Shown here: piece by piece, positions 1-64,000 of the stretch | Layout: the number at the start of each line of letters is the position of its first letter | Numbering within the stretch: position 1 is the stretch's first letter | DNA from: a virus | Length of the DNA stretch: 64,000 nt | Virus record (IMG/VR): IMGVR_UViG_3300013126_000012 | Span: 95,587 to 159,586 of that record | Direction: 5' to 3' (one strand) | The notes under the pieces: generated by a model | Seen by the model: the letters and a program-made list of their open reading frames with translations, nothing else | What the model was told of the DNA's origin: nothing | The model's database searches: none | Made by a program: the position numbers and the translations under genes

Positions 1-325
1 CAATTTTATCTTGCAATACATCTTCAACATCTTTTTCTTCTGTATCTTGTCGTTTTTTAAGACGCTTTGCAGCTGTTTTTGGATCATAATCGCCGTTTTC
101 TAAATCTTTATAAAGACGATCATCATCATTATATGTTGGATATAATTTACCATCGTCTTGCATTGTTTTATCTGTTTTACGTAAAACGTTGGTTTGTTTT
201 TCGCCAGTCGATTTAGGATTTAATCCACCTTTTTTATCATCCAATGTATAATCCTTAAGATCTTTTCTATACGTTGGTTTTTTATTTTCTGGTTTTTTGT
301 ACTTGCTTTTATGTTTTTCAGCCAT
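1..325 (-). CDS. Hypothetical charged protein (3' part outside window)
   Basis: The ATG at 325 opens a frame that runs off the left edge, giving 108 visible residues. The product is very hydrophilic, rich in K, D and E (MAEKHKSKYKK at the start), with no hydrophobic segment and no motif I recognise. A late-type box lies about 20 bp upstream (345-352), so it probably starts its own late transcript. It may be a disordered virion or core protein, but that is only a guess from composition. Confidence 0.6.
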   Translation of the reverse strand, partial: MAEKHKSKYKKPENKKPTYRKDLKDYTLDDKKGGLNPKSTGEKQTNVLRKTDKTMQDDGKLYPTYNDDDRLYKDLENGDYDPKTAAKRLKKRQDTEEKDVEDVLQDKI

Positions 326-344
326 GAGTCTTTCCAATTTTAAT

Positions 345-352
345 ATAAATAT
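345..352 (-). promoter_or_regulatory. Late-type promoter box
   Basis: Reads ATATTTAT on the coding strand, followed by an A-rich stretch, about 20 bp before the ATG at 325. It is one of more than 20 copies placed ahead of genes in the window. Confidence 0.6.
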
Positions 353-353
353 A

Positions 354-2378
354 TCATCGTGCGTATTTCAATACTCCTAGTATCTGATTCACCGGAGCAA
401 ATGCACCTGTTAACTTATATGTATTTCCGCCATATGTAAATACTACACCTTCGGACGGCACAATTGCATCAAAACCACCCAATCGTTCAATACGCTTAAG
501 TTCTAATTCTAGTTTTGCAACTGTCTGCGGATTAGGATTGTTTTGTAGTTCTCTTATAAGTTCAGCCATTTCTTGTTTAATTGTTTGAACTGTTTTTGAT
601 GGATTTGCTGCTAAGAAATTTTCTGCATTTTTTAATGCTACTGCGCCTAAACGTAAAAACAATGTTTCAAATGGTTCCATGTTTTGTTTGTAGTAACGTT
701 TAAATTCATTTTTATCAAATTCTTGCACCCAATTTAAAAATTCTGCATTATCTATTTGTTTTTTAAGTGTGGTCATGCTTTCTGATTTATCGAAAAATGC
801 CCAACGATAAATTAATGTGTTTAATATATTTTCTGGAATATCGTATCCCATTTTATTTGCTTGTGTTTTAATAACATCTGACCACCAAGCTCGATGATAT
901 TCAGTTAATCGATCAGTATCTTTTAAACCGTAACGATTTTGTAATTGTGCAACTTCATCAAAAAATGCTGCTTGTTGATCTTCAAAATTAGAAATTCTAC
1001 CTATTTTAATTCGCTGTGGCGGAATGAATGAAAATGTTTTTTGAAGATGTGCATTAGCATCTTGGATAATGCCTTGCAAAGTACCACCACCTGTTAAATC
1101 TGTTTCTATTTGATTGCCTTGTTCATCATATTCTATTAAATTGTGAAATTGTAACACTGCAACTTCATATGAAATAACATTTTTCGTAGCTGGATAGATA
1201 ATTTCCATGTTTGCAAATACTCGACCATTCTTAAAAATTTGATTGAGTTTATCTTGTGGTACACGACTAAATGCTTCAGCTAAATCTTCTGCAGCATTCC
1301 CAAATGCATCTGATATTGGTCCTCGGCCTCCAAACTTATCTTGTATTTGTTGAACTGACATTGGTGTAATAACAGTACCTTTATTTCGTGCAAATCCAAT
1401 TTGTCCGTTTTTCCATGTAACTTGAATGTTTTGACCGTCGGTTTTTTCTGTCACTGCTTGTTCAATATCTAATCGGCCTTCTAAAGCACGAGATATAATT
1501 TCTTTGACATCGCTAAACGTTAACCCATGATCATCCCATGGATGTGCCATGTGTCCTGCTGCGCCACCTTCTTTAATTAATCGAATTCCTTCTGATAATG
1601 GCACTCCATAAACCGTTTTATCAAAATCTGCAAAGTCATATGTAAATGCTTTTCCGACGTGATTATCTAAAAATTTTCTTAATTTTTTAATTTTTGCTTG
1701 ATGTTTTGCTGTTTGTTTTGGAGTAGGATATCCTTCAAATATTTGCATAACATCTTCTTGTAATTGTTTAGTCCACCACTCTTTGGTAAACAATGCTTCT
1801 TGTAAACCTGTTGCAATTTGCCACGCATTTTTTACTAGAGCATCTTTATATTGCGGATATGATGCACGGAATGTTTCATAATCGCGATCCGTAATAGCTT
1901 TGCGTACGATGGTTGCTGATATAGGTGTTCCGTCGGCATATGTTTCTGGATCTACATCGATACTTAATTCAGTTGCATCAACGCCCATAGGTATTTTGCG
2001 TCCTTTTTTATCACCAATAGTTGCATATTTGTCTACATTAGGAACAAATGCTTTTGCTCTAACATAATCATCGCCTTTTGTAGATGCAGCCATTGCATAA
2101 CGACCTTTAGCATCTGATGGAAGTTCAAACAAATATTCGTACGCTGCCATGATTGGCGAATTGAATTCAGTGGGTTGAATTCGTATGTCCGGATTATCAT
2201 TGAGCAAGTTAAACATTTCAATGCTTTGTTCTCGTGTAATTCCTTCTCTAGGTTGAGGTCCTATAAGTAATATTACTTGACCTACCTGAGGCGATTCTGC
2301 ATAACGTTGTGCTAATGCTAAATGAGCTCCAGTTAATGGTTTAAATCCACCAGGAAATAAAACTGTTATTTTATCCAT
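354..2378 (-). CDS. Nucleotidyltransferase (HIGH-type) fused to RNA ligase-like domain
   Basis: A 674-residue protein with two catalytic modules. The N-terminus (about 1-190) looks like a cytidylyltransferase/NMN adenylyltransferase fold: GGFKPLTGAH at 10-19 fits the nucleotide-binding GxFxPxTxGH pattern and SATIVR at 154-159 fits ISxTxxR. The C-terminal part (about 250-674) has the covalent nucleotidyltransferase motifs of RNA/DNA ligases: KTDG at 312-315 (nucleophile Lys312), FANMEI at 388-393 (motif III), EGVVF at 643-647 (motif IV) and YKLTG at 654-658 (motif V). A helical insertion separates motifs III and IV. Such a protein might couple nucleotide or NAD chemistry to RNA repair or capping; this is inference. 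A late box at 2394-2401 precedes the ATG. Confidence 0.8.
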   Translation of the reverse strand: MDKITVLFPGGFKPLTGAHLALAQRYAESPQVGQVILLIGPQPREGITREQSIEMFNLLNDNPDIRIQPTEFNSPIMAAYEYLFELPSDAKGRYAMAASTKGDDYVRAKAFVPNVDKYATIGDKKGRKIPMGVDATELSIDVDPETYADGTPISATIVRKAITDRDYETFRASYPQYKDALVKNAWQIATGLQEALFTKEWWTKQLQEDVMQIFEGYPTPKQTAKHQAKIKKLRKFLDNHVGKAFTYDFADFDKTVYGVPLSEGIRLIKEGGAAGHMAHPWDDHGLTFSDVKEIISRALEGRLDIEQAVTEKTDGQNIQVTWKNGQIGFARNKGTVITPMSVQQIQDKFGGRGPISDAFGNAAEDLAEAFSRVPQDKLNQIFKNGRVFANMEIIYPATKNVISYEVAVLQFHNLIEYDEQGNQIETDLTGGGTLQGIIQDANAHLQKTFSFIPPQRIKIGRISNFEDQQAAFFDEVAQLQNRYGLKDTDRLTEYHRAWWSDVIKTQANKMGYDIPENILNTLIYRWAFFDKSESMTTLKKQIDNAEFLNWVQEFDKNEFKRYYKQNMEPFETLFLRLGAVALKNAENFLAANPSKTVQTIKQEMAELIRELQNNPNPQTVAKLELELKRIERLGGFDAIVPSEGVVFTYGGNTYKLTGAFAPVNQILGVLKYAR

Positions 2379-2393
2379 TATGTTCCGTTTTAT

Positions 2394-2401
2394 ATAAATA
2401 T
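2394..2401 (-). promoter_or_regulatory. Late-type promoter box
   Basis: ATATTTAT on the coding strand followed by ATAAAA, 16 bp before the ATG at 2378 of the nucleotidyltransferase/ligase fusion. Confidence 0.6.
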
Positions 2402-2402
2402 G

Positions 2403-5108
2403 TTATGATACAATACCACCAGGTGGTGGCAGTGTGGAACTTCCAACTGCTCGACTTGTTCGATATACAAATCCTTTCATGGCTAACATATCACCAATAT
2501 TTCCGGTTCCGTTTCTACTTGTAATCATGTATATTCTAACATATCGACCTTGATAATTTGCAAAGGTTGACGATGTTGTAGTAAAAGTACGAGTGCCACC
2601 TTGGTATGTTGCAGTAACATTGATTGATGTGATTATTTGATCCGATCCAAATAATTGTTGCGGTGCGCTCCATGAATCATATCCAGTACTAGTACCAGTA
2701 CTTCCTGATATACTAGCAGATTGAATATACCATTGACCTCGCAAATCGCCAGTAGTGCTAGTAGCTGCATTAAAATTATACATCAATGAAACTTGCATTC
2801 TAGTTTCACCTGGTAATACGAACGTTTCAAAGATTGAAGATGTTTGTGATCCCGTAGTAGATAAACTTCCGGTGTATGTAAATTCTGATCGATCGAAATA
2901 AACAACTCGTCCAACGTTTAATCCATCAACAAATTCACTGTTTGAATCAAATAGTACTTCTCCGCCTTGCACTGCAATAAAAGATGATGCAGTTACATTA
3001 CCTTGTGCGGTTAAATGAAATCCACTTGACGAAATTTCAATGTTACCGTTAGCCCCACTAATAAACGTTGTTGCAGGATTTCCAAAAAAGAATTTATCCG
3101 TCCGAACATCGATTTCCGAATCGGCAGTTGAATATCTAAAATAGCTTGAAGTGTTTGCATAAAGTTCTAAACCAACACCACTGTATGCTCCGCCGCCTTT
3201 TGTTCCAGCACTTCCTGGTAAGGCTGAACCAGACCAAAGTAAAAATCCAGGAAATCCTGCTGTAAATCCTTCGTATCCTAACGATCTAACAAAGCCTGAA
3301 TTTGGATATCCACTGATTGCTACACCACTATTTAATGAATCTGCCACATATAAAGATCCAGTAAGCATTGAATAATCGCCATCAATGTATCGGTTACCAC
3401 CTTCCCAATCTTTATTATAAATGTATGATATTTGTTTGCTTTTAACGCCAGCTACATTGTAATATTCAACTTTAAATGAAATTTGATTATCAATTTTATG
3501 TGTAGTTTGAATAGGTGTTTTAAGTCTTGTATAATCTGGAGTATATCCTACATCATTATCTGTAACAACACGAATATCAGAAATTTGCCATTCGCCCGTT
3601 TCTACTACAAGTAATAATACTCCAGTACCGGTATAATCTGCTGTAAAACTAAATGTTTGATCGTCAAATCTTTGTGAATCGCCTACTGTATTAATTTCTC
3701 CTATTCGTTTTCCAAATTTAGTAGGAAATTGTTGATTGAAATAATCAGTTGGATCTTGATAAAAACTACTACCTGATACATAAATTGCCAGTTTAGGTTG
3801 CAAATTATTACTTGTAGCAACTTTAGTTCCTAATGCATCTAATGTAACTTTATATGAGGCATCTTGTTTAAATATTCCAGCAAATGAACCGTTAATTTGT
3901 GCTACTTGTACTGAACTACTATTTGCAATATTAATAGAACTAGATATTAACATTGCATTGCTTATCGATGCAGTTGTCCATTGTAACGTTGTTGGTGCAA
4001 TTTCTATACCATTTTGATATGTATGTGCCGTCCAATATGTATCGATAATACTTTGCGATGTAAATATACCTATAGATTGATCGGGAAATAATGACGCAGT
4101 ATTAGAAATAAATATTTCTGTTTCATCTAATTCTACATCATTAACTAGATCCCAGGTGCCTACAGTACCATTATTATTCGTAAATACTTTGATTCTAGAA
4201 ACATCGCCAGTAGCTGGTTCTAATCCGGTTATTTGTATTAATGCAAATGATTGAGAATTTTCTGTTGGTACGTATGTTGGAGCTGCTTCATAATTTAATG
4301 AAAATGCCGAATTATCAAATTGAGTATATGTATGCGGAAATACACTTTGGCTGCTATATACTGTATAAACATCATCTAATAAGGCCAATGTTGGAGATAA
4401 TATCTTTTTTATCGTAGATACATATGCCGTTGTAGATATAGTATAATTAGGATTAGGTGTAGGATTTTGTGGAGTAGAAACTGTTATTGTTCCTGTCGAC
4501 ATATCTCCCGTAAACGTTCCTCCTGTAATTTCGATTGCAGGTTGATTATTATATTCAAAATACCGTACTTGCCCCGTAGTATATGTTGGAAACTGCGTAT
4601 TATTTGGATACGTACGATCTAATTGAACCCCAACTTGTTCTGAAACAGTTACAATTGGCAACGTTTCAAAAATTATTTCCGAATCGTTTGAGATATTAGG
4701 ATTTACTGATATCGTACGTGTCCATTTTACATTAGCACGACCTTGCCATTCAACGGGTGTAGGTTGACCATTAATTACTGCAGCTTCTGCAATTAAAGTT
4801 ACGGTACAATCGCCTGGAGAAGAATCTTCGTAAATATAAATTGCAATAACACGACCTTTGTCTTCATCTAAAAAATCTACTACTTCAGTATAAATTGGAT
4901 TACCATTATAATCTAAAACTTCTAAATTTAATACGCCGCCAACTTTTAAGTTAGTAGGATTTCCTCGAAGTTTAAATAAATTCTTTCCTGCAGTTAATCG
5001 AAGCGGAAATTCGGATATCTGAAAATAATCTGGAGATGTAGCAGATGTATCTGTAAAATAAACATCAATAAATTCTAAACCTTTATAAACTGTTTCTTTA
5101 CGTTTCAT
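2403..5108 (-). CDS. Virion structural protein, probably fibre
   Basis: A 901-residue protein rich in S, T, G, N and aromatic beta-strand segments. The N-terminal 150 residues look like a compact attachment domain. The middle is repetitive beta-structure. Around 690-730 a stretch containing GNVTASSFIA resembles the shaft-to-tip region of phage tail fibres. No enzymatic motif is visible. Its own late box overlaps the end of the upstream gene (5126-5133). Virion fibre or adhesin is the most likely role, and the exact tail position cannot be told from sequence alone. Confidence 0.65.
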   Translation of the reverse strand: MKRKETVYKGLEFIDVYFTDTSATSPDYFQISEFPLRLTAGKNLFKLRGNPTNLKVGGVLNLEVLDYNGNPIYTEVVDFLDEDKGRVIAIYIYEDSSPGDCTVTLIAEAAVINGQPTPVEWQGRANVKWTRTISVNPNISNDSEIIFETLPIVTVSEQVGVQLDRTYPNNTQFPTYTTGQVRYFEYNNQPAIEITGGTFTGDMSTGTITVSTPQNPTPNPNYTISTTAYVSTIKKILSPTLALLDDVYTVYSSQSVFPHTYTQFDNSAFSLNYEAAPTYVPTENSQSFALIQITGLEPATGDVSRIKVFTNNNGTVGTWDLVNDVELDETEIFISNTASLFPDQSIGIFTSQSIIDTYWTAHTYQNGIEIAPTTLQWTTASISNAMLISSSINIANSSSVQVAQINGSFAGIFKQDASYKVTLDALGTKVATSNNLQPKLAIYVSGSSFYQDPTDYFNQQFPTKFGKRIGEINTVGDSQRFDDQTFSFTADYTGTGVLLLVVETGEWQISDIRVVTDNDVGYTPDYTRLKTPIQTTHKIDNQISFKVEYYNVAGVKSKQISYIYNKDWEGGNRYIDGDYSMLTGSLYVADSLNSGVAISGYPNSGFVRSLGYEGFTAGFPGFLLWSGSALPGSAGTKGGGAYSGVGLELYANTSSYFRYSTADSEIDVRTDKFFFGNPATTFISGANGNIEISSSGFHLTAQGNVTASSFIAVQGGEVLFDSNSEFVDGLNVGRVVYFDRSEFTYTGSLSTTGSQTSSIFETFVLPGETRMQVSLMYNFNAATSTTGDLRGQWYIQSASISGSTGTSTGYDSWSAPQQLFGSDQIITSINVTATYQGGTRTFTTTSSTFANYQGRYVRIYMITSRNGTGNIGDMLAMKGFVYRTSRAVGSSTLPPPGGIVS

Positions 5109-5125
5109 GAATTTGATACTTTATT

Positions 5126-5133
5126 ATAAATAT
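5126..5133 (-). promoter_or_regulatory. Late-type promoter box
   Basis: Coding-strand ATATTTAT followed by AATAAA, 18 bp before the ATG at 5108. It overlaps the stop of the upstream nuclease gene, so the fibre gene can be transcribed separately. Confidence 0.6.
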
Positions 5134-8100
5134 CAAACATGATTAATCTTGCTGAATCCGTTTGTTTTATTAACTTCAATCAAATTATCAACCATATCGC
5201 GCATCGAATCAACGTGTGAAATGATAATTGAAAAATCAAATTTAGTTCTAAAATAATCAAATAAGTTTACTACTGAAGAAATATGTTCTGCATCTAATGA
5301 ACCCCACCCTTCATCAATTGCAATGAAATTGGGACGTGGTAATGCTGAAACATTGATAAGTGCAATGCGAATTGCTAATGACGAAATAAAACGTTCCATA
5401 CCAGATGTTAATTCCAATGGCCAAAAATTATCTTCATCGTAAATAATATATCCGTTGATGTTTTTGCCATCGGTGTTTAATACCATGTTAAATTCAACAA
5501 TTTGATTGAGTACATTATTGATTTCAGCTTCAATTTTTGGAATAGCTTTTGCAACTAATTCATATGGAATACCGTTACGTTTAACTGATTCTAAATAATA
5601 TTCATATGCTTTGTATTCTGTTTCAAGTTGTCGATAACGTTCCAATTGTTCTATTGCAGTGCCTTTATTTGTACGTGCAACTTCAATTGAGCCAAACAAT
5701 GATTTAATTTGATCTTGAATTATTTTGATTTGTTGAGAACAAGTTGCAATTTTAGTTTTACATTCTTCAATTTCAGCGTCAACTAGTTGATTGTGTGTGA
5801 TTGCGGTTTCATTTTTACGGAATGATTCTTGACGTTCAATTGCGGTTTCTAATTCTGATTCTCGTGTTTGCAAATCACTTTCTAGGATTTGAAGTTGCAA
5901 TTCATTGCGTTCCAATGTAATTTTTTTAGTTGCAATATTGGATTTCAATTTGTTGTATTGGTCTGCTATTTCAAATACAGGTTGTAATTTATTTAATTCT
6001 ACGGTTGCAAATTCAATATGTTGTTGCAATTCCTCTAATATCGCTCTATCCGAATCAATTGTATTTTGAGCTTCGATTGCATTTTGCACGAAAACGTTAG
6101 ATGTACAGTATTTGCAGTTTGGATCATATTCATGAGATTCGAGATGTTTAATTTTTTCTTGTTTTGCATTTACTTGTTCCTGTTGTTGTGTAAACTTTTG
6201 TGATTGTTTGTTTATGTTAGATTCTAATTTTTGATATTGTTCAATTTGTGTTTTTATTAAATCTGCATCAATATTAACTAATTTAGATTCTAATAAATCA
6301 ATGTTTTCTGACAACGTTTCTAATTCTTGTTCTGCCGTTTCTATTTCCGTTTGGATTGATTCAATCTTATTAATTAGTACGCGTTCTTGTGATTGCAATT
6401 CTTTGATGTTTGGACCATCGTACGTTGTTGGTAATTTAGTTTCAATTAACTGTACAATTTGTTCTTGTAATCCGTTTCGCTGATCTTGTTGTTGATCTTC
6501 AAGTTGTTCTAACGAAATAATAGTATTTTGATTTTCCATTATTACTGCATCGGCTTGCACAATTATTTCGGCAAAGTCAGTTTTTTTATAATCTTTTAAT
6601 CGGCCTGCAGTTTCTTTGATTTCATCTGCTGCAAGTTGATAAAGTTGTTCAAACACCGTAATATCTAAAAACTGCGACAATAAATCTTTGCGTTCTTTTT
6701 GTGACTTTTCAATAAAGTTATTGTTGTCCGCTTGCAAAGAAAATGCCGTTAAAATAAAATCATCATATGTGCCCAAATAGCGACGAATGTTTTTATTTGT
6801 TTCACTGCGTTCTTCGCCATTTAGATTTTCTGAATCAGTGTAAAAATCTACATCAACTTTAACGTGCGTATCTTTCTTTTTGTTTTGCGTGCCGCGCCGT
6901 TCAATGGTATATGTTATGCCATTCATTTCAAAACGAAATACACCACGGAACCACGTTTTTTTGTTATTTAAAACTTCGTTTGCTTTGCTTGTTTTGCTGC
7001 ATTTATCAAATATAATATATGTAATTGCATCAAGTAAACTTGATTTGCCAGATGCATTTGTAGCAAAAAGTCCGCACACATCAGAAAGTTTGTCAAAGTT
7101 TAATGCGTTGCCTTCGCCATATGAAAACATGTTATCAAATTCAAATGATATAGGATGCCATGTAGTATGTCGTATTGATTCTACTGCTGGCAATTTTGAA
7201 TTTATTGTGCGATTGATGTGTCTGATAGCATCAACTTCTTGCGGAGTAGCTTGTGGATAATTTGCGTCAATATATTCCGTCAATAACACATTTTGATATT
7301 CAACATCGCGCACATTTCCAATTGCCAAGCTAGAAGATGCATTGGTTGCTGCAGCTCCTATAGTTCGTTGAATTGTAATGTCTTCTACTTGATATTTTTT
7401 GCGAATCGTTGCAATCAACCGTTTCATATCTGCCGCGCTTGTTTCATTAAACTTGATGCGAATGCGTGGACGTTTCGGCATACGGTGAGGTGAAGATATA
7501 ATTGCAGAGCCTTGAGTTTCTATAGTTACATAACCATAGTCATTTTCAATTTGCACAAAGTCTGCAGTACGTCGTTCCGTATCCCAAACCAAAATGCCAT
7601 GATCTAATGCTTCGCCATGATTTTGTTGAATAAGTGAACCTGGATACGCAACGGTGCGTGCATCATCTAAAAACTGTGCCGGTTTATGAATATCTCCTAG
7701 CAACGTAATGTCATGTCCTTCAAACAAATCAACGCCTACGTGTTCATTTGATATTTGATAACCAATATCAGTACGAGCTGTATTTACTGCACCATGGTGT
7801 AATGCAATTTTATATGATGCCGAAAAATCTTTTGCACGAATGTATTCTGCGGGTGTTTTATCGACAGCCATATGATTCCAAGTTACGCCACCTAATTCAA
7901 ACAATCCATTTTCTTTGATGAAATGAATATTAGGATTTTTAATCACATCGAGAACTGGACTAACTGCATCTACGCGATGCATATTGTTCAAATTCATATC
8001 GTGATTACCTAGAATAACAATTGTAGGAATTGTGAATTCATTGAAGAAATCAACAAGCATTTGAACTAATTCTGGCGACATATCTAATTTGCTATGCACA

Positions 8101-8279
8101 ATATCGCCAGTTACAACCGCAATGCTGTTTGCAGTACAATTTGCTTTAATATAATCAAATAAATTTTTAAATACTTGACGATATTCGGTGTGTCGTTTCA
8201 ATGTACGAATATGTACATCGGATATATGAAAGATTTTGTCAATCCGTTCAATACCAGTTTCAATTTTTTTTATGTCCAT
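5133..8279 (-). CDS. Fused Mre11-Rad50-type nuclease/ATPase (gp47-gp46-like)
   Basis: A single 1048-residue chain combines the two subunits of the recombination/repair nuclease. Residues 15-330 are a calcineurin-like phosphoesterase: DVH at 21-23, GD at 58-59, GNHD at 91-94, HH at 161-162 and GDIH at 195-198. Residues 375-1048 are a Rad50/SbcC-type ATPase: Walker A ATNASGKSS at 406-414, long coiled coils, a zinc hook CKYC at 722-725, signature LTSGMERF at 957-964 and Walker B FIAIDEG at 985-991. In T4 gp47 and gp46 are separate genes. The protein should process DNA ends for recombination-dependent replication. It overlaps the primase gene by 10 nt, so the two are translated together. Confidence 0.93.
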   Translation of the reverse strand: MDIKKIETGIERIDKIFHISDVHIRTLKRHTEYRQVFKNLFDYIKANCTANSIAVVTGDIVHSKLDMSPELVQMLVDFFNEFTIPTIVILGNHDMNLNNMHRVDAVSPVLDVIKNPNIHFIKENGLFELGGVTWNHMAVDKTPAEYIRAKDFSASYKIALHHGAVNTARTDIGYQISNEHVGVDLFEGHDITLLGDIHKPAQFLDDARTVAYPGSLIQQNHGEALDHGILVWDTERRTADFVQIENDYGYVTIETQGSAIISSPHRMPKRPRIRIKFNETSAADMKRLIATIRKKYQVEDITIQRTIGAAATNASSSLAIGNVRDVEYQNVLLTEYIDANYPQATPQEVDAIRHINRTINSKLPAVESIRHTTWHPISFEFDNMFSYGEGNALNFDKLSDVCGLFATNASGKSSLLDAITYIIFDKCSKTSKANEVLNNKKTWFRGVFRFEMNGITYTIERRGTQNKKKDTHVKVDVDFYTDSENLNGEERSETNKNIRRYLGTYDDFILTAFSLQADNNNFIEKSQKERKDLLSQFLDITVFEQLYQLAADEIKETAGRLKDYKKTDFAEIIVQADAVIMENQNTIISLEQLEDQQQDQRNGLQEQIVQLIETKLPTTYDGPNIKELQSQERVLINKIESIQTEIETAEQELETLSENIDLLESKLVNIDADLIKTQIEQYQKLESNINKQSQKFTQQQEQVNAKQEKIKHLESHEYDPNCKYCTSNVFVQNAIEAQNTIDSDRAILEELQQHIEFATVELNKLQPVFEIADQYNKLKSNIATKKITLERNELQLQILESDLQTRESELETAIERQESFRKNETAITHNQLVDAEIEECKTKIATCSQQIKIIQDQIKSLFGSIEVARTNKGTAIEQLERYRQLETEYKAYEYYLESVKRNGIPYELVAKAIPKIEAEINNVLNQIVEFNMVLNTDGKNINGYIIYDEDNFWPLELTSGMERFISSLAIRIALINVSALPRPNFIAIDEGWGSLDAEHISSVVNLFDYFRTKFDFSIIISHVDSMRDMVDNLIEVNKTNGFSKINHV

Positions 8280-9211
8280 AACATGTCCATTTTGAGTGCC
8301 ATTATGCCTTCAAATGTTAATATATCAGTATCGTTAATAATTTGTGTAATTTGTTCAAAACCTAATTCTGATGCATCTGCATCTTGCAATCGTACAAAAT
8401 AAACATTTAAACCTTCTGCCATGAATCGTTCTGCAATTTGCACTGCATTGCGAAGTGCATCAGCATCCAAGCAAATATAGATATCTCGAACTCGTTTTTC
8501 AATGATTTTCTTTTGCAATGCCGGTTGAATGATTTTACCAAATAACGGTATTGCATTGCGTTTAATTGCAATTGCATCAAATGCTCCTTCACAAAGAACG
8601 ATAGGTTGTGACCAATTTATAGTTAAATCAAATCCAATGATGTCTTTTGATATTTTAGGATTTTTGTGTTTTTGTTTGTCTGCTCGATAAAATGCTCGAG
8701 ATACAAAATAATTTAATTGTCCTGCTTCATCATAACTAGGAATAATTATTTTTCCAGAATATTCACCTTGTTCGCAATATCCAATTCGATACTTTAAAAT
8801 ATCCAACATACCAACACCTCGTTGCTGCAAATAATGAATTGCATTGCGATAATCAGGTGTATTTTTTTTATTCCATAATGGAACATAATGTTCCGGCAAA
8901 GCCAATGTTACTGTTGATTTTGTTTCTGCAGTATTTCGATATCTAGCAGATTCAATTATTTTTGAAAGTTGTTCAAACCATTCTTTTGACAAGCCCATTT
9001 GCTTGAACAAACTGTTAATAGTTCGACCTTTCTTATCTGATATCCAACAATGCCATGGATTTTCTCCTGCATGATTAGTATTAACGTCGATTTCTAATTT
9101 TGGCTTGTAATGTGAAGTAAACGGAGAAAAGAATGCAATGTTATTGCCGGAAGTAGATTTGCCTTTACCTAAAACTGATTCTAATAATTGTAACAGTTTA
9201 AGATTCTTCAC
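8270..9211 (-). CDS. DNA primase, T4 gp61-like
   Basis: A 313-residue protein. The N-terminal part carries a NPWHCW segment followed by a short basic stretch, as in the zinc-type primer-initiation domain of gp61-like primases, although a full four-cysteine site is not evident. The TOPRIM catalytic core is clear: CEGAFDAI with Glu208, then LDAD with Asp249 and Asp251. It should make RNA primers for lagging-strand synthesis with a replicative helicase that is not in this window. The stop overlaps the start of the Mre11-Rad50 fusion by 10 nt, giving a replication/recombination operon. Confidence 0.85.
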   Translation of the reverse strand: MKNLKLLQLLESVLGKGKSTSGNNIAFFSPFTSHYKPKLEIDVNTNHAGENPWHCWISDKKGRTINSLFKQMGLSKEWFEQLSKIIESARYRNTAETKSTVTLALPEHYVPLWNKKNTPDYRNAIHYLQQRGVGMLDILKYRIGYCEQGEYSGKIIIPSYDEAGQLNYFVSRAFYRADKQKHKNPKISKDIIGFDLTINWSQPIVLCEGAFDAIAIKRNAIPLFGKIIQPALQKKIIEKRVRDIYICLDADALRNAVQIAERFMAEGLNVYFVRLQDADASELGFEQITQIINDTDILTFEGIMALKMDMLWT

Positions 9212-9392
9212 ATTTATATTATAATGAAAAACTGTAAGGAATCCAATTAATTATAATTAATATATAATATATGTTAAGCACATACATTTCATTACTGGCT
9301 TAACGATTGAATCAATAAATTCTTCAATCTATTAATAAAATAAATTTCATTAACTTTCATGAATATATTAAAAATAATTCACAAAACAAACC
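9212..9392. other. AT-rich intergenic region with two weak hairpins
   Basis: No gene is visible. The minus strand contains TATAAT-like sequence just before the primase start. Two inverted repeats are present: GTTAAGC/GCTTAAC near 9273-9305 and GATTGAA/TTCAATC near 9305-9331. They may end transcription of the endonuclease gene or form part of a primase promoter. Confidence 0.4.
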
Positions 9393-9875
9393 TTAACTAA
9401 AAAAACGTTTTGGGTCTGCTGGTACTTCGCCTGTTTTTACGCATTCATTTAGCCATTCTGCAGGTATGTCTTTTTTTGCAACATGTTGAATACCTAGCTT
9501 GCGAGCAAATGCTTCATATGTAGTTGGGGACGTTTTTGACAATTTTTGATTAGGATTTTGAAATATCATTCGTATATCAATACCCGGATTTGATTGTAAT
9601 ACATGTTTCATTTTAGTTCGATCGGCCGTAGTCCAACGACCTTTCGTTTCGATATACATGGTTCCGCCATTGCGTTTCGTAAATACAAAATCCGGTGTAT
9701 ATTTCGCTTTGCGTTCTGGAACTACGTAATTCAATGTTTCAGTTTCATAACGCAATTCATATTCTGTTTGTTTTATTTGTTCTGATACAGTTAGTTCCAA
9801 TCCTGATTTATAACCATGTTTAAGTGCATTTGCTCGTTTAGAGTTTCCGGAACTATGAAAATGATTTCGTCTCAT
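9393..9875 (-). CDS. Endonuclease I, T7 gp3-like Holliday junction resolvase
   Basis: 160 residues, close to the 149 of T7 endonuclease I. The catalytic pattern is present in order: Glu27 in SGLELTV, PD at 61-62 (YTPDF), and ExK at 76-78 within ETKGRW. These correspond to E20, D55, E65 and K67 of the T7 enzyme. The family cuts four-way junctions and branched DNA, resolving recombination intermediates before packaging. T4 uses the unrelated gp49 for this, so the phage has a T7-type resolvase beside T4-type recombination proteins. Confidence 0.88.
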   Translation of the reverse strand: MRRNHFHSSGNSKRANALKHGYKSGLELTVSEQIKQTEYELRYETETLNYVVPERKAKYTPDFVFTKRNGGTMYIETKGRWTTADRTKMKHVLQSNPGIDIRMIFQNPNQKLSKTSPTTYEAFARKLGIQHVAKKDIPAEWLNECVKTGEVPADPKRFFS

Positions 9876-9886
9876 TATATAACTTT

Positions 9887-12019
9887 TTACTTTTTAGGTA
9901 AATTAGTACGTTTACCACCCGGCTTTCCCCATATTTTATTTTCATATGCAAATGCAATACGATCATAAACTTGTTTTGCCGAATAAGCTGATTTTAATTT
10001 TGGAGTAACGCCATCGATAAATGCAAATTTAGGACTATATACTATACTTAATATCCTTCTAGCTGCTTTTGCCGTTTCCGAGCTATCATTTAATTCTAAT
10101 TTCTTGCCATTACGATACAATAATCCAGTTAAGCTTTGATATTTTAAATCATATGATTGAATTCCTTGTAAATACTCAACTGTTGTGCCAGTGGATCCAT
10201 TTCTTGTAATAAAATATTTAACTTGTTTTGGATATTTTTTTAACATGTAACGAAGATCTCCATAAATCAAACGTATAATCATATCTACATAAGCTGCATA
10301 TGTTACCGCAAATGAAGGTGACTTTTTCAAAAAATATCTTTTGATAATACGATATACGGCTTCTCCGTCAATGCCGAATGCTAAAGTAGATCGTAAAGAA
10401 TTTATTGCTTCAATAAAACTAATTGACTTTGATATTAACTTCCATTGATATGTTGCTTGTGGCGTTATCTTTTTAGACTTATCAATATCTTTATCCATAT
10501 CTTTTTTAGGCGTTGTATCTTTTTTAGTATCGTCTTTTTTATGCGTTGTATTTGTATCTTTTTTAGTATCATCTGTTTTAGTTACAATAACCGGGTTAGG
10601 ATTGTCAGTTGTAGCAATTTGTTTAATAACATCTTTATTTGCAGCCACAAGTTGTTCATATAACTTATTATACATGTTAGAATTTTTAATTCTAGATTCG
10701 TTAATTCCTGTTTTTATTTCATTAGTAGATATACCAAATAACGCAGTTGTTAAAGAATTTGGCCAATTAGTTTCAGGCGTGTAACCTGTATAAACATTCA
10801 AATCTTTTAATAAAGCTTTAGATGTGTCACCCCAAGTTCCATACTGCGAAATAGGAACGTTAAGGAACTTTATAACTGAATTCCATTTTTCTACATCTGT
10901 GTAATTAGACAATACAATTTTTAAAAACTGTTGAAATTCATATACAGTCTTAGAATCCCATGTTGATGGAGTTTCAGATTTTGCTAAAAAATAATTTTTA
11001 AAAAATTTAGTTTTTGCAGCAGATGCATCATTTCTAGAATCATATGATATAAATTCTATATATTTATCTTTAGGTTTTATGTCTAATTCGCAAGCTGCAA
11101 TACGCGTTTTTAATTCACCAGAGTTTGTAAATTCATATGATGCTCCTGGTGTTTTATCTGGATCCAATTTATTAATAGTTAATTGATATAATAAATTTGC
11201 TTTTGCAATAGAATCAGAATCCCATGCTCCGGTAATTGTTAAACCTTGCTCTTTTTGAAATTGTTCGCAGGCCGCCCGTAATTCGCATCCAAATTTGTTT
11301 GAATTTTTTACTGATGCTAAGTTATTTAGTTGCGAACTAGCATTAGGATTTGTATAAAAATATTTAAATAATGATAAAACTGCGCTATCCGAATCTCCAA
11401 ATTTTAATTCTGTTTTAGGTACTGTTAATTTTTCTTGACCTTGAATCGTTTCTCCCGACGGGGTTCCTTTAAAGGATTTCCACTCTGAACTTTTTATTTT
11501 ACTGCGATCGAATAATAATGCACCTTTTCCAATTGTACCAATATATCCTGATGTAGATGAAGAAATAGATTTGTTTATTAAACTTCTACTAATATAAAAT
11601 GCAGGGAATCTATAAGTTGCAAATAATCGTTTTTCTTTTGGTTTTTTTCTTTTATCTAATTTAGAATCTTGCATATCAAGAACCCAAACGTAATCAGAAG
11701 AAGTTTTTGCTAAAAGACCCGCATCGAGCGTATTAAGTTTAAAAAGAGCTTGTTTTTTTAAATCTTCCGCAGACATTTCGAATTTTTTATCATCCCCGCG
11801 TCCGAATCGTCTAGTAATAAGTATTGCAGTTCCATCGGCAGTAGAATAAGTAATATTACTTTGTTTATCCGGCGACAATATTAGTGCATGCAAATCTTTC
11901 ATTAGTTTATCTTCTTCAGTATTTAATATTGCAGTTTGCACAATGATTGTAGCACCTTGTTCATGCAATGCTCTACGTATAATTTGCTCTAATATTATTT
12001 CAGGTTTCATTTGTTTCAT
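9887..12019 (-). CDS. Large internal-type protein with capsid-targeting-like leader
   Basis: A 710-residue protein. The N-terminus has two L/I-x-E sites, ILE at 9-11 and LHE at 18-20, inside a short helical basic leader like other packaged-protein candidates here. Around 245-290 there is a peptidoglycan-binding-like helical segment (ACEQFQKEQGLTITGAW). A K/D/T-rich low-complexity linker lies near 480-520, and the C-terminus is basic. No catalytic motif is visible. The late box at 12025-12032 is only 5 bp before the ATG. It is probably a virion-internal or structural protein; function unknown. Confidence 0.6.
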   Translation of the reverse strand: MKQMKPEIILEQIIRRALHEQGATIIVQTAILNTEEDKLMKDLHALILSPDKQSNITYSTADGTAILITRRFGRGDDKKFEMSAEDLKKQALFKLNTLDAGLLAKTSSDYVWVLDMQDSKLDKRKKPKEKRLFATYRFPAFYISRSLINKSISSSTSGYIGTIGKGALLFDRSKIKSSEWKSFKGTPSGETIQGQEKLTVPKTELKFGDSDSAVLSLFKYFYTNPNASSQLNNLASVKNSNKFGCELRAACEQFQKEQGLTITGAWDSDSIAKANLLYQLTINKLDPDKTPGASYEFTNSGELKTRIAACELDIKPKDKYIEFISYDSRNDASAAKTKFFKNYFLAKSETPSTWDSKTVYEFQQFLKIVLSNYTDVEKWNSVIKFLNVPISQYGTWGDTSKALLKDLNVYTGYTPETNWPNSLTTALFGISTNEIKTGINESRIKNSNMYNKLYEQLVAANKDVIKQIATTDNPNPVIVTKTDDTKKDTNTTHKKDDTKKDTTPKKDMDKDIDKSKKITPQATYQWKLISKSISFIEAINSLRSTLAFGIDGEAVYRIIKRYFLKKSPSFAVTYAAYVDMIIRLIYGDLRYMLKKYPKQVKYFITRNGSTGTTVEYLQGIQSYDLKYQSLTGLLYRNGKKLELNDSSETAKAARRILSIVYSPKFAFIDGVTPKLKSAYSAKQVYDRIAFAYENKIWGKPGGKRTNLPKK

Positions 12020-12024
12020 TTTAT

Positions 12025-12032
12025 ATAAATAT
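12025..12032 (-). promoter_or_regulatory. Late-type promoter box abutting a start codon
   Basis: Coding-strand ATATTTAT ends almost at the ATG at 12019, leaving no room for a ribosome binding site. If the start point follows T4 late-promoter geometry the mRNA would be leaderless, or translation would start at the second ATG nine bases on. Confidence 0.5.
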
Positions 12033-12034
12033 GA

Positions 12035-12577
12035 TTACCAATCAATCATTACAAGTTTATTATTCCACACCATCACGTTGTCAGTTTTAAAATCTAAATC
12101 TAATTCTAAATCTGGAATATCTATTTTTTTAATGTCTTGTTGTAATGCTCGTAAAAAATTAATCAATTGAATATTTGTGTCGCGAGCACCATCTGCATCT
12201 AAAAAATCAAATATCGAAACTTCACCGCCTTGCTCTTGCGCATACGTTTTATAATTAGCAATGAATCGATTAACGACTATTTTTTGGTTACTTGATAATT
12301 CCGATGCTTTAGCCATTATATACATGTTATTTCCATCTACATAATATACCGGAATAAAAGTTGTATATCTGCTATAATTATCTACTAATTGTTCAGCAAC
12401 TCGGTATTCTTCTGTTTCTGTAGTTATTTTAAATAATTTATCTTCACCTTCAATTTCGTATACACGTCCATTATCGCCTTGTCCAAACAAAGAAAATTGT
12501 TTATTTTTAATTTTTTGCAAGATTCTGTTTAAATCTTTGCTATCTATTTCTACAAGTAAATTTCGTAAACGTATCAT
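12035..12577 (-). CDS. Protein kinase-like protein with capsid-targeting-like leader
   Basis: A 180-residue protein. Residues 1-10 (MIRLRNLLVE) form an L-x-E leader shared with other cargo candidates. The rest resembles a minimal kinase fold: glycine loop GQGDNGRVY at 32-40, a candidate ATP-binding lysine in LFKIT (Lys50), a candidate helix-C glutamate at 56-57, a catalytic-loop match DLDFKTDN at 160-167 (compare HRDLKPEN), and the metal-binding aspartate in IDW at 178-180 where the chain ends. There is no C-lobe beyond this, so it is either a truncated active kinase or a nucleotide-binding relative. It overlaps the preceding structural gene (TAATG). Confidence 0.65.
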   Translation of the reverse strand: MIRLRNLLVEIDSKDLNRILQKIKNKQFSLFGQGDNGRVYEIEGEDKLFKITTETEEYRVAEQLVDNYSRYTTFIPVYYVDGNNMYIMAKASELSSNQKIVVNRFIANYKTYAQEQGGEVSIFDFLDADGARDTNIQLINFLRALQQDIKKIDIPDLELDLDFKTDNVMVWNNKLVMIDW

Positions 12578-14151
12578 TATACACCTTTGAATGAAATATT
12601 TTTATCTAAATCTAATCGTATCAAAAAATTCATATCAACATCGCTACGTTTTTTTATAGGTTGTGCTAATTTTCCAATAGCTAATAGTTGGCCCGCATCA
12701 TCATATAAACCAACTGTTGTGATATATGGCGCAAACGTGCTTCCACTTACAAACGGAAAGTATGTAGAATCATCATCTCGCGTCAATGTTATATTCGTAG
12801 ACATATTAAAATCTCCAGCATCAACTTTTGCAATCGTAGAAAATTCATGAATTGTTACAGTACTACGATATGATGCAGTAAATGGAGATGCAATCAAATT
12901 GTTATAACGATAATCTGCAGACGATATCACTACTAATCCGTGTTTATCGAATATGTTACCGACATTTGCTGTTTGTAAAAATGTCCCGCCCTCGCTACGG
13001 TCTGTTAAAGAACTTATATTGGCAGTTGTTAGTGACTTATTAAAGATTCTAACTTCATCAATAACACCGTTAAGGTTTGAACTATTGGTGCTAAAACCGC
13101 CTAAATATACATCGGACGTATTATCTATACGCGCAGATGCAGTAAACGGAGAAAACGTATTAACTAATAAATTATTTGATGCTGATGAATGCAACGTACC
13201 ATTAATGTATAGCTGCATATTACTGCCAGATTTTTGACATACTACATGAGTCCATGATGCAGAAACTGCTATCGAAGATGTAATCTGCGAATAAAATGTA
13301 GTACTTCCAGCAATAGTATATACAATCTGTTTGTTTGCATTTAATTCGATTTTAAACGGATATGATGCTTGTAAACTACTCGATGCTTTTGCTATTATCA
13401 ATTCATTATTAGCTCCAACTGCTGAACTAGTTATAAAAAATGATACTGCATAATCATGATCACGATCATAAAATCCATCAACTGATTTTTTAATATAACC
13501 AGAACCCGTAAATGATGCTGCATATCCTATAGGTAATTGTAATCCATTAGTTGTTGGAATTCCTAAAACATATGTTACATTTGCACTTTCATATGAAATT
13601 CTAGATGTATCAAAATATTCATTAAATCCTTCATACCAACGTTCGCCAGTAGCAAATGATGAAGTATTAGTAGAAACATCATATACATTTCCGTATAAAT
13701 CAGATGCTAATGTAAATGCAGATCCGGTTAATGTAAAAGATTTTGGTTTAATTCCTTCGCCGATTTTTATTTGCGGAAATGAAAATATTGATGCACTTTG
13801 ATATAATGCTTTTTTAGTACGAGTTAAATCGGTAGGTCCATATGTTTTAAATGGTTGATCTTTGTACTTATAAAACATATGATTTATAGAAAAATATGTA
13901 ACTGACTGCAAACTACCATCTATATTCGAAGCATCATTATATGTTAAATTAGAACCCAATGCTGGAAGTTGATTAACATCGCTATAAATTCCTTGTAATA
14001 CTAGCATGCTACTAGTACTACTACCAGAAATATTAATCCATGATTTATTTGCTTGAAATGAATTAATCATTACATCTACTGGGTCTATTTTTTTAAAGAC
14101 TGTTGGATATATACCTTGATATTCTTCTTGTGTTATTCTTGATTCAGCCAT
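12577..14151 (-). CDS. Virion structural protein with LamG-like domain
   Basis: A 524-residue structural protein. Residues about 200-385 look like a concanavalin/LamG sandwich: WTHVV followed by MQLYINGTL, then YLGGF and IDEVRIFNKSL, the usual LamG end motif. This points to binding of surface glycans. The last 60 residues (ITTVGLYDDAGQLLAIGKL) match the C-terminus of the neighbouring 429-residue protein, which suggests a shared assembly module. The gene lies in the tail cluster behind a late box. Confidence 0.7.
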   Translation of the reverse strand: MAESRITQEEYQGIYPTVFKKIDPVDVMINSFQANKSWINISGSSTSSMLVLQGIYSDVNQLPALGSNLTYNDASNIDGSLQSVTYFSINHMFYKYKDQPFKTYGPTDLTRTKKALYQSASIFSFPQIKIGEGIKPKSFTLTGSAFTLASDLYGNVYDVSTNTSSFATGERWYEGFNEYFDTSRISYESANVTYVLGIPTTNGLQLPIGYAASFTGSGYIKKSVDGFYDRDHDYAVSFFITSSAVGANNELIIAKASSSLQASYPFKIELNANKQIVYTIAGSTTFYSQITSSIAVSASWTHVVCQKSGSNMQLYINGTLHSSASNNLLVNTFSPFTASARIDNTSDVYLGGFSTNSSNLNGVIDEVRIFNKSLTTANISSLTDRSEGGTFLQTANVGNIFDKHGLVVISSADYRYNNLIASPFTASYRSTVTIHEFSTIAKVDAGDFNMSTNITLTRDDDSTYFPFVSGSTFAPYITTVGLYDDAGQLLAIGKLAQPIKKRSDVDMNFLIRLDLDKNISFKGV

Positions 14152-14179
14152 ATTCAGTAAAAACCCTGCTACATTTAAT

Positions 14180-14187
14180 ATAAATAT
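14180..14187 (-). promoter_or_regulatory. Late-type promoter box inside a terminator-like hairpin
   Basis: Coding-strand ATATTTAT followed by ATTAAA, about 29 bp before the ATG at 14151. It sits in the loop of a GCCCTG/CAGGG inverted repeat that is followed by TTTTTA, so the spacer may combine the terminator of the upstream gene with a new promoter. Confidence 0.55.
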
Positions 14188-14211
14188 AACAGGGCTTAAA
14201 TCAGTGTTGAT

Positions 14212-15501
14212 TTAAAAATCTAACTTAACTCGAACTAAAGCTTCGCGCTGAAATGATTTTAATAATGGTCTAGAAAGTTTTGCAACTGCTAACAATTCTT
14301 GATTATCATTATATAATCCAACCGTTGTAATATATGTTTTAGGATCGCCAATAAACGTTGATTGTGCAATTTGACCAACGCTACCAGTAACATAAGATGG
14401 GTTGTTTGAAAAATTATATTCTGCATTTTTAATTCGAACGAAATAATGCGTACTTGTTATTTTTTCTGAATTTCTTGCTTGAAACCCATATGGGTCCGCA
14501 GTTGATGGATCCGTAAAGAATGCCGAACCTGATATAGAATGAAATAATACAAAATGATTATTACCTTCTACACTTGAGCCAGTAACAGTTGCAAATCCTA
14601 ATTGCTGATCTAACATTTTTCCATCTAATATCAATGTACCATAATCTGGATATGCTAATCCGTAATAAGTAGGCGCTGTCGGATTTACTACACCAGAATT
14701 AATTGACCCTGATACAATATTATAAACTTTTCCACCATTGGTAGTTACACCCGTAGAAAGTGTTGAATCATCAATTAATTTAATAATAGTACTACCAGTA
14801 ACAACAGATCCGGTTGCATTAGTAGTTCTAGATGTAATACTTATCAGAGGCATTTCCCAATTTCCTGGATCTAAACTTTCCTTGATTCTATTTCTTTTAA
14901 AGTTTACAACATAAATATAATCTGTACTACCTGATCCAGCTGTTGTAAATCTCGTATCTGATGGATTCAATAAAAGTTGTCGATATTGAGAATAAATTGC
15001 TTTTGATGGTGAATCATTAAGTTGACCTTGCGAATCAGATCCGCTACCTAATGCATGACCAAATGCTAATGCAAATTGTACTGCAGCTGTTGAACTTGAT
15101 GGATTTGCTTGATAAACATCGATATAATATTTTCTTTGAGATGTTGTTTCAATCGATGATGTAAAGTATGTAGTTAAACTAGCAGCATTATCACTCCAAA
15201 CGCCAGCCGTTACCGTCTCTACTTGATTTGCAACAACATCATTAACTAAATCAAATTTTGTAAATGTTCTACCATTACGAGCTAAGATTTGCGATTGTTG
15301 CATTTCAGCAACCATTTGATTAGCTAACTGTTGTGCAAGTTGTTGTACTTGTTCATTGATAATTTGTGAAGAAGCAGCTGTAATATTTGTTGCATTTTGA
15401 ACTGCTTGCGTAACAGCTGGAGCTGCATTTAATGCTGTTCTAGGTACACCACCAATTCTTGGTTGTTGTTTTAATTTTGCAATGAATTCATTCATTTTCA
15501 T
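14212..15501 (-). CDS. Virion structural protein (tail/baseplate region)
   Basis: A 429-residue protein. An Ala/Gln-rich helical N-terminus (about 1-80) is followed by beta-rich sequence and a C-terminal module, YITTVGLYNDNQELLAVAKL, that matches the end of the 524-residue neighbour. No enzymatic motif is seen. Its place in the tail cluster implies a virion component, perhaps a connector holding fibres through the shared C-terminal domain. 13 bp separate it from the gene upstream, so both are likely on one late transcript. Confidence 0.6.
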   Translation of the reverse strand: MKMNEFIAKLKQQPRIGGVPRTALNAAPAVTQAVQNATNITAASSQIINEQVQQLAQQLANQMVAEMQQSQILARNGRTFTKFDLVNDVVANQVETVTAGVWSDNAASLTTYFTSSIETTSQRKYYIDVYQANPSSSTAAVQFALAFGHALGSGSDSQGQLNDSPSKAIYSQYRQLLLNPSDTRFTTAGSGSTDYIYVVNFKRNRIKESLDPGNWEMPLISITSRTTNATGSVVTGSTIIKLIDDSTLSTGVTTNGGKVYNIVSGSINSGVVNPTAPTYYGLAYPDYGTLILDGKMLDQQLGFATVTGSSVEGNNHFVLFHSISGSAFFTDPSTADPYGFQARNSEKITSTHYFVRIKNAEYNFSNNPSYVTGSVGQIAQSTFIGDPKTYITTVGLYNDNQELLAVAKLSRPLLKSFQREALVRVKLDF

Positions 15502-15514
15502 GTTAATATCCGTT

Positions 15515-16165
15515 TTATAAAGTTGCGGTAGTTGCTTTTCTAACCGTTAAATTCACAGTAATACTACCACCAGTTTCATTACCAATAATTGTAATCGTTG
15601 CAGTTTTATCTTCAATTAATTGAGTTTTAGCAACAACCCGGAACTCAAATCCAGCAACTGCGACACTTTGTGCATCTTCATTATCTCCAATAAAACGAGG
15701 TGTAGTTGGAAGTACTGATGTTTGTAATGCTCTTGTTACTTGAATATCCGCAACTGAAGAATCTGATAATATTGCTGTATAACCTAGGTTTGCATTTCCG
15801 CCTTGGAAATTACTTGTATTCGGCGATATTGTAGTACTATCACCAGGTGCTAATAATGTAACTGATGTGTTACCTACTGTAACAACCGGTATATTAGTTG
15901 TTTGTTTTGGTAATGTAATCAATTTATATTTTAGTGCCTGAGTTTCATCTGGAATCGCTTCTGTTATAGGCATATTTTCAATAATTGTGCCATAATATGC
16001 AGTTCCTAATGGATGATCTGGATTCCAAAGTGAATAGTCAATTTCATCATCGCCTAATGCAAACTGCGTGATATTAAACGCATTGCCGCCTTTTGCTAGC
16101 AATTCGCGTCCTTTCAATGTTAAAATTGCGTCAATTGTAACGCTGGTATTATCTAAGTATCCCAT
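15515..16165 (-). CDS. Virion structural protein
   Basis: A 216-residue protein starting MGYLDNTSVTIDAILT. The N-terminal half contains a conserved-looking segment (LKGRELLAKG, then ALGDDEIDY) typical of tail-associated proteins of T4-like phages of marine hosts and Bacteroidota. The C-terminal 80 residues are Ig-like beta-strand sequence. The specific role is unknown. A late box lies 20 bp upstream of the ATG. Confidence 0.6.
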   Translation of the reverse strand: MGYLDNTSVTIDAILTLKGRELLAKGGNAFNITQFALGDDEIDYSLWNPDHPLGTAYYGTIIENMPITEAIPDETQALKYKLITLPKQTTNIPVVTVGNTSVTLLAPGDSTTISPNTSNFQGGNANLGYTAILSDSSVADIQVTRALQTSVLPTTPRFIGDNEDAQSVAVAGFEFRVVAKTQLIEDKTATITIIGNETGGSITVNLTVRKATTATL

Positions 16166-16185
16166 ATGTTTTTACCTTATTTAAT

Positions 16186-16193
16186 ATAAATAT
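16186..16193 (-). promoter_or_regulatory. Late-type promoter box
   Basis: Coding-strand ATATTTAT followed by ATTAAA, 21 bp before the ATG at 16165. Confidence 0.6.
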
Positions 16194-16206
16194 ACGCCAT
16201 ACTAAT

Positions 16207-19200
16207 TTATCGAGCTAAAACAAAACTACCTTGATCACCATATGATTGGTAAATCAATTGATTCGGATTCGCAGAAGACCATTCTGCAACTGGACCACCA
16301 TCGATGGTTTGAGTTGAATTAATATTAAAGCCTGGAGATGACATTTTGCAACCAGAATATCTTTGATTATCAATACCCGTTGGTAAATAATCTTGCACTC
16401 TAGCAAAACTTCCTGTAAATCTATTAGTTGAAGAAAATGTATACGAACTAGAACCATATGATCCAGTACCATAATAACCTATACTAACTGACGATGTGAT
16501 ATATTGCGTAGATTCTGAAGTAAATCTATATTCAGATAAAATACTATTTAAATATACTGGTTGTAAAGCATCACTTAACCAATATGGAGATGATGCTGTT
16601 ATCCACGAACTGCCAGATCGTAATACGTACTCATATGAATATGGTGTACTATTATAAGTAGCATCGCCACCGGTTATATACGCTTGCCATTGATCATCAT
16701 CTAGTCCCGCAATAGATAAAATATTTCCATCAAAACTAGCAGTATATAAAGAATATTCACCATTCGCCACCGGGCTAACGTTTTGCAACGATGCGGTATA
16801 TGTTGAATCAAATCTTTCTATAACTGGCAATATGGTATCTTTACTACGTTCTAATATATTTGGTTGAATTAATAATCCAACCATTTTATCTGTTCGAGCA
16901 GGAAGTAATTGTTCTAATTGTCGGAAGAATGATAAATCAAACAATGTAAACATAGAAATGTATGCATTGATATCATTTTTATTTTGATATTTCTTCCAAT
17001 ATGATTGCGCTGCTTGAATTAACTGCGGATATGAATTTAAATCTGCATTGCCTGGATCTCCGATATATTGATCTAAGTCCGTAAATCCGAATTGTGCAAT
17101 AACATCTTCGTCGATCATTGTTTGTGGAGAAAAATAAACTCCTAATTTTTTACTATCTAATGGAGCTTTATCAAATTGACTACGCTCTGCTCTTGTTTTT
17201 ATGTCTAAAACGCCAACCAATTCATTTTGCTCAATTCTAACTTTATTATCATCATATGTTCCTGCTCCTAAAGATATACCATCGTAGTAGTATGTTTCTT
17301 CAAGCGAATCATATGGTGTATTTTGAGTCCAACTAGCAAATGATGCTGATATAGTTGATGTTGCAGGCTGACTGCCTTGTAAACTTGAGGTTAATGAATG
17401 ATTAATTTTTTGATTAAGAGGTAACCTAAACACTAATTCAGAATATGCATCGACATTGCCATCATATGCTCCTGGTGCTTTTACATGATTGTTAAAAGGC
17501 GAATCGGACAAACTAGATGTCCATAATCTCAATTCTTGTAACTGTCCATATAATCTACTAGCACCTGCAGATGTACTACCTAATGTCAATGTACCAGTAG
17601 TGGCAAATGAAGCAGTTGCCGATGCTGATACTGCAGCTACAATTTTACCATACTTAGATTTTTTTGCAACTACTTCAAGCTTTGAACCCGTAGTTCTAAG
17701 TAATGTTGAAATCCAATCACCATTAAACATTTCAATATTGCCAGAACCAGTACCATTAATTTGTATAGTACCTAATGTTCCGCTACTAAAATCAATAGTA
17801 ACAACATTAGAACCAATTGTATACAAATTCATTGTGCTAGGCAATGTAGGATTTGTAATTACATCGTCTGTTCTAAATCGCAATTCAACTGATTGAATGG
17901 GCTGTGCGTAATTAACTGTAACGGTACCGGCTGCACTAGAACTCAAATCTAATGCATAATCAAAGTTTAGTTTCTCATAAATTGGAGCACGTTCTAATCT
18001 AGGTCCTCCATATTCTTTGATACTAATTAAAGACTGTGGAATTCCGTAACAAGATAATAGTGCTTGAATACTACGTTTTGTACCTTTAGATTTTAATAAT
18101 AACGGCAAGTTATTTACAATTCTTCGCCATATGGCATAAGTAATATCTTGACCTGGTACTGACGGATCACCAACCGAATTAGATCCAGTTAATGGTACGC
18201 CTGTTTCGGAAGTTCCTAAAACATATTGCCATAATTCTTGCGATTGATTTCCATCCGTTAAAGTCCACCCAAATTGTTTTGCTACAGAATATAACAATTC
18301 ATTCGGCATACCTAATTTAGGATTTTCTTCTCGCTTGTTAATGCGAGTCATATGATTTATGTATGTATACAAAATATCATAATGTTGACCAAGCATATTA
18401 ACAAATGTAGTTATACCATCACTTAGTGCATCGAATCTAATATATTCTGGTAATGCATAAACTAGAGCGTTATAATTTAATGTATCATATAGCGATGCCG
18501 ATGCATATACGCCATCATACCAAGAAATAAATGCGCTACTAGTTGTAGATGCCAACGTATACGGCCTAGTTGAGTTTGTTTTAGGTGCAGGAAGAATATA
18601 ACTTCCTGTTAACTCCGTTACTGTTGCAAATTCCGATGGTATTGGATTTGATGTTAAAATAGATGAAGATTGATAATATAAAAATTGCTCAAAATTATCA
18701 AATCCGCCAATTAGATTAGATTTTTTATTTTCAAAATCTGCAACATTCGTAGTCGCAACACTTCCAGATATTTGAGATGCAACTAAACTTTGCGATGCAT
18801 AAAATTCTATCAATTCTAATTTGTACTTAAAATTAGAAACGCGTTCAGTTGCGGAACTATAAAATATAAAGTTATTAAAATCTGAGTAATCAATGTTTAA
18901 CTTTATGCCAGATAAACTTCCAGAAAAATACGTATCAACAATTTGTTGCGATGTTTGTGTAGATGATCCTAATAAATCATTCCATGCACGTAATCCTGTT
19001 TCTGCAGATGTATTAAATGTAGCATTAGCATACCAATTTGGATTTGCCAATTGATTAAAAGATTTTTGAGGTATTATAGGAGTTATAGCTACTTTATCTA
19101 TATAAGTAGGTTTTAATTCTTCTACAATCCAACATTTAAAATCTGTAACTATATTTTCTGTTAATGGTTCATATAATTTAATGTATATATATTCGCCAAT

Positions 19201-19794
19201 AACTACCGTATTAACAATAACTGCAGTTTGATTTCTACTAAAATTTAGTAAATATGATTTATAAAATTGTTGAGTAGGCGATGTTGGATTTACTGACTGA
19301 ATAAAATTAACAATCTGTTGTGCGTATATTGGATTATCAACATCAATTGCACGTAATCGAATCTCGGTTCTATCAGGAGATATTTCATCGATGCGCAAAT
19401 ATTGTTCATTATAATCGCCAATCAGCGTTTTAAAGAAATTAACTGCAATTCTAAAATTACCTGCTGATAATTTTAAGTTATTAAATTCTTGCGAAATGTT
19501 AATTGCAATCGGCTGCGAAGGAAATCGAATCGGAGCTTTAGTATTTTGATCTACATAGTTTGGTATTTTAGATTGTAAAAGTATTTGATGATTACCCGTA
19601 ATCCAAGTATCGCCAGCATATACATGAAACTCAACTTTAATATCCGATGATTGATTTGCAATATCCGGAACATGTATAAATTTTGTATCTAATGCAGAAC
19701 TAAAAAATTCAGTTTTTGATTTTGCAATTCGTTCGCCTGTAGTAGATTTAGACGCTGATACAATTTGATTGATATTTTTATATTGCGTTAGCAT
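16207..19794 (-). CDS. Large virion structural protein, possible baseplate wedge
   Basis: A 1195-residue beta-rich protein, the largest in the tail cluster. It contains a LamG-like section near 660-760 (LYGQLQELRLWTSSLSD) and a long Y/S/T-rich C-terminus. By position (after the gp6-like gene in transcription order) and size it could fill the place of T4 gp7, but I see no sequence signature that proves this. Its start overlaps the end of the 291-residue gene by 17 nt, so translation is probably coupled. Confidence 0.6.
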   Translation of the reverse strand: MLTQYKNINQIVSASKSTTGERIAKSKTEFFSSALDTKFIHVPDIANQSSDIKVEFHVYAGDTWITGNHQILLQSKIPNYVDQNTKAPIRFPSQPIAINISQEFNNLKLSAGNFRIAVNFFKTLIGDYNEQYLRIDEISPDRTEIRLRAIDVDNPIYAQQIVNFIQSVNPTSPTQQFYKSYLLNFSRNQTAVIVNTVVIGEYIYIKLYEPLTENIVTDFKCWIVEELKPTYIDKVAITPIIPQKSFNQLANPNWYANATFNTSAETGLRAWNDLLGSSTQTSQQIVDTYFSGSLSGIKLNIDYSDFNNFIFYSSATERVSNFKYKLELIEFYASQSLVASQISGSVATTNVADFENKKSNLIGGFDNFEQFLYYQSSSILTSNPIPSEFATVTELTGSYILPAPKTNSTRPYTLASTTSSAFISWYDGVYASASLYDTLNYNALVYALPEYIRFDALSDGITTFVNMLGQHYDILYTYINHMTRINKREENPKLGMPNELLYSVAKQFGWTLTDGNQSQELWQYVLGTSETGVPLTGSNSVGDPSVPGQDITYAIWRRIVNNLPLLLKSKGTKRSIQALLSCYGIPQSLISIKEYGGPRLERAPIYEKLNFDYALDLSSSAAGTVTVNYAQPIQSVELRFRTDDVITNPTLPSTMNLYTIGSNVVTIDFSSGTLGTIQINGTGSGNIEMFNGDWISTLLRTTGSKLEVVAKKSKYGKIVAAVSASATASFATTGTLTLGSTSAGASRLYGQLQELRLWTSSLSDSPFNNHVKAPGAYDGNVDAYSELVFRLPLNQKINHSLTSSLQGSQPATSTISASFASWTQNTPYDSLEETYYYDGISLGAGTYDDNKVRIEQNELVGVLDIKTRAERSQFDKAPLDSKKLGVYFSPQTMIDEDVIAQFGFTDLDQYIGDPGNADLNSYPQLIQAAQSYWKKYQNKNDINAYISMFTLFDLSFFRQLEQLLPARTDKMVGLLIQPNILERSKDTILPVIERFDSTYTASLQNVSPVANGEYSLYTASFDGNILSIAGLDDDQWQAYITGGDATYNSTPYSYEYVLRSGSSWITASSPYWLSDALQPVYLNSILSEYRFTSESTQYITSSVSIGYYGTGSYGSSSYTFSSTNRFTGSFARVQDYLPTGIDNQRYSGCKMSSPGFNINSTQTIDGGPVAEWSSANPNQLIYQSYGDQGSFVLAR

Positions 19795-20653
19795 TTATCT
19801 CCTGATTCCACAGATCTACATTTTTACTTGCATCTGATATTACCCAATATGATTGTAATGCATTTATTGTATGATATTGTGTATTATTGTTTTGTCCCGC
19901 TTTAGCGCCTATTCCAAATCTATCACCTATTTCAAAATCTGCATTTGGAATAATAATATCAACTTCTAAATCTTGAACTTCGTATTGATTGATAGATCCT
20001 GGAGTATTAGGCACATACTGCGATGTATTTTCAAAAGTTTGAAATTCTCGATTTAAACCCTGTTCGCCTGTTTTGATTAAAGAAAAATATGCAGTACCAA
20101 ATCCACTTGGTGCATCATAACGATGTTGCAATTTAATTCTAAAGCGTAAATCTATCCCTGAGTTTTTAATTTCTTTTGTTATAGTATATGTGTTTGGCGT
20201 TTGTTGTGGCAAGCCTTCTTGTACATCATCCATTAATATACCAGCATAATCCGGAACTGCTAAAATTTTTCTATCTTCACTAGGACGGTATCTTGCAAAT
20301 ACTGGATCTTGTAATTCTACTTGCAAATCTAAATCAAAATCTAAATCAACGGCTTCTTCTTCTATAATCGTAGTTCGAGCAGGAAATTTAAAATATCTAA
20401 ATTGCGTATCTAAAACCTTAAGAACAGATGCATTAGTAAATCGTTCGGTTACTGAATCAATTATTAATAACGGATTATTTGTATCATTTTCTTGCAAAAC
20501 AATATTACCTACTTCATCTCTAGGAATGATGTTAGTATTATTTGAAATGTAGTTTAATCCTTGGCGTTGATATAACGATTGAATTTGTCCATCTACCGAA
20601 TTTGGTAACGAACTATTAACAACTGGTGATTTTTGTGAATCATTTTTTGCCAT
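19778..20653 (-). CDS. Virion structural protein, baseplate region
   Basis: A 291-residue protein with a low-complexity N-terminus followed by beta-strand sequence (residues 60-285). There are no catalytic motifs. It lies between the 399- and 1195-residue tail proteins with overlaps on both sides, in the baseplate operon. The role is inferred from context only. Confidence 0.6.
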   Translation of the reverse strand: MAKNDSQKSPVVNSSLPNSVDGQIQSLYQRQGLNYISNNTNIIPRDEVGNIVLQENDTNNPLLIIDSVTERFTNASVLKVLDTQFRYFKFPARTTIIEEEAVDLDFDLDLQVELQDPVFARYRPSEDRKILAVPDYAGILMDDVQEGLPQQTPNTYTITKEIKNSGIDLRFRIKLQHRYDAPSGFGTAYFSLIKTGEQGLNREFQTFENTSQYVPNTPGSINQYEVQDLEVDIIIPNADFEIGDRFGIGAKAGQNNNTQYHTINALQSYWVISDASKNVDLWNQEINANAI

Positions 20654-21852
20654 TATCTAACTACTTTAAAATATATTTGATCATTTACATATTGTTCTGT
20701 AAATCCATCTACAATTTTTAATTCTAAACGATAATAACGTTCCGGCATAAATCCATTCATATCAATATAAATGAAATTACTTGTATCATCGCAACTAACT
20801 TTATTATAAATATTATCGTATGGAATAATAGCTTCATCCGTTAACGCATCAAACACTGCGTAATATGTTGTATTTGGTAAGTAATTAACAGTTTCTATAG
20901 GAAATAAATTAGTAGGAGATTTTTGTGGATATTTATCGCGAGCATATATACGTATTTTTGCAATCTCAGTATCTTTATATTGAGGTTTTAACTGCGTATA
21001 TATAACATATGACTCTAAATCTGCCTGCGTTAATGAACCCGTTGTAAACGTAGTATTATCAAAGTACATCGTTATTTTAGGAACATAAATAGTATGTGTT
21101 TCTCTACTATAAAATTTAATACGACCAGCAACTGCGTTATCGGATTCGTCTGAATCAGAAAATTTTAATATAAATCCATTATTTTCTATAGTTCGTCCGC
21201 CACTACCACTTAACCACATTTTTATAGCATCGGTTACATCCATATTGATATCAGTAGTTCGATACGAAAATGATTCGTTTGTTTCTAAACCAGGTTGAGC
21301 AAAAAATACTTGATTAAAATTAGATATATTAAAAAATCCACTACCAGATTGCCATAACCAACTACCACCAGCTCCTGATCCAGAAACATATAAAGAAGAA
21401 CTATTTACTTGTATTTGTTGTGAACTAGAAATCCACAAACTACCTGACATAGCATCTAACGACCAAGATGTATATGGTTTAGCCCATTGTACGCCATTAC
21501 TTACAACTGGAGAAGTGTTTAGTGTGCCCGTACCATTAATCCATGGTTGTGCAACTACTTTTGCATCAATTGTATAATCGCTAGGTAAATTTTGTGCTTG
21601 TGTTGTAAATAATTGCAACATAAACTTACAATTATTTAAATCAGCTGAATATTTTTGTAATGCATCTTGAATTTCTTGCATATCAAATTGCACTAAGCAT
21701 CTAGATTTTAATAAAGTACTTCCATCGGTATCTAAGTATTTACCAACTTCTAGTATTTCATCTAAACCGGTATTAGTAACAGACAGTGCACTACTAGTAG
21801 TAGCACCTTCATATAAAGTTGCATCTTTACTTGCATAGAATATTCTAAACAT
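20653..21852 (-). CDS. Virion structural protein with DNRLRE-like N-terminus
   Basis: A 399-residue protein. The start, FYASKDATLYEG, and the spacing of strands (CLVQFDMQEI, later SDESDNAVAGRIKFYSRETHT) resemble DNRLRE-type beta domains found in surface and fibre proteins. The C-terminal 120 residues form another beta domain. No catalytic residues are recognised. The gene shares a base with the next gene at 20653, so translation is coupled. It is likely a baseplate or fibre-attachment component. Confidence 0.6.
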   Translation of the reverse strand: MFRIFYASKDATLYEGATTSSALSVTNTGLDEILEVGKYLDTDGSTLLKSRCLVQFDMQEIQDALQKYSADLNNCKFMLQLFTTQAQNLPSDYTIDAKVVAQPWINGTGTLNTSPVVSNGVQWAKPYTSWSLDAMSGSLWISSSQQIQVNSSSLYVSGSGAGGSWLWQSGSGFFNISNFNQVFFAQPGLETNESFSYRTTDINMDVTDAIKMWLSGSGGRTIENNGFILKFSDSDESDNAVAGRIKFYSRETHTIYVPKITMYFDNTTFTTGSLTQADLESYVIYTQLKPQYKDTEIAKIRIYARDKYPQKSPTNLFPIETVNYLPNTTYYAVFDALTDEAIIPYDNIYNKVSCDDTSNFIYIDMNGFMPERYYRLELKIVDGFTEQYVNDQIYFKVVR

Positions 21853-21860
21853 AAATTACC

Positions 21861-22277
21861 TTAACTGCCAGAGCCCGTACTAATCATCAAATAACTACCG
21901 CTTCTCCATAGTTGATTTACAACTGCTGGATCTGTTGTGGGTAGTGATGCAGTATACATAAATACGGTACCTTGTGTGATAAAATTACTAGAAACAGATA
22001 CATAATTAAATGAACCCGAAATGGTACGAACTGATGAACCTGAAACATATGATGATGTTGCAGCATATGATGAACTAACAGCATTTAATACATAAGAAGC
22101 TGTAGTGGCAGTCCCTAGTAAACTACCGGTAATGCTACCTGTAACAATTAATGAACCAGATATTGAAACTGATTCGGTTACGTTTCCGGTAAAAACATCA
22201 TATAAATCTTTAACAAAACTAGCAGAAATTAATCCACCAGCAACAATTTGTGAACGATTTGTATTCAATACGCCCAT
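21861..22277 (-). CDS. Short fibre-like protein
   Basis: A 138-residue protein with repeated S/A/Y/G segments (SGSLIVTGSITGSL, then TASYVLNAVSSSYAATSSY). This repeat style is common in fibres of Bacteroidota phages and suggests a trimeric beta-structured shaft. It has its own late box at 22295-22302 and starts the fibre/baseplate group in transcription order. Confidence 0.6.
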   Translation of the reverse strand: MGVLNTNRSQIVAGGLISASFVKDLYDVFTGNVTESVSISGSLIVTGSITGSLLGTATTASYVLNAVSSSYAATSSYVSGSSVRTISGSFNYVSVSSNFITQGTVFMYTASLPTTDPAVVNQLWRSGSYLMISTGSGS

Positions 22278-22294
22278 TATAATCCTTTTTACAT

Positions 22295-22302
22295 ATAAAT
22301 AT
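22295..22302 (-). promoter_or_regulatory. Late-type promoter box
   Basis: Coding-strand ATATTTAT, 18 bp before the ATG at 22277, with an AAAGGA ribosome binding site between. Confidence 0.6.
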
Positions 22303-22309
22303 AAAAGGA

Positions 22310-24190
22310 CTAATAATTTACAACTCTTCCTTTGATATCTCGATTTGGAAATTTAACTTCAAAAATACTAGGATCGAGCGATGGATAAATAACGCCATTT
22401 CTAGTAGCAGTAGTTAAATCATAAACATTTCCAGAATAACCTAAATCACTATCATATAAATTTGCAAGCGATACTCCAACTACACTTTGAACGCCTTTTA
22501 CATTGGCTAATGTTGTAGTAACATCTGATTTTATAATAGGTTGATTTATTTGCCATCTATCAACACTAAATAAATCTTTCATTGCATTAATACAACGCAA
22601 CAATACTTCATTACTATTATAATTAGGTAACGCTGAAACTTCAAAAGAAACACCGACATTAATAATAAAGGCATCCTTAATATTAACGGCATCTGTTAAC
22701 ATTCTATAGTAATTTAAATATGTTTTTAAATTTTCCTTTACAGATTGATTTAGCGTTGTTAATTGTTTGCTTTCATTAAATCCTAATACATACATATTCA
22801 TTGCTAATGGATTAAGTATTCTGCTACTTTCTAAATCTTGTTGAGAAATTTGATCATCCGGAACAATATACGCTTTTGCAACGCTACCATATTTAGATGG
22901 CATTGAATACGCTCGAATAATATAATCTTCGCGTGTTACTAAACGATTTTGTGTCGCAAAATTAGCCATTGCATTGTTTTTAATGTCTTGCAATGTGTCT
23001 GCAGTTTTAGCGCCTGATGCTAGATTTGGATTATTTACTGCAATCGTAGTTTTAACAAAATTTGTTAACGGAACACTATTTGATGAATTAACATCATCGT
23101 TATATTGAATAAAGTCGACTTTTGTTAAAACATTTGTCGGAACATTATCAGCAATTCCATTTCCTACCGTATATGTGACAGTTAAAGTTGTATTAGCAGG
23201 AGCTTGTCCATAAGTACGAGTATATAAAAAATTCGATGGATCAATATCAACATCCACTGCACGTCGCACACTCGTCAATCCATTTCCTACATTATCTGGA
23301 TTCGGTACAATTTCTTCATCATTGTTATCAGATATACCTGCACCAAATTGTAATTCTAATTTATTATCGCTTCGCAATCTTGCCACATATCGTTTTGCAG
23401 TTTTACGTAATTTTAACAAACTAGGAGATGATGACCTGTATTGATATAAATCTGGATCATTTTCTAATAAATTAGGAACATCTTCAAAAATAGTGTCTTG
23501 TGCTAAAAATGGAACTTGATACCAATTATCGCCATCTGATTCTTCTACTGAAATAATTTCGATGATATTAGTATCTGGTAAAACTACTTTATCATATGCA
23601 ACAGGTGTTGTAAAATCAAATGTAGCAGTTTTAATATCACCCGATACTGCTCTTACTTGTTTTTTTAACAAATAATATAACGGTAAATTTGTAGCAGGAT
23701 CGGTTTCATATATGGTAACTTCTGTTGGATCAATTGAAGATGAAAAATCAAAATCAATACTATCCAATGTGCGAAATACAGAAGGTCCATTATTTTGTTT
23801 AACGCGCATTCCAGGTTTAATTGATAATGCATAATTGTAATCTGGCGCAACATTCGAACCCGATCCAATTGATGGTACTAGTTGAAATATATCCAACGTG
23901 ACATATGCAGGAACAACATTATTCGGAGTATATCCTAATGACTTTGCAATATCATATATATTAGCCCGTTCTGATGCTTGTTCTAATAATGATTCCTTAA
24001 GATTATTATCAGCATAATACGATAAAACATCGCCAACATACGAAGCTAGTTCTAAAAAAATCATTCCAGGTGCAGCTTCATTAAAGTCACTATATGTTGT
24101 AGGAAAATATTGTTTAGTAAAATCAATCAGATTTTGTCGTAATTGTCCAAAATCTTTTCCTAAATATGATACGTCTTTTTTTGTTTCCAT
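22310..24190 (-). CDS. Baseplate wedge protein, gp6-like (baseplate J family)
   Basis: A 626-residue protein, close to T4 gp6 (660). The N-terminus shows the typical pattern DFNEAAPGMIFLELASYVGD, then YYADNNLKESLLEQASER and ARSLGY-like AKSLGYTP at about 85, as in gp6/baseplate-J proteins. The rest is beta-rich with a VTREDYIIRAYSMPSKYG segment near 420 also typical of the family. It forms the wedge ring of the contractile-tail baseplate. It is followed 1 bp from the gp25-like gene, the same pairing as in other myoviruses. Confidence 0.88.
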   Translation of the reverse strand: METKKDVSYLGKDFGQLRQNLIDFTKQYFPTTYSDFNEAAPGMIFLELASYVGDVLSYYADNNLKESLLEQASERANIYDIAKSLGYTPNNVVPAYVTLDIFQLVPSIGSGSNVAPDYNYALSIKPGMRVKQNNGPSVFRTLDSIDFDFSSSIDPTEVTIYETDPATNLPLYYLLKKQVRAVSGDIKTATFDFTTPVAYDKVVLPDTNIIEIISVEESDGDNWYQVPFLAQDTIFEDVPNLLENDPDLYQYRSSSPSLLKLRKTAKRYVARLRSDNKLELQFGAGISDNNDEEIVPNPDNVGNGLTSVRRAVDVDIDPSNFLYTRTYGQAPANTTLTVTYTVGNGIADNVPTNVLTKVDFIQYNDDVNSSNSVPLTNFVKTTIAVNNPNLASGAKTADTLQDIKNNAMANFATQNRLVTREDYIIRAYSMPSKYGSVAKAYIVPDDQISQQDLESSRILNPLAMNMYVLGFNESKQLTTLNQSVKENLKTYLNYYRMLTDAVNIKDAFIINVGVSFEVSALPNYNSNEVLLRCINAMKDLFSVDRWQINQPIIKSDVTTTLANVKGVQSVVGVSLANLYDSDLGYSGNVYDLTTATRNGVIYPSLDPSIFEVKFPNRDIKGRVVNY

Positions 24191-24191
24191 G

Positions 24192-24647
24192 TTATGATAC
24201 CGTTAATTGATTATTTTCAACAAATATAGTTACGGTAGGATCTTCTGCTACAATCGAAGCTGATGGTACATTGAATGAAATTGATACTTTTATTTCATAT
24301 GATAAATTTGGATCATCTTCCGCAGTAACTATATCAATGTTAGTTATATTAATATATGGCAACCAATAAGAAACAGCATCTGTTATAATTTCTGTAATTA
24401 TAGGTTTAAGATTTGCAAGATTTGGTTGAAATAATACTTGAGGTAAATCAGTACCAAAATTTGGTTGATTAATACGTTCACCTTTATATGTTAAAAGCAA
24501 ATTTTTCAAATTGCTAATAGCTTGTTCTAAACTAGTAACCGTCGATGATATTATGCCAGTTGTTCCATTAAATGGCAATTTTATACCAATTGCTCCATTC
24601 GGATTTGTTTGACTTATATCATTAACATTTACTATTTGATATGGCAT
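24192..24647 (-). CDS. Baseplate wedge protein, gp25-like
   Basis: 151 residues, near T4 gp25 (132). The GPW/gp25 signature is visible: a loop of ISNLKNLLLTYKGER, then PNFGTDLPQVLFQP at about 60-80 and a helix leading to ITNIDIVTAEDDP. gp25 joins the sheath/tube to the baseplate wedge and resembles the T6SS TssE protein. It lies directly upstream (in transcription) of the gp6-like gene. Confidence 0.87.
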   Translation of the reverse strand: MPYQIVNVNDISQTNPNGAIGIKLPFNGTTGIISSTVTSLEQAISNLKNLLLTYKGERINQPNFGTDLPQVLFQPNLANLKPIITEIITDAVSYWLPYINITNIDIVTAEDDPNLSYEIKVSISFNVPSASIVAEDPTVTIFVENNQLTVS

Positions 24648-25171
24648 TATTTACCTTTCTTATTATTAATTGCTTTCATTAAAGCTGAATAATCTCGAGT
24701 CATTGCTTGTTGTACTTCTTGCGGCACTTCGAATACCTTACCTGTTTCAGGATCTTCCATAACTTTAGGAGCAGCCGGCGTTATTCCCATTGCTTCTTTC
24801 ATGTTTTGTCGCATCGCCCCAAAATTAACGGCATCTCGAGATGTCATTCTAATTTCGTCCATCCCTTCATTCATAATGTCTTTAAAACTATTCATAGCCA
24901 TGGGCTCTTGTTCCGATAAGCTGTCAGTTTCATTCAAAATATCTGCCCAACGATTTTCAGTAAAAAGTACTTTTTGTTTTTTTCCTGATTCGCTAACCAT
25001 TTTAGGTTGAACTTGTATTACTTTATTTACATCTACTTTAGCTTGTTTTTTAGGCTGTGACATTTCTGAAATCGTAGATTGTAATCCTTCGCGAAGAATT
25101 TCGGTTAATTCTTCTTTTATAACTTCTCGTACAGCAACTTTAAGTGCTTTTACTAATGTTTTGGTATCCAT
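24647..25171 (-). CDS. Hypothetical helical protein in baseplate operon
   Basis: A 174-residue protein. The first 35 residues are a charged amphipathic helix (VKALKVAVREVIKEEL, then LTEILREG). The middle has FTENRWADILNE and DIMNEGMDEIR, also helical. L-x-E sites occur (LTE at about 22-24), so it could be processed like the cargo proteins, but the leader is longer and the gene is inside the baseplate operon. A late box is 15 bp upstream. The function is unknown. Confidence 0.55.
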   Translation of the reverse strand: MDTKTLVKALKVAVREVIKEELTEILREGLQSTISEMSQPKKQAKVDVNKVIQVQPKMVSESGKKQKVLFTENRWADILNETDSLSEQEPMAMNSFKDIMNEGMDEIRMTSRDAVNFGAMRQNMKEAMGITPAAPKVMEDPETGKVFEVPQEVQQAMTRDYSALMKAINNKKGK

Positions 25172-25185
25172 ATGATTACTTTTAT

Positions 25186-25193
25186 ATAAATAT
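25186..25193 (-). promoter_or_regulatory. Late-type promoter box
   Basis: Coding-strand ATATTTAT followed by ATAAAA, 15 bp before the ATG at 25171. Confidence 0.6.
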
Positions 25194-25198
25194 TAGGT

Positions 25199-26035
25199 TT
25201 AATAAATTATGCCCGCGGGCCATACGGTGTCGGAAATTTTAGGCCCATATATAGTACGCGTAGTTTGATTTATAAAATAATCGCCTTCTTTTCCTTGATC
25301 TGTTTGTGGTTGTTCGTTAGACGTTCCTACGATAACCCGACTAGGAGCTTCTAGTAAATCTAATAAAGATCTTTGATCTTCTTGCAACTGTGCGATTAAA
25401 TCTTCTCGCAATTCAATATCAGATTCTGATACGTTTATTAAACGATAAAATTCAGATTCTATAGTAGATGTATTTGTAACTTCATTATTAATTGCATCAA
25501 TTGCATTTTTTGTATCTTGATTAACTGCAAATGTTTCTGAATTACAAATAGCCGATATAGAGTTAATTACAGTAGCAAGTAATCCTGATGCTAATGCTAC
25601 AGCTCCACTGATTACCGCTAAAATAATTGATGCTTGTGTCAAAGCCTTTGCAATATTTGCAACCAATTCATTTTGAACTGCTAATGCCTGACTAACAGCG
25701 GGCGGCGATGGGATTGGTAAAGCAACTTGTCCATTAATTATAACTGCAGCAATTTGTGCTGCAACTGTTAGAATAGGAATAATAATATTTAGAATGCGTA
25801 AAATATTTTGAATTTGTGCAATATAACGTTGAATTTGTTCTAATATTTGTTTGATTTCTTTGATCCTAGGATCATCGCATGAAATATTATTTTTAGGTAA
25901 TACATTTGATTTACCAATAGCTTCAGAAACTTTTTGATTTAATTTAGAAACAACCTTGTTTAATGCAGTTTGCAATTTATTTATTGCAGCACCTGGTTTA
26001 TTTGTAAGTTGATCAAACGGAAATGCAACAGCCAT
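25199..26035 (-). CDS. Virion protein with hydrophobic core segments
   Basis: A 278-residue protein. It has an amphipathic N-terminal helix, two strongly hydrophobic stretches (about 85-115 and 135-165, the first containing IIIPILTVAAQIAAVI) and a C-terminus with GKEGDYFINQTTRTIYGPK. That motif is common in phage tail and fibre proteins. The hydrophobic segments could be membrane-active or buried in the baseplate hub. It lies 2 bp from the gp5-like gene. Confidence 0.55.
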   Translation of the reverse strand: MAVAFPFDQLTNKPGAAINKLQTALNKVVSKLNQKVSEAIGKSNVLPKNNISCDDPRIKEIKQILEQIQRYIAQIQNILRILNIIIPILTVAAQIAAVIINGQVALPIPSPPAVSQALAVQNELVANIAKALTQASIILAVISGAVALASGLLATVINSISAICNSETFAVNQDTKNAIDAINNEVTNTSTIESEFYRLINVSESDIELREDLIAQLQEDQRSLLDLLEAPSRVIVGTSNEQPQTDQGKEGDYFINQTTRTIYGPKISDTVWPAGIIY

Positions 26036-26036
26036 A

Positions 26037-27005
26037 TTATGTCTTTGTTATTTTATATTTTTTACTATTCAATGTTAATAATAAGTTTTGTATTTGAGAC
26101 AATAACGGTGCTGCATTAGTAACTCCGGGAGCACCACCCGGACCTGTAGTACCCGCTGCAATTGCTTGAACTATTAACTGTAGTATTTGTTGCAAAACTA
26201 AACCATGTGATAATGGCTCCGATGCATCTTCGCCCCCAATGTAAATTTCATTTGGAGTATTTAAAATAATGCCATCTTGGGAATCAATTACAGCTACATC
26301 TCGTTTAGCTCGTAGTATAATACGATCAGCAACGCCAATAAACTGTGCACCGGTAAATATTCCGTTATGCACTGTTAAATTTTTTGTTAATTGTAATGAT
26401 CCAATTTGTTGAGTACTAGTTAAGTACAATGATGATGCATCATCTTTAACTGATTCAATTGTATATGAATCTTTTTTATAAGATCGGCCGTTAGATAAAA
26501 TAATTATAGGATCGCCATTTTGCGAACTATCCCAATTTGGTCGTATAGAATATTGGCCGCCTTTTACTGTACTAGTTAATCGAATACTATTTCCAAAGCG
26601 ACCTTCGATAATTGAATCGCCTTGAAATGGTTGTAATGCTGAAACTTCTTTTTCTTGAAACGATAATTCCTGAATGTCTGCAACATCTACTGTAGAAACG
26701 CCTTGCAATAAGTTTGCATTGACACTAGAATTTAATGAAAACGAAGAAACATAATACCATTTGACATATTGAGTTTCAGCCGTATTATCTGGAGTTAATC
26801 CACTAACTAATAGAACATGTTCGCCAATTAATGGTATTTGTTTTGTATTAATATTAAATGGTATAGCACGTACGATTTGTTGATCAAAATAGTTGGTATA
26901 TGTTTTTACAAAAATTTCAAATTGATTTTCCACAACATATTCATATGTAGCAGATTCAGGAACTGAAATTACTTCGCCAACATGAAATTGAACATTATGA
27001 TCCAC
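26037..27005 (-). CDS. Baseplate hub/spike protein, gp5-like without lysozyme
   Basis: A 322-residue protein starting at GTG with AAAGGA 6 bp upstream. Residues 1-110 look like the OB-fold of gp5/VgrG-type hub proteins (IPLIGEHVLLVSG). EGRFGNSIRLTST at about 150 and RPNWDSSQNGDPIIILSNG are typical of this family in T4-like phages. DRIILRAKRDVAVIDSQDG at 225-245 resembles the start of a spike beta-helix. There is no lysozyme domain, unlike T4 gp5. A separate cell-wall hydrolase is encoded at 41.3-42.5 kb. Confidence 0.7.
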   Translation of the reverse strand: MDHNVQFHVGEVISVPESATYEYVVENQFEIFVKTYTNYFDQQIVRAIPFNINTKQIPLIGEHVLLVSGLTPDNTAETQYVKWYYVSSFSLNSSVNANLLQGVSTVDVADIQELSFQEKEVSALQPFQGDSIIEGRFGNSIRLTSTVKGGQYSIRPNWDSSQNGDPIIILSNGRSYKKDSYTIESVKDDASSLYLTSTQQIGSLQLTKNLTVHNGIFTGAQFIGVADRIILRAKRDVAVIDSQDGIILNTPNEIYIGGEDASEPLSHGLVLQQILQLIVQAIAAGTTGPGGAPGVTNAAPLLSQIQNLLLTLNSKKYKITKT

Positions 27006-27432
27006 TCGAATCCTTTTTTGCTTTATCCATTGATGATTCTATACGCTGTTTTAATGCTGCAGATTCTTGTTCGATTGAATCCAATTCATCAGTTAATTCT
27101 GCAGACAATGTTTGTTCCGCAACACGAAGCAATTGTTGTTTTTCTTCGTCACTCAATAAACTATCAGCGCCTGATATTGTTTGTTTTGTAGAAATATAAC
27201 GTTGAACAATTGCAGTTAATTTAACTAGATGATCGTCATTTTTAACTGCAACATCTAAATATTCTTTAATTAACGGAACAATAATTGTAGCATCCGATGC
27301 ATTTTTTATTAATGGTTGCAACTGTGCAATAAGCTGATTTATTTGTCTATCTTTCTTTTTTGAATTATGATAAACATCGGACATTAAATCGGCAAAGGTA
27401 GTTCCTTTGAATAATTCATCATTCTTGTCCAT
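26995..27432 (-). CDS. Hypothetical coiled-coil protein
   Basis: A 145-residue protein beginning MDKNDELFKGTTF. The ATG at 27432 is chosen over an upstream alternative because a purine-rich AAAGGG lies 7-12 bp before it. The product is almost entirely helical, with K/E/Q heptads at 100-140. It overlaps the hub gene by 11 nt. No family is recognised. Confidence 0.6.
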   Translation of the reverse strand: MDKNDELFKGTTFADLMSDVYHNSKKKDRQINQLIAQLQPLIKNASDATIIVPLIKEYLDVAVKNDDHLVKLTAIVQRYISTKQTISGADSLLSDEEKQQLLRVAEQTLSAELTDELDSIEQESAALKQRIESSMDKAKKDSSGS

Positions 27433-27448
27433 ACAAAAACCCTTTAAA

Positions 27449-27456
27449 ATAAATAT
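27449..27456 (-). promoter_or_regulatory. Late-type promoter box
   Basis: Coding-strand ATATTTAT, 17 bp before the ATG at 27432. It overlaps the stop codon of the upstream sigma-like gene. Confidence 0.55.
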
Positions 27457-28151
27457 CAAAAAGGCAATTTTATGAAGTTTGATTGTTCATATTCACGAAA
27501 TTTATCTTCGTAAATTTGTTTTAAAACTTTAACTACCCGCGTAATATTTGTTGTTTCTAAATTAGTACGCTCGCGAATTAAGATATATAATGCTTTTTTA
27601 TTAAAATCTTCAATATATTCTCTAGTCTCAAAAATATGCAAGATTGAATCAGCAACATGTATATCGGTTGCTGTAGAAAAAATATAGTTTAGATTATCAT
27701 AACAATATTGAACGTATGCATTCATAAAATATTCTAGAATTTCACGCATTTCATCATTATGAATTTCTGCCATAATGTTGCGTTGTTCATCAATATTAAT
27801 TTCTAACGAATTAGATTTTAATTTAGAATAGCCTTTTTGATTTTCTGCAATTAGATAATTAAATGAAGTTCTAGTATAATAAGAATATGCTTTACCCGCA
27901 TTTGGATTAAATTTGTCTAATCGAGCTGTTAAATAAGTAACTAAATCGGTTTGCAAATCTTGAAACGAAGAATCGATATAATCAGGCTTAACTTTGTTGA
28001 TGATATTTTCAGACATTTTCATGAAAGCCGGATAAATAAATCTACGATAAATTTTTTCTCGTTGTGCTATATTTTCTGACTTATTATAAGCCGATATTGC
28101 AAAATCTGTTATTTTAGTAAAATATGATTTACTTTTCTTCGCTCTGGCCAT
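27456..28151 (-). CDS. gp55-like late sigma factor
   Basis: A 231-residue protein that resembles T4 gp55, the reduced sigma factor that with gp33 and the clamp drives late transcription. The shared region-2 pattern is FQDLQTDLVTYLTARLDKF followed by NPNAGKAYSYYTRTSFNYL, comparable to gp55 around its [20 protein letters not shown] stretch. There is no helix-turn-helix region 4, as in gp55. The ATG at 28151 is chosen because the upstream option is TTG. The product would recognise the ATATTTAT-type box; the pairing is inference. The gene overlaps the 98-residue membrane protein by 23 nt. Confidence 0.72.
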   Translation of the reverse strand: MARAKKSKSYFTKITDFAISAYNKSENIAQREKIYRRFIYPAFMKMSENIINKVKPDYIDSSFQDLQTDLVTYLTARLDKFNPNAGKAYSYYTRTSFNYLIAENQKGYSKLKSNSLEINIDEQRNIMAEIHNDEMREILEYFMNAYVQYCYDNLNYIFSTATDIHVADSILHIFETREYIEDFNKKALYILIRERTNLETTNITRVVKVLKQIYEDKFREYEQSNFIKLPF

Positions 28152-28425
28152 TGTCAAATTCTTCTTTTAGTTCATTAATAACTTGTTTAAGTAAATCAAA
28201 TGTAGTTCCCGCTTCATCTTCAGCTTCAAATGCCCCTAATCGGTCAATTTGTTTCATTACATTATATGATTTTTCAATGCGTTCAAACATGAAACTATTT
28301 GTTGTTTCCAATTGTTCAATATAATCCTGAGCATCAGCTAATGCACCAGCAAGAAACCATACTCGGTAGCCTAAATATGACCCTGCACCGATTAGCAATA
28401 TTGTTGTTATGATAAAAAATAACAT
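28129..28425 (-). CDS. Small membrane-anchored protein
   Basis: A 98-residue protein: an N-terminal transmembrane helix (about 2-28, IITTILLIGAG) followed by a charged helical tail ending in acidic residues. FEAEDEAGTTFDLLKQVI resembles small conserved proteins in T4-like cyanophages. A GAGG ribosome binding site precedes the ATG. The function is unknown. Confidence 0.6.
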   Translation of the reverse strand: MLFFIITTILLIGAGSYLGYRVWFLAGALADAQDYIEQLETTNSFMFERIEKSYNVMKQIDRLGAFEAEDEAGTTFDLLKQVINELKEEFDNGQSEEK

Positions 28426-28426
28426 A

Positions 28427-29203
28427 TTATTCCTCGTTAAATGCTTTAAAAATATCCGTTAATGACTGTTCAACACCTGGATTATTTTCAGCTAAATTCT
28501 TTAGTCCTGTTGATTTTTGGACACGATTTTTTTCCGCAGCTGGTTTGGGAGATTCTTTGTCTTTATTTCTCCAACGTTCAAATTCAATTTGTGCTGCCAT
28601 ATGATCTGCATGATGCAAAATGATAGGAAGATTTGTTTTCAATTTGGCTTGTGCCGAGCGAGCAACAAAATATGGTTTATTTGCTTCATCATACATTCCA
28701 TCGTGAATCTTAATTGCTTGATATTCCGTCCAAGACATTTTAACATCATATTCTTGTAGCAACCAAATTGAAAGATCTGGTACCATGGTAAACGGAATGT
28801 TTTCATTGTGACGATACATTTTATTTTGATTCTTGCGATGCCAATCTGAAGTTTCTATTTGATATACTTCATTACCTTCGCCCGGAAATCCTACTTTGCC
28901 CAAATCATGATGCATTGCAGCAAAGCGAAGTTCTTCAATAGTATAACCAGACATATCCGCACCCATCTCATTCCAAGATTCATAAAGTTTCTCAGCACAT
29001 GCAATAACTCGAAGTACGTGATCTACATATCCTCCGGCAAATGCATTATGAAAATGAGCTATCGAAGATGCTGGCATCATTGCTATGCGATCTTCAAATT
29101 CATCATACATTTTATTTAATTCTGTTTTGCGGGTAGGAAAATAAGTATTTACTAATTTGCGATACTGTTCCCAGTTTGATTTGATTTTTTCTGCTTGTAA
29201 CAT
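28427..29203 (-). CDS. HD-domain metal-dependent phosphohydrolase
   Basis: A 258-residue protein. Metal-binding residues are visible in order: GGYVDHVLRV with His62, AAMHHDLGK with the HD pair at 99-100, IKIHDGMY near 165 and ILHHADHMA near 195. HD proteins of this kind hydrolyse nucleotides or cyclic nucleotide signals. In phages they are thought to adjust dNTP pools or remove host signals. The substrate cannot be predicted here. The C-terminal 50 residues are a charged, probably flexible tail. Confidence 0.8.
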   Translation of the reverse strand: MLQAEKIKSNWEQYRKLVNTYFPTRKTELNKMYDEFEDRIAMMPASSIAHFHNAFAGGYVDHVLRVIACAEKLYESWNEMGADMSGYTIEELRFAAMHHDLGKVGFPGEGNEVYQIETSDWHRKNQNKMYRHNENIPFTMVPDLSIWLLQEYDVKMSWTEYQAIKIHDGMYDEANKPYFVARSAQAKLKTNLPIILHHADHMAAQIEFERWRNKDKESPKPAAEKNRVQKSTGLKNLAENNPGVEQSLTDIFKAFNEE

Positions 29204-29219
29204 AACTTATTATATTGAT

Positions 29220-29384
29220 TTATTTTCGTATTTCCAATTGATGTCCATTGACAAGCTTTGATACACAACGGAAACAAGTAACAGCTGTTGCGTTTATATC
29301 TATTTTTTGACAAATTTCATCACAATATTTGCATTGTAACTTTTTAAAGCCCCTTGGCGCAGGACTACTTTTTATTTTTTTCAT
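29220..29384 (-). CDS. Small zinc-ribbon protein
   Basis: 54 residues from the ATG at 29384; longer starts use TTG and overlap the upstream gene. Two Cys pairs, CKYC and CFRC, are 17 residues apart after a basic N-terminus, making a one-zinc ribbon. Such proteins often bind nucleic acid or RNA polymerase. No specific family is recognised. Confidence 0.65.
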   Translation of the reverse strand: MKKIKSSPAPRGFKKLQCKYCDEICQKIDINATAVTCFRCVSKLVNGHQLEIRK

Positions 29385-29394
29385 TTGTTTTAGA

Positions 29395-29586
29395 TTAACC
29401 GCGATCAATAAAATAACGTGCCTCTTCTAATTTTTTAATTGCACGAGCTAAATTGTCTAAAGTTGAATTTTTATCAATCTTACCTTCGGAAATGGCTTTG
29501 CCTACATTTCTAACAATTTCTTTTGCATCTTCTACATTGTCAATAACATTACTTTTGTATTTGTACTTTGGATCATAACTTGTCAT
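29395..29586 (-). CDS. Hypothetical small protein
   Basis: 63 residues. A short disordered start is followed by one amphipathic helical hairpin (NVEDAKEIVRNVGKAI and LARAIKKLEEARYF). It may share a transcript with the zinc-ribbon gene. A late-type box lies 42 bp upstream. Not recognised. Confidence 0.6.
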   Translation of the reverse strand: MTSYDPKYKYKSNVIDNVEDAKEIVRNVGKAISEGKIDKNSTLDNLARAIKKLEEARYFIDRG

Positions 29587-29627
29587 AATTTAACCTTTTT
29601 TATTTATTATTAATATCATTATATAAT

Positions 29628-29635
29628 ATAAATAT
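29628..29635 (-). promoter_or_regulatory. Late-type promoter box
   Basis: Coding-strand ATATTTAT, about 42 bp upstream of the ATG at 29586 and just past the UV endonuclease stop. The spacing is longer than most. Confidence 0.45.
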
Positions 29636-29636
29636 C

Positions 29637-30662
29637 TTATTCTAAAATTAATTGGGCGTTTTGACAACATTCAACATTCAACGCAATCAATGATTGTTCT
29701 TTAGCCTTAGCTTCAACCATAACATCAAGATCTGCAACACCATATGTAGCAGGAAGCCGCGTAATATAGTCGGCATGAGCCTGCTCCTTGATCTTGGTAA
29801 ACTCCTTGTATTGTTTGTGAAATGTAGGCCATTTGGGCAAGTCGGCAATGTCAATGTTGTGATGTGCAAACATACGCTCAATAAGAATTTGTGCTTCGCG
29901 TCGACGAGACTCGCTGTAATGAGTACATTGTGTGACACCATGACGTTGCCATGTCTCACGCGCCATAAAAAATGCTTCTTGTTCGGATAAGTCACCAGTA
30001 TTGAATGTGTGATGCCAATAGTCAAACGTAATAGGTATAGCAATTTCGGTATGCAACATGGAATACAATTCGCGCACGGAATACATGGAGGCCTTGTCAT
30101 CATTCTCGATAACTAAACGTGCCTTGCAAGAATCTGAAAGACGATCATAGTTATGTAACCACCGTGCAATGGTGCCGGGCTTGTCATTGTAAGTAGCACC
30201 AACGTGAATATTGATCTTGTTCTCAAAGCTAGGAGCAAAGCCCATCATATCAAAGAGCTCAGAATGCCGTTCAAGACCAGTGATGCTATTATCAACTACC
30301 GTAGCATCAGGACTACCTAGGATATGAAATGGACCAGGATGCGTTGTGATGCGATGGCCATGCGCACGAGCAAAGTCACCAGCAGCACGTAGATGCTGCA
30401 CAATAAGATCGATGTCAGGCAAATCTGCAAGCTCGTAATGATTCCAACGAGGAAAGAGCTCAGAGCCTAAACGAAACAAACGAATACCATGTGCTTCATT
30501 CCATTGCAGAATAGTTAACAAATCGCGGGCATTAGCAAGAGCAATGTCGGATGCTAATTGCAAACCGCCTAATTTAAATTTGCGATCAATCATGGCACGA
30601 CCGGTACGAATACCTTGGGCGGATAACTCCATGTTGATACAGGCATAACCATAACGTATCAT
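29637..30662 (-). CDS. uvsE: UV DNA damage endonuclease (UvdE/UvsE family)
   Basis: A 341-residue TIM-barrel repair enzyme that nicks 5' of UV photoproducts. Family signatures: GYACINMEL at the start, NARDLLTILQWNEAHGIRLFR with the LGSELFPRW segment, HGHRITTHPGPF, the ENDD metal-binding stretch (about 170), FDYWHHTFN and HYSES. The family's metal ligands (several His, Glu, Asp) all have plausible counterparts. Codon use and base composition are visibly more GC-rich than the surrounding genes, which suggests recent acquisition. T4 instead uses DenV, an unrelated enzyme. The upstream spacer is divergent from the first cassette gene. Confidence 0.92.
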   Translation of the reverse strand: MIRYGYACINMELSAQGIRTGRAMIDRKFKLGGLQLASDIALANARDLLTILQWNEAHGIRLFRLGSELFPRWNHYELADLPDIDLIVQHLRAAGDFARAHGHRITTHPGPFHILGSPDATVVDNSITGLERHSELFDMMGFAPSFENKINIHVGATYNDKPGTIARWLHNYDRLSDSCKARLVIENDDKASMYSVRELYSMLHTEIAIPITFDYWHHTFNTGDLSEQEAFFMARETWQRHGVTQCTHYSESRRREAQILIERMFAHHNIDIADLPKWPTFHKQYKEFTKIKEQAHADYITRLPATYGVADLDVMVEAKAKEQSLIALNVECCQNAQLILE

Positions 30663-30728
30663 ATATGTTTTATTTTATATTATGTAAAATGTTTGAAAAA
30701 TCCAAATTACGTTATTTTTTTTTGCATG

Positions 30729-30736
30729 ATATTTAT
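30729..30736 (+). promoter_or_regulatory. Late-type promoter box (plus strand, cassette unit 1)
   Basis: ATATTTAT read on the plus strand, 20 bp before the ATG at 30756, with AAAAAGG between. It shows that the box is directional: it reads ATATTTAT in the coding sense here and ahead of minus-strand genes. Confidence 0.65.
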
Positions 30737-30755
30737 ATGTAATAAAAAGGACGTA

Positions 30756-31337
30756 ATGAAAAATATTTTATCAGAAAACATGTTGCGTTTCGGAACCAAA
30801 AACTTATCCGAAGCTGCACAACGGCAACTAGTTGTCAAATCAATCATGGAAACCATTAATCAGCATGGATTGCATAACGCCGTACGACGAAGGCTGATGG
30901 AACAGACCGTTAACGAGAATGTAACAACGTACGTTGAAAACTACCGTAAGGCCGTTATAACAGCTTTTCCGAATACGTTTGCCAATGTGGCGGGGAAAAA
31001 CGATGCCACCGGATACATACCGTTTCCCGGAAATAACCCTCAAGAATACATATATGTTTATACAAATGGAGCAGTAACATTGCCTAACGATGCACCAAAA
31101 TTGAAGACCCAGCTACAGAATGTGCACGATAAGGTTGTATTAAATGGCGTTAGCAATAACGATGCAAACTTAAAGAAATATATTGCTAATCTTACGCAAA
31201 ACCAATACCCACCCGAAACTCCACAAGGAATAGCATTAAAATCATTTAATCAACCCAATATTATAGCTATGAACAAGGCATTTTTGGCTTATAAAACATT
31301 TTTGGACAGCCAAAACCCGCCAGCAGCAAGCCAGTAA
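30756..31337 (+). CDS. Cassette protein 1: capsid-targeting-like leader with unique body
   Basis: 193 residues from the ATG at 30756, chosen for its AAAAAGG site and because the leader matches the two paralogues. The leader MKNILSENMLRFGTKNLSEA has L-x-E sites at 5-7 and 17-19 and continues in a second conserved stretch ending RRRLMEQ near 49. The body (50-193) is unlike the others and has no recognised motif. A stretch of 87 bp (30771-30857) is identical to the third unit (33364-33450). A bidirectional terminator follows. Confidence 0.75.
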   Translation: MKNILSENMLRFGTKNLSEAAQRQLVVKSIMETINQHGLHNAVRRRLMEQTVNENVTTYVENYRKAVITAFPNTFANVAGKNDATGYIPFPGNNPQEYIYVYTNGAVTLPNDAPKLKTQLQNVHDKVVLNGVSNNDANLKKYIANLTQNQYPPETPQGIALKSFNQPNIIAMNKAFLAYKTFLDSQNPPAASQ

Positions 31338-31392
31338 TCAACAGCTAAGATGGTAAAAAAGCCTTAATTTTTAAGTTTTAAAATATACATAG

Positions 31393-31420
31393 AAAAAGCT
31401 CTATAGCGGAGCTTTTTTTT
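31393..31420. terminator. Bidirectional terminator between convergent cassette genes
   Basis: AAAAAGCTC and GAGCTTTTT form a 9-bp stem with a 7-nt loop, with T-runs on both strands. It lies between the ends of the plus gene (31337) and the minus gene (31435). Confidence 0.7.
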
Positions 31421-31434
31421 GTGTTCAATAAATT

Positions 31435-31848
31435 TCAATATGTTTTAATAATATCAAAATCAATCCATTTCTGATATTTCACTAAATCATCAGTAAACCA
31501 ATACCAAGTAACTGATTGATGCCCTGTCATTTCAATCAATAAACCATTATCCCATGCATCTAATATTTTAACCTGGATCGTGTTGTTTATTTTTAATACA
31601 GAAATTGGTGATTCATACGCGAGTTTGTTGTCTTTAAATTTTGTTAAATGATTGTTGTTTAAATCTAAAACATACAAATTATTAACTTTTCTAGGAGATT
31701 CTTCAATCATCCTCGGATTTGCAAAAACTTCAGAAACAGTTTGCGAAGAATCTCCATAAAATGATTGAACTTCATTGACTTGAATTTTTATTATTTGTGA
31801 CTGAATGTTTGTAACAAATAAAATAGCAATACACACTAAACGTTTCAT
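31435..31848 (-). CDS. Secreted protein of cassette, unit 1
   Basis: 137 residues. A signal peptide is clear (MKRLVCIAILFVTNIQS, cleavage near SQ), then beta-rich sequence with IQVNEVQSFYGDSSQTVSEV. It is a paralogue of the protein at 32788-33207, which shares IQxxExQxFxGDS. It is probably exported to the periplasm or outer surface of a Bacteroidota host. It is transcribed away from the next plus-strand gene and has a TATAAT-type promoter. No known family is recognised. Confidence 0.7.
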   Translation of the reverse strand: MKRLVCIAILFVTNIQSQIIKIQVNEVQSFYGDSSQTVSEVFANPRMIEESPRKVNNLYVLDLNNNHLTKFKDNKLAYESPISVLKINNTIQVKILDAWDNGLLIEMTGHQSVTWYWFTDDLVKYQKWIDFDIIKTY

Positions 31849-31865
31849 AACTGGTTAACTTTTTA

Positions 31866-31871
31866 ATTATA
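31866..31871 (-). promoter_or_regulatory. TATAAT-type promoter of secreted gene (repeat 1)
   Basis: TATAAT on the minus strand followed by TAAAAAG. The segment from about 31844 to 31884 is nearly identical to 33203-33243. The -10 context matches the early promoters of the 45-52 kb region, not the late box. Confidence 0.5.
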
Positions 31872-31927
31872 TTACAATAATATAAAATAAAAGATTAAAA
31901 TCCAAATTACGTTATTTTTTTTGCATG

Positions 31928-31935
31928 ATATTTAT
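31928..31935 (+). promoter_or_regulatory. Late-type promoter box (plus strand, cassette unit 2)
   Basis: ATATTTAT 20 bp before the ATG at 31955. The surrounding 90 bp, from CCAAATTACG through the leader start, is almost identical to the unit-1 promoter. Confidence 0.65.
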
Positions 31936-31954
31936 ATGTAATAAAAAGGACGTA

Positions 31955-32785
31955 ATGAAAAATATTTTATCAGAAAACATGCTGCGGTTTGGAACCAAAA
32001 ATTTATCTGAAGCAACCATACGAAGATTAACTGAAGCTGAAGACCCAATTGATCCGGCAGCAATTGGCTTTCCGAATTGTCCTGCAAAAACTGTGAAAGA
32101 CTTTGTTGATTGGTATATAAAATATCTTACACCATCAACTGGTTGTGTTGGACAAACATTGCTTATCATGAAACCAGAATTTGGATCGTTCAACCTATAT
32201 GAAAAAAATTTGGTTGCAAGTATTGTTGGAAAAGTAACAGTAGCATCTAGTTTTAATTTTTCATATCGATCAGGGAAAACCGATCCTCAAGGTACGACTA
32301 AGGATTCTTCCGTTTTCATATGGGATACTGCAGCAACTAGAAATTATGATTGGGCTAAACAAACAGTAAAAATTAGCGATACTGAAACATACCTCCCGGG
32401 TTTATACAATGTACATGACATGGTGGATGCTACATTATCTTTAGTACCAAATGGTGGGGTTGCCGTGCAGAGCTATTCAATTCCAGTACTTGTTGGTGGT
32501 ACTGATTCTAGTCAGACTATAGACACAGACCCTATATCAAAAAAGAAAGCCGGTACAATAAAAATCACCCAAAACGGAAATGTATCTGGAGCAATATCTG
32601 GAGCACCCATTACGGGTATTTTTCCATGGGTAGATTTATGGACGTTAATGCCAACCAATTTGGACGGATATGGGTTTACCATGGCTGCTGGCGGCATCGA
32701 AGTTCCGATACAAACCGACGCGTCTATGAAAGATTGGATTGCTAAAAACATGAAAAACGGAAAATACATAGGACCAAAAGAATAG
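31955..32785 (+). CDS. Cassette protein 2: capsid-targeting-like leader with unique body
   Basis: 276 residues. It has the same leader MKNILSENMLRFGTKNLSEA as units 1 and 3 but diverges after residue 20, with a further L-x-E site (RRLTEAED, LTE at about 25-27). The body is a globular-looking beta/alpha protein of unknown fold, with a Gly/Ile-rich section around 215-235 and a basic C-terminus. The ATG is set by the AAAAAGG site. It ends 2 bp from the convergent secreted gene with no terminator between. Confidence 0.75.
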   Translation: MKNILSENMLRFGTKNLSEATIRRLTEAEDPIDPAAIGFPNCPAKTVKDFVDWYIKYLTPSTGCVGQTLLIMKPEFGSFNLYEKNLVASIVGKVTVASSFNFSYRSGKTDPQGTTKDSSVFIWDTAATRNYDWAKQTVKISDTETYLPGLYNVHDMVDATLSLVPNGGVAVQSYSIPVLVGGTDSSQTIDTDPISKKKAGTIKITQNGNVSGAISGAPITGIFPWVDLWTLMPTNLDGYGFTMAAGGIEVPIQTDASMKDWIAKNMKNGKYIGPKE

Positions 32786-32787
32786 TA

Positions 32788-33207
32788 TTACTGCGATTTT
32801 GTAATTTTAAACTTAGTGTATACGATGTATCTAGTATTTAAATCTATTTTTTCTTTATACACCAGGCTTTCGTTCATTGGATCTGGGTTCCACATTAATA
32901 GGCCTGGGTAGTAAGGATTTAGTATATAGATATAAACCAATCCATCGGCATTCACTACGTTTACAGGCCAATCAGAAATCAAAACGCCTTTAAAATACCA
33001 ATCATGATGATTGTTTGACACGTCAATAACATATCTTGAATGTTTGGTTAGTTTTGGTGAAGATTGACGATTGATAGGGTCTAAAATTTGAGACATTGTT
33101 AATGCAGAATCTCCAAAAAATGTTTGACCTTCAGTTATTTGAATTTCAAGAATTTGACTGTATGCCGAAATACTACTTAATAAAAACAATAATAATAGCC
33201 GTTTCAT
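32788..33207 (-). CDS. Secreted protein of cassette, unit 2
   Basis: 139 residues with a typical signal peptide (MKRLLLLFLLSSISAYS, cleavage before or after Q). The mature part, IQITEGQTFFGDSALTMSQI, is paralogous to the unit-1 secreted protein, and the C-terminal beta-strand sequence is also alignable. It is probably located in the periplasm or on the surface. No enzymatic motif is seen. Confidence 0.7.
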   Translation of the reverse strand: MKRLLLLFLLSSISAYSQILEIQITEGQTFFGDSALTMSQILDPINRQSSPKLTKHSRYVIDVSNNHHDWYFKGVLISDWPVNVVNADGLVYIYILNPYYPGLLMWNPDPMNESLVYKEKIDLNTRYIVYTKFKITKSQ

Positions 33208-33224
33208 AACTGGTTAACTTTTTA

Positions 33225-33230
33225 ATTATA
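33225..33230 (-). promoter_or_regulatory. TATAAT-type promoter of secreted gene (repeat 2)
   Basis: TATAAT followed by TAAAAAG on the minus strand, in a segment of over 40 bp almost identical to the unit-1 copy. Confidence 0.5.
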
Positions 33231-33289
33231 TTACAATAATATGAAAACGTTTCCGTGATTCCAAATTTCATTATTTTTTTTTTTGTATG

Positions 33290-33297
33290 ATATTTAT
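33290..33297 (+). promoter_or_regulatory. Late-type promoter box (plus strand, cassette unit 3)
   Basis: ATATTTAT about 51 bp before the ATG at 33349. The spacer differs from units 1 and 2, and an AAAGGA site lies 10 bp before the ATG. Confidence 0.5.
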
Positions 33298-33348
33298 TAT
33301 TGTTAACAAGAACATATTTATTAAAACCCCATAAAGGAATACAAACAA

Positions 33349-34044
33349 ATGAAAAATTTACTTTCAGAAAACATGTTGCGTTTCGGAACCAAAAACTTAT
33401 CCGAAGCTGCACAACGGCAACTAGTTGTCAAATCAATCATGGAAACCATTGATGAACATGGTTTGCATGGTGCTATTCGTCGACGTTTAATGGAACAACA
33501 GGTACCTGCTGATCCAGCATGGATGACTAAAGCTAAAGACGCATTGGCATCTCAAAATATACAAGACGGTAAAGAAATGTTATCAGTAGGGATAATTAAG
33601 AAAGGATCAACATATGTAAATCCAGAAAATATAGTGGCTTCTGGTGGAATGTCGTTTCCAAGTTCAAACGGATTTTCTGTTGCAGCAAAAGGTGCCACGT
33701 GGTATCCGTCACCAACTAACACAGTGGCATTCTGCTCAGCAATGTTTTTTGCTAATGAAGATATAATACAAAGTTTAATTTCAAAAGATGGGGGATACGA
33801 TCAGGCTAAATTACAACAATTACTTGCCGGAACTTATAAACACAACGGTACCGTTGTTACGGGACAAAAATCTAATATTGTTTGGTATCCATCAATTCCA
33901 TCATATGTGGCAACCGGAGGTGGTAGACTGTATGTTTTTACTGGAGACGGTGATGCTATGAGGACCGCAATGTTGGCACCATATGCAACAAGTCCTGGTA
34001 AGAAAGGTGATGTTCCAGCGGTATATACTCCAAGTGGGCAGTAA
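33349..34044 (+). CDS. Cassette protein 3: capsid-targeting-like leader with unique body
   Basis: 231 residues. The leader (MKNLLSENMLRFGTKNLSEA and on to RRRLMEQQ near 50) is the same as unit 1, and 87 bp of DNA are identical between them. The body (52-231) is different: glycine-rich beta sequence with VWYPSIPSYVATGGGRLYVF near 180. No family is recognised. It ends in front of a strong hairpin terminator. Confidence 0.75.
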   Translation: MKNLLSENMLRFGTKNLSEAAQRQLVVKSIMETIDEHGLHGAIRRRLMEQQVPADPAWMTKAKDALASQNIQDGKEMLSVGIIKKGSTYVNPENIVASGGMSFPSSNGFSVAAKGATWYPSPTNTVAFCSAMFFANEDIIQSLISKDGGYDQAKLQQLLAGTYKHNGTVVTGQKSNIVWYPSIPSYVATGGGRLYVFTGDGDAMRTAMLAPYATSPGKKGDVPAVYTPSGQ

Positions 34045-34062
34045 ATAAAAAACAAACACAAA

Positions 34063-34091
34063 AAATAAGGCAGAGCAATCTGCCTTATTTT
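34063..34091. terminator. Strong bidirectional terminator
   Basis: AAATAAGGCAGA and TCTGCCTTATTT make a perfect 12-bp stem with loop GCAA and flanking A and T runs. It lies between the convergent cassette gene 3 and the CAP-like gene. Confidence 0.85.
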
Positions 34092-34109
34092 ACTATGCGA
34101 GCAATCAAT

Positions 34110-34673
34110 TTATTTTACGACGATAATAACAGCATATGCTCCTTCATATACGCTATCATCAAAATAGAATCCGTATTCCGATGCAGTTGAGTCAGTCATT
34201 TCAAAAAAATCTGTATCGGTAAGGGTAGCTAAGTCAATGACGTAGTCGCAATAGGCTTTTTCTTTATTTTCGAAGTGCATTACGCGATTTTGATATAGTA
34301 CCGGTTCTAAAAGATAATAAGTATCCGGAAATTCAGCTGGCAATTCATTTTCAAACGTATGTTTAATGCTTTGCGATATTGAATCATTATGTTTCAACGG
34401 ATGTCGGTTGTATTGTGCCCGCATTTCATTCAATGCTTTTCCAAAATTCATTCGAACCGAATCCTCATTCAAGAAAACCTTCCTTTCGGTGTAATCCGTT
34501 TCATTGATGGCAACCACTTCTATCAAGGAAGATAAAAAATCTTTAGCATTGGGATCTGGTAACGTATATTTTATAATATTAGAATACCAAGGTATATTTG
34601 TTCCTACAACGGTTTGATGCTGTGCAACAACGATATTAGAAATCAATAGAATTACAAACAATAACTTTTTCAT
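34110..34673 (-). CDS. Secreted CAP-like protein of cassette, unit 3
   Basis: 187 residues. The signal peptide MKKLLFVILLISNIVVAQ has typical Bacteroidota style. The mature part has features of the CAP/SCP superfamily: LNEMRAQYNRHPLKHND resembles the first CAP helix (HNxxRxxxxxxPLxWD), and YGFYFDDSVYEGAYAVIIVV looks like its final strands. CAP proteins are secreted and often bind lipids or act at membranes. The fold call is moderate. The promoter (34698-34703) repeats the TATAAT element of the other secreted genes. Confidence 0.6.
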   Translation of the reverse strand: MKKLLFVILLISNIVVAQHQTVVGTNIPWYSNIIKYTLPDPNAKDFLSSLIEVVAINETDYTERKVFLNEDSVRMNFGKALNEMRAQYNRHPLKHNDSISQSIKHTFENELPAEFPDTYYLLEPVLYQNRVMHFENKEKAYCDYVIDLATLTDTDFFEMTDSTASEYGFYFDDSVYEGAYAVIIVVK

Positions 34674-34697
34674 GGCTTTTAATTATTTAATTGGTTA

Positions 34698-34703
34698 ATT
34701 ATA
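34698..34703 (-). promoter_or_regulatory. TATAAT-type promoter of secreted gene (repeat 3)
   Basis: The minus strand reads ATATTATTGTAATATAAT, the same block as in the two other secreted-gene promoters, with a shuffled leader after it. Confidence 0.45.
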
Positions 34704-34744
34704 TTACAATAATATGAAATTAAAACATACTATCCAACCAATTA

Positions 34745-35305
34745 TCAATCTTTTTTTATGAAGCCACTCAAGAAATCTCGCTGACGTTGGATTGCGGTAT
34801 CAAGTTCAGAATCTTTTCGTTTTTTTCCAGTTCCCGCAATATTTCCATTAGAGCTAGATTTAACAACATCTTTTCTCTCGTTGTTAGATCGGGGTGGTTT
34901 GATTGCTTTAGAATTTGTTGCAGATACATGTTTGCTACTTGCAGACTTGCTTCCGCTTTCATCTTCTGTCCTTCGGGTGTCTGTAAAAAGCTCTGTATAT
35001 GTGCTTGAATGTCCGGTTTGGATGCGTTTCCTAAGTTCATCTTGTCCAATAGATCTTGTTTCATCGATGTTGATGCATCCTGTTGTATACGCTGTTTTAT
35101 GCCCCTTGATTGAAACGCCGCACGGATAACGTGTATTATGCGATTCAACCATGTACTGAATACCCCAACTACTTGTTTTAAAAGTTTTAACATAACCATA
35201 TTTTTTTGCACCCAACCAAGTAAAGAATACTGCATCATCAATTTTAAATTGCAGTTTTTCAAACTGTTTGATGATAGCATCTGGTGCCTGTTGTTTTTTT
35301 GCCAT
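34745..35305 (-). CDS. Hypothetical protein with disordered basic tail
   Basis: A 186-residue protein. The N-terminal 85 residues are structured and SH3-like in strand pattern (DDAVFFTWLGAKKYGYVKTF). Residues 90-165 are S/K/N/T-rich and disordered. The end (DTAIQRQRDFLSGFIKKD) is a helix. A second frame is open across the disordered part (see 34768-35064). The function is unknown. Confidence 0.65.
   Translation of the reverse strand: MAKKQQAPDAIIKQFEKLQFKIDDAVFFTWLGAKKYGYVKTFKTSSWGIQYMVESHNTRYPCGVSIKGHKTAYTTGCINIDETRSIGQDELRKRIQTGHSSTYTELFTDTRRTEDESGSKSASSKHVSATNSKAIKPPRSNNERKDVVKSSSNGNIAGTGKKRKDSELDTAIQRQRDFLSGFIKKD
34768..35064 (-). CDS. Possible overprinted ORF inside 34745-35305
   Basis: The alternate frame gives 98 residues from the ATG at 35064 (90 from the one at 35040, which has GGA 6 bp upstream). 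It is well formed and helical: DIQAHIQSFLQTPEGQKMK followed by LTTREKMLLNLALMEILREL. The host frame is low-complexity over exactly this stretch, as expected for overprinting, but a chance open frame cannot be excluded. Confidence 0.3.
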   Translation of the reverse strand: MKQDLLDKMNLGNASKPDIQAHIQSFLQTPEGQKMKAEASLQVANMYLQQILKQSNHPDLTTREKMLLNLALMEILRELEKNEKILNLIPQSNVSEIS

Positions 35306-35311
35306 CGTTAA

Positions 35312-35773
35312 TTAATTAAGACACATTGAATTTACGTAACTAATAATGCGAAAAATGCGAATATAACGTGTTGTTTTATCTTTACGAAACATATTTTCTG
35401 TTGCTAAGTCTCTTCGTAAAATATACCCCGATTCTACAAATTTGTAGGTTACATGCCGTACGGCTCGCAAACTATTAGATTCAATCATGATGTTTCGATC
35501 ATCAATTATTACATCTACAAAATCAGTATTGCTATCATTCGATGTTGGCAATTCATTAATTGTTGATTCCTGCTTTGTAATAGGAGTTGCAGCATATTGA
35601 TCTAAATTATCGCGAACTTCTGCAAAAAATGAAGATAAATCTAATCCATTGATTTGCAGAGTAGTTGCATCAAACGTATCAAATAACCAACGTAGTTGTT
35701 CTAATGAATGTAATGTACGAAATATTGAATATTCAGACTTCGTTACAAATATTTTACTAAAGATTGATTCCAT
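35312..35773 (-). CDS. Hypothetical protein
   Basis: 153 residues from the ATG at 35773, set by a good GGAGGA site. Helical N-terminus, beta-strand middle (DFVDVIIDDRNIMIES), then a C-terminal basic region that looks winged-helix-like (KFVESGYILRRDL). It might bind nucleic acid, but the evidence is weak. It overlaps the 62-residue gene upstream. Confidence 0.55.
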   Translation of the reverse strand: MESIFSKIFVTKSEYSIFRTLHSLEQLRWLFDTFDATTLQINGLDLSSFFAEVRDNLDQYAATPITKQESTINELPTSNDSNTDFVDVIIDDRNIMIESNSLRAVRHVTYKFVESGYILRRDLATENMFRKDKTTRYIRIFRIISYVNSMCLN

Positions 35774-35945
35774 AATTCCTCCGTTTTTGTTTAATAACAA
35801 ATAACCGATCAATTTCATCAACAGGCAACTGCTTTATGATTGCAATTTTTTCTCGAGCATCTTCGAAATCTGTTGCCTTTACACTACCTATGATTTCTTG
35901 ATTTACATCTTGTTTGAAAAAATATACATATACTTGGTTACGCAT
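35757..35945 (-). CDS. Hypothetical small protein
   Basis: 62 residues, a beta-alpha-beta pattern (VYVYFFKQD, then FEDAREKIAII, then FVIKQKRRN). It resembles small phage proteins of the host-takeover class, but no family is certain. The late box at 35960-35967 lies 15 bp upstream. Confidence 0.6.
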   Translation of the reverse strand: MRNQVYVYFFKQDVNQEIIGSVKATDFEDAREKIAIIKQLPVDEIDRLFVIKQKRRNYGINL

Positions 35946-35957
35946 GATGCAATTTTA

Positions 35958-36350
35958 TTATAAATATAAACCTAGCTCGTAACTTCGCATTGATACTGCT
36001 AATACATCGGATAATGTTTGTGCTAATTTTCCTATTTCGTGTTTACGTAATACTAAAGTACTTCCTTTTATTTCAACAGGAAATGTTGCATCTTTGCCTG
36101 GTTTATTAGCATAAACATTGCTGGCTAATGTACTTACTGATTTTGAGTATGAAATCAAATCTTTATAACGCATTTTGATTTGTTGATTGAATATATTCAA
36201 ATGTCCAATTGTACAATTCATTGGATCTGTTTTAAAATTATCTGCAGAAATTTTTGCTTCTACCACAAAATCTAAATCTGCCCAAATGTTGCCATATCGC
36301 TGTCTAAAATCATCTGAAATGGCCCATGGCTGATTAATACTGTTTGTCAT
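35958..36350 (-). CDS. Hypothetical protein
   Basis: A 130-residue alpha-rich protein (IGHLNIFNQQIKMRYKDLI, then GKLAQTLSDVLAVSMRS). No motif is recognised. It follows the methyltransferase gene by 4 bp. Confidence 0.55.
   Translation of the reverse strand: MTNSINQPWAISDDFRQRYGNIWADLDFVVEAKISADNFKTDPMNCTIGHLNIFNQQIKMRYKDLISYSKSVSTLASNVYANKPGKDATFPVEIKGSTLVLRKHEIGKLAQTLSDVLAVSMRSYELGLYL
35960..35967 (-). promoter_or_regulatory. Late-type promoter box
   Basis: Coding-strand ATATTTAT followed by AATAAA, 15 bp before the ATG at 35945. It lies in the last codons of the upstream gene. Confidence 0.55.
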
Positions 36351-36354
36351 GTTT

Positions 36355-37020
36355 TTATTGTAATTTATAAATTAATACTGTATATACGTCTTTTGAATAG
36401 TTGCATCGGATATTAACAAATTGATATTTCTCAATTAGCATATCCATAACCAACCCGGGGTGAACATAAAAAAATCCTTCATGATGTTGTGTGTTGATCG
36501 GATTAAGCAAATTGAATGAAACTACATGAGTTGATAGATCATATAATATATCGATGTCTGTAAACAATTTTCGTAAGTCATCATCTTCTGTTTCGCATCT
36601 ACGTTGCGTAAATACGCCAGATGCAACAACCCATTCATGTTTATCTAATTTAGCAGTTTCAAATGCACCAATTGAAACTTTATCTAAGCCCCATTTTTCT
36701 TCGCCTAACTGCGTCATTATAGGATTATGGTCAATGGCATTATACATAACAATATCATTGTTTAACGCAGCCAAATCGCGAGCTACTCCATACAAGTCAC
36801 AACGACCACATCCGATATCTAACAATGATCCACCGCCAAACCCAACTAATAAGTTTTGCATTAAAAATCGTTGTTCTGCAGTTGTATTATATCCAACCGG
36901 TATTGGACTATGCATCATGTATTCAGAATCGGTAGGTTGTAATGAGTCCCAACGCGTTTGTTCGGCATCTGAATTTGTTAAATTATTCATGATGCTCTGT
37001 TTTAATTGTTCTCTATCCAT
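36355..37020 (-). CDS. SAM-dependent methyltransferase-like protein
   Basis: A 221-residue protein with a class I methyltransferase core: motif I LLDIGCGRCD at 66-75, an acidic residue at the end of strand 2 (NAIDHNP at 94-100) and a motif-IV-like stretch WVVASGVFTQRR. The C-terminal strands (HPGLVMDMLIEKYQFVNI) fit the fold. The substrate is unknown; DNA, RNA, small molecule or a protein are all possible. The stop and start overlap those of the 93-residue gene. Confidence 0.75.
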   Translation of the reverse strand: MDREQLKQSIMNNLTNSDAEQTRWDSLQPTDSEYMMHSPIPVGYNTTAEQRFLMQNLLVGFGGGSLLDIGCGRCDLYGVARDLAALNNDIVMYNAIDHNPIMTQLGEEKWGLDKVSIGAFETAKLDKHEWVVASGVFTQRRCETEDDDLRKLFTDIDILYDLSTHVVSFNLLNPINTQHHEGFFYVHPGLVMDMLIEKYQFVNIRCNYSKDVYTVLIYKLQ

Positions 37021-37294
37021 GAATTCTATTTGAGATTCGTTCTTTATTCTGCATTTTCTTTTGTTCAGATATCATTGCCTTTAAAGGATGTGTGCGATTA
37101 ATGCTTTGTTCTACTTGAACAAATTGTGATATCATATGCCAGGCTGCAATTTCTGTATCACAGCCTGGCACCATAAATGTTTCATTTAAACTAATATCAT
37201 CATGTACAATGTAGTATTCACCATCATGATCCATCATAGCAACACTACCGGGATATCGTTTTTGAACTCGTTTTTTTAAACTTTCTAAATTCAT
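37013..37294 (-). CDS. Hypothetical protein
   Basis: 93 residues with two beta-hairpin-like segments (YPGSVAMMDHDGEYYIVHDD) followed by helices. It overlaps the methyltransferase start by 8 nt, suggesting a joint function. Not recognised. Confidence 0.55.
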   Translation of the reverse strand: MNLESLKKRVQKRYPGSVAMMDHDGEYYIVHDDISLNETFMVPGCDTEIAAWHMISQFVQVEQSINRTHPLKAMISEQKKMQNKERISNRIHG

Positions 37295-37297
37295 TCA

Positions 37298-37576
37298 TTA
37301 TGATTTAGTGATTGGCAATGCATCATCTGCTAGCAATTGTTTATAAGGAATGGTAGTTGTAATCATTCCAGTATCACAAAGCATTGCAGTTAAATGTTTA
37401 TTGAGATATGTGTCATGTTTTGAATTTGCGGTAATCATACACATTGCCGATCGCGTTTCTAATAACACATCAAATACGACGGCCTTATTAACTACATATC
37501 GATCTAAAACTACTCCTACTCGATTTACTCCATCTTGAGTAACAACTACAGTATCTCCTGCTTTATATGTTGCCAT
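37298..37576 (-). CDS. Hypothetical KOW/SH3-like protein
   Basis: 92 residues. The start MATYKAGDTVVVTQDGV, then GVVLDRYVVNKAVVFDVLL, has the spacing of a small SH3/KOW-like barrel. Its start shares a base with the stop of the DUF4494-like gene. Function unknown. Confidence 0.55.
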   Translation of the reverse strand: MATYKAGDTVVVTQDGVNRVGVVLDRYVVNKAVVFDVLLETRSAMCMITANSKHDTYLNKHLTAMLCDTGMITTTIPYKQLLADDALPITKS

Positions 37577-37785
37577 TAGTCAATAATTTTAATGATTTTA
37601 CTTGCTGAAACTGATTTTACTTCAAAGTCAAATGTATAACCTTTGAAATCATCAACAACTTTAGCTTCTGCTTCTGTTACCGAAAGTGCTTCTACTAGAT
37701 ACGTTTCGGTGCTTCGCTTTTCTTTTAGTCCTTTTGGAGTATCGACCGTGTCAATCAATTGAACTTTTGCTGTGTAATAACTCAT
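37576..37785 (-). CDS. DUF4494-like protein
   Basis: 69 residues: an N-terminal strand (SYYTAKVQLID), then KRSTETYLVEALSVTEAEAKV, which matches the layout of DUF4494 proteins found in Bacteroidota and their phages. The biochemical role is unknown. Confidence 0.65.
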   Translation of the reverse strand: MSYYTAKVQLIDTVDTPKGLKEKRSTETYLVEALSVTEAEAKVVDDFKGYTFDFEVKSVSASKIIKIID

Positions 37786-37892
37786 TTTTTTAATATTTAA
37801 AATTTATATTAATAATATATAGATTTTTTCGTAAGAATCAAAGTTTTAATAAACTATTGTTACTTTTCAACGTCCAACTTCCCGGTACTGGC

Positions 37893-37910
37893 ATTTACGG
37901 TACCGTAAAT
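37893..37910. promoter_or_regulatory. 18-bp perfect palindrome, possible operator
   Basis: ATTTACGGTACCGTAAAT is a perfect palindrome just past the stop of the 657-residue gene. A near copy (TTTCGGTACCGTAAAC) begins 28 bp to the right within the coding end. It could be an operator, a small terminator stem or a recombination relic. No T-run follows, so a terminator is less likely. Confidence 0.5.
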
Positions 37911-37912
37911 AA

Positions 37913-39886
37913 TTAAATATTTTCGGTACCGTAAACAATTTCTGTAGGACTATTGAACTTCCAAAAAAGATTTTTTTTACCGTATTTAAACCAACTAGCG
38001 CTCGTCTTTAAATGCATTCTTGCCATTCCGGTAGAACCAGAAACCTTCATCACTCCAGTTGAATACAATCTAAAATCAAAAAAATCAACTTCACCATCTG
38101 CAATTTCACCTGGAAAAGCTTGTTGTCGAAACCATACATATGGAACGTTATTCGAATCTAATCGCTCTCCTTTGTAAATTGATCTTATTGAGCTGCCGTT
38201 TTTTTCTTTCATGGTCTTAATTTTTGATATATCAATTGGAATACTATATTTAGAATCTTTACGGCTCATTTTTATAAATTCTTGACTATATAGATTTTTA
38301 TTATTTGTAAATTTATTTACACCTGGAGGTGCAACCTCTCCGGACTTAGGAGTAACATCCAACTTTTTATCATATGACCATTCAACATATATACCACTAT
38401 TAAACGTCCAATATTTCCCAATTGCAGCAGGAACATCTCGTGTTATAGTACCATCTGCATATAAACGATATATGGTATCTCGAGATGAATCCGCGCGGAA
38501 TGCTGCATAATATTTACCACTCTTATCTTGATATGCCCTTATAAATTTAATTGGAGTTTTAGACATACCAAATTCGAATACGCCAGAGCTTTTTCCAAAA
38601 TGCATGATTGTTTTAATATCATCAAAACTCGTTAAATTATATTTATTCCAACCATACGTTTTACTAATATTCTTTATCCATTCGGCAGTTTTAGAATATA
38701 AACCATTATATGATTTAAATTGCAATTTTTTAGTAGATACAATTTGTTGTTTAATTTGTTGAGATTGCTTAATTATCCAATCATGGCGTTCTTTTTTCCG
38801 TTTGTTTTCAACATCTTTACTACTAAGATATGGTCCTGTTAATTTTCTTACTAGATTATAAACTTCATCAGTCGAATAAGCTGGATAAAAATATTTTCCG
38901 CCTTTACTGGGCATTGCAATATTGTTAGTAAGAATCAATTGACCGATACCACGAGATTGATATAAATTTTTTATTTTTCTATAATCTTCATCATTTGCTA
39001 AATTATCATAAAATACACTTGATAAAAATTCTTTAGAATTTAATAGCCTAGGAATCGTATATGCTGATTGCTCCAATTGTATAGGTAATTTAGTAAAAGT
39101 TAATGCGTCTTTGCCTAAATCTGTAATAAACTTAATATATTCTGGGTGTTTGTTTGATTCATCGTTTGTAAAAATATATCCAATTGCATCTATATAAAGT
39201 GCTGCTTGTCTATTTTTGACATCTAATAATGCTTCGATAATCAATCCTTCATCCCAATTATAACTTTTAGTTCCAGTAGTAAGTTGCATCCACCATACTA
39301 AAGCATCGTCACAACGTTTACGTTCATCATTGGGTAAAATTGCCGGAGATTTCGATTTATCTTCATTTATCATTTCAGTTAACACGTGACCATATTTAAT
39401 TGTTCCGGCGTTTTCCGGTGGAGGTGGCGCTCCGCCGCCTGCAGGTGCTGCGCCACTTGCAGTAGATCCTTTTTCGGCCTTTGCCTGATCCGCTTTGCCT
39501 AATCCTTTAACATCATCTAATGATAATTGCAATTCTATAGTATAATCATCATTACGCCCAAATCCAGTATATGGAACAAACTTAATAATTTTTTTTCTAA
39601 ATAAACTTCGAAGAATACCTGGAGATACGTTTAATTCTTTTCCACTTCTGGCAATAAACTCACGTACTCCAGCATCCGAAGTTGAATATACTATGCCTAA
39701 ATGTTTAGAACCATATGCATCAAATTTTCCCAAGAAACGTTCTTCTGCAGGCGTAAATGGAGAATCTTTTGCATCACTTGGTGCATTATCAGTCTCCAAT
39801 GGTGTTGCTGCTGCAGCATCGCCAGCTGGAGCTTCTTGCTCTGCTAACAATGTTTTTTTGATGATATGTTCTAAATATTTTTTCAT
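37913..39886 (-). CDS. Large packaged-type protein with capsid-targeting-like leader
   Basis: A 657-residue protein. The leader MKKYLEHIIKKTLLAEQEAP has LAE at 14-16, followed by an A/P/D-rich linker (17-45) as would be expected after a cleavage site. A second low-complexity segment with four prolines sits near 145-165. The rest is globular and unknown, with several aromatic beta-strands in the C-terminal third. It overlaps the Hc1-like gene (ATGA), so both are made together. The function is not recognised. Confidence 0.65.
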   Translation of the reverse strand: MKKYLEHIIKKTLLAEQEAPAGDAAAATPLETDNAPSDAKDSPFTPAEERFLGKFDAYGSKHLGIVYSTSDAGVREFIARSGKELNVSPGILRSLFRKKIIKFVPYTGFGRNDDYTIELQLSLDDVKGLGKADQAKAEKGSTASGAAPAGGGAPPPPENAGTIKYGHVLTEMINEDKSKSPAILPNDERKRCDDALVWWMQLTTGTKSYNWDEGLIIEALLDVKNRQAALYIDAIGYIFTNDESNKHPEYIKFITDLGKDALTFTKLPIQLEQSAYTIPRLLNSKEFLSSVFYDNLANDEDYRKIKNLYQSRGIGQLILTNNIAMPSKGGKYFYPAYSTDEVYNLVRKLTGPYLSSKDVENKRKKERHDWIIKQSQQIKQQIVSTKKLQFKSYNGLYSKTAEWIKNISKTYGWNKYNLTSFDDIKTIMHFGKSSGVFEFGMSKTPIKFIRAYQDKSGKYYAAFRADSSRDTIYRLYADGTITRDVPAAIGKYWTFNSGIYVEWSYDKKLDVTPKSGEVAPPGVNKFTNNKNLYSQEFIKMSRKDSKYSIPIDISKIKTMKEKNGSSIRSIYKGERLDSNNVPYVWFRQQAFPGEIADGEVDFFDFRLYSTGVMKVSGSTGMARMHLKTSASWFKYGKKNLFWKFNSPTEIVYGTENI

Positions 39887-40074
39887 TGTTCGCTTTTTGA
39901 TTCCGCCAATTGTGTTGAACGATATTTACTTGCTAATTTTTTAATTTCATTGATAGCTTTACGGGCACGCACCCCAGCTGCCTTAACTCCTTTGTCTGCA
40001 AACCGTTCGTGATTTTCTTTGAACACTAACCAATGTTGTTCAATTTGATCAAAAATTTCTTGTGATAAATTCAT
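39883..40074 (-). CDS. Histone H1/Hc1-like DNA-binding protein
   Basis: 63 residues. The pattern HERFADKGVKAAGVRARKA, then INEIKKLASKYRSTQL, closely follows the short Hc1-type histone-like proteins widespread in Bacteroidota (KGNKAAGxRxRKxxxxLKxLAxxxR). Such proteins bind and compact DNA. In a phage it may help condense packaged DNA or silence the host genome. The gene overlaps the following packaged-type protein gene by 4 nt and has a late box. Confidence 0.78.
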   Translation of the reverse strand: MNLSQEIFDQIEQHWLVFKENHERFADKGVKAAGVRARKAINEIKKLASKYRSTQLAESKSEQ

Positions 40075-40095
40075 GTTAACCTTTTTTTATTTATT

Positions 40096-40103
40096 ATAAA
40101 TAT
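40096..40103 (-). promoter_or_regulatory. Late-type promoter box
   Basis: Coding-strand ATATTTAT followed by AATAAA, 22 bp before the ATG at 40074, with an AAAGG site between. Confidence 0.6.
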
Positions 40104-40107
40104 CAAT

Positions 40108-40317
40108 TCAAATAAAACGATCCATAAACGTATGAATGTTTTCATTTTGTATCTTTAATTTTACATAGTCAGATAATTCAATAATAATATCTGAATTTTC
40201 TTGCCAAACTTGCATTATATGATTTCGATTAACGAAACGTAATTCAGGCTCAGTTTTTTCGTTTTTACGGTGTACTTTAACTACCATTAAAGCTATAAAT
40301 TCCGTTCGGTGTTGCAT
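40108..40317 (-). CDS. Hypothetical small protein
   Basis: 69 residues in a four-strand beta pattern (FIALMVVKVHRKN, then ELRFVNRNHIMQVW, then DIIIELSDYVKLKIQ). Its start directly follows the stop of the 194-residue gene. Resembles small flagellar-type or PilZ-like strands only superficially; not recognised. Confidence 0.5.
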   Translation of the reverse strand: MQHRTEFIALMVVKVHRKNEKTEPELRFVNRNHIMQVWQENSDIIIELSDYVKLKIQNENIHTFMDRFI

Positions 40318-40902
40318 CTAGTCACCTGTCCATTCTGCACCACCCATATATCCAGGATTTCTGCTTGGAGTTGTAGCTCCTCCTAAATTTCCCGTACCCA
40401 TTGGCGATGTTGATTGTGCCATTTTTTGAGTTTCAACATTTAGCTTCATCATCTGCGCAGAATTATCTCGTGCATATTGCATTAATGCCATTTTAATCGA
40501 TTCCGGATCCGTCGATGTTGAATTTATTTTAGATTTAATAAAATTTTGAAGTTGTTTAGTATTTTTAAAACGTGCTTCATCAAATATAATATCAAAAATA
40601 CCGCGCGCATACATTAAAGCACTGTTATCAACTGATTTAGCATAATCAGCTGTATATCGACTTATATCAATGCGATTAGTAATGACATCGGGTATTTGCA
40701 TCCAATCGGTTTCCGCATATTCATCCGCAAAATCCGGACCCATATCGTCATCTACTGAAGATAGTAATTCTTCGCGTTGTTGCACAGTTAAACGTTTCCA
40801 AATATCAGCTTCATTATATTCGCGAAGAATACGACGGGCTCTATGTAATTCTTCTTTAAGAATTTGCACGTGGCTAGGATTATTAATGTCAAAAAGTTTC
40901 AT
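40318..40902 (-). CDS. Hypothetical helical protein, possible internal protein
   Basis: 194 residues, mostly helical, with a G/P/T-rich C-terminus. The start (MKLFDINNPSHVQILKEEL) contains LKE at 15-17, so an L-x-E leader is possible but weaker than in the others. It overlaps the Dps-like gene by 4 nt. It may be a core or capsid-associated protein, with low certainty. Confidence 0.5.
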   Translation of the reverse strand: MKLFDINNPSHVQILKEELHRARRILREYNEADIWKRLTVQQREELLSSVDDDMGPDFADEYAETDWMQIPDVITNRIDISRYTADYAKSVDNSALMYARGIFDIIFDEARFKNTKQLQNFIKSKINSTSTDPESIKMALMQYARDNSAQMMKLNVETQKMAQSTSPMGTGNLGGATTPSRNPGYMGGAEWTGD

Positions 40903-41273
40903 GATAAATTTTCCAATTTGTATATTGTTGTATAAATTAAATCTTTAAATGCATCCAATTGATTGATAATGTTTGTATCCTCTTTTGGAAATTTTGTATA
41001 TACTCGTTCTATAAAAGTAGCTAGGGCTTTAAAATATTTAAGTGCACCATCTGGAGTATATTCATCAAATCGTTCCGCAGGTTCATATCCCATAACAATT
41101 CCATGCTTTCCTTGATATGTTTCAACAAGTGTATCAACCATATCAGGTATTGCATCATAATATGCATTTAGTGCCATATGTGCTGCAAATGAGCCCGCAC
41201 CAGTAGTTTGCCAATGAAACACATGAGCTTGGTCTCGTGATGCCATTAGCGTAGAAATTAATTTTTCAAACAT
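40899..41273 (-). CDS. Dps/ferritin-like protein
   Basis: 124 residues. AHVFHWQTTGAGSFAAHMAL, then NAYYDAIPDMVDTLVE, fits the Dps-like four-helix proteins found in T4-like phages (HxxHW..., acidic residues of helix B). True Dps is about 160 residues, so this is a short form. Possible roles are iron storage, oxidative protection or DNA binding. It stands next to the Hc1-like gene in the cargo cluster. Confidence 0.72.
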   Translation of the reverse strand: MFEKLISTLMASRDQAHVFHWQTTGAGSFAAHMALNAYYDAIPDMVDTLVETYQGKHGIVMGYEPAERFDEYTPDGALKYFKALATFIERVYTKFPKEDTNIINQLDAFKDLIYTTIYKLENLS

Positions 41274-41282
41274 CGTTTCCCT

Positions 41283-42551
41283 TTATGCTATTTTATTTAG
41301 TATAGATTTTGTATAGTTATCATAGATTTCTTCAGCTGCATCTGCTCTTTTATTTCCAATATGAGCAGGTCGTTCAAACATTTTTGCAAAAGTATATGCA
41401 GCATCCCGAGGATTTGTTTGTAATCGCATTGCTGAAAGCGTCTTTGCTTGATGATGTTTTAATTCCCACCATAAGAATTCCAATTGGCCTTGCATCGAAT
41501 CCCATTTATAACCATTTTTTTCGCACCATTTCTTTAAATTATCGCCATTTTCTTTGTGCCATTGCACAATACCAAAAGATGTTCCAGAATCTCCAACCGC
41601 TTTAGGGTCAAATCCGGACTCAATTTGCATGTTTCCGGCAATTCCAGCTGATTGTGATGTTGATAATCCTTTATTTTTTAAAAATGTCATTACCAATTTG
41701 GCTGCATTTGACTTATTTATTGAACTTGAGCCACCTAATGTATCAAATTTTACATCACCAGCCTTGGTTTTATCGGATTTTGGCGTTAAAACATTTTTAG
41801 TTATCGCAGCAGTTAATATATTTTTAATAATTTTCAATATACTAATTGGTAAATCGTCTTTTTGTTGTCGTTTTTGATAAGTTTTATTTAATTTTTCTAA
41901 AGCATTTTGAGTTAAAGGACCATTAACGCCTTGTTCTATCTCATCACCTAAATCAAAACCAGCTTTTTTTAGTTTTTTCTGTATAGTTTTTAAATCATTA
42001 TCAGATTGCGATATAATATATGCAGCATCTTTAATAAAAGGCCACGGATCAATCGACCCTTTATTATAACCTCGATCGGCATAATACATACTAAAGTGTA
42101 CGTGTGGATGAGTTCCTCGTGCCGAACCAGTGTTTCCGACAGTGCCAATTATCTGCCCAGCTTTAATTGTTTGGCCTGCTTTTACAAATACTCGATCTAA
42201 ATGTGCATGATAATAATTAATGTTACCTTTCTGAATAGTCACCGTACGGCCACCTGCTCCCGAATCTTGCGTAGTAATACTCACAACAGTGCCAGTTACC
42301 GGAGCAACCACAGGCTCACCCCTTTCAGCAAATACATCAATACCTTTATGTCCGCCTCTAGATTTATGTGCAGCATCTCCTGCACCATAATCTGAATTAT
42401 GTACGGCTGTATCTCTTGTTAGCTGTTTAGTTTTGCCAACAAGGCCCGCATCATACCCAATGTTAAAATTTTTAGAACCAATAAAAAAGGTTTCTAATTG
42501 TCCTAAAGTTTGGCCAGATTCAAATTCATTTAATATGTGTTTTAATTTCAT
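41283..42551 (-). CDS. Two-enzyme peptidoglycan hydrolase: M23 peptidase plus lysozyme-like domain
   Basis: 422 residues from the ATG at 42551 (AAGGAAA upstream; the longer start is TTG). The leader MKLKHILNE has LNE at 7-9. M23 endopeptidase: HKGID with His68 and Asp72, HAH at 115-117 and HPHVH at 148-152. A peptidoglycan-binding-like segment follows (188-226). The C-terminal part (280-400) resembles phage tail lysozymes, with a putative catalytic Glu311 in NMQIESGFDP. It would cut both peptide and glycan bonds. The leader suggests packaging or processing rather than a plain endolysin role. Confidence 0.85.
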   Translation of the reverse strand: MKLKHILNEFESGQTLGQLETFFIGSKNFNIGYDAGLVGKTKQLTRDTAVHNSDYGAGDAAHKSRGGHKGIDVFAERGEPVVAPVTGTVVSITTQDSGAGGRTVTIQKGNINYYHAHLDRVFVKAGQTIKAGQIIGTVGNTGSARGTHPHVHFSMYYADRGYNKGSIDPWPFIKDAAYIISQSDNDLKTIQKKLKKAGFDLGDEIEQGVNGPLTQNALEKLNKTYQKRQQKDDLPISILKIIKNILTAAITKNVLTPKSDKTKAGDVKFDTLGGSSSINKSNAAKLVMTFLKNKGLSTSQSAGIAGNMQIESGFDPKAVGDSGTSFGIVQWHKENGDNLKKWCEKNGYKWDSMQGQLEFLWWELKHHQAKTLSAMRLQTNPRDAAYTFAKMFERPAHIGNKRADAAEEIYDNYTKSILNKIA

Positions 42552-42694
42552 TTTCCTTGTCCGCAATACGGTTTAACATAATTCTTGCTTGTTTTGCTAG
42601 AACTATTTTTGCTTTTTGCATGAACTCCTGGACGCTTAACTCGTGGTTTACGTACATGCATGCTCGTAGCGCTAATTTTTGCTTTTGCTGCCAT
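42548..42694 (-). CDS. Small basic protein
   Basis: 48 residues, strongly basic (MHVRKPRVKRPGVHAKSK, then a Ser/Lys run). It resembles small conserved basic proteins of T4-like phages. Its stop overlaps the hydrolase start (ATGA), showing translational coupling. GGAG lies upstream of the ATG. It probably binds nucleic acid. Confidence 0.7.
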   Translation of the reverse strand: MAAKAKISATSMHVRKPRVKRPGVHAKSKNSSSKTSKNYVKPYCGQGK

Positions 42695-42785
42695 TGAATA
42701 CTCCTATTATCGTTTCATAAACCGAATATAACCCAGCAACAACTAATGCAATGCTACCTTGTATAAAAGCAAATAACCTATTCAT
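42672..42785 (-). CDS. Small membrane protein
   Basis: 37 residues with one transmembrane helix (FAFIQGSIALVVAGLYSVY). It overlaps the basic-protein gene by 23 nt in another frame and follows a late box, so it is the first gene of this lysis-like operon. A holin-like role is conceivable but not shown. Confidence 0.55.
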   Translation of the reverse strand: MNRLFAFIQGSIALVVAGLYSVYETIIGVFNGSKSKN

Positions 42786-42789
42786 ATTA

Positions 42790-42797
42790 ATAAATAT
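42790..42797 (-). promoter_or_regulatory. Late-type promoter box
   Basis: Coding-strand ATATTTAT ends 5 bp before the ATG at 42785, another case with almost no 5' leader. Confidence 0.55.
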
Positions 42798-42817
42798 TGC
42801 TAGTATCATTTTACAGT

Positions 42818-42842
42818 AAAAAAGTGCGCCCAAAGACGCACT
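42818..42842 (-). terminator. Intrinsic terminator (shared type)
   Basis: The minus strand has AGTGCGTC/GGCGCACT as stem with loop TTTG, then TTTTTTACTG. It ends the 118-residue gene transcript. Two other copies of this T-run context occur at 53647 and 54965. Confidence 0.8.
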
Positions 42843-42886
42843 CTTAAACATTTGCCTCGAAATGTTTAGCCTAAGGTAGCAGGCAT

Positions 42887-43243
42887 CTATTTGCGAAATG
42901 ATTCGCGAAGTATATGTTCATGTCCATGCAAATTGCCACTAACACGTTTCCAAAATGATTCTATCATTGCATCTTTAGGATCTTCATATGCTGCATCATA
43001 TGGTTCGACGCCCGTTTCGGCTACAGACACTGAATGTGTTTCATCATCTTCTTCATTCATATTGTGTGCTGCAGATTTCATTGGTTCTTCTTTATCGCCA
43101 TCGTTATCTAGATCTAGAAAATCAGGCTTAGCAGCTTTATTGCGTTGGTATTCGGCTTGTACCTCAGCCAACGTTGGTAACGCTTGTCCGGGTTTGCGTT
43201 CCCAAGCATACGCTTCCGATAAAATATCCTTAAGTTTTTTCAT
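42887..43243 (-). CDS. Acidic internal-type protein with capsid-targeting-like leader
   Basis: 118 residues from the ATG at 43243; an upstream in-frame extension is open but lies across a late box and reads GC-rich noise. The leader MKKLKDILSEAY has LSE at 8-10. The body has FLDLDNDGDKEEPMK, a pattern also seen in internal or core proteins of T4-like cyanophages. The rest is acidic and probably disordered, with a final basic helix. It may be a prohead core protein. Confidence 0.65.
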   Translation of the reverse strand: MKKLKDILSEAYAWERKPGQALPTLAEVQAEYQRNKAAKPDFLDLDNDGDKEEPMKSAAHNMNEEDDETHSVSVAETGVEPYDAAYEDPKDAMIESFWKRVSGNLHGHEHILRESFRK

Positions 43244-43260
43244 GATATATCTTTTTTTAA

Positions 43261-43268
43261 ATAAATAT
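43261..43268 (-). promoter_or_regulatory. Late-type promoter box
   Basis: Coding-strand ATATTTAT followed by TTAAAA, 18 bp before the ATG at 43243. Confidence 0.6.
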
Positions 43269-43325
43269 TGCAATACCATATAAACTAGTACGTTAGTACG
43301 CCCGTTACTCCATAATAGCGTCCTT

Positions 43326-43826
43326 TCAGGACTCCGCGCGTGTAGCGATGCCGGTGCGCACCAACCAAAGCCCCGAAGGCCGATCCAGCACCCGATATCC
43401 TGCCGTAGTGAAGCGCGTTGCATTGGCCGCTAACAAGGCACGATATATGCGTGTTTTTTGAGCTTCCTTGTCCCCGCTGCTAGTGTCAGATCCCGTTATG
43501 TCGATGCTTGCAGGTTGCCATTGTGTTGCAAAATCTATGAGGGCTTCCAGCACGGTAGCCATGAGACGCAGGTAATTGACTTGCCCCGCTGCCGCGCTAC
43601 GTGAATGCGCCACAGTATGGCCTTCACCGTCTTGGGTAGGCGTCAACATGGCAAATGCCCATTGTTGGTGTCCTTGGTCCACCATTGCCAGAGTGATGCG
43701 TACACCATCTGCTTGAAACTCGGCTTCGCGATAGTTTCTTGAGTTTTTGCGCCAGGTAAACTGGGTTGCATAAGGTGTCACCCCGCCTAAAGTAATTTCC
43801 GTTAAAAGTTGCGTTAATTGTATCAT
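43326..43826 (-). CDS. Packaged-type protein with capsid-targeting-like leader
   Basis: 166 residues from the ATG at 43826 (a longer frame is rejected because the leader family starts here). The leader MIQLTQLLTEITLGG has LTE at 8-10. The body shows alternating strands and helices (VRITLAMVDQGHQQWAFAML) but no known motif. The base composition is clearly more GC-rich than most neighbours, as in the gene just upstream, suggesting transfer of the pair. The gap to that gene is 4 bp. Confidence 0.65.
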   Translation of the reverse strand: MIQLTQLLTEITLGGVTPYATQFTWRKNSRNYREAEFQADGVRITLAMVDQGHQQWAFAMLTPTQDGEGHTVAHSRSAAAGQVNYLRLMATVLEALIDFATQWQPASIDITGSDTSSGDKEAQKTRIYRALLAANATRFTTAGYRVLDRPSGLWLVRTGIATRAES

Positions 43827-43830
43827 GACG

Positions 43831-44388
43831 TTAAGGCTTTTTTGGTAAAGTATAACACACCATATATTCCGTAATGTTGCCCGGGTCGACCTTGTACCGT
43901 ATAGGACCTTGCCGATTGGGCTTTTCGCGTGTTGCATCTAGAATGCTACTTGCACCTGGATCGTGGCCCATCCCGCCTCTACGATCGATCTGCCAATGCT
44001 TAGCGTCATCAGCTTCTGCAAGCATTGGTATTGTGATTGTTACATCGTACGTACCTTTGTTGACTCGACTAGTAATTGCAACGTTGGCAATGTTGGGTTG
44101 CAGCGGTTGATCCTTTAACCATGGATTGCATTCGCATATCAACACGTTGAATATTTGATGCAAGGTATCTCCGCTGCCGCGATTAGCATGCGATATAGCC
44201 CATCCGCTGGCCGGACCTGTATATGCAAGCCGAAATGAAGAGCTAGATTTTTCAATATCGATTTTGGGACGTACGCGACCATCGGCCGTTTTTCCCCCAT
44301 CCCAATTGGCTTTGGTTTCTGTCCAATGTATACAGGATTTCCAAGATTCACCCGTCCATTCCGTCAACAATTGTTTTAATCGTATCAT
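43831..44388 (-). CDS. Packaged-type protein with capsid-targeting-like leader
   Basis: 185 residues from the ATG at 44388. The leader MIRLKQLLTEWTGES has LTE at 8-10 and matches the kinase-like protein leader (MIRLRNLLVE). The body is a mixed alpha/beta protein, with TYDVTITIPMLAEADDAKHW near 115-135, and is not recognised. It is GC-rich. A late box lies 4 bp before the ATG, leaving no ribosome-binding site. Confidence 0.65.
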   Translation of the reverse strand: MIRLKQLLTEWTGESWKSCIHWTETKANWDGGKTADGRVRPKIDIEKSSSSFRLAYTGPASGWAISHANRGSGDTLHQIFNVLICECNPWLKDQPLQPNIANVAITSRVNKGTYDVTITIPMLAEADDAKHWQIDRRGGMGHDPGASSILDATREKPNRQGPIRYKVDPGNITEYMVCYTLPKKP

Positions 44389-44392
44389 ACTA

Positions 44393-44400
44393 ATAAATAT
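44393..44400 (-). promoter_or_regulatory. Late-type promoter box abutting a start codon
   Basis: Coding-strand ATATTTAT then TAGT, then the ATG at 44388. There is no room for a Shine-Dalgarno site. Confidence 0.55.
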
Positions 44401-44449
44401 CGGTTTCCGTAACTTTACGATGTAAAGCTCCTGGAAACGAGACGATTCG

Positions 44450-44896
44450 TTATTTTCGTACATAGGGTTTCAATAAATCCTCTATAGTTCGTTGTTTGGA
44501 TGCATCCCAATCTGCTGCTTTGATGGTAGAATTTACCATATCGCCGGTCTTGGCTCGTACTCCAGCACCATAAACTCGCACTTCGACCTCATTGTTTTCT
44601 GGTTGTTCATAATCCGTTAAGATTGTAATTCGTACTTGATGTGTTAATGATTCCGGAAATTTCGCCTTCCATCCTTCCCCATATGACCAAATTTGGAATG
44701 TTGGATCATCATATGTCCCAACAACAGCATCCTGTGGTTTTCTTCTTGTGCTACTTTGTAGTTCGAGCTTGTGTGTTTTAACATACTTGCGTGCCCATTG
44801 GTCGAGCTCCAGGCCTTGTTTTTGAATGGGGTCTGTTGGAAGATCTCCATTTTCTGTTAAATATTGTTTCCAGAGTGTTAGGTATGTTCTTTGCAT
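44450..44896 (-). CDS. Packaged-type protein with capsid-targeting-like leader
   Basis: 148 residues. The leader MQRTYLTLWKQYLTENG has LTE at 13-15 and resembles T4 leaders such as MKTYQEFIAEA. The body has EVEVRVYGAGVRAKTG and is followed by a helix. No family is recognised. A late box is 31 bp upstream. Confidence 0.65.
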   Translation of the reverse strand: MQRTYLTLWKQYLTENGDLPTDPIQKQGLELDQWARKYVKTHKLELQSSTRRKPQDAVVGTYDDPTFQIWSYGEGWKAKFPESLTHQVRITILTDYEQPENNEVEVRVYGAGVRAKTGDMVNSTIKAADWDASKQRTIEDLLKPYVRK

Positions 44897-44926
44897 TATT
44901 GTTCCTATATTATAGATTATCTAATA

Positions 44927-44934
44927 ATAAATAT
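44927..44934 (-). promoter_or_regulatory. Late-type promoter box
   Basis: Coding-strand ATATTTAT, 31 bp before the ATG at 44896. It is the last late-type box before the early-type promoter block begins. Confidence 0.55.
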
Positions 44935-45004
44935 GACACCGTCATATTCAATAAAGAGCACCTATATAGCAAAAAATCTCCCCGTGCGAGAAAAACATAT
45001 ATAA

Positions 45005-45120
45005 CCACCCGCATCATCTAGGGGGTGGTCTACCCCTTTAACGAAACCCTCCCCACCCCCCTATATAGCCCCCCCGATCACCCCCCGATACACCCCTATA
45101 CCATACCCCCCCTAGCCCCA
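45005..45120 (-). other. G-run tract (minus strand), possible G-quadruplex array
   Basis: About 115 bp with no gene. The minus strand has at least eight runs of 4-7 G, separated mostly by 2-8 bases, in an otherwise AT-rich genome. A CCACCC/GGGTGG inverted repeat sits at its left end (about 45005-45028). It separates the late cargo genes from the early small-gene block. Confidence 0.6.
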
Positions 45121-45121
45121 T

Positions 45122-45146
45122 AAAAAAAGGGGGGCTATTGCCCCCC
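45122..45146 (-). terminator. Strong GC-rich intrinsic terminator
   Basis: GGGGGGC/GCCCCCC makes a 7-bp stem with loop AATA (minus strand), followed by TTTTTTT. It sits 21 bp after the stop of the 77-residue gene and ends the early block. Confidence 0.85.
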
Positions 45147-45166
45147 CTTGTTGACCCCTTGGTTCT

Positions 45167-45400
45167 TTATACCGACTCGCGTAATGCTTCGCGTATCTCT
45201 GTGGCAGCTACATTGTCTGGATGACTTAAGTCGGACTTAATGCTTAGGGCTTCCATCAATTGATATATGCCTGCCCACTTACCTCTTAGACGATCGGTTA
45301 ATGTATCTGCTTCGCCATACCATTTCGTAGCCAGCATGTAACTTAAATATGCTTGGGCTTCTCGGTTTTGGATCTCTTGGATCATGTTCTTCTTTGTCAT
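45167..45400 (-). CDS. Hypothetical small protein
   Basis: 77 residues, entirely helical (MIQEIQNREAQAYLSYM, LTDRLRGKWAGIYQLMEAL). It is the last gene of the early block and has an AAAAGAGAGAG-type ribosome binding site and an early-type upstream region. Not recognised. Confidence 0.6.
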   Translation of the reverse strand: MTKKNMIQEIQNREAQAYLSYMLATKWYGEADTLTDRLRGKWAGIYQLMEALSIKSDLSHPDNVAATEIREALRESV

Positions 45401-45532
45401 TGTCTCTCTCTTTTAATTAATAATAATAAAGATAAGAAATACGTTTCAATTATCCTAATCTTTTGGTAACTTTTTTTACAGCAGAAATCCGACGCCTTTC
45501 GACGCCGGATCCTGGTTCGAGATATATACGTT

Positions 45533-46483
45533 CTAAGCCGGGATGATTTGTTCTGCAATCATCATCTTGGGATTTTCAAATCCCATTGCACATATGCGGG
45601 CTGCCTTGATAAAGCTACGGAGGTTAATCTCTACTCCATCAAACTCTTCATCGAGCTCCTTCATCAACTGCAAAGCCTGCTCCTTAGCTGGCATTGGGAT
45701 ACGACGCTCCATTGTTATCATCAATTGACCCATTCTGGTAAACATCTGCTCCGTTGTCAAAGCAACATCACTTACAAAGCTACGTGAGCGAATTGCTTCA
45801 TCCAATTTGCTTTGATCGATGTTGGAGATAAAGATGATGCGCCCGGTAAACTCAAAATGGCGCGGTACCTCACTGCCAAACTCATCCTTGAGCGTCTTTG
45901 TGGAGATGTAACTAATCTTGCGGGTGTCATATGAATCCAAAGCCGCTTTGAGGATATTCACTGCATCATCGTCTTTGAATATGGAGTCGCAATCATCCAA
46001 CACAATAACCTTGTCGCTATTCTCATACAGCGTAATAAACAAACCGGCCGGGGTAGCACGACCCTTGAAGTGAACAAAGTCGGTAGACTCCTTAAGGCCC
46101 AATGACTCCAATGTACTCTTAACCAAATGCGTCTTGCCGGTACCCGCGCCTCCGGTAATAACAAGTGATGGCTGAATGCCACGCCCTACCATTTTAGTCA
46201 GCCGCTCAATGTTTGCAAACATCTCCTCTGGGTCTTGTTGCTCTTTAGCCTGCATAAAGGACATCTTGGCTACTGGTGGTGGAGTCAATGCAACACCCAT
46301 GTCCATTGCAGGTACTCGGGTAACACGGCCCGTTGTGGATACTACTAATACCTCGCGGTTCTTCTCAGCATTCAATAGCTGGATGTGTCGGATGGTGTCT
46401 TTAGGCGCTATGCTACCTGTGGTTGTGTTCTTGGCAAACAACTTGCCTTTAATTCTAACTGGTTCAAAAACATTACTCATCAT
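45533..46483 (-). CDS. AAA+ ATPase
   Basis: 316 residues. An N-terminal beta domain (1-75) is followed by an AAA+ core: Walker A GGAGTGKTH at 111-119, Walker B KVIVLDDCDS at 158-167, a sensor-1-type Asn in FISNID (Asn221) and arginines at 232 and 234 that may form the finger. The family includes phage DNA-transaction and clamp-loader-like ATPases. The target is unknown. A full sigma70-like promoter (46499-46527) precedes it, which suggests early, strong expression. Confidence 0.85.
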   Translation of the reverse strand: MMSNVFEPVRIKGKLFAKNTTTGSIAPKDTIRHIQLLNAEKNREVLVVSTTGRVTRVPAMDMGVALTPPPVAKMSFMQAKEQQDPEEMFANIERLTKMVGRGIQPSLVITGGAGTGKTHLVKSTLESLGLKESTDFVHFKGRATPAGLFITLYENSDKVIVLDDCDSIFKDDDAVNILKAALDSYDTRKISYISTKTLKDEFGSEVPRHFEFTGRIIFISNIDQSKLDEAIRSRSFVSDVALTTEQMFTRMGQLMITMERRIPMPAKEQALQLMKELDEEFDGVEINLRSFIKAARICAMGFENPKMMIAEQIIPA

Positions 46484-46498
46484 ATATCTCTCTTTTTA

Positions 46499-46527
46499 AT
46501 TATACTTAAATTTAAGGAATTAATCAA
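46499..46527 (-). promoter_or_regulatory. Early promoter, sigma70-like
   Basis: The minus strand reads TTGATT, a 17-bp spacer, then TATAAT followed by TAAAAAGAGAGA and the ATG. Upstream (to about 46555) is a conserved GTTTGCGAAACGGTTGGATCGCA region. The same core recurs at 47627, 48769 and 49966. Confidence 0.75.
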
Positions 46528-46556
46528 TGCGATCCAACCGTTTCGCAAACTTTTTT

Positions 46557-46838
46557 TTAAAATTTTATGTTATAAGGAAAATATGTTTTTGGTCCGCCGG
46601 CTATCTTCTTTTGATCTACGATGGCAAAACCAGATACAGAAGCACATACACTTACAGGAACATCTACGGCCTCCGCAATTGCGGAAATTTGATCAAACAT
46701 CTCCTCCGGCCAATTGAAACCACACTCAACTGAAATAGTAGTGGCTGCTCCGTATTTGCCGGTTATGCTGAATAATTTAACATTGCACGGAACTTTTGCT
46801 TGCTCCAAGCCTTGAACTAACTTTTGAAAATCTGTCAT
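46557..46838 (-). CDS. Hypothetical protein
   Basis: 93 residues with beta-alpha-beta layout (TTISVECGFNWPEEMFDQI). Preceded by a degenerate early promoter and an AGAGAGAT ribosome binding site. Not recognised. Confidence 0.6.
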   Translation of the reverse strand: MTDFQKLVQGLEQAKVPCNVKLFSITGKYGAATTISVECGFNWPEEMFDQISAIAEAVDVPVSVCASVSGFAIVDQKKIAGGPKTYFPYNIKF

Positions 46839-46919
46839 ATATCTCTCTTTTTAATTTATATAAAGATAAGGAATATATCGATAGGATCCTAATCTTTTGC
46901 AAACTTTTTTTGGATTTTT

Positions 46920-47147
46920 TTACTTGCTATAAACTTCCTCATAGAAGCTTCGAAGCATCTTGCCATGCTCGGTACGCACATAGTCTCTGCGCAATTTAAA
47001 TAGATACTGTAAGCACCTGTTATAGGTCCAAAACTTCTCTACCGATTTGTTGGTGTTGGTGTTATAGAATGCCGTTGGGTTCTCACCATATTCTGCTTGG
47101 AGTGCTTGAACAATCTCCAACTTGCTATTAAATACTTCTTGTAACAT
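46920..47147 (-). CDS. Hypothetical small protein
   Basis: 75 residues from the ATG at 47147, chosen over a longer frame because AAAAAGAGAG lies just upstream, as for the neighbours. All helical with basic and aromatic residues (FWTYNRCLQYLFKLRRDYV). It could bind nucleic acid. Not recognised. Confidence 0.6.
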   Translation of the reverse strand: MLQEVFNSKLEIVQALQAEYGENPTAFYNTNTNKSVEKFWTYNRCLQYLFKLRRDYVRTEHGKMLRSFYEEVYSK

Positions 47148-47211
47148 ATGCTCTCTTTTTACGTCCTTAAGGGCCGACATTTCTGCCGACCCTGGACTGA
47201 GAGATATATCT

Positions 47212-47586
47212 TTATTGATCCTCGGAGCTGTCATCGCTCGCATCCTCATCTGCCGTCTCCTCAAATATGTTTTCCAATTCCTCGCGTATGTTATTAACTA
47301 TACTATCCGTGTCGATACGCACATCCACTAATTCAATAGTGTTGTTGTAATTCAATTCAAACTCTGCATCGTCAAAATCAACTATGTCCCGGGTGCGCAA
47401 ATTGCCAATGGCATTTTCGACAATGTCCATTACCTTGTCAAACGACTCCTCATTTAATAGGAACGTCTTGCTTTCGACTTGCTCTGCCTCCAACTGCTGG
47501 ATAAGGGCAATTACTTTGTCGATGTCAACTTGTGAAGATAACGTCTTTGCTGCTTCCAATTGTGCTACTAATTCTACTTTTTTCAT
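47212..47586 (-). CDS. Hypothetical acidic protein
   Basis: 124 residues from the ATG at 47586 (AAAAGAGAG upstream). The N-terminal helices (MKKVELVAQLEAAKTL) lead to an acidic tail (ETADEDASDDSSEDQ). Acidic tails of this kind are found in DNA mimics and host-factor binders, but nothing specific is recognised. It follows a canonical early promoter. Confidence 0.6.
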   Translation of the reverse strand: MKKVELVAQLEAAKTLSSQVDIDKVIALIQQLEAEQVESKTFLLNEESFDKVMDIVENAIGNLRTRDIVDFDDAEFELNYNNTIELVDVRIDTDSIVNNIREELENIFEETADEDASDDSSEDQ

Positions 47587-47626
47587 CTCTCTTTTTTTTT
47601 GGTTTTGTGGGACTATTCCCTTTTTA

Positions 47627-47655
47627 ATTATACTTAAATTTAAGAAATTAATCAA
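47627..47655 (-). promoter_or_regulatory. Early promoter, sigma70-like
   Basis: TTGATT-17-TATAAT on the minus strand, with the same TTGGATCGCA upstream block (partly changed). About 40 bp separate it from the ATG at 47586. Confidence 0.7.
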
Positions 47656-47697
47656 TGCGATCCAAATCTTTTTGCAACTTTTTTGCAAAAAAGTTAT

Positions 47698-47907
47698 TCA
47701 CAATTGCATTTCAAGAAATTCTAGTATTGCATCATATAAGCCTGGATCATCACTTAAATCATTGCCATCTTCATCTCGAAATACCGTATCAATCACTTTG
47801 CCACTCTCATTCAGATAATCAATTACGTATACTGTATTACCTGCTGTCAATTCAATTTCGAAGGTTTCGGTAATTACGGCGCTAGTTGTTTTGCTAATCA
47901 ATTTCAT
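47698..47907 (-). CDS. Hypothetical small protein
   Basis: 69 residues, beta-rich (EIELTAGNTVYVIDYLNE), then an acidic stretch and a helix. Preceded by a TATAAT element (47923-47928) in the early-promoter context, but the -35 is less conserved. Not recognised. Confidence 0.6.
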   Translation of the reverse strand: MKLISKTTSAVITETFEIELTAGNTVYVIDYLNESGKVIDTVFRDEDGNDLSDDPGLYDAILEFLEMQL

Positions 47908-47990
47908 TTTTTTCTCTTTTTAATTATACTTAAAGATAAGTAAAAAAAGAATGCGATCCAACCGAATCGCAAACTTTTTTCAAACTTTTT

Positions 47991-48146
47991 TTAATCAATT
48001 TTATTCAGGGTATCTATAATGGTATCGCATAACGTGGCTACTAAATTATTGTAATCTGCGCCTTCCAATGCTTCATCAATTCCGAATCCTTCTAAGATAC
48101 ATAATACGTTTTCCTGTAACTGTTCTTTTGCTTCTGTTTTAGTCAT
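47991..48146 (-). CDS. Hypothetical small protein
   Basis: 51 residues (MTKTEAKEQLQENVLCILEG start), helical, with an AAAAGAGAGATAT ribosome binding site like that of its neighbours. The ATG at 48146 is supported by that site. Not recognised. Confidence 0.6.
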   Translation of the reverse strand: MTKTEAKEQLQENVLCILEGFGIDEALEGADYNNLVATLCDTIIDTLNKID

Positions 48147-48159
48147 ATCTCTCTTTTTT

Positions 48160-48249
48160 TTATTTACTACTTTTTTTGCTGCGGCTAATTAACATCATAA
48201 TTAGCACCACGTTGAGCAACAAGCTCATATATACTATGTCGCCTATCAT
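48160..48249 (-). CDS. Tiny membrane protein
   Basis: 29 residues: one hydrophobic helix (VYMSLLLNVVLIMMLI), then SRSKKSSK, a basic tail consistent with N-out/C-in or a dual topology. Its ATG overlaps the stop of the 49-residue gene (ATGA), which supports translation. Confidence 0.5.
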   Translation of the reverse strand: MIGDIVYMSLLLNVVLIMMLISRSKKSSK

Positions 48250-48395
48250 ACTCCGATATATACGGCCCCGGCGGTACCGGATGCTAACTTGTAAATAATA
48301 AAGGCAATACCAAATGCCAATAACCCGGTGCATGCTACTGCTAATGCCTTAAGGGTAACTTCTACTACGTTCTCGATGCTAAACACTTTTTTCAT
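48246..48395 (-). CDS. Small membrane protein
   Basis: 49 residues with a charged start (MKKVFSIENVVEV) and one or two hydrophobic segments (LAVACTGLLAFGIAFIIYKL). It precedes the 29-residue protein with an ATGA overlap. The promoter region carries the GGGTTACCC inverted repeat also found before the sigma gene. A holin-like or host-membrane role is possible. Confidence 0.6.
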   Translation of the reverse strand: MKKVFSIENVVEVTLKALAVACTGLLAFGIAFIIYKLASGTAGAVYIGV

Positions 48396-48435
48396 TTTTC
48401 TCTCTTTTTAATTTATATATAAAACCAAATTTCTA

Positions 48436-48450
48436 CAAAGGGTTACCCTT
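48436..48450. promoter_or_regulatory. Inverted repeat, operator-like (copy 1)
   Basis: AAAGGGT-T-ACCCTTT, 7-bp arms around one base, about 41 bp before the ATG at 48395. It is identical to the copy before the sigma factor gene (49717-49731) and has the same flanking CCAAATTTC sequence. Confidence 0.55.
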
Positions 48451-48480
48451 TTTTTCAAACTTTTTTTAACTTTTTTTTTT

Positions 48481-48753
48481 CTAATTGCCTAAGCCATCAA
48501 ACGTGTTGACGATGTGGTCTACTGCAGATCCGCCTTGCTTGGCAGCGTTCTTCTGAGCCGCTACATCTGATATCGCCCGGGCAAAGTCTACGAGGTCGCC
48601 TTTTGCTTTTGCAACAAGCAACATTTCCATTATCATGCCCAACAACACAAAATCTTCATCGCCGGTTAGCATTGCTAATACCTGAGCATTGTTTTGAGCA
48701 TCTGTTACGTTCTGGATTAAGTCCCTAGCTAACTGTTCTTGCATTTTGTTCAT
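48481..48753 (-). CDS. Hypothetical protein
   Basis: 90 residues, helical throughout (MQEQLARDLIQNVTDAQNN, then LLGMIMEMLLVAKAKGDLV). Preceded by a perfect early promoter (48769-48797). Not recognised. Confidence 0.6.
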   Translation of the reverse strand: MNKMQEQLARDLIQNVTDAQNNAQVLAMLTGDEDFVLLGMIMEMLLVAKAKGDLVDFARAISDVAAQKNAAKQGGSAVDHIVNTFDGLGN

Positions 48754-48768
48754 CTCTCTTATTTTTTA

Positions 48769-48797
48769 ATTATACTTAAATTTAAGGAATTAATCAA
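48769..48797 (-). promoter_or_regulatory. Early promoter, sigma70-like
   Basis: TTGATT-17-TATAAT on the minus strand. The block 48769-48820 is nearly identical to that at 46499-46550. Confidence 0.75.
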
Positions 48798-48836
48798 TGC
48801 GATCCAACCGTTTCGCAAACTTTTTTCAAACTTTTT

Positions 48837-48938
48837 TTAAAGCATGCAACTAATGATATATAGAATCAACAAGGGCATGATAATGTACATGGCTACGCGG
48901 CCGAAGAGATCGTTAAGATCTGGATCATTCTGTTTCAT
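48837..48938 (-). CDS. Tiny membrane protein
   Basis: 33 residues: MKQNDPDLNDLFGRVAMYI, then a hydrophobic helix to the C-terminus. It starts 3 bp after the sigma factor stop and is probably translated from the same mRNA. Not recognised. Confidence 0.5.
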   Translation of the reverse strand: MKQNDPDLNDLFGRVAMYIIMPLLILYIISCML

Positions 48939-48941
48939 ATG

Positions 48942-49679
48942 TTATAGGTATTGCTCAAGTAACTTAATTCCTGGAAGTGCTGCCAATGCCTCCTCAGCTT
49001 GACGAACCAATTGTCGTGCACGCTCATTTGTGATACCCATCTCCTCACCAATCTGCTCCATGCTTTGTGCATACTCAACACCTAAGCCATAATTGCGTCG
49101 CAATGCCTCTTCTTGCTTAGGCTTTAATTGTGCCAATGCTCTATCAATGTCAAACTTCAGGTCCGCGCGGTCTCTGCTGCTGCGCACCTCATCGGCTGCC
49201 AAGAATCGATCCGCATATGTCTCTTTGTTGTCATCATCGCCTACTGGAGTGGAAATGCTCTTTGTGGAATACTCCTCAGTAGCCGTACGGTGTGATGGGA
49301 TTCTTACTGTGCGGGATAAATCATTGAGGGCTTTCTGCAACTCGGCACGGATATACCATACTGCAAACGTTATGAATTTAACATTCTTGCTGGTGTCAAA
49401 ACGATCCACAGCCTCAAACAATCCAATGTTGGCAAATGCTATGAGGTCCTCCATCTCCAAGCCCATGCCCTGGTACTGTCGTGCCACTTGCACTGCAAAC
49501 CTCAGGTTGCTTTCTATTATGGTGTTGCGTGCCTTAAGGGAGCCTGCCTGTGCATCAAGGATTAACTGCGTCTCTGCCTCCCGGCTTATGACCTGAGCCT
49601 TCTTTATCTCGGCTACGTAACGCTTTGTGGATTCGGCGCCTACTATTGCACCATTTGTAACATTGATTCTTCTTTTCAT
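48942..49679 (-). CDS. Sigma70-family factor (RpoD-like, full region 2-4)
   Basis: A 245-residue protein. Region 2: NLRFAVQVARQYQGMGLEME, then DLIAFANIGLFEAVDRFD and KFITFAVWYIRAELQKAL (about 58-117), with all core-binding and -10 recognition landmarks of primary sigmas. Region 3 covers 120-180, with RIPSH. Region 4 (about 180-240) has the helix-turn-helix EQIGEEMGITNERARQLVRQAE that reads -35 elements. It lacks region 1.1, like the short primary sigma of Bacteroidota. It could direct the host polymerase to phage promoters, or the TTGATT/TATAAT set. Confidence 0.9.
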   Translation of the reverse strand: MKRRINVTNGAIVGAESTKRYVAEIKKAQVISREAETQLILDAQAGSLKARNTIIESNLRFAVQVARQYQGMGLEMEDLIAFANIGLFEAVDRFDTSKNVKFITFAVWYIRAELQKALNDLSRTVRIPSHRTATEEYSTKSISTPVGDDDNKETYADRFLAADEVRSSRDRADLKFDIDRALAQLKPKQEEALRRNYGLGVEYAQSMEQIGEEMGITNERARQLVRQAEEALAALPGIKLLEQYL

Positions 49680-49716
49680 AACTCTTATTTCTTTTTATAT
49701 ATAACCAAATTTCTGC

Positions 49717-49731
49717 AAAGGGTTACCCTTT
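49717..49731. promoter_or_regulatory. Inverted repeat, operator-like (copy 2)
   Basis: AAAGGGT-T-ACCCTTT about 38 bp before the sigma factor ATG, followed in coding sense by TTTGCAGAAATTTGG and TATATA. It is identical to the copy at 48436-48450, so one regulator could control the sigma factor and the membrane-protein pair. Confidence 0.55.
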
Positions 49732-49764
49732 TTTTCAAACTTTTTTGAAACTTTTTTAGCCCGC

Positions 49765-49950
49765 TTATTTGATAAAGCGGGGTTTCTGTAATGCTGCTCG
49801 AGCTTCTCGGTATATGCGGTTGCGTTCTGCTTGTGCCATTGCTTGCTTCACTGCCGCATTCAATTGTTGTGGACGTTTTGCATCTGCCAACATGCGGGCT
49901 GCTACTGCGTCTTGCTTGAAAAATCCTGAATTCTTTTTGCCTACTGCCAT
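49765..49950 (-). CDS. Small basic protein
   Basis: 61 residues, basic and alanine-rich (FKQDAVAARMLADAKRPQQL, then AEAERNRIYREARAAL-like sequence). It resembles a nucleic-acid-binding helix-rich peptide. Preceded by a canonical early promoter (49966-49994). Not recognised. Confidence 0.6.
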   Translation of the reverse strand: MAVGKKNSGFFKQDAVAARMLADAKRPQQLNAAVKQAMAQAERNRIYREARAALQKPRFIK

Positions 49951-49965
49951 CTCTCTTATTTTTTA

Positions 49966-49994
49966 ATTATACTTAAATTTAAGAAAAAAATCAA
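49966..49994 (-). promoter_or_regulatory. Early promoter, sigma70-like
   Basis: TTGATT-17-TATAAT on the minus strand with GGATCGCA just upstream. Confidence 0.7.
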
Positions 49995-50027
49995 TGCGAT
50001 CCTAATCTTTTTGAAACTTTTTTTAAA

Positions 50028-50219
50028 TTATTTTTCCGGAATATCTTCCGTGTCATATAGCTCATAATCGCCATCACCATCACTGTCAGTACACGCGTTG
50101 ATGAATCCTTTACCTGATTGCACCATTGCTAATGCTTCTTCTTCTGTCTCTGCTTCTACTTCGAAGTATTGGAAGATTGTTGCTGGAATTTTTTGTTCAA
50201 ACTTAAATAACTTTTTCAT
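50028..50219 (-). CDS. Hypothetical small acidic protein
   Basis: 63 residues: strands and a helix (PATIFQYFEVEAETEEEALAM) leading to an acidic stretch (DSDGDGDYELYDTED). This layout resembles small phage anti-host proteins of beta-alpha-beta type; the identity is unknown. Confidence 0.6.
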   Translation of the reverse strand: MKKLFKFEQKIPATIFQYFEVEAETEEEALAMVQSGKGFINACTDSDGDGDYELYDTEDIPEK

Positions 50220-50224
50220 TGCTC

Positions 50225-50404
50225 TTATTTTGTAAATGTGATTTGATAATCCAAATCAAATGATGTTTTAACTTTAACTTTATAACCTTTAAACGTACCT
50301 ATTCCATAAACATAATCGATGAAACTCATTCTATCATCTGGATGTGCTTTGGATTGATATGTATTATACTCTTCTCTTAATTGCTTTTCTAATTCTTTTT
50401 TCAT
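50225..50404 (-). CDS. Hypothetical small protein, paralogue of 51032-51211
   Basis: 59 residues. It shares with the gene at 51032-51211 the start (KxLEKQLRxEYxxYQ), the middle RMSFIDYVY and the end ITFTK. Both have 59 residues, so this is a recent tandem duplication with drift. Function unknown. Confidence 0.65.
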   Translation of the reverse strand: MKKELEKQLREEYNTYQSKAHPDDRMSFIDYVYGIGTFKGYKVKVKTSFDLDYQITFTK

Positions 50405-50427
50405 ACTTGAAATATACGAAAAGGGTA

Positions 50428-50811
50428 TTAAATACCCTCTTCCTCTAATTCTTCTACTAAAATATCTACTCTGTAACTTCCTAATTTATTTACTAACCAA
50501 ATACCTCCTATAGTTAAACAATAAACATACTCTACTCCACTTTCAAATCCGTAATCAAACAAATCTTCTACATTTGGAAACGTTGTAAAATTCAAATCTT
50601 CATTTCGATCACGATGATATGCTATTGTACTTTCAGTTGATTCATTTAACACTGAAATATCACCTAGTTCCATTAGTTTTTCTGTTTTTTCTCTATCGTA
50701 GTGTTCAAATAATGTTTTTCCTACTCCTGATAAGTAACCATCAAAATGACAATATATTGATGTTACTGTTCCGTTTTCATTTTCAATTGCTATTCTACTT
50801 CTTGTTGCCAT
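50428..50811 (-). CDS. Conserved phage protein, unknown function
   Basis: 127 residues. The start MATRSRIAIENENGTVTSIY, then CHFDGYLSGVGKTLFEHY, fits a family often seen in phages of diverse hosts (MxTRSxIxxxxxDGxxxSxYCHWDGY). No function is established for it. It is probably an early host-takeover gene. Confidence 0.7.
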   Translation of the reverse strand: MATRSRIAIENENGTVTSIYCHFDGYLSGVGKTLFEHYDREKTEKLMELGDISVLNESTESTIAYHRDRNEDLNFTTFPNVEDLFDYGFESGVEYVYCLTIGGIWLVNKLGSYRVDILVEELEEEGI

Positions 50812-50874
50812 AACCTTAATTTTTTAATTTATACCTGAATATATGAATGAGATTTTAGTTATTTTAATCCTGAT

Positions 50875-51024
50875 CTAATCTCTATCAAATTCTTTTCTAA
50901 TCAATTCTCTACCTTTTTGGTATTGTCTATCAGTAATATTTCCAAATATTCTAAATGTTTCTAACATATCCATAGCCATCTTTTTGGTAGGAGCTGTTTC
51001 AATCATTTCTTTTATTTTTTTCAT
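50875..51024 (-). CDS. Hypothetical small protein
   Basis: 49 residues, helical and basic (MKKIKEMIETAPTKKMAM, DRQYQKGRELIRKEF). It lies between the conserved 127-residue gene and the second 59-residue paralogue. Not recognised. Confidence 0.55.
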   Translation of the reverse strand: MKKIKEMIETAPTKKMAMDMLETFRIFGNITDRQYQKGRELIRKEFDRD

Positions 51025-51031
51025 AACCTAT

Positions 51032-51211
51032 TTATTTTGTAAATGTAATTTTATATTCAAAGTCCCAAGACTCTTTTACCTCAACTCGGTGACCCTGGAA
51101 TCGACCCAAGCTATAAACATAATCAATAAAGCTCATTCGGTCCTCCGGATGCGCTGCGGATTGGTATTTGTCGTACTCCGCCCTTAACTGTTTTTCTAAT
51201 TTTTTATTCAT
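51032..51211 (-). CDS. Hypothetical small protein, paralogue of 50225-50404
   Basis: 59 residues from the ATG at 51211 (AAAGAGAG upstream). It is clearly a duplicate of the gene at 50225-50404 in length and sequence. The DNA differs strongly in codon choice, so the duplication is not very recent or selection is at the protein level. Confidence 0.65.
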   Translation of the reverse strand: MNKKLEKQLRAEYDKYQSAAHPEDRMSFIDYVYSLGRFQGHRVEVKESWDFEYKITFTK

Positions 51212-51265
51212 CTCTCTTTTTAATTTATTTAAAGATAAGTAAAAATCCAATGCGATCCAAGCATT

Positions 51266-51670
51266 TTAGGAAAAAAGTTTGGAAAAAGTTTTGGCTGTCT
51301 TAAGAGGACCTTTAAAGTCATTTTCGCGTCCCCATATCTCGGCTAAGCCACTATGTCCACACTTAGGAATTACCGTATACATTACATTGCCTGTCTCGAT
51401 ATTGCATATACGAAAATCATCATACAATGGGCCATTCATCGGACAATTATTCTTAAAGAACACATAGTGCGTCAATAAATCAATTTGCGGGTTATGCCGG
51501 AGGAATGTCTTTACCTGCTTCATCAGCTTCCAGGATTTGTTTCGTAAACTGGAATCTTTGCAGAACCAATCATAAAAGTTATAACATGCATCGTTCTGTC
51601 CCTGTGAGTCAATAATTAAGCCGTTGGCTTGTGCATTCAATTGATCTGCTAAATTTGCTGTCTTTGTCAT
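51266..51670 (-). CDS. Hypothetical protein
   Basis: 134 residues. A helical N-terminus (1-60) is followed by strands with several Cys/His (Cys29, Cys37, NNCPMNGP, KCGHSG), which may bind metal. Preceded by an early-type promoter (51685-51713). Not recognised. Confidence 0.6.
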   Translation of the reverse strand: MTKTANLADQLNAQANGLIIDSQGQNDACYNFYDWFCKDSSLRNKSWKLMKQVKTFLRHNPQIDLLTHYVFFKNNCPMNGPLYDDFRICNIETGNVMYTVIPKCGHSGLAEIWGRENDFKGPLKTAKTFSKLFS

Positions 51671-51684
51671 ATATCTCTCTTTTT

Positions 51685-51713
51685 AATTTATATAAAGATA
51701 AGGAATAAATCAA
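51685..51713 (-). promoter_or_regulatory. Early promoter, variant
   Basis: TTGATT, 17-bp spacer, then TAAATT on the minus strand. It is the same frame and flanks as the canonical copies, but the -10 is weaker. Confidence 0.55.
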
Positions 51714-51751
51714 TGCGATCCAAATCTTTTGCAAGAAAAGTTACAGAAAAG

Positions 51752-51776
51752 TTTGCTGGCTCTAAAAGCCAACAAA
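51752..51776 (-). terminator. Intrinsic terminator
   Basis: TTTGTTGGCT and AGCCAGCAAA pair (one G-U) with a 5-nt loop. It follows the 99-residue gene and precedes the next early promoter. Confidence 0.6.
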
Positions 51777-51824
51777 CCCTACTTTGAGTGGTAACTCTAA
51801 TTCTTCTGCTATATCCTTTAAGCG

Positions 51825-52124
51825 CTAATAAGGAGCATATTCTATTTCTTCTTCAACGCGTCTGGCAACATCTGCTACGCTAAATCCATGGCCGAATCCA
51901 TAACACAATACAGCCTTTTGAATTTTAATCATCTCCGGCAATGCATAATCCAACCATTCCGAATCAGATCCAAACATTTCTACATCCATATCGCATGCAG
52001 CGGTCCACATTTCAAACACTTTTACTTTAACGGCTTCGGCAACCTGATCATTGTGGTCATACATTGCCTTGCTCCAAGGCTTAACAATCTCAATTCCGTA
52101 CTGGACTTTTTTTGCTTTTTTCAT
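51825..52124 (-). CDS. Hypothetical protein
   Basis: 99 residues, helical (YDHNDQVAEAVKVKVFEMW, ALPEMIKIQKAVLCYGF). Early-type promoter with TTGATC upstream. Not recognised. Confidence 0.6.
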   Translation of the reverse strand: MKKAKKVQYGIEIVKPWSKAMYDHNDQVAEAVKVKVFEMWTAACDMDVEMFGSDSEWLDYALPEMIKIQKAVLCYGFGHGFSVADVARRVEEEIEYAPY

Positions 52125-52205
52125 TTTTCTCTCTTTTTAATTTATATAAAGATAAGTAAAAGATCAATGCGATCCAAATCTTTTAGCAACTTTTTTTACT
52201 TTTTT

Positions 52206-52394
52206 TTAAACTTTTTTTATCAAAGCCGTTATTTGAAAATTACCGCGAGGCAAATCCAACCGATGCATTAACCCGGCAATTGCACGATTCTCCGTTGTGA
52301 CATTGTCTACATTTGGTTGATATGGGAATTGGTGCGTTGCATTGTTTTGTACATCCAACACTATAAACCCGGCATACATTTTGTTAATCTTCAT
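52206..52394 (-). CDS. Hypothetical small protein
   Basis: 62 residues in a beta-strand, helix, strand pattern (MYAGFIVLDVQNNATHQF). It is preceded by an early-type promoter (TTGGAT and TATAA). Not recognised. Confidence 0.55.
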   Translation of the reverse strand: MKINKMYAGFIVLDVQNNATHQFPYQPNVDNVTTENRAIAGLMHRLDLPRGNFQITALIKKV

Positions 52395-52480
52395 ATCTCT
52401 TAATTTTATACTATAAAGATAAGTAAAAATCCAATGCGATCCAACCGTTTCTGCAGAAATGTTTCAAAAAAGTTATTCAC

Positions 52481-52505
52481 AAAAAAAGGGCGACCGAAGC
52501 CGCCC
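52481..52505 (-). terminator. Intrinsic terminator with UUCG tetraloop
   Basis: Stem GGGCGGC/GUCGCCC with a UUCG loop, followed by TTTTTTT (minus strand). It ends the GC-rich transcript unit at 52506-52776. Confidence 0.9.
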
Positions 52506-52692
52506 GTGGTACACGCCTGGGAATAAGAGAGAGAAACCCGTTGGTCGTGTTACCCAATATGCGGCGGGATCGAGGTGTTGGCGCCTAGGCCCACGTGGTA
52601 CCAAGTGTGAAGGTCGATCCAACGAATCGATCCCTTCGTTAACGATCCGCCGGGTGCGTCTGGTAGGAGCACATTGTTCCCGGACCCCGTCG
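52506..52692 (-). ncRNA. Candidate structured noncoding RNA
   Basis: About 190 bp, much more GC-rich than the flanks, between a 27-residue ORF and the UUCG terminator on the minus strand. Several stems can be drawn: CCGGG/CCCGG enclosing GTGC/GCAC, AACGAA/TTCGTT, and a GCCTAGGC palindrome. No ORF with a plausible start covers it. It may be a phage small RNA or a long structured 3' UTR. Not matched to a known family. Confidence 0.4.
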
Positions 52693-52776
52693 TTATTTTC
52701 TTCTACGTTCGCGGATTACGATCGCCGCAATCAATCCTAACAATGCCGCCATCCATACTATAAACAATATCATCAT
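52693..52776 (-). CDS. Tiny membrane protein
   Basis: 27 residues: MMILFIVWMAALLGLIAAI, then basic RERRRK. A typical small single-span protein, with AGAAAG before the ATG. It precedes the GC-rich element on the same strand. Confidence 0.5.
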   Translation of the reverse strand: MMILFIVWMAALLGLIAAIVIRERRRK

Positions 52777-52878
52777 CTTTCTAATTACTCTTATATAATA
52801 TGAAATACGCGCGCAACATCCAACCGAAAAGTAAAAAAAGTTTACGCTGTATAGCTAGCAAACCGAACGAAACCGGGT
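52777..52878. other. Intergenic DNA, nothing further identified
   Basis: Contains AT-rich sequence before the tiny membrane gene (possible promoter) and the start of the repeat field. No ORF is supported. Confidence 0.4.
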
Positions 52879-53412
52879 CTAAAACCTGGTTTTGGTCTAA
52901 AAATAGGACACCACTCGGACTAAAAATCAAACCGCTTTTGCTCTAAAAATGGCCTAAAAATAGGGCATATTGGTCTAAAAATAGCGGGAGGGTGCGGATA
53001 TTGCTCTAAAAATAAAGCATTCAGATCACTAGCTATAACGACACGCTGATATGGACTAAAAATAGACATGGTACGAGATCTCGTATATATAGAGCGCACA
53101 TTGGACTAAAAATAACCTTCACTCGGACTAAAAATAAACCAGGGAGATACGGGGCACGTGATCTAAAAATTGCGCATATCGGTCTAAAAATAGGTGATCC
53201 ATGATCGCGGCTCATACAGTTCGTTTAAGAACATTGTAGCCCTTTTGGAGTCTAGATACCAGGTAAACCACAATAAAGACGCTATGCCCCGCCAAAACAA
53301 GTAGGACCGGCAGGGAGATATCTAATCTACCTTGCTGGATGCTACTACACACTAAAACTACAATTCATTCTGGATATGCGTCTATGAATATTACGTGTAC
53401 CATTCTAAAAAT
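52879..53412. repeat. Array of CTAAAAAT elements (iteron-like)
   Basis: Thirteen copies of CTAAAAAT or close variants, all in the same orientation, start at 52879 (imperfect), 52897, 52920, 52943, 52954, 52975, 53006, 53056, 53106, 53128, 53163, 53184 and 53405. Most are preceded by GG and one base (GGNCTAAAAATA). Many steps are 11, 21-23, 31 or 50 bp, close to whole helical turns. The region has no gene. A 14-bp perfect palindrome TACGAGATCTCGTA lies at 53072-53085. It could be an origin, a transcription-regulator field or a packaging site. Confidence 0.75.
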
Positions 53413-53646
53413 AACAAGGGGGCGGGAGCCATACTAGACTCTGTAACCAATTTGCATGAACTAGTAACGTATGTGGGAAACCCTGGGTACGAGGGGACTT
53501 ATGTACTTGTATGCATATATACATGTATCTCTTATTGCATACTCGTCTTTTATACTTGTATATGCTTTCTTCGTATATTAATTATTCTTCTTCAGTATCC
53601 GTAAACATTGCATTCCTACAGATACTAATTAGTCCAGACGCCCAGT
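53413..53646. other. Intergenic DNA, nothing identified
   Basis: Mixed composition with pyrimidine-rich plus strand and ATAC/TATG-rich stretches (53500-53580). No ORF with supporting features on either strand. Confidence 0.4.
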
Positions 53647-53674
53647 AAAAAAGTGCCTACCGTAGCAGACACTT
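53647..53674 (-). terminator. Intrinsic terminator (shared type)
   Basis: AGTGTCTGC/GTAGGCACT stem with loop TACG, then TTTTTTACTG, 19 bp past the stop of the HExxH gene. Confidence 0.8.
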
Positions 53675-53692
53675 TGAATTCAATTGATAACA

Positions 53693-54943
53693 TTATGCTA
53701 AATTAGATTTGCCTTTGTTGTTTGTAGTATTCGTATCGTTTTTTGCTAACATGTTGATTCGATTAAGCATTGTATTAAGGTCTGGGAAATTATTGAGTGC
53801 CCAACAAGCTAATATCCAATATATATCAGTATGAATTTTTTTTTCTTCTATATAGGGTTTCAACATTGCAACTGTAATATTCTGGCCGGGTTTTAATTTA
53901 AAATGATTACGTACTGCCATTATATTAGACATTTTTTCAGTTGCTCTACATGTATATCCAGGATCTCCTTTGCGACCTGTTAAAGCCCGCTCGCGCCATG
54001 AAATTAACTGATCAGGTGTCGTATCTAATCTTAATGAAGTTATAACAGATTTTGCTTTCAATATATTGGCATTTAACTTTTTATTAGCTGACGAAACTAT
54101 AGTAGCTTTTATGTTATCTGATGTGTCTCGTTTTGTATTTTTTCTAACAAATGCATTTGTTATTTTCTTTTCTGGATTAAGTGGTTTGATAGCATATATG
54201 ATATGTTGTATTTCATGAACTAATGTATCATATTTTGCTGGATCATCAAGTTCTAAATTAACATTTATTACAGTAGATATTCCAACGATTGGGTTGTCTA
54301 CGTATGCATATGCAGTATCCAATCCCGATATAGTGGCAGTAGAATCATAAAATTTAATATACAACTTATCTAACGTATCAAAATATTTTGGCCACACCGT
54401 TTGTATCGATTGAAACTTGCTAGGTAAATACCACGTGTCCCAATTTTGTTGAACTCGTTGTTTTGTTATTGGATCTGACAGCCATGATTTCCAAAAAGCA
54501 ACTGCTTTAGGTAATTCAGTTAACCATTGTTTTTTACGAATATAACGTTCTTTTTTTATTGTTACCGGTTCCATCAAATTCAGTTTAAACTCTTTAAATT
54601 CGGTACCGATAATCTTTTTACTAGTGATATTTTGTGATGCAATACCTATATTGCGTAATGATGCTACTATTTTTTGTACATCAGCAAGATTAAATCGATC
54701 ATATTCTGCATTGATCATCGATGTGAATGTAGTATATCCAGTTTTATTATCTTTAAATTTCAATATGTATTCCAGAAACTCATCTCTGTTACGTAGCAGT
54801 TTGATTGCAGCCAGTACTGCATCCACGTCGGTACCTAATCCTTTAACTGCAGTAACAGTTTGATTATATGCACGTTGTACGCGTTTTTTATCTGTTTGCT
54901 CTTGTAGTGATTGAGCTAACAAAAATTTAAGTTTTATACCCAC
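53693..54943 (-). CDS. HExxH metalloprotease-like protein with capsid-targeting-like leader
   Basis: 416 residues from GTG at 54943. The leader MGIKLKFLLAQSLQEQTDKK has LQE at 13-15. VKGLGTDVDAVLAAI at 33-47 resembles an annexin-type repeat start (KGxGTDExxI). DTLVHEIQHIIYA at 239-251 holds HEIQH (243-247), the zinc-protease motif, preceded by an edge strand typical of that fold. A third zinc ligand is not certain. The late box ends 4 bp before the start, leaving no ribosome site. A packaged protease is the inferred role. Confidence 0.7.
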   Translation of the reverse strand: MGIKLKFLLAQSLQEQTDKKRVQRAYNQTVTAVKGLGTDVDAVLAAIKLLRNRDEFLEYILKFKDNKTGYTTFTSMINAEYDRFNLADVQKIVASLRNIGIASQNITSKKIIGTEFKEFKLNLMEPVTIKKERYIRKKQWLTELPKAVAFWKSWLSDPITKQRVQQNWDTWYLPSKFQSIQTVWPKYFDTLDKLYIKFYDSTATISGLDTAYAYVDNPIVGISTVINVNLELDDPAKYDTLVHEIQHIIYAIKPLNPEKKITNAFVRKNTKRDTSDNIKATIVSSANKKLNANILKAKSVITSLRLDTTPDQLISWRERALTGRKGDPGYTCRATEKMSNIMAVRNHFKLKPGQNITVAMLKPYIEEKKIHTDIYWILACWALNNFPDLNTMLNRINMLAKNDTNTTNNKGKSNLA

Positions 54944-54947
54944 AATA

Positions 54948-54955
54948 ATAAATAT
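54948..54955 (-). promoter_or_regulatory. Late-type promoter box abutting a GTG start
   Basis: Coding-strand ATATTTAT then TATT, then the GTG at 54943. Confidence 0.5.
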
Positions 54956-54964
54956 TCATACAGT

Positions 54965-54994
54965 AAAAAAGTGCCAACGTGATGCTGACACTTT
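54965..54994 (-). terminator. Intrinsic terminator (shared type)
   Basis: AAAGTGTCAGC and GGCACTTT (with G-U pairs) and a TTTTTTACTG run, just after the 128-residue gene. Confidence 0.75.
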
Positions 54995-55003
54995 AATTTG
55001 ATT

Positions 55004-55390
55004 TTATCCTTTAATTTTTTGTACTATCTGCATAAGATAATTGTAACGGAACTTTGAATCATCATATGGTCCAACCAATCCTTTAAATTTGCGAATATTT
55101 GCTTCAAGTTTAGATACTTTATCAATTACTGTATCCGTTGTTGCGGGCACTCGTTGAATGCGATTAATAGCTTGGCTAATCGATTTGTCCCATTCTTTCG
55201 CTTGCATCTTAGGTGTGATGCGTTCGAAGTCTTTATATTCATTATCAAGACTAAAGTTAAATCCACCTATTTCGCGCGCGGAGCTACTCGCAGTTCCACC
55301 AAACACTGGATCTTTCATTACCTGATACGTATCTGGACCCAAGTCTTTGAAGTTTCCTTGTTCTAATAAAATCTTGTGTAAACGTATCAT
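55004..55390 (-). CDS. Packaged-type protein with capsid-targeting-like leader
   Basis: 128 residues. The leader MIRLHKILLEQGNF has LLE at 8-10 and matches MIRLRNLLVE and MIRLKQLLTE elsewhere. The body is helical at the C-terminus (VIDKVSKLEANIRKFKGLV), with a Gly/Ser-rich segment near 30-45. Not recognised. It has its own late box and terminator, so it is a single-gene unit. Confidence 0.65.
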   Translation of the reverse strand: MIRLHKILLEQGNFKDLGPDTYQVMKDPVFGGTASSSAREIGGFNFSLDNEYKDFERITPKMQAKEWDKSISQAINRIQRVPATTDTVIDKVSKLEANIRKFKGLVGPYDDSKFRYNYLMQIVQKIKG

Positions 55391-55416
55391 AATTTATATT
55401 CCTTATCTATATGATA

Positions 55417-55424
55417 ATAAATAT
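55417..55424 (-). promoter_or_regulatory. Late-type promoter box
   Basis: Coding-strand ATATTTAT, 27 bp before the ATG at 55390, with AAGGAA between. Confidence 0.6.
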
Positions 55425-55437
55425 GGTGCTACGTAGA

Positions 55438-55848
55438 TTACCGCGTTACAATTTCATAACCCGATTCGTCTTGCAATGGAATAAACTTTGTAACCATTTT
55501 GCCTTTGAAGCTTTCATGAAACCATCCCATGTCCTGGCCTGCTGCAATGTAAGGTCCTCCTGATGGATCTACCATATCAATGGATTCGGTATCACTGTAT
55601 ACTAAATGCATATACTTTTTTGCAAACTCTGTCCATGTGCTTGCTTCCGTGTCCCATTCGTGTACACGCGTCTTGAATACTAATTCACTATCCGTACCAC
55701 CATCGGCTACATACTTAGCGTATGCATCTTTGTATACATTGGGCCAACCACAGCGATGCCATTCAAAGTTTCCGGTCCATTTAATGTTACCATTTGGTTG
55801 CAATTCAAAATGGTAATCTTCTCCGTATCTGTTTGTGTAGTTTATCAT
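55438..55848 (-). CDS. Hypothetical protein
   Basis: 136 residues, aromatic-rich (GEDYHFELQPNGNIKWTGNF, FEWHRCGWPNVYKDAY). Mixed alpha/beta. It follows the SWIM-finger gene by 7 bp and may act with it. Not recognised. Confidence 0.6.
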   Translation of the reverse strand: MINYTNRYGEDYHFELQPNGNIKWTGNFEWHRCGWPNVYKDAYAKYVADGGTDSELVFKTRVHEWDTEASTWTEFAKKYMHLVYSDTESIDMVDPSGGPYIAAGQDMGWFHESFKGKMVTKFIPLQDESGYEIVTR

Positions 55849-55855
55849 ATTATTC

Positions 55856-56206
55856 TCAATTTAATTGTTTTGCTTGATCAACATGTTTGCAACGCTTCCT
55901 AAACCCAAAGCCGGAGCATGTACATGACCATTGCTTAAAGCGAACGGTAACGGTGTATGCAGTACCCGTTGAGCCTTTAATTGTGAATTGTTTACGATCC
56001 GTTGGAATGTCACGTTGCTTTGCTTGATAGCGAACCCATATATGAGATGCATCTTCGTAAGTAACATTTTCAGCAATGCGTATGCTACCGCCTTCGGCAT
56101 CGTGAAACAACATGGTGCGACCTGATAACAAATTTGCAATTACTGGCGCATACAAGGAAGGTCCTCTACGCATTGCTCTAACTTCTTGCTTGGTGTATAC
56201 TTTCAT
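55856..56206 (-). CDS. SWIM zinc-finger protein
   Basis: 116 residues with a SWIM motif: WSCTCSGFGFRKRCKHVDQA gives Cys95, Cys97, Cys106 and His108 (CxC...CxH). SWIM fingers bind DNA or proteins. The N-terminal 90 residues are strand-rich. A frame-shifted ORF over the same bases is a shadow. It may be a small host-binding factor. Confidence 0.75.
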   Translation of the reverse strand: MKVYTKQEVRAMRRGPSLYAPVIANLLSGRTMLFHDAEGGSIRIAENVTYEDASHIWVRYQAKQRDIPTDRKQFTIKGSTGTAYTVTVRFKQWSCTCSGFGFRKRCKHVDQAKQLN

Positions 56207-56252
56207 TCTGCTTATCTTATAACATTAATATAAGAAAACAATTTCAAAAATC

Positions 56253-56735
56253 CTAATTGTTACGATACTTTTTTCTCAAAATGATATCATAGTAATCGGT
56301 TCGAGTCTCCATTACTCCATCTTTGCTTTTGATCCATACGCATGGAAACTCTTCGCGACATTGTGCTATGCGTTCTGTTTTCGATTTGGTTTTATCAGTA
56401 AATAATTCATAATACAACCAACATTCCCAATAATGATCTTGTTCTGGAGCTTTCCATATTACGGCTATTTGATATCCAAAGAATACAAATGACCAAATAG
56501 GAGCCCATTCAAAACGTATATCTTTTGATGTCCATTTCGATTTCCATCCCAATCCAACAAAATCAAATCCAATTCGTTTAGGAACAAATTTCATCTGACC
56601 CGGTTTATCGGGATCGTTAACGACTTTACGTGGATAAAAGTACGGTGTTCCTATAGCAGTTTTTCCAATGTAAACGTTAGGTCGTATAGGACGAAATGGT
56701 GACCATATGGTCTTAAGGTAACTAAATGTTTTCAT
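56253..56735 (-). CDS. Hypothetical protein, aromatic-rich
   Basis: 160 residues from the ATG at 56735, which follows a coupled stop. Many W/Y/F residues (IRFEWAPIWSFVFFGYQIAVI, here shortened) make it look like a membrane or beta-sandwich protein. It overlaps the upstream 119-residue gene by 14 nt. Not recognised. Confidence 0.6.
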   Translation of the reverse strand: MKTFSYLKTIWSPFRPIRPNVYIGKTAIGTPYFYPRKVVNDPDKPGQMKFVPKRIGFDFVGLGWKSKWTSKDIRFEWAPIWSFVFFGYQIAVIWKAPEQDHYWECWLYYELFTDKTKSKTERIAQCREEFPCVWIKSKDGVMETRTDYYDIILRKKYRNN

Positions 56736-57081
56736 TGATTCTAAATAATTCGTAAACGCTATTGGTTGTTTTAAATTTAACGTAATCATCCCGTTGTTCC
56801 ATGATCTCGGTAACAACTGTAGTTTGCCATGTAAAGAAATCATTAAATGGGGACATGATAAGTGAGCGACCAATATCTGGACTTGTATGCTTTGCTTTAA
56901 GCCGACCTTCAAAATTCCATTCAAGCCACATCACTTCTTTAGATTGATTAGTTAATCCATCTCGTTCTCTAACAAGTTTCCAATTGAATTCGTTTTCAAT
57001 AACTCCTTGTTCGAGTGCAATCTTCAATACATTATCTTCCGTTAATGTCATTGGTATTTTGTCTTGTTTAATTTTGCTCAT
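56722..57081 (-). CDS. Hypothetical protein
   Basis: 119 residues (MSKIKQDKIPMTLTED start) with mixed helix and strands (SPFNDFFTWQTTVVTEI). It overlaps both neighbours, so it is operon-bound. Not recognised. Confidence 0.6.
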   Translation of the reverse strand: MSKIKQDKIPMTLTEDNVLKIALEQGVIENEFNWKLVRERDGLTNQSKEVMWLEWNFEGRLKAKHTSPDIGRSLIMSPFNDFFTWQTTVVTEIMEQRDDYVKFKTTNSVYELFRINENI

Positions 57082-57379
57082 CTTTAATCTTGTTACGTAA
57101 AGAATCGCTAAACTTCAAACCCCACATCAAACTTATCATGGCCATTTCGCGTTCTGCCCAGCGAGCTGGCAATCTAAGATTCTTTTGTAAATACTTCTTG
57201 CCCCATGCTTGCCAGCAATCATTTTGTTCTACTGTCATCGTCCATTCTTGGAACCAGTTATCCTTTCGATCCTTTATGTCATCATAGGTTACTTCATGCC
57301 CAGCAATGCGGAACATTTCGTTAATCATATCGACAAGCATCTTTTCTTGTTTTTCTCGTCTTGTTAATCTCTTTGCCAT
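57068..57379 (-). CDS. Hypothetical basic protein
   Basis: 103 residues. The start is strongly basic (MAKRLTRREKQEKML). A Trp-rich middle (DNWFQEWTMTVEQNDCWQAW) and a long helix follow. It overlaps both neighbours by 14-16 nt. Not recognised. Confidence 0.6.
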   Translation of the reverse strand: MAKRLTRREKQEKMLVDMINEMFRIAGHEVTYDDIKDRKDNWFQEWTMTVEQNDCWQAWGKKYLQKNLRLPARWAEREMAMISLMWGLKFSDSLRNKIKDEQN

Positions 57380-57555
57380 TTTTCTTGTTTTAATAATGCA
57401 TTTTCAGCTATCTTGATATGTCGTTCTAACATTTCAATATGTTTATCTCGTTTTTCAATGTCCGATTTAAATCCTTCGATTACCTGTTGCAATTCAACAA
57501 TCATTGCTCTTAAATCATCTAAATACGTTGTAATTTGTTGCATCGGATCTTTCAT
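57364..57555 (-). CDS. Coiled-coil small protein
   Basis: 63 residues, one long coiled coil (DLRAMIVELQQVIEGFKSD onwards, heptads through residue 55). Overlaps the 103-residue gene. Confidence 0.6.
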   Translation of the reverse strand: MKDPMQQITTYLDDLRAMIVELQQVIEGFKSDIEKRDKHIEMLERHIKIAENALLKQEKWQRD

Positions 57556-57589
57556 AACTTATAATATAAAATTTATAATACATTTCCAA

Positions 57590-58105
57590 TCAATCCCACC
57601 ATGTTTTTATTCCGCTACCATCAAACCAAGTCTCATATTCATCATGATAATTTTTTAACGTTAACTTTTCATGCATCATTTGAAATTCTACATAACGTTG
57701 ACCTTGCAGTGTTCGCCATAACTCCGTCCAATCTGCTTCTGCCATTTTTTCTGCCAAATCTATGATTTTACGTAGTTTGTCTACATGATATTCTATTGCA
57801 AGGTCAAATTCTACCGTCTCGCCTAATTCGGCTTCGGCTAATGCAAAGTAATCATCTGCATGTATACGATCTATCAAATCAATGCAACGTTGAATCTTAG
57901 CAACCTTTTTGAGACGAGTTACTTCAACTTCACTGCCCGTTTGAATTGCATCGCGTAATGGTATGAGTGATGCTCTCCAAAGCTGTAACTGATACGCATA
58001 ATCATATGGTTTGAATCTCCATATGACACGCCAAAACGTTTTGATGTTTTTGCATCCTTGTTTGAAATCAAACCACCACCACCTTAAACTTCTTACAGAC
58101 CACAT
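57590..58105 (-). CDS. Hypothetical protein
   Basis: 171 residues. A Trp/Arg-rich N-terminus (VRSLRWWWFDFKQGC) is followed by helices (VTRLKKVAKIQRCIDLIDRI). It overlaps the following small membrane gene by 13 nt. Not recognised. Confidence 0.6.
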   Translation of the reverse strand: MWSVRSLRWWWFDFKQGCKNIKTFWRVIWRFKPYDYAYQLQLWRASLIPLRDAIQTGSEVEVTRLKKVAKIQRCIDLIDRIHADDYFALAEAELGETVEFDLAIEYHVDKLRKIIDLAEKMAEADWTELWRTLQGQRYVEFQMMHEKLTLKNYHDEYETWFDGSGIKTWWD

Positions 58106-58308
58106 CCTTCTATCTCAATTGGTTGTTGTGTTGTATCAGGACGATATGGATCTTGTTGTTCAAACAACATGTCTCGAAGCATTCTGTTTTCATTTTCCAA
58201 ATGCTTACAAGTTTCAAATCGTTTCATCAAATTCATAGCTACTACGTATCCCATTATGCATCCAATACACGTACCTACTATTGCTGCATATAATTTACTC
58301 CGCTCCAT
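58093..58308 (-). CDS. Small membrane protein with coiled-coil tail
   Basis: 71 residues: one transmembrane helix (YAAIVGTCIGCIMGYVVAM), then a short coiled coil (HLENENRMLRDMLFEQQ) and a Pro-rich end. It fits an inner-membrane protein with a soluble tail. Overlaps both neighbours. Confidence 0.6.
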   Translation of the reverse strand: MERSKLYAAIVGTCIGCIMGYVVAMNLMKRFETCKHLENENRMLRDMLFEQQDPYRPDTTQQPIEIEGCGL

Positions 58309-58558
58309 TTTCTACATCTTTTTGTTTTGATAATTCATATTCATATCGTTCTGCAATCAACTTGCGTTGCGTACTGCTACGTTCCGATGTTTTGTCTTGA
58401 ACCATATCATATTCTTGTTTCAAAGTATCCATATCCATTCTGGCTATTTCGCGTACTGACGGAGGAAGATAATCAGTTGGGTCAATACTTTTCATAAATT
58501 GTTGCAAGAACTGATTGTATTGTTCTTGTTCTTCGGGCGTTAAATTTTCTAAATTCAT
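58295..58558 (-). CDS. Hypothetical charged protein
   Basis: 87 residues, helical and charged (MNLENLTPEEQEQYNQFLQQ, then MDTLKQEYDMVQDKTSE). Overlaps the small membrane gene by 14 nt. Not recognised. Confidence 0.6.
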   Translation of the reverse strand: MNLENLTPEEQEQYNQFLQQFMKSIDPTDYLPPSVREIARMDMDTLKQEYDMVQDKTSERSSTQRKLIAERYEYELSKQKDVENGAE

Positions 58559-58559
58559 A

Positions 58560-58724
58560 TTATGATACTATATTAATTAATAACCAAATTGCACATGACC
58601 ATCCTGCCGTTCCTACGAACAACATGGATTCTGTAAACAAATCTGGTTGTGGTTCCTCTAATCCTTTTATCAATCTAATCACACAGGCTAACGCCAATGG
58701 AATTCCAAAAAATGCTAATGTCAT
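58560..58724 (-). CDS. Small membrane protein, two-span
   Basis: 54 residues with two hydrophobic segments (LAFFGIPLALACVIRLI and FVGTAGWSCAIWLLINI). A holin-like layout, but small. Preceded by AAGAGATATG-type start. Function unknown. Confidence 0.5.
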   Translation of the reverse strand: MTLAFFGIPLALACVIRLIKGLEEPQPDLFTESMLFVGTAGWSCAIWLLINIVS

Positions 58725-58729
58725 ATCTC

Positions 58730-58831
58730 TTATTTTTTAATGTTACCAAAGCAATCCAAACCGGCTTTCCAATTTATAATCCAGTTAATACAGCCTCTGT
58801 TTAACCAATACTTTTTTTGTTCTTTTGTCAT
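58730..58831 (-). CDS. Tiny protein
   Basis: 33 residues: MTKEQKKYWLNRGCINWII, then helical with Cys and Lys. Its ATG overlaps the stop of the 117-residue gene (ATGA), which supports real translation. Confidence 0.45.
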   Translation of the reverse strand: MTKEQKKYWLNRGCINWIINWKAGLDCFGNIKK

Positions 58832-59181
58832 ATTCTCTTATTTTTATTGTTACACGTTTTACTCAAAAAATCGTTAAGTGAATGTCCGCATACACATGAT
58901 TGCGAAGACACATCAAACTTACAACCTGGCTTTGATATTTTTTTATCTGATAAGAATGCACCAACTTCCGATTGCAATGAATGCGTATTAACGGGAACTG
59001 CATCTATAGGCCCATCATACTTAGTTACGCTACCATCGGCATGAATTGTCATTGAAATATTTAATTTTCTTGGTTCTGGTTTAGACCGATTAAATACTAG
59101 ATCAAACTCGCCATTATTAGTTTCAAATAAAAATTTTCGTACTTTGTTTGTCGCCGTAACAATAAATTGTAATCGTTTCAT
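58828..59181 (-). CDS. Hypothetical protein with Cys-rich tail
   Basis: 117 residues. The N-terminal 60 residues are strand-rich. The tail has several Cys/His (GCKFDVSSQSCVCGHSL, TCNNKNK) that may bind a metal. Not recognised. Confidence 0.55.
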   Translation of the reverse strand: MKRLQFIVTATNKVRKFLFETNNGEFDLVFNRSKPEPRKLNISMTIHADGSVTKYDGPIDAVPVNTHSLQSEVGAFLSDKKISKPGCKFDVSSQSCVCGHSLNDFLSKTCNNKNKRI

Positions 59182-59244
59182 AACTCTTTTTCTATAATAT
59201 AGAAAAGAATCAACGATAATCCAACCGATACGGAAGAAACTTTG

Positions 59245-59625
59245 TTATCCTTTAATTAATTTTTTATCTTCTTTGTTTAAACAAAATTTTGGATCTGACA
59301 ACAATTTATCAAATCGACGATCAACGTATGAATTTAATTCATCAATTCGTCGATGCATCGACTCTTCGCGATGACTAATCTCGTAACGAGTTTGATTGAA
59401 TTGTTCTTGTGTATTGCGCGTTCTTTCATCAATCGTTTTATGTAAGTTTTCATCGATATGCCCATTGCTTCGATATAAATTACTAATCGACTCGTTCATA
59501 TAACGATCTAACATTTCTAAGCTTTTTTTTAATTTCAGTACCTTCACAGTACTATATACAGCAATAGCAGCAAGTGCCACCAATACCATTGTTAGTACTC
59601 CAAAAGCAAACATTAATGTTTCCAT
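59245..59625 (-). CDS. Membrane protein with coiled coil; possible inner-membrane spanin
   Basis: 126 residues from the ATG at 59625, which has a GGAGGA site. An N-terminal transmembrane helix (FGVLTMVLVALAAIAVYSTV) is followed by a long charged coiled coil (DENLHKTIDERTRNTQEQF). This topology and length resemble Rz-type i-spanins. A tiny lipoprotein gene lies immediately upstream. The assignment is by layout only. Confidence 0.5.
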   Translation of the reverse strand: METLMFAFGVLTMVLVALAAIAVYSTVKVLKLKKSLEMLDRYMNESISNLYRSNGHIDENLHKTIDERTRNTQEQFNQTRYEISHREESMHRRIDELNSYVDRRFDKLLSDPKFCLNKEDKKLIKG

Positions 59626-59666
59626 AATTTTCCTCCGTATGTCAAAGAACTCCCGTATCGGGTTGG

Positions 59667-59765
59667 TTATCGTACTTGCGAATATGCATCGCAAGAAGTT
59701 TTTGTTGAGCGACAAGCTGTAAGCGTGCAACACAATGCAATAAGTATCATAGCAACTAGTTTCAT
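59667..59765 (-). CDS. Tiny lipoprotein; possible outer-membrane spanin
   Basis: 32 residues with a lipoprotein signal (MKLVAMILIALCCTLTAC, lipobox LTAC), giving a mature part of about 15 residues. Its ATG overlaps the stop of the 70-residue gene (ATGA). A spanin partner for the coiled-coil protein is possible, though the mature part is unusually short. Confidence 0.5.
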   Translation of the reverse strand: MKLVAMILIALCCTLTACRSTKTSCDAYSQVR

Positions 59766-59974
59766 ATTGGTGTTCCTGTTATGTTTTTATAATCAACGTA
59801 TTGTTGAACTGCTTCATAGTAATCTTCTCTAGGAAATGCAATTCGAACATTATCAATATAAGCAAATACTTCCCGCGGAAAAGCAACAACATTAGAAAGT
59901 TTATCGAAATCAATTTTTTGAAGTTTGTAGTAACTTCCCGATTCTGCCAATCTCGTAAGTATTTCTATTTTCAT
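59762..59974 (-). CDS. Hypothetical small protein
   Basis: 70 residues (MKIEILTRLAESGSYYKL start), beta-alpha pattern (AFPREVFAYIDNVRIAFPRE contains a repeated AFPRE). ATGA overlap with the lipoprotein gene. Not recognised. Confidence 0.55.
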   Translation of the reverse strand: MKIEILTRLAESGSYYKLQKIDFDKLSNVVAFPREVFAYIDNVRIAFPREDYYEAVQQYVDYKNITGTPI

Positions 59975-60014
59975 AACTGGTACTACATGATCATGTTTTT
60001 ATAACTTATATGAT

Positions 60015-60022
60015 ATAAATAT
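60015..60022 (-). promoter_or_regulatory. Late-type promoter box
   Basis: Coding-strand ATATTTAT, 41 bp before the ATG at 59974; the spacing is long. Confidence 0.4.
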
Positions 60023-60047
60023 ATGTAAAATAAATTCTATATCCAAA

Positions 60048-62003
60048 TCATTTGATTGTTTTGATTACTTCACCATTTTCAAATACTTCTATAACGATGC
60101 CGGTAGCATTTTCATCGATGGTTTGTCCTAGCAGATTAGTTCGTCGAGCCACAACGCGTATGCTGGTTTTATTGTTGATTACGATTGGATCAAAAGTTTC
60201 GTAAGCACCATCGGTATCATATTGAGTTAGTCTATAGTAGTTGTATACGGGTTTAACGGCATTGTCTGTAACATCGTAATGAAGCTCTTGAGTCGAATTA
60301 CCGGCTGCAGCAACCGTTCCCAGTTGAGACCATGTAATTCCATTTTCACTTTTTTCTACTACAAAATGTGTCGTGTTGTGTTCCGTAGCAGTTGCCCAAT
60401 AAATAAAGTTGCTTTTGTCTACTGGCTTACCACTGAAGTAAAGCAACTCAATTGGTAAAGCTCCCATTGTTATTATCAGGTACTGCTGGGTTTGAGTATT
60501 GCATCCAGACGCATTGGATACTGTTACACGAACTGCTCCATTTGTTGTTGTTTGTGGCCATGTAAACGTTGTTGTAGGTGAGTTTGAGTTTGGTATGTTA
60601 ACCCATAATGGTGCAGAAACAGTTTGAGTATAAGCCCATACATAACTTGCTCCTATAATCGGAGTGATTGAGTATGTTTCAGCAGTACCAGCAATGATAT
60701 TGTTATTGCCTGATATATTGCTTACTAGAGGTAAACTAGGATTAACGTTTATTGTTGTTGATGTTGATGCATTGCAACCGTTTGATGATACTGTAAGTGC
60801 ATAAGACTGTGTGCTAGTTGGGGATGCCCATGGACTAGGTGCAGAGGTATTAGTTAAATTAACATTTGGTGTCCAAGTGTAGGTTATAGGCGCACCTACT
60901 GGTAATCCCGTTACTGTGCTAACGAGTTGCGTTGAGTTACCTGCACAAATAGGGTTAGAGCTAGGTGTGATACTAACTGATGGTATTGGATTGACTGTTA
61001 TAGTAACTGAAGCACAACCTGCACTGAACTGACTATTGTTATAGTTTCTTACAAAATATGTAGTTGTAACATTGGGTGCAACGGCAATGGAGTTACCAGT
61101 ACCTATAAAAGTTGTACCACATCCTCCCGTATACCAATACGCTGTACCTACTACACCATTTGCATTTAACGTAGTCGATCCACCACTACACAGTGCCATG
61201 ACACTAGCTGATATTGAGGTTGGGTTTGTTGGTGCAGGGGGTGGAGTGCAGCTTCCTGAATAAGTTACATTAATCGTAAAACCATTACCCACAACAGAAC
61301 CATCTGATAGGAATTGAACGGTTAACGGAACTCCTGCAGGTGATGATATATTTGGTATGTTAGAGTTCATCCAATAGGTTCCAATAAGAATTCCACCTGT
61401 TCCGACTCCTTGAAAAATTCTAACTCTATCACAACAAGACTCACCAGACGAAGAACCTGATAGCGAAATAACAGCAGCTCCGCCATTATTCAATACTGTA
61501 TATCCATTTGCGTAGTTTGAGTAACTTCCAAATTGACCTCCATGATCATATAATGTTGTGTTTGTTCCGCAGTTAACGGTATTGAATCCGCTATAAGGAA
61601 CAAGCGTTCCTCCACCTCCTCCACCTCCGCCTCCGCCACATTGCGCAGTTCCAATTGAACCACTTGAAGTTGATGTACCTGTTAGAAGAGTTTGTAGTGG
61701 TATGACTGTGGCTCCTGTGCTGCTTGTTACACGTATTCGACACTCACTAGACCAACTACCAGTTGTAGAACGCCATACTCGAATTGTTTGTCCAGCTGTC
61801 GCACTAAAGGTAACAGTTGCTGGTCCGTATCCGCTACTCAGCGTTACATTAGATACTACAATAACTCCGTTTACTGACACAGATGCGCGGTTACCCGTCC
61901 AACCATCTCCATATGTGTCAGTCATATGTAATGTATGTATACAAGATTGAGAAAATGAGATTGCTGATAACAACAATATAAATGCAAGTAATAGTTTCTT
62001 CAT
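60048..62003 (-). CDS. T9SS-type surface protein with CUB-like domain (type A sorting domain)
   Basis: 651 residues. The signal peptide MKKLLLAFILLLSAISFSQ is Bacteroidota-like. Residues about 20-130 are a beta domain with a run of ten glycines after it; about 150-255 resembles a CUB domain (CGTNTTLYDHGGQFGSYSN, GESCCDRVRIFQG, VPLTVQFLSDGSV). Several Ig/PKD-like units follow. The last 100 residues look like a type A T9SS sorting domain (LYFSGKPVDKSNFIYWATA; end RTNLLGQTIDENATGIVIEV). It should be exported through the host type IX system to the cell surface. A phage late box drives it. Confidence 0.75.
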   Translation of the reverse strand: MKKLLLAFILLLSAISFSQSCIHTLHMTDTYGDGWTGNRASVSVNGVIVVSNVTLSSGYGPATVTFSATAGQTIRVWRSTTGSWSSECRIRVTSSTGATVIPLQTLLTGTSTSSGSIGTAQCGGGGGGGGGGTLVPYSGFNTVNCGTNTTLYDHGGQFGSYSNYANGYTVLNNGGAAVISLSGSSSGESCCDRVRIFQGVGTGGILIGTYWMNSNIPNISSPAGVPLTVQFLSDGSVVGNGFTINVTYSGSCTPPPAPTNPTSISASVMALCSGGSTTLNANGVVGTAYWYTGGCGTTFIGTGNSIAVAPNVTTTYFVRNYNNSQFSAGCASVTITVNPIPSVSITPSSNPICAGNSTQLVSTVTGLPVGAPITYTWTPNVNLTNTSAPSPWASPTSTQSYALTVSSNGCNASTSTTINVNPSLPLVSNISGNNNIIAGTAETYSITPIIGASYVWAYTQTVSAPLWVNIPNSNSPTTTFTWPQTTTNGAVRVTVSNASGCNTQTQQYLIITMGALPIELLYFSGKPVDKSNFIYWATATEHNTTHFVVEKSENGITWSQLGTVAAAGNSTQELHYDVTDNAVKPVYNYYRLTQYDTDGAYETFDPIVINNKTSIRVVARRTNLLGQTIDENATGIVIEVFENGEVIKTIK

Positions 62004-62078
62004 ACGGTATCCTTTACGATACTCACTTGAAGAATCTTTTCAGAAACCCCCATCTACCATGGGCCGGCCGAGTCAATT

Positions 62079-62086
62079 ATAAATAT
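62079..62086 (-). promoter_or_regulatory. Late-type promoter box
   Basis: Coding-strand ATATTTAT followed by AATTGA, 76 bp before the ATG at 62003. A GGCCGGCCCATGG segment lies between. It ties the T9SS gene to the phage transcription programme. Confidence 0.5.
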
Positions 62087-64000
62087 CAACGAATCATCGT
62101 TATATGACCAGTAACAGTATATTTTGCATCTGTATTTTTATCACCAAACCAAATCTTATATGTATATACGCCATCTGCACATAATGCATTGTTATATGTA
62201 CCATCCCAAGCTGCTTCTGCCCAATAAGATTCCCATACCATTTCTCCCCAACGATTGAATACCGTTAAATGAAATTCTGCAGGATCGAAGCCTGAGGTAA
62301 ACACCGGCCGCCATGTTTGATTGTGTTGGTTACCATCTGGCGTAAATGTATTTGGTACATAATACAACATCTGCGGACAACGAGATACCGTTACCGTTGT
62401 GGTTGTAGGTTCTGAAACACATCCATCGACTGTATGCGTTGCTTGTATCACATACATTCCGGCATTGTTCCATGATACTGTTAGTGTCGGAGATTGTGTC
62501 GCGTTGCCTAACAACGTCCATTCTGTTATGCCTGGTGCAGTTACTGTAGCTACATATATTGATGATACAGAGTCACCTTCACAAATTTGTATGAATTCAT
62601 CATTTGGAGTAATTGCTAATACTTCAGGCTGTGGATATACTGTTACGGTTGTGTAAGATGTAAATGCACAATTGCTCTGTGTATATGTATATGATATGCT
62701 ATTTGTTCCAATTGCATTGGTTGGGTCTAACGTATTACCAGTAACACCCAAACCAGCAAACACGCCACCTGCAGGAGTTGCTGTGAGTGTTGCATTTGCA
62801 TCATATACGCAAAATGGACCAACCACATCAATTGTTGGAACGATATTTAATATGAACACATTAACCGTAACGGGTGCACTTAGGCAACCAAACTGATTTG
62901 CTGCTACTACTTGAACGGCTCCGCCTACTAATCCTGCGTTTAATGCACTCCAATCTACCGTGATGGCACTTGTTCCTTGCCCCGATGTAATCGTCCCTGG
63001 CGTTGTCCACGCGTATGTATAACCCGGTTGCGTTGGCACCGAATATGTTGCAGCAGTCTCTCCTAAGCATACGGTATCAAGTGATGCAATAGGACCAGTA
63101 ATTACTGGAGGCGGATCAATCAACGTGATGGTGTTAGATGATGTACATCCATTGGCATCAGTCACCACTACAGCATATGTACCTTGACACAACGTTGTAG
63201 CTGTTTGAGTAATTTGTCCATTGCTCCAAGCATAAGTATACGGAGCTACGCCATCAACCGGATTAGCAGTTGCAGTACCATTACAATCTCCAACACATAC
63301 GGGATTGGTTGAAGTTATCAGCGGATCTTGTAGTGGGGCTGGATCGATCAATGTAGCAGATGTAGTTATGTTGCAACCATTGATATCGGAAACGGTTACT
63401 GTATATGTTCCTGCACAAAGACCTGTTAATGAATTTGTTGTTTGACCCGTTGTCCATGTATACGTATAAGGTGCAGTACCATTAGTTGGAGTAACAACTA
63501 AAGTACCATCGCACGCAGCATTACATAATGGATCTGTTATAACAAAGTTAGGTTGATTGAGTACTGGAGGACCTGGTACTACTTGCACCGTATCTGGACC
63601 TAAGCCTACTCCTGCATTACATGTTGACCATCCTGCATTGCAAGCCGGATACTCTAGATGACAAGTATAATAAGCTCCACCGGCTGGAGGTGTAACTGTT
63701 ATTTGATTTACACCAGTTGCAATTGGGATTGGATTTCCTACTTGATACCATACTAAAGTTGGTAGCACAGCAGCACCGTTAGGAGTGTATCTTCTAGCAT
63801 CTTGCTGAGCAGTCCATTGAGTTGAATTCCTTCCAGGAACTGTTACTGCTTGTGTTCCTGTTGCATTGTGAATCCCTTGCACTGCAGTGCCTCCCGCCCA
63901 TTGCAGGCAGTTTGGTTTAACGGCAATGTGGTTTTCAATGTAATTAGTTGATTCATAAATTACTATATGGAAAGTACCTTGTGTACTAGTACACAAAAAC
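62086..64000 (-). CDS. Large SprB-like adhesin with gliding-motility C-terminal domain (5' end outside window)
   Basis: The frame is open to the window edge: 638 visible residues, no start. The visible N-terminal part (GTFHIVIYESTNYIENHIAV, then CLQWAGGTAVQGIHN) is typical of giant secreted proteins of gliding Bacteroidota. SprB-like repeats follow: NPVCVGDCNGTATANPVDGV, then APYTYAWSNG and TYAVVVTDANGC. The last 90 residues (YVPNTFTPDGNQHNQTWRP, FNRWGEMVWES, DGVYTYKIWF) form a type B T9SS/CHU-type sorting domain. It is likely exported and attached to the cell surface. Confidence 0.85.
   Translation of the reverse strand, partial: FLCTSTQGTFHIVIYESTNYIENHIAVKPNCLQWAGGTAVQGIHNATGTQAVTVPGRNSTQWTAQQDARRYTPNGAAVLPTLVWYQVGNPIPIATGVNQITVTPPAGGAYYTCHLEYPACNAGWSTCNAGVGLGPDTVQVVPGPPVLNQPNFVITDPLCNAACDGTLVVTPTNGTAPYTYTWTTGQTTNSLTGLCAGTYTVTVSDINGCNITTSATLIDPAPLQDPLITSTNPVCVGDCNGTATANPVDGVAPYTYAWSNGQITQTATTLCQGTYAVVVTDANGCTSSNTITLIDPPPVITGPIASLDTVCLGETAATYSVPTQPGYTYAWTTPGTITSGQGTSAITVDWSALNAGLVGGAVQVVAANQFGCLSAPVTVNVFILNIVPTIDVVGPFCVYDANATLTATPAGGVFAGLGVTGNTLDPTNAIGTNSISYTYTQSNCAFTSYTTVTVYPQPEVLAITPNDEFIQICEGDSVSSIYVATVTAPGITEWTLLGNATQSPTLTVSWNNAGMYVIQATHTVDGCVSEPTTTTVTVSRCPQMLYYVPNTFTPDGNQHNQTWRPVFTSGFDPAEFHLTVFNRWGEMVWESYWAEAAWDGTYNNALCADGVYTYKIWFGDKNTDAKYTVTGHITMIR

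Follow-up and report, generated by a model that had tools for sequence, protein, structure and literature searches.

Two-gene cassettes that appear to be exchanged at one fixed position in a family of large uncultured phages

The head proteins that T4 injects are a known anti-defence hotspot, and the described cases of T4-type injected proteins are, to our knowledge, single genes in phages of enteric bacteria. For T4 Ip1–3, a common leader on unrelated bodies within a genomic hotspot has been proven (PMC12373910, PMC9026906). Two other described systems are relevant here: the polymorphic toxin–immunity systems, including the proposed MuF or capsid-loaded type (PMC3482391), and Spackle (gp61.3) of T4, a periplasmic superinfection-exclusion protein (PMC7677548).

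The window, a 64,000-nucleotide stretch of the uncultured virus record IMGVR_UViG_3300013126_000012, has three leader genes (U1–U3), each followed by a gene on the opposite strand (S1–S3). This locus appears to consist of exchangeable two-gene cassettes at a single fixed spot in the genomes of a family of large uncultured phages. A comparable island exists in a broad uncultured family; among cultured phages, its closest well-described relatives have Flavobacterium as host.

Layout of the island

A sequence-only reading had placed the three units, with their common leader, at 30756, 31955 and 33349, and a minus-strand signal-peptide gene after each, at 31435, 32788 and 34110; all six lie at these coordinates. 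The features are:

29637–30662, minus: UvdE-like UV endonuclease gene, left island flank (Pfam PF03851, E 1.1e-58; 72–97% conserved beside leader genes in most related loci)
30727–30736, plus: TGATATTTAT promoter motif of U1, common to portal, sheath, tube and core genes
30756–30905, plus: U1 leader, 50 codons, long class, ending RLMEQ
30771–30857, plus: 87-base exact repeat of 33364–33450
30756–31337, plus: U1, leader and body, 193 aa (single body relative found, L039/L092, 72%)
31391–31420 (approximate), unstranded: terminator-like hairpin AAAAAGCTC...GAGCTTTTTT between convergent U1 and S1, by reading of the sequence
31435–31848, minus: S1, partner of U1, signal peptide and all-beta domain (relatives S2, L039 at 82%, L047)
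31870–31883, minus: partner-promoter dyad core of S1 (TATTACAATAATAT)
31926–31935, plus: TGATATTTAT promoter motif of U2
31955–32035, plus: U2 leader, 27 codons, short class, ending RRLTE
31955–32785, plus: U2, leader and body, 276 aa
32788–33207, minus: S2, partner of U2, signal-peptide protein homologous to S1, 2-base gap to U2
33229–33242, minus: partner-promoter dyad core of S2
33288–33297, plus: TGATATTTAT promoter motif of U3
33349–33498, plus: U3 leader, 50 codons, long class
33349–34044, plus: U3, leader and body, 231 aa (body relatives L021, 38%; L043/L090, 41–48%; L048, 22%)
34061–34092, unstranded: inverted repeat AAAATAAGGCAGA..TCTGCCTTATTTT in the gap separating convergent U3 and S3, resembling a bidirectional terminator (self-complementary match to L021 at 34062–34091)
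34110–34673, minus: S3, partner of U3, signal-peptide protein, possibly a divergent CAP-domain protein
34702–34715, minus: partner-promoter dyad core of S3
34745–35305, minus: conserved gene MAKKQQAPDAI..., right island flank

The leader, with the consensus MKNxLAENMLRFGxKNLSES...LxE, occurs in 77 uncultured viral DNA stretches, and the cassette architecture of the window repeats in about 70 other contigs. Among 71 non-redundant leader proteins, E-N-M-x-R-F-G-x-K-N-L is invariant or almost so, and the highly diverse bodies form 42 clusters. The leader is absent from named phages (tblastn, 50,697 phage records), from 84,980 bacterial and archaeal genomes, and from the cultured relatives Flavobacterium phage immuto and Microcystis phage Mel-JY01; a literature search returned no relevant paper naming the motif. 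A fourth, variant leader (ENMRRFG) is found elsewhere in the window's genome (G000:61342–61617). Similarity between the U1 and U3 proteins runs to residue 50 (...RRRLMEQ), whereas U2 diverges at about residue 20, so that there are long and short leader classes. The 87 identical bases reported earlier for U1 and U3 are exact and maximal, with a mismatch on either side, and exact repeats of that length are not due to chance. The almost 90 bp of promoter said to be shared by U1 and U2 was borne out as a common block of promoter and start of about 85–90 bp with one indel.

Two promoter classes are present. Among upstream 8-mers, TATTTATA/ATATTTAT show the strongest enrichment in the genome, and the ATATTTAT motif is found at 62 of the 71 leader genes and at 13 of 61 partners, as well as at the portal, sheath, tube and prohead core genes. 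The partner genes carry a separate dyad, unlike the leader-gene motif, with a 14-base core, TATTACAATAATAT, that is identical in S1, S2 and S3. The description of the partner promoter blocks as near-identical holds for S1 and S2 (46 of 47 bases) and for this core, but not for the whole S3 block, which is just 74% identical over 47 bases.

The bodies of the three units, on the other hand, do not match, as had been stated: they fall into three different clusters, and the probability of a U1–U3 profile match is 0.2%. Homology of the bodies would have spoken against exchange; no relation was found between them by sequence, and U3, the only one folded, gave a poor model (pLDDT 61) that matched no structure. 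The U2 body has no relative in 2.9 million viral contigs. The bodies range from about 95 to 650 aa. None of 70 matched a Pfam family, a recognisable toxin domain included, and no solved structure was matched either, and toxin or inhibitor activity is therefore not indicated. PADLOC returned two marginal single matches in the leader-protein set, and no Pfam match or convincing PHROG match tied this set to the signal or the IP bodies of T4. The large CAP-associated bodies (GSSTSxV...LxxxRxxAI) gave an impression of likeness to OmpA, which was dropped when profile comparison found no solved relative.

Exchange at the cassette ends

Among loci with both flanks, the same two flanking genes enclose 32 of 37 leader genes, and between these conserved flanks the locus is hypervariable. 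Cargo turnover with kept leaders is strongly supported, and the order of the bodies varies, rather than being fixed without swaps. When loci carrying unrelated bodies were compared from the left flank rightwards (437 comparisons), DNA homology stopped within the leader or where it ends in 397 of them, and past the leader in 3. U1 is itself a mosaic, with the promoter of unit 2 and the leader of unit 3, and one body (84% identical) occurs under two leader types. These breaks, and the body found under two leaders, strongly support the earlier proposal of recombination within the leader. The partner promoter and start form a second conserved cassette end, and the right-hand homology break in one related locus (L032) is at 34641, within the S3 signal peptide.

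A convergent gene follows 61 of 68 non-redundant leader genes, and 53 of the 61 have a signal peptide as scored by a crude rule, compared with 28 of 1,048 control genes. Since the loci were fetched by the leader pattern and the partner lies outside that query, the pairing count should be free of fetch bias. The signal peptides predict export of the partners by Sec. Partners are alike for like bodies in 21 of 35 pairs, against 45 of 1,396 other pairs, and none of 10,000 permutations reached 21. Judged by sequence, the partner is part of the exchange unit of its cargo, partner type tracking body type, although the association could partly be linkage among related phages rather than binding. A strict one-to-one lock between cargo and partner would not predict the cases in which two tandem cargos share one partner (L039/L092, L090, L007), or S3, which is 90% conserved in L043, yet the body there only 41%.

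Recognisable folds among the partners are CAP (14 of 55, matching PF00188, all in other cassettes) and rhomboid protease (3 of 55). S3 has no Pfam match; its profile comparison with the CAP partners gave 93.5%, in part owed to the signal peptide. The S1 model is confident and all-beta, and Foldseek matched it weakly to the NHBA C-terminal domain, TbpB and LolA (best E 3e-3, TM about 0.4), from which no function was drawn. Spackle has no sequence match among the partners.

Probable packaging and the role of the partner

Is the cargo packaged, as the sequence-only reading held? T4-type prohead proteases cleave at the motif L-x-E, and [LIM]xE[QAGSDTN] is found at the leader end in 65 of 71 proteins (shuffle mean 16; body interiors 5 of 69). 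The window's genome encodes an S77 prohead protease (PF03420, E 2.8e-34), and a PF03420 protease is present in 10 of the 32 records that bear the leader; every record of at least 109 kb has one, and the records without it are shorter fragments. The protease gene, the way the leader ends and a promoter motif in common with head and tail genes give the claim good indirect support, and from them packaging, leader cleavage and injection may be predicted.

The locus is probably a hypervariable island for head cargo in a T4-type myovirus, with a linked, separately promoted secreted partner that is exchanged along with the cargo. Each cassette would comprise two convergent genes, one for the cargo, with a promoter motif that head and tail genes also carry, and one for the partner. 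The leader would act as a capsid-targeting propeptide that the S77 protease of the phage removes by cutting after L-x-E, and the body would be kept in the head and released with the DNA into the next host. The partner would be exported by Sec under its own promoter/operator dyad, and could thus be made at a different time. Promoter and leader on one side, and partner promoter and first codons on the other, would serve as homology arms, so that recombination, whether involving two phages or two cassettes, would replace cargo and partner jointly. The partner would most likely be cognate to its cargo.

What would such a partner do? The sequence-only reading had suggested that it may be an immunity, exclusion or companion protein. 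The preferred function, put forward tentatively and at somewhat less than even chances, is that of an immunity or superinfection-exclusion factor in the envelope of the infected cell. Rhomboid proteases and CAP proteins would be unusual as immunity proteins, and their presence among the partners counts against this role. Doubtful, but worth considering, is a complete virion-borne polymorphic effector–immunity system, in which the head would deliver strain-specific effectors and the infected cell, by exporting the cognate immunity protein to its envelope, would exclude or neutralize rival phages in a phage-versus-phage or phage-versus-host conflict. With the two genes convergent and the outer ends constant, there would be a simple route to matched exchange of two interacting genes by ordinary homologous recombination.

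The enzyme and interaction folds of some partners would suit a helper instead, one that is secreted early and joins the delivered cargo in acting on the host envelope, for example to block other phages or remodel the cell surface. The difference between partner and cargo promoters agrees with such a co-effector, and the body–partner association fits it equally; it is nevertheless unlikely, since joint exchange and extreme diversification are what effector–immunity pairs typically show. A pure T4-like anti-defence island, each body inhibiting one host restriction or defence enzyme and the secreted genes being independent accessories in the same hotspot, has a precedent in T4 Ip1–3, which have the leader alone in common and inhibit different GmrSD enzymes (PMC12373910), and would account for the body diversity. 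Convergent pairing and the body–partner association are, however, hard to obtain by independent insertion, which makes this quite unlikely.

The spread of body sizes might suggest that the leader serves a destination other than the head, such as tail-tube cargo, a nucleus-like compartment or a RiPP-type precursor. This is improbable given the L-x-E end and the S77 protease in the same genomes, and the motif recurs in head proteins of this genome, namely the MCP (...LVKE/SS), 87003 (...GLTE/AA) and the protease itself (SLTE/SS), at putative cut sites. The leader has no double-glycine or other leader-peptidase motif, which together with the length of the bodies led to rejection of a RiPP-type precursor, and short MIRLKxLLxE leaders in this genome resemble the 10-residue T4 signal. 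Plain tandem duplication of a single gene pair, with decay but no functional exchange, could explain the tandem copies (U1–U3, L007, L020, and L090 with its decayed leader), but is very improbable with unrelated bodies behind near-identical leaders and promoters, breakpoints that recur at one place between different phages, the U1 mosaic, and relatives that already have exchanged cassettes at the same flanks.

Comparison with known systems

By terminase and protease (54%), Flavobacterium phage immuto (MW353175) is a close cultured relative; a search for the host through terminase relatives in genome bins gave two MAG contigs only and was uninformative. Immuto has repeated leaders of its own, MENFDLKKFLVENKLTxNSKILKE (MENFDLKKFLVEN..., 4 genes) and MKKQILSEQFxRMQxLAGIITE (2 genes), and one such gene is at the matching position, adjoining the ssDNA-binding gene. 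Unlike in the window's phage, no ENMLRFG leader, convergent secreted partner or island of this kind was seen there.

The leader lends itself to pattern searches, the cargo comprises dozens of uncharacterised families, and the linked secreted partner was unexpected. If the head-cargo reading is correct, the island would supply a catalogue of proteins delivered by virions, ready for use, and would raise the question, open to test, of what purpose the partner serves. Unit swapping would let phages keep varying the proteins that they deliver into bacteria.

The island resembles T4 IPI–III and their gp21-processed CTS in having a short N-terminal propeptide, ending at the glutamate of L/I-x-E, on otherwise unrelated proteins, a T4-type S77 protease, and a variable number of genes in a hotspot. 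However, the leader is longer (27–50 residues vs 10–19) and unrelated in sequence, the cargo, whose packaging is predicted here from the genes, reaches about 700 aa, and in almost every cassette the cargo faces a convergent signal-peptide partner under a promoter of its own. With the polymorphic toxin–immunity systems it shares a constant N-terminal part, a variable C-terminal part swapped by recombination, and a small linked gene that is co-exchanged. In those systems, on the other hand, the partner is downstream on the same strand, whereas here it is convergent and predicted to be exported, the genome is that of a T4-type phage, and no known toxin domain was found. The partners differ from Spackle in sequence and in being paired with variable cargo; like Spackle, they are phage-encoded, and if exported as predicted they would be expected to meet a component of the incoming virion in the periplasm.

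Cassettes and their island

The sequence-only reading had described three plus-strand genes with a common N-terminal leader, each followed by a minus-strand signal-peptide gene, and all are present in the window:

30756-31337, plus strand: leader gene U1
31435-31848, minus strand: signal-peptide gene S1, after U1
31955-32785, plus strand: leader gene U2
32788-33207, minus strand: signal-peptide gene S2, after U2
33349-34044, plus strand: leader gene U3
34110-34673, minus strand: signal-peptide gene S3, after U3

The 87 identical bases that it reported for U1 and U3 are exact, and the bodies (the putative cargo behind the leader) indeed have no sequence relation among the three. The promoter sharing between U1 and U2 also holds. 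U1 is a mosaic of U2-like and U3-like parts: the part between about -62 and +28 matches U2 almost base for base and does not resemble U3, and the stretch that follows is the same as in U3 and different from U2. S1 is homologous to S2; S3 belongs to another family.

This pairing of a leader gene with a convergent secreted partner is general. A convergent gene follows 61 of 68 non-redundant leader genes in the fetched loci, and 53 of these 61 partners have a signal peptide (called by a simple rule only), compared with 28 of 1,048 other genes of the same contigs. CAP-domain proteins account for 14 of the 55 partners scanned and rhomboid proteases for three, further partners forming unnamed families. 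The rhomboid proteases accompany three unrelated cargos in separate phages (L019:5193-5948, L028:1129-1707 and L046:854-1462).

In loci with both flanks, a UvdE-like gene and the MAKKQ gene enclose 32 of 37 leader genes, in an interval of 284 to 7,343 bases (30 loci); the exceptions are cassettes on the opposite side of UvdE. The first cassettes differ among close relatives whose UvdE protein is 93-97% identical.

The phage is a T4-type myovirus: a major head protein, portal, S77 head maturation protease, tail sheath, tail tube and baseplate wedge are recognised in its genome (a record of 159,586 bases, the window being positions 95587-159586). By terminase and protease, its nearest named relatives are Microcystis phage Mel-JY01 and Flavobacterium phage immuto (53-59% identity). 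Signal peptides ending in AQ or SQ, together with the Flavobacterium relatives, suggest a Bacteroidota host. The phage genome also encodes a surface-type signal-peptide protein with an Ig_7/CHU_C-associated domain (window 60048-62003; PF19081, E 2e-9).

Exchange of body and partner

Thirty-one cassettes directly beside UvdE gave 437 pairwise comparisons between unrelated bodies. Homology extends from UvdE on through the promoter. The break falls inside the leader in 376 of the 437 comparisons, which are not independent because the phages are related; another 21 break close to the final L-x-E of the leader, 37 ahead of the start codon, and only 3 past the leader. Between the window and locus L032, the left homology stops at 30904, the leader's last codon, and resumes at 34641, within the S3 signal peptide, with merely scattered cassette-end matches in between; the cassette ends therefore appear to serve as arms, the body and partner between them being replaced.

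Among 54 non-redundant body-partner pairs, partners were similar in 21 of 35 comparisons with similar bodies versus 45 of 1,396 with dissimilar ones (permutation mean 1.6; none of 10,000 permutations reached 21). Where similar bodies lack similar partners, the partners are mostly CAP proteins that have diverged too far for BLAST to match. Four loci with differing leader classes have the U3-S3 pair. Body and partner thus appear to travel together, though they are not strictly locked: L092 has an extra cargo between U1 and S1, and in L043 S3 is 90% identical and the body 41%.

The leader as a putative head tag

A degenerate DNA pattern for ENMLRFGxKNL matched 77 stretches in IMG/VR; the leader was found neither in the GTDB genomes nor in the named phages searched. 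The non-redundant full-length proteins number 71, the window's own included, with the consensus MKNxLAENMLRFGxKNLSESxxxxLxxxxLxE. A second conserved point, L-x-E plus a small or polar residue some 10-35 residues after KNL, is found in 65 of the 71; shuffles average 16, and body interiors contain it in 5 of 69. Prohead proteases of the T4 type (T4 gp21) cut at this motif. Cleavage falls after the glutamate (PMC9026906). Head proteins of this genome also show the motif close to their N-termini, at inferred cut sites. The protease is present in 10 of 32 leader-bearing records, including every one of 109 kb or more, the remaining records being shorter fragments. A comparison of 70 cargo proteins with Pfam gave no family match.

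About a dozen proteins of the genome begin MIRLKxLLxE or similar, and 16 bear the motif at their called starts, versus 5.9 expected by shuffling. These short starts resemble the 10-residue signal of T4, and the proteins are possibly a second, larger set of head-packaged proteins:

window 12035-12577, 43326-44463, 55004-55390; same genome, G000:10262-17148, 38054, 53331, 61647: MIRLKxLLxE-like leader proteins

A second leader-gene site, with no partner, adjoins a ssDNA-binding gene, and immuto also has a leader gene there. At G000:61342-62039, a partner-less ENMRRFG leader gene adjoins a gene whose body bears the ENMLRFG leader in L023. That body (G000:61647-62039, leader MIKLKNLLRE) is 84% identical to the L023 one, a natural leader swap outside the island, which shows that the leader can change on its own, the body being kept. 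At L090:4869-5531 the leader has decayed (MKNLFLKNALPFAMQRQ...) and the body is kept, beside an intact homologous unit. The cultured phage immuto (MW353175) carries repeated N-terminal leaders of its own, which also end in L-x-E:

L084:1803-2318, L084:25061-25456, L086:3806-4354, L086:11675-12139, L086:17631-18931: immuto leader genes

Expression and role of the partner

The genome's most enriched upstream motif, ATATTTAT(A), lies upstream of portal, sheath, tube and core genes and before 62 of 71 leader genes versus only 13 of 61 partners. Partner promoters carry a different motif, the interrupted palindrome TTCTTATATTTATAGTATAA, so synthesis of the cargo and of the partner is probably separated in time. 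The palindrome's top scores in this genome are before S1-S3 and two small genes, W52206 (window 52206-52394) and W55856 (55856-56206), which may be in the same expression class as the secreted partners.

What does the partner do? Most likely, cargo would be synthesised at the same time as the head proteins, its leader would bring it into the prohead, the protease would remove that leader, and the freed cargo would be delivered upon infection, as shown for T4 Ip1-3 (PMC12373910); the infected cell would export the partner. Since exchange is linked and diversification fast, a cognate protein for immunity or exclusion is an attractive reading, and T4 Spackle provides a precedent for a phage periplasmic protein that acts on a component of the incoming virion (PMC7677548). 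A companion role is nearly as likely, since immunity proteins are not typically of the CAP or rhomboid kind.

By analogy, the putative tag-and-hotspot arrangement may work like the T4 internal-protein island. What is new, as far as our literature and database searches reached, is the convergent, separately promoted secreted partner that appears to be exchanged with its cargo.

What the first reader, a model, noticed from the sequence alone, without database searches (positions are those of the whole stretch)
53693..54943. HExxH protease-like protein with packaging-type leader and annexin-like segment
Seen: HEIQH at 243-247 after an edge strand, an L-x-E leader, and GLGTDVDAVLAAI resembling an annexin repeat start. 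Inference: a metalloprotease carried in the capsid could attack host proteins on entry, or be active in virion maturation. The annexin-like match is short and may be chance.
Basis: partly seen in the sequence, partly recalled or inferred. Interest (0 to 1): 0.6.

Follow-up and report, generated by a model that had tools for sequence, protein, structure and literature searches.

The report
Phage cargo metalloprotease with annexin-like module
A T4-like virus of aquatic Bacteroidota probably packs a zinc protease into its head, behind a cleavable loading tag and a single annexin-like module, so that the enzyme can enter the host with the viral DNA; the layout resembles effectors loaded into phage-tail-like injection machines.

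Summary
HEIQH (243-247) is real and invariant in a previously unnamed family found at 21 IMG/VR loci. It was not detected in 50,697 cultured-phage records or GTDB contigs. A second motif, E336...R345, is also invariant and supplies the likely third zinc ligand. A 17-sequence AlphaFold model of the catalytic domain (pTM 0.79) matches zincins almost exclusively. Its best viral matches are crassvirus proteins; the top one is the virion protein phi14:2 gp081, which carries a crassvirus cargo-1 domain.

The leader is real: 15 of 15 members end it with [L/I]-x-E-[Q/D] (shuffles: mean 0.8, maximum 5), several leader types are swapped between members, and the genome encodes a T4 gp21-type protease, whose known motif is L/I-X-E. 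The gene shares an upstream element with structural genes. The annexin resemblance is not chance: five-helix model, annexin Z 8.5, and profile matches to annexins that vanish when the profile is reversed. It is one repeat, present in only part of the family and also in a lysozyme.

Best reading: packaged, ejected gluzincin cargo. Virion location, activity and target are unproven.

The parts
53693..54943 (-). Gene for the 416-aa leader / annexin-like / zincin protein (GTG start)
   Evidence: ORF. Start supported by alignment with homologues starting MIRLKHILEQ and by the element ATATTTAT 12 nt upstream, the same spacing as at other leader genes.
54948..54955 (-). ATATTTAT element 12 nt upstream of the start, shared with head/tail and leader genes; putative late promoter element
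   Evidence: 37 of 66 occurrences in the genome precede an ORF of 80 aa or more by 10-45 nt. Head-tail/baseplate genes 17/52 versus glycosylation/replication genes 3/43, Fisher p=0.002. Promoter role is inference.
54968..54994 (-). Terminator-like hairpin between the upstream leader gene and this gene
   Evidence: weak, one found and 1.0 expected by chance.
54899..54943 (-). Residues 1-15, putative capsid-targeting leader ending L-Q-E (cleavage predicted after E15)
   Evidence: 15/15 members have [LI]xE[QD] at the leader end. S77/gp21-type protease in the genome. T4 gp21 motif L/I-X-E (PMC9026906).
54644..54892 (-). Residues 18-100, annexin-repeat-like five-helix module (G35-L-G-T-D39, invariant E80)
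   Evidence: Alignment A7. Model helices 2-33, 40-48, 53-65, 73-79, 86-98. Annexin A4 Z 8.5, 2.5 A over 73 residues. Profile match to annexins, absent for the reversed profile.
53732..54592 (-). Residues 118-404, zincin catalytic domain
   Evidence: AlphaFold model m6307e032fcec, pLDDT 78.7, pTM 0.79. Zincins fill nearly the whole list of PDB matches.
54257..54259 (-). N229 of the edge strand (I-x-V-N), invariant
54203..54217 (-). HEIQH, residues 243-247, active-site helix (two zinc-ligand His, catalytic Glu)
   Evidence: Invariant in 17/17.
53909..53938 (-). E336...R345 (EKMSNIMAVR), glutamate helix, proposed third zinc ligand E336
   Evidence: E336 and R345 invariant in 17/17; helix 217-230 of the domain model contains it.
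55004..55390 (-). Upstream neighbour gene with a leader of the same type (MIRLHKILLEQ), 128 aa, function unknown
   Evidence: ORF; same upstream element; no Pfam match.

Best explanation
The gene makes a head-cargo zinc metallopeptidase of a T4-like phage. SHOWN: the N-terminal leader with an L/I-x-E end, the annexin-like module, a conserved zincin-type domain with HEIQH and an invariant downstream Glu, and a gp21-type prohead protease in the same genome. INFERRED: the first 15 residues take the protein into the prohead core during late infection; the prohead protease cuts after E15; the mature enzyme is enclosed with the DNA and leaves with it into the host envelope or cytoplasm. There E244 activates water on a zinc ion held by H243, H247 and E336 and cleaves a host protein or another ejected protein. 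The annexin-like module, present only in part of the family and also attached to a phage lysozyme, acts as an accessory adaptor, most likely at the membrane or cell envelope, and is not needed for catalysis.
For: HEIQH, E336 and R345 are invariant down to about 21% identity. The domain model has zincin order (backing helix, strands, HExxH helix, Glu helix) and nearly all of its PDB rows are zincins. All 15 members carry [LI]xE[QD] leader ends, and leader types are exchanged: MIRLK..LLE, ITESQ...LLEQ, LTESDL..IVKRVIME, MNLNENI.R.KE.MG. The S77 prohead protease is in G000 and in 7 of 12 relative records; the five without it are contigs of 18-107 kb. The late-type element is shared with sheath, tube and baseplate genes. 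A distantly homologous zincin domain sits in MS/MS-proven virion proteins of cultured Cellulophaga phages: phi14:2 gp081 (Foldseek E 2.3e-4; hhalign E 8.4e-6; control 0.73) and phi4:1 gp041 (E 1.1e-6). gp081 also carries Pfam crAss_CARG1. In T4 the first 10 residues of IPIII suffice for packaging, and fused foreign proteins are delivered to the host (PMC9026906).
Against: No virion proteomics for this phage and no enzyme assay. Leader cleavage is not shown. Fold Z-scores for the zincin domain are modest (best 6.8), and zincin-like folds can carry other chemistry: one row is an HExxH oxygenase domain. Sequence search alone finds no named family above a cut-off. The crassvirus cargo domain itself is absent here, so the loading route would differ from that of gp081.
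Confidence: 0.6

Rival explanations
1. Envelope-penetration enzyme: the packaged protease works in the periplasm during ejection, next to cargo lysozymes, opening the wall or trimming envelope or ejection proteins, rather than attacking cytoplasmic host targets.
For: The homologous zincin domain is fused to a phage tail lysozyme in virion protein phi4:1 gp041. The annexin-like module is fused to a Phage_lysozyme domain behind a leader in relative G003. G000 has a leader-bearing M23 plus tail-lysozyme protein (window 41283-42566).
Against: No lysozyme domain in this protein. Position in the particle unknown. Leader proteins of these phages have very diverse bodies, which fits general cargo.
Confidence: 0.25
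2. Virion-maturation protease: it cleaves structural or scaffold proteins inside the prohead.
For: Late-type upstream element and packaging-type leader. A conserved zincin of unknown function was proposed for such a role in group 1 jumbo phages (PMC7824862).
Against: All relative records of 160 kb or more have their own S77 protease. The gene is sporadic, not detected in cultured phages including the close relative immuto, occurs in three tandem copies in one phage, and sits at different places in related genomes.
Confidence: 0.12
3. Autoprocessing or inactive zincin: the domain cuts its own polypeptide or serves as a structural cargo domain without proteolysis.
For: Autoprocessing is proposed for zincin domains of polyvalent proteins (PMC5512222). 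Some HExxH domains have other activities (8s5f row).
Against: Only one enzymatic domain here, so there is little to release. The catalytic set is strictly conserved.
Confidence: 0.1
4. Ordinary intracellular late protein; the leader resemblance is coincidental or serves another purpose such as a degron or RNA-level signal.
For: No experimental proof of leader function in this phage group.
Against: 15/15 leader ends against a shuffle maximum of 5. Leaders recur in front of unrelated domains. Matching gp21-type protease.
Confidence: 0.08

Closest known systems
Phage T4 internal proteins and Alt with capsid-targeting sequences cleaved by gp21 (PMC9026906)
   Same: Short N-terminal leader ending L/I-x-E, gp21-type protease in the genome, T4-like head genes.
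   Different: Body is a zincin with an annexin-like module, not a known IP or ADP-ribosyltransferase. Packaging not demonstrated.
Virion proteins phi14:2 gp081 (crassvirus cargo-1 domain) and phi4:1 gp041 (tail lysozyme) of Cellulophaga phages
   Same: Homologous zincin domain with HExxH, a downstream Glu, and RK.LN.KPG.
   Different: HEFTH instead of HEIQH, a second HExxH segment, no annexin-like module, different delivery domain. I found no published zincin annotation for them: none in the crAss001 structure paper, and the records say only structural or tail protein.
Single annexin domain plus lethal-factor-like metallopeptidase effectors of PVC-type (eCIS) secretion systems (PMC3482391)
   Same: One annexin-like repeat in front of a zincin, delivered by a phage-derived particle; the authors propose that the annexin helps breach target membranes.
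   Different: Those are bacterial tail-like particles. No sequence comparison was made here, so common ancestry is untested.
Zincin-like MPTase domains of phage polyvalent proteins (PMC5512222)
   Same: Head-packaged or injected zincin with HExxH and Glu on a later helix.
   Different: Those are large multidomain proteins; this one is a 416-aa single-enzyme protein with no PolyVal Pfam match.
M13 peptidases (Zmp1, PepO) and the minigluzincin selecase
   Same: Best solved-structure matches to the catalytic model (Z 6.8, 6.3, 5.5).
   Different: Very low identity (11-15%) and partial coverage; a fold is shared, membership is not shown.

Membership tests
Zincin metallopeptidases | HExxH on the active-site helix | tested here: met
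   HEIQH invariant in 17/17; helix 120-135 of the domain model.
Zincin metallopeptidases | Zincin fold | tested here: met
   Nearly all of the 50 listed VIA-align rows are zincins, best Z 6.8 over 156 residues; each Z alone is modest.
Zincin metallopeptidases | Zinc binding and proteolysis | not testable with these tools
   Needs protein.
Gluzincins | Glu on a downstream helix as third ligand | tested here: met
   E336 invariant in 17/17, on helix 217-230 of the domain model. Ligand distance could not be measured because coordinates are not exposed.
M13 peptidases | Recognised M13 sequence signature (named Pfam or NCBIfam model) | tested here: not met
   No such model hit even at E 10 (Pfam) or E 1 (NCBIfam).
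T4-type capsid-targeted cargo | N-terminal leader ending at an L/I-x-E site | tested here: met
   15/15 members.
T4-type capsid-targeted cargo | gp21/S77 prohead protease in the same genome | tested here: met
   E 2.8e-34.
T4-type capsid-targeted cargo | Cleaved protein present in the virion | not testable with these tools
   Needs mass spectrometry.
Annexin | Repeat of about 70 residues with five helices | tested here: met
   Five helices, 2.5-3.0 A over 73-77 residues to annexin repeats.
Annexin | GxGT loop plus acidic residue about 38 positions on (type II calcium site) | tested here: inconclusive
   G-x-G-T-D and invariant E80 present, but 41 residues lie between, not 38, and two rows have WMGTD. 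Spacing rule from own knowledge.
Annexin | Four repeats and Pfam PF00191 match | tested here: not met
   One repeat only; no PF00191 hit at E 10.
Polyvalent proteins (MPTase-PolyVal) | PolyVal/LPD Pfam domains in a multidomain protein | tested here: not met
   No such Pfam hit for any of 15 members.
Crassvirus cargo protein 1 | CARG1 domain PF25725 | tested here: not met
   No PF25725 hit in the family; present in phi14:2 gp081.
PVC/eCIS annexin-metallopeptidase effectors | Sequence homology to those effectors | not tested
   Effector sequences were not fetched; only the published description was read.

The most novel reading that the evidence does not exclude
T4-like phages carry head-loaded effectors built like those of eCIS particles: loading leader, single annexin repeat, zincin. 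In this reading the annexin-like module mediates a membrane step during delivery, and leader swapping makes the cargo set a fast-changing arsenal, including tandem protease copies, against Bacteroidota hosts.
Probability: 0.3. Interest if true: 0.82.

Novelty: new variant of a known kind. Interest (0 to 1): 0.64.

Why it matters
Few phage-injected proteases are characterised. This family gives a recognisable leader code ([LI]xE[QD]) with which cargo of T4-like Bacteroidota phages could be listed from sequence. It links that cargo to zincin domains already seen by mass spectrometry in Cellulophaga phage virions but, as far as I found, not described as proteases. It also shows an annexin-repeat-like module in phage cargo, in the same order (annexin then metallopeptidase) as reported for eCIS effectors, so the question of what a single annexin repeat does in a delivered protein becomes testable in a phage.

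Tried and rejected
Direct database identification failed: Pfam, PHROGs, NCBIfam, PDB by sequence and cultured phages gave nothing over a cut-off, though the sub-threshold hits include DUF6782 metallopeptidase in four members, SprT-like, M91 and phrog_87 metallo-protease. Two genome-contig scans found no relative; these scans need an exact short motif, so absence is not proof. Further viral scans with other first sequences added no new members. The first full-length model (pLDDT 63.5, pTM 0.37) was too weak for the catalytic half and was supplemented by a domain model. Foldseek alone on PDB gave no significant hit. The annexin-like module was sought in cultured phages by tblastn without a match. 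A maturation-only role was considered and ranked low. T4-type TATAAATA in the window is at chance level; the enriched motif is ATATTTAT on the coding strand. hhalign to crassvirus cr114_1 gp053 (TAG read as Gln) reached only E 0.008, so that link stays a lead. A text search for the leader string LTESDL found no paper.

Full report
SETTING. The window is bases 95587-159586 of a 159,586-base virus record. Its terminase is closest to Microcystis phage Mel-JY01 (58.7%) and Flavobacterium phage immuto (53.5%). The record encodes a T4 gp21-type prohead protease (Peptidase_S77, E 2.8e-34), so it is a T4-like phage, probably of an aquatic Bacteroidota host (host is inference).

THE GENE. The ORF is 54943-53693 on the minus strand, 416 aa, GTG start. 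The GTG is supported by homologues that begin MIRLKHILEQ at the same place and by the element ATATTTAT 12 nt upstream, the same spacing as at other leader genes.

FAMILY. Relatives were found at 21 IMG/VR loci, several of them from the same or near-identical phages, down to about 21% identity, and as three tandem copies in one phage. Searches of 50,697 cultured-phage records and GTDB contigs found none; the GTDB scan depends on exact short motifs. In 17 aligned catalytic domains the invariant residues are A147, P158, N229, HEIQH 243-247, E336 and R345.

CATALYTIC DOMAIN. A model of residues 118-416 from those 17 sequences has pLDDT 78.7 and pTM 0.79: long backing helix, three strands, HEIQH helix, then a helix carrying E336. 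In VIA-align nearly every one of the 50 rows is a zincin: M13 Zmp1 and PepO, selecase, lethal-factor-fold and PPEP peptidases, MMPs and SPRTN, with Z 4.1-6.8. Each value is modest; the consistency is the evidence. E336 as the third ligand makes it gluzincin-like (distance not measured).

LINK TO KNOWN VIRION PROTEINS. The best match in the viral structure library is a structural protein of Cellulophaga phage phi14:2 (E 2.3e-4, probability 1.00). That entry is 593 aa long; two adjacent-region phi14:2 proteins have that length, and gp081 is the one that holds HExxH, so I take it to be the match. hhalign aligns HEIQH to HEFTH and E336 to a Glu followed by RKHLNVKPG (E 8.4e-6), while the other 593-aa protein gives 0.73. 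gp081 is annotated from MS/MS of virions and carries the Pfam crassvirus cargo-1 domain. phi4:1 gp041, also MS/MS-proven, joins a tail lysozyme to the same zincin. The crAss001 structure paper describes cargo protein 1 as packaged and probably ejected and does not mention a peptidase.

LEADER. T4 gp21 cuts after L/I-X-E, and ten residues of the IPIII leader suffice for packaging (PMC9026906). All 15 distinct members end their leader with [LI]xE[QD]; shuffled leaders give 0.79 on average and never more than 5. The leaders belong to several types that recur in front of unrelated neighbours in the same genomes. In G000, 22 of 175 ORFs have hhxE at positions 8-16 against 7.4 expected and a maximum of 18 in 2000 shuffles, and this count misses genes whose start was called too far upstream. 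The element ATATTTAT precedes 37 ORFs, mostly sheath, tube, baseplate, capsid-region and leader genes, this one included. Late co-expression is inference.

ANNEXIN-LIKE MODULE. Residues 18-100 form an 83-residue module conserved in 8 sequences, with invariant GTD, TGY and EY among others. The model has five helices, and annexin repeats align over 73-77 residues at 2.5-3.0 A with Z up to 8.5; helical bundles can reach such Z by arrangement alone. The profile finds annexins in the PDB (best E 1.8e-4, spread over weak repeats; some designed helical proteins also match), whereas the reversed profile finds none and nothing below 0.23. There is no Pfam annexin hit. The module is missing from the shorter family members and is also found in other leader proteins: a lysozyme of G003 (305-aa open frame, partial match, E 0.003) and a protein of G006/G007 (299-aa open frame, E 1.2e-7). 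It is therefore a detachable accessory module resembling one annexin repeat; it is not an annexin.

MECHANISM. Most likely the protein is loaded into the prohead by its leader, trimmed after E15, packed with DNA and ejected into the host, where the gluzincin cleaves a protein target. Sequence, fold model and protease partner are shown by computation; packaging, trimming, ejection, zinc and target are inferred. Action in the envelope alongside cargo lysozymes is the main rival. A maturation role is less likely, given sporadic occurrence, tandem copies and the resident S77 protease.

COMPARISON. It works like T4 internal proteins in delivery and like zincins in catalysis. Zhang et al. 2012 describe single annexin domains followed by a lethal-factor-like metallopeptidase in PVC-SS effectors and suggest the annexin helps breach target membranes (PMC3482391). 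The order of parts is the same here; ancestry was not tested. Head-packaged zincins are also known in polyvalent proteins (PMC5512222), but no PolyVal domain is present. Hence: new variant of a known kind.

Noticed in passing
G000-wide; e.g. just upstream of the minus-strand genes starting at window 2378, 5108, 22277, 25171: ATATTTATA(T/A)-like element 10-45 nt upstream of head, tail and leader genes (37 ORFs), a likely late promoter or start signal that differs from T4 TATAAATA on the coding strand.
   Followed up: partly
12035-12577 (-): Leader MIRLRNLLVE followed by a kinase-like order of motifs (GQGDNGRVYEI, K, DLDFKTDNVMV, MIDW); a possible packaged protein kinase. Pfam and PDB sequence searches did not confirm it.
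   Followed up: partly
30693-31337, 31925-32785, 33349-34044 (+): Three plus-strand genes share the leader MKN(I/L)LSENMLRFGTKNLSEA but have different bodies.
   Followed up: no
41283-42566 (-): Leader MKLKHILNEF plus peptidase M23 plus phage tail lysozyme: apparently a cell-wall enzyme with a packaging-type leader.
   Followed up: partly
L003/L008 1110-4716 (G002): Three tandem zincin paralogues: two with the ITESQ-type leader and annexin-like module, one with the NNISQEEKN-type leader and no module.
   Followed up: partly
L119 1913-2812 (crassvirus cr114_1 gp053): With TAG read as Gln, a protein two genes after the portal gene has HEQAH and TEVYSRLMNFR, a possible zincin relative.
   Followed up: partly
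60048-62003 and 62086-63996 (-): Host-like secreted repeat proteins at the end of the phage record: a signal-peptide-like start in the first, and what looks like a gliding/type-IX-secretion sorting region at the C-terminus of the second.
   Followed up: no
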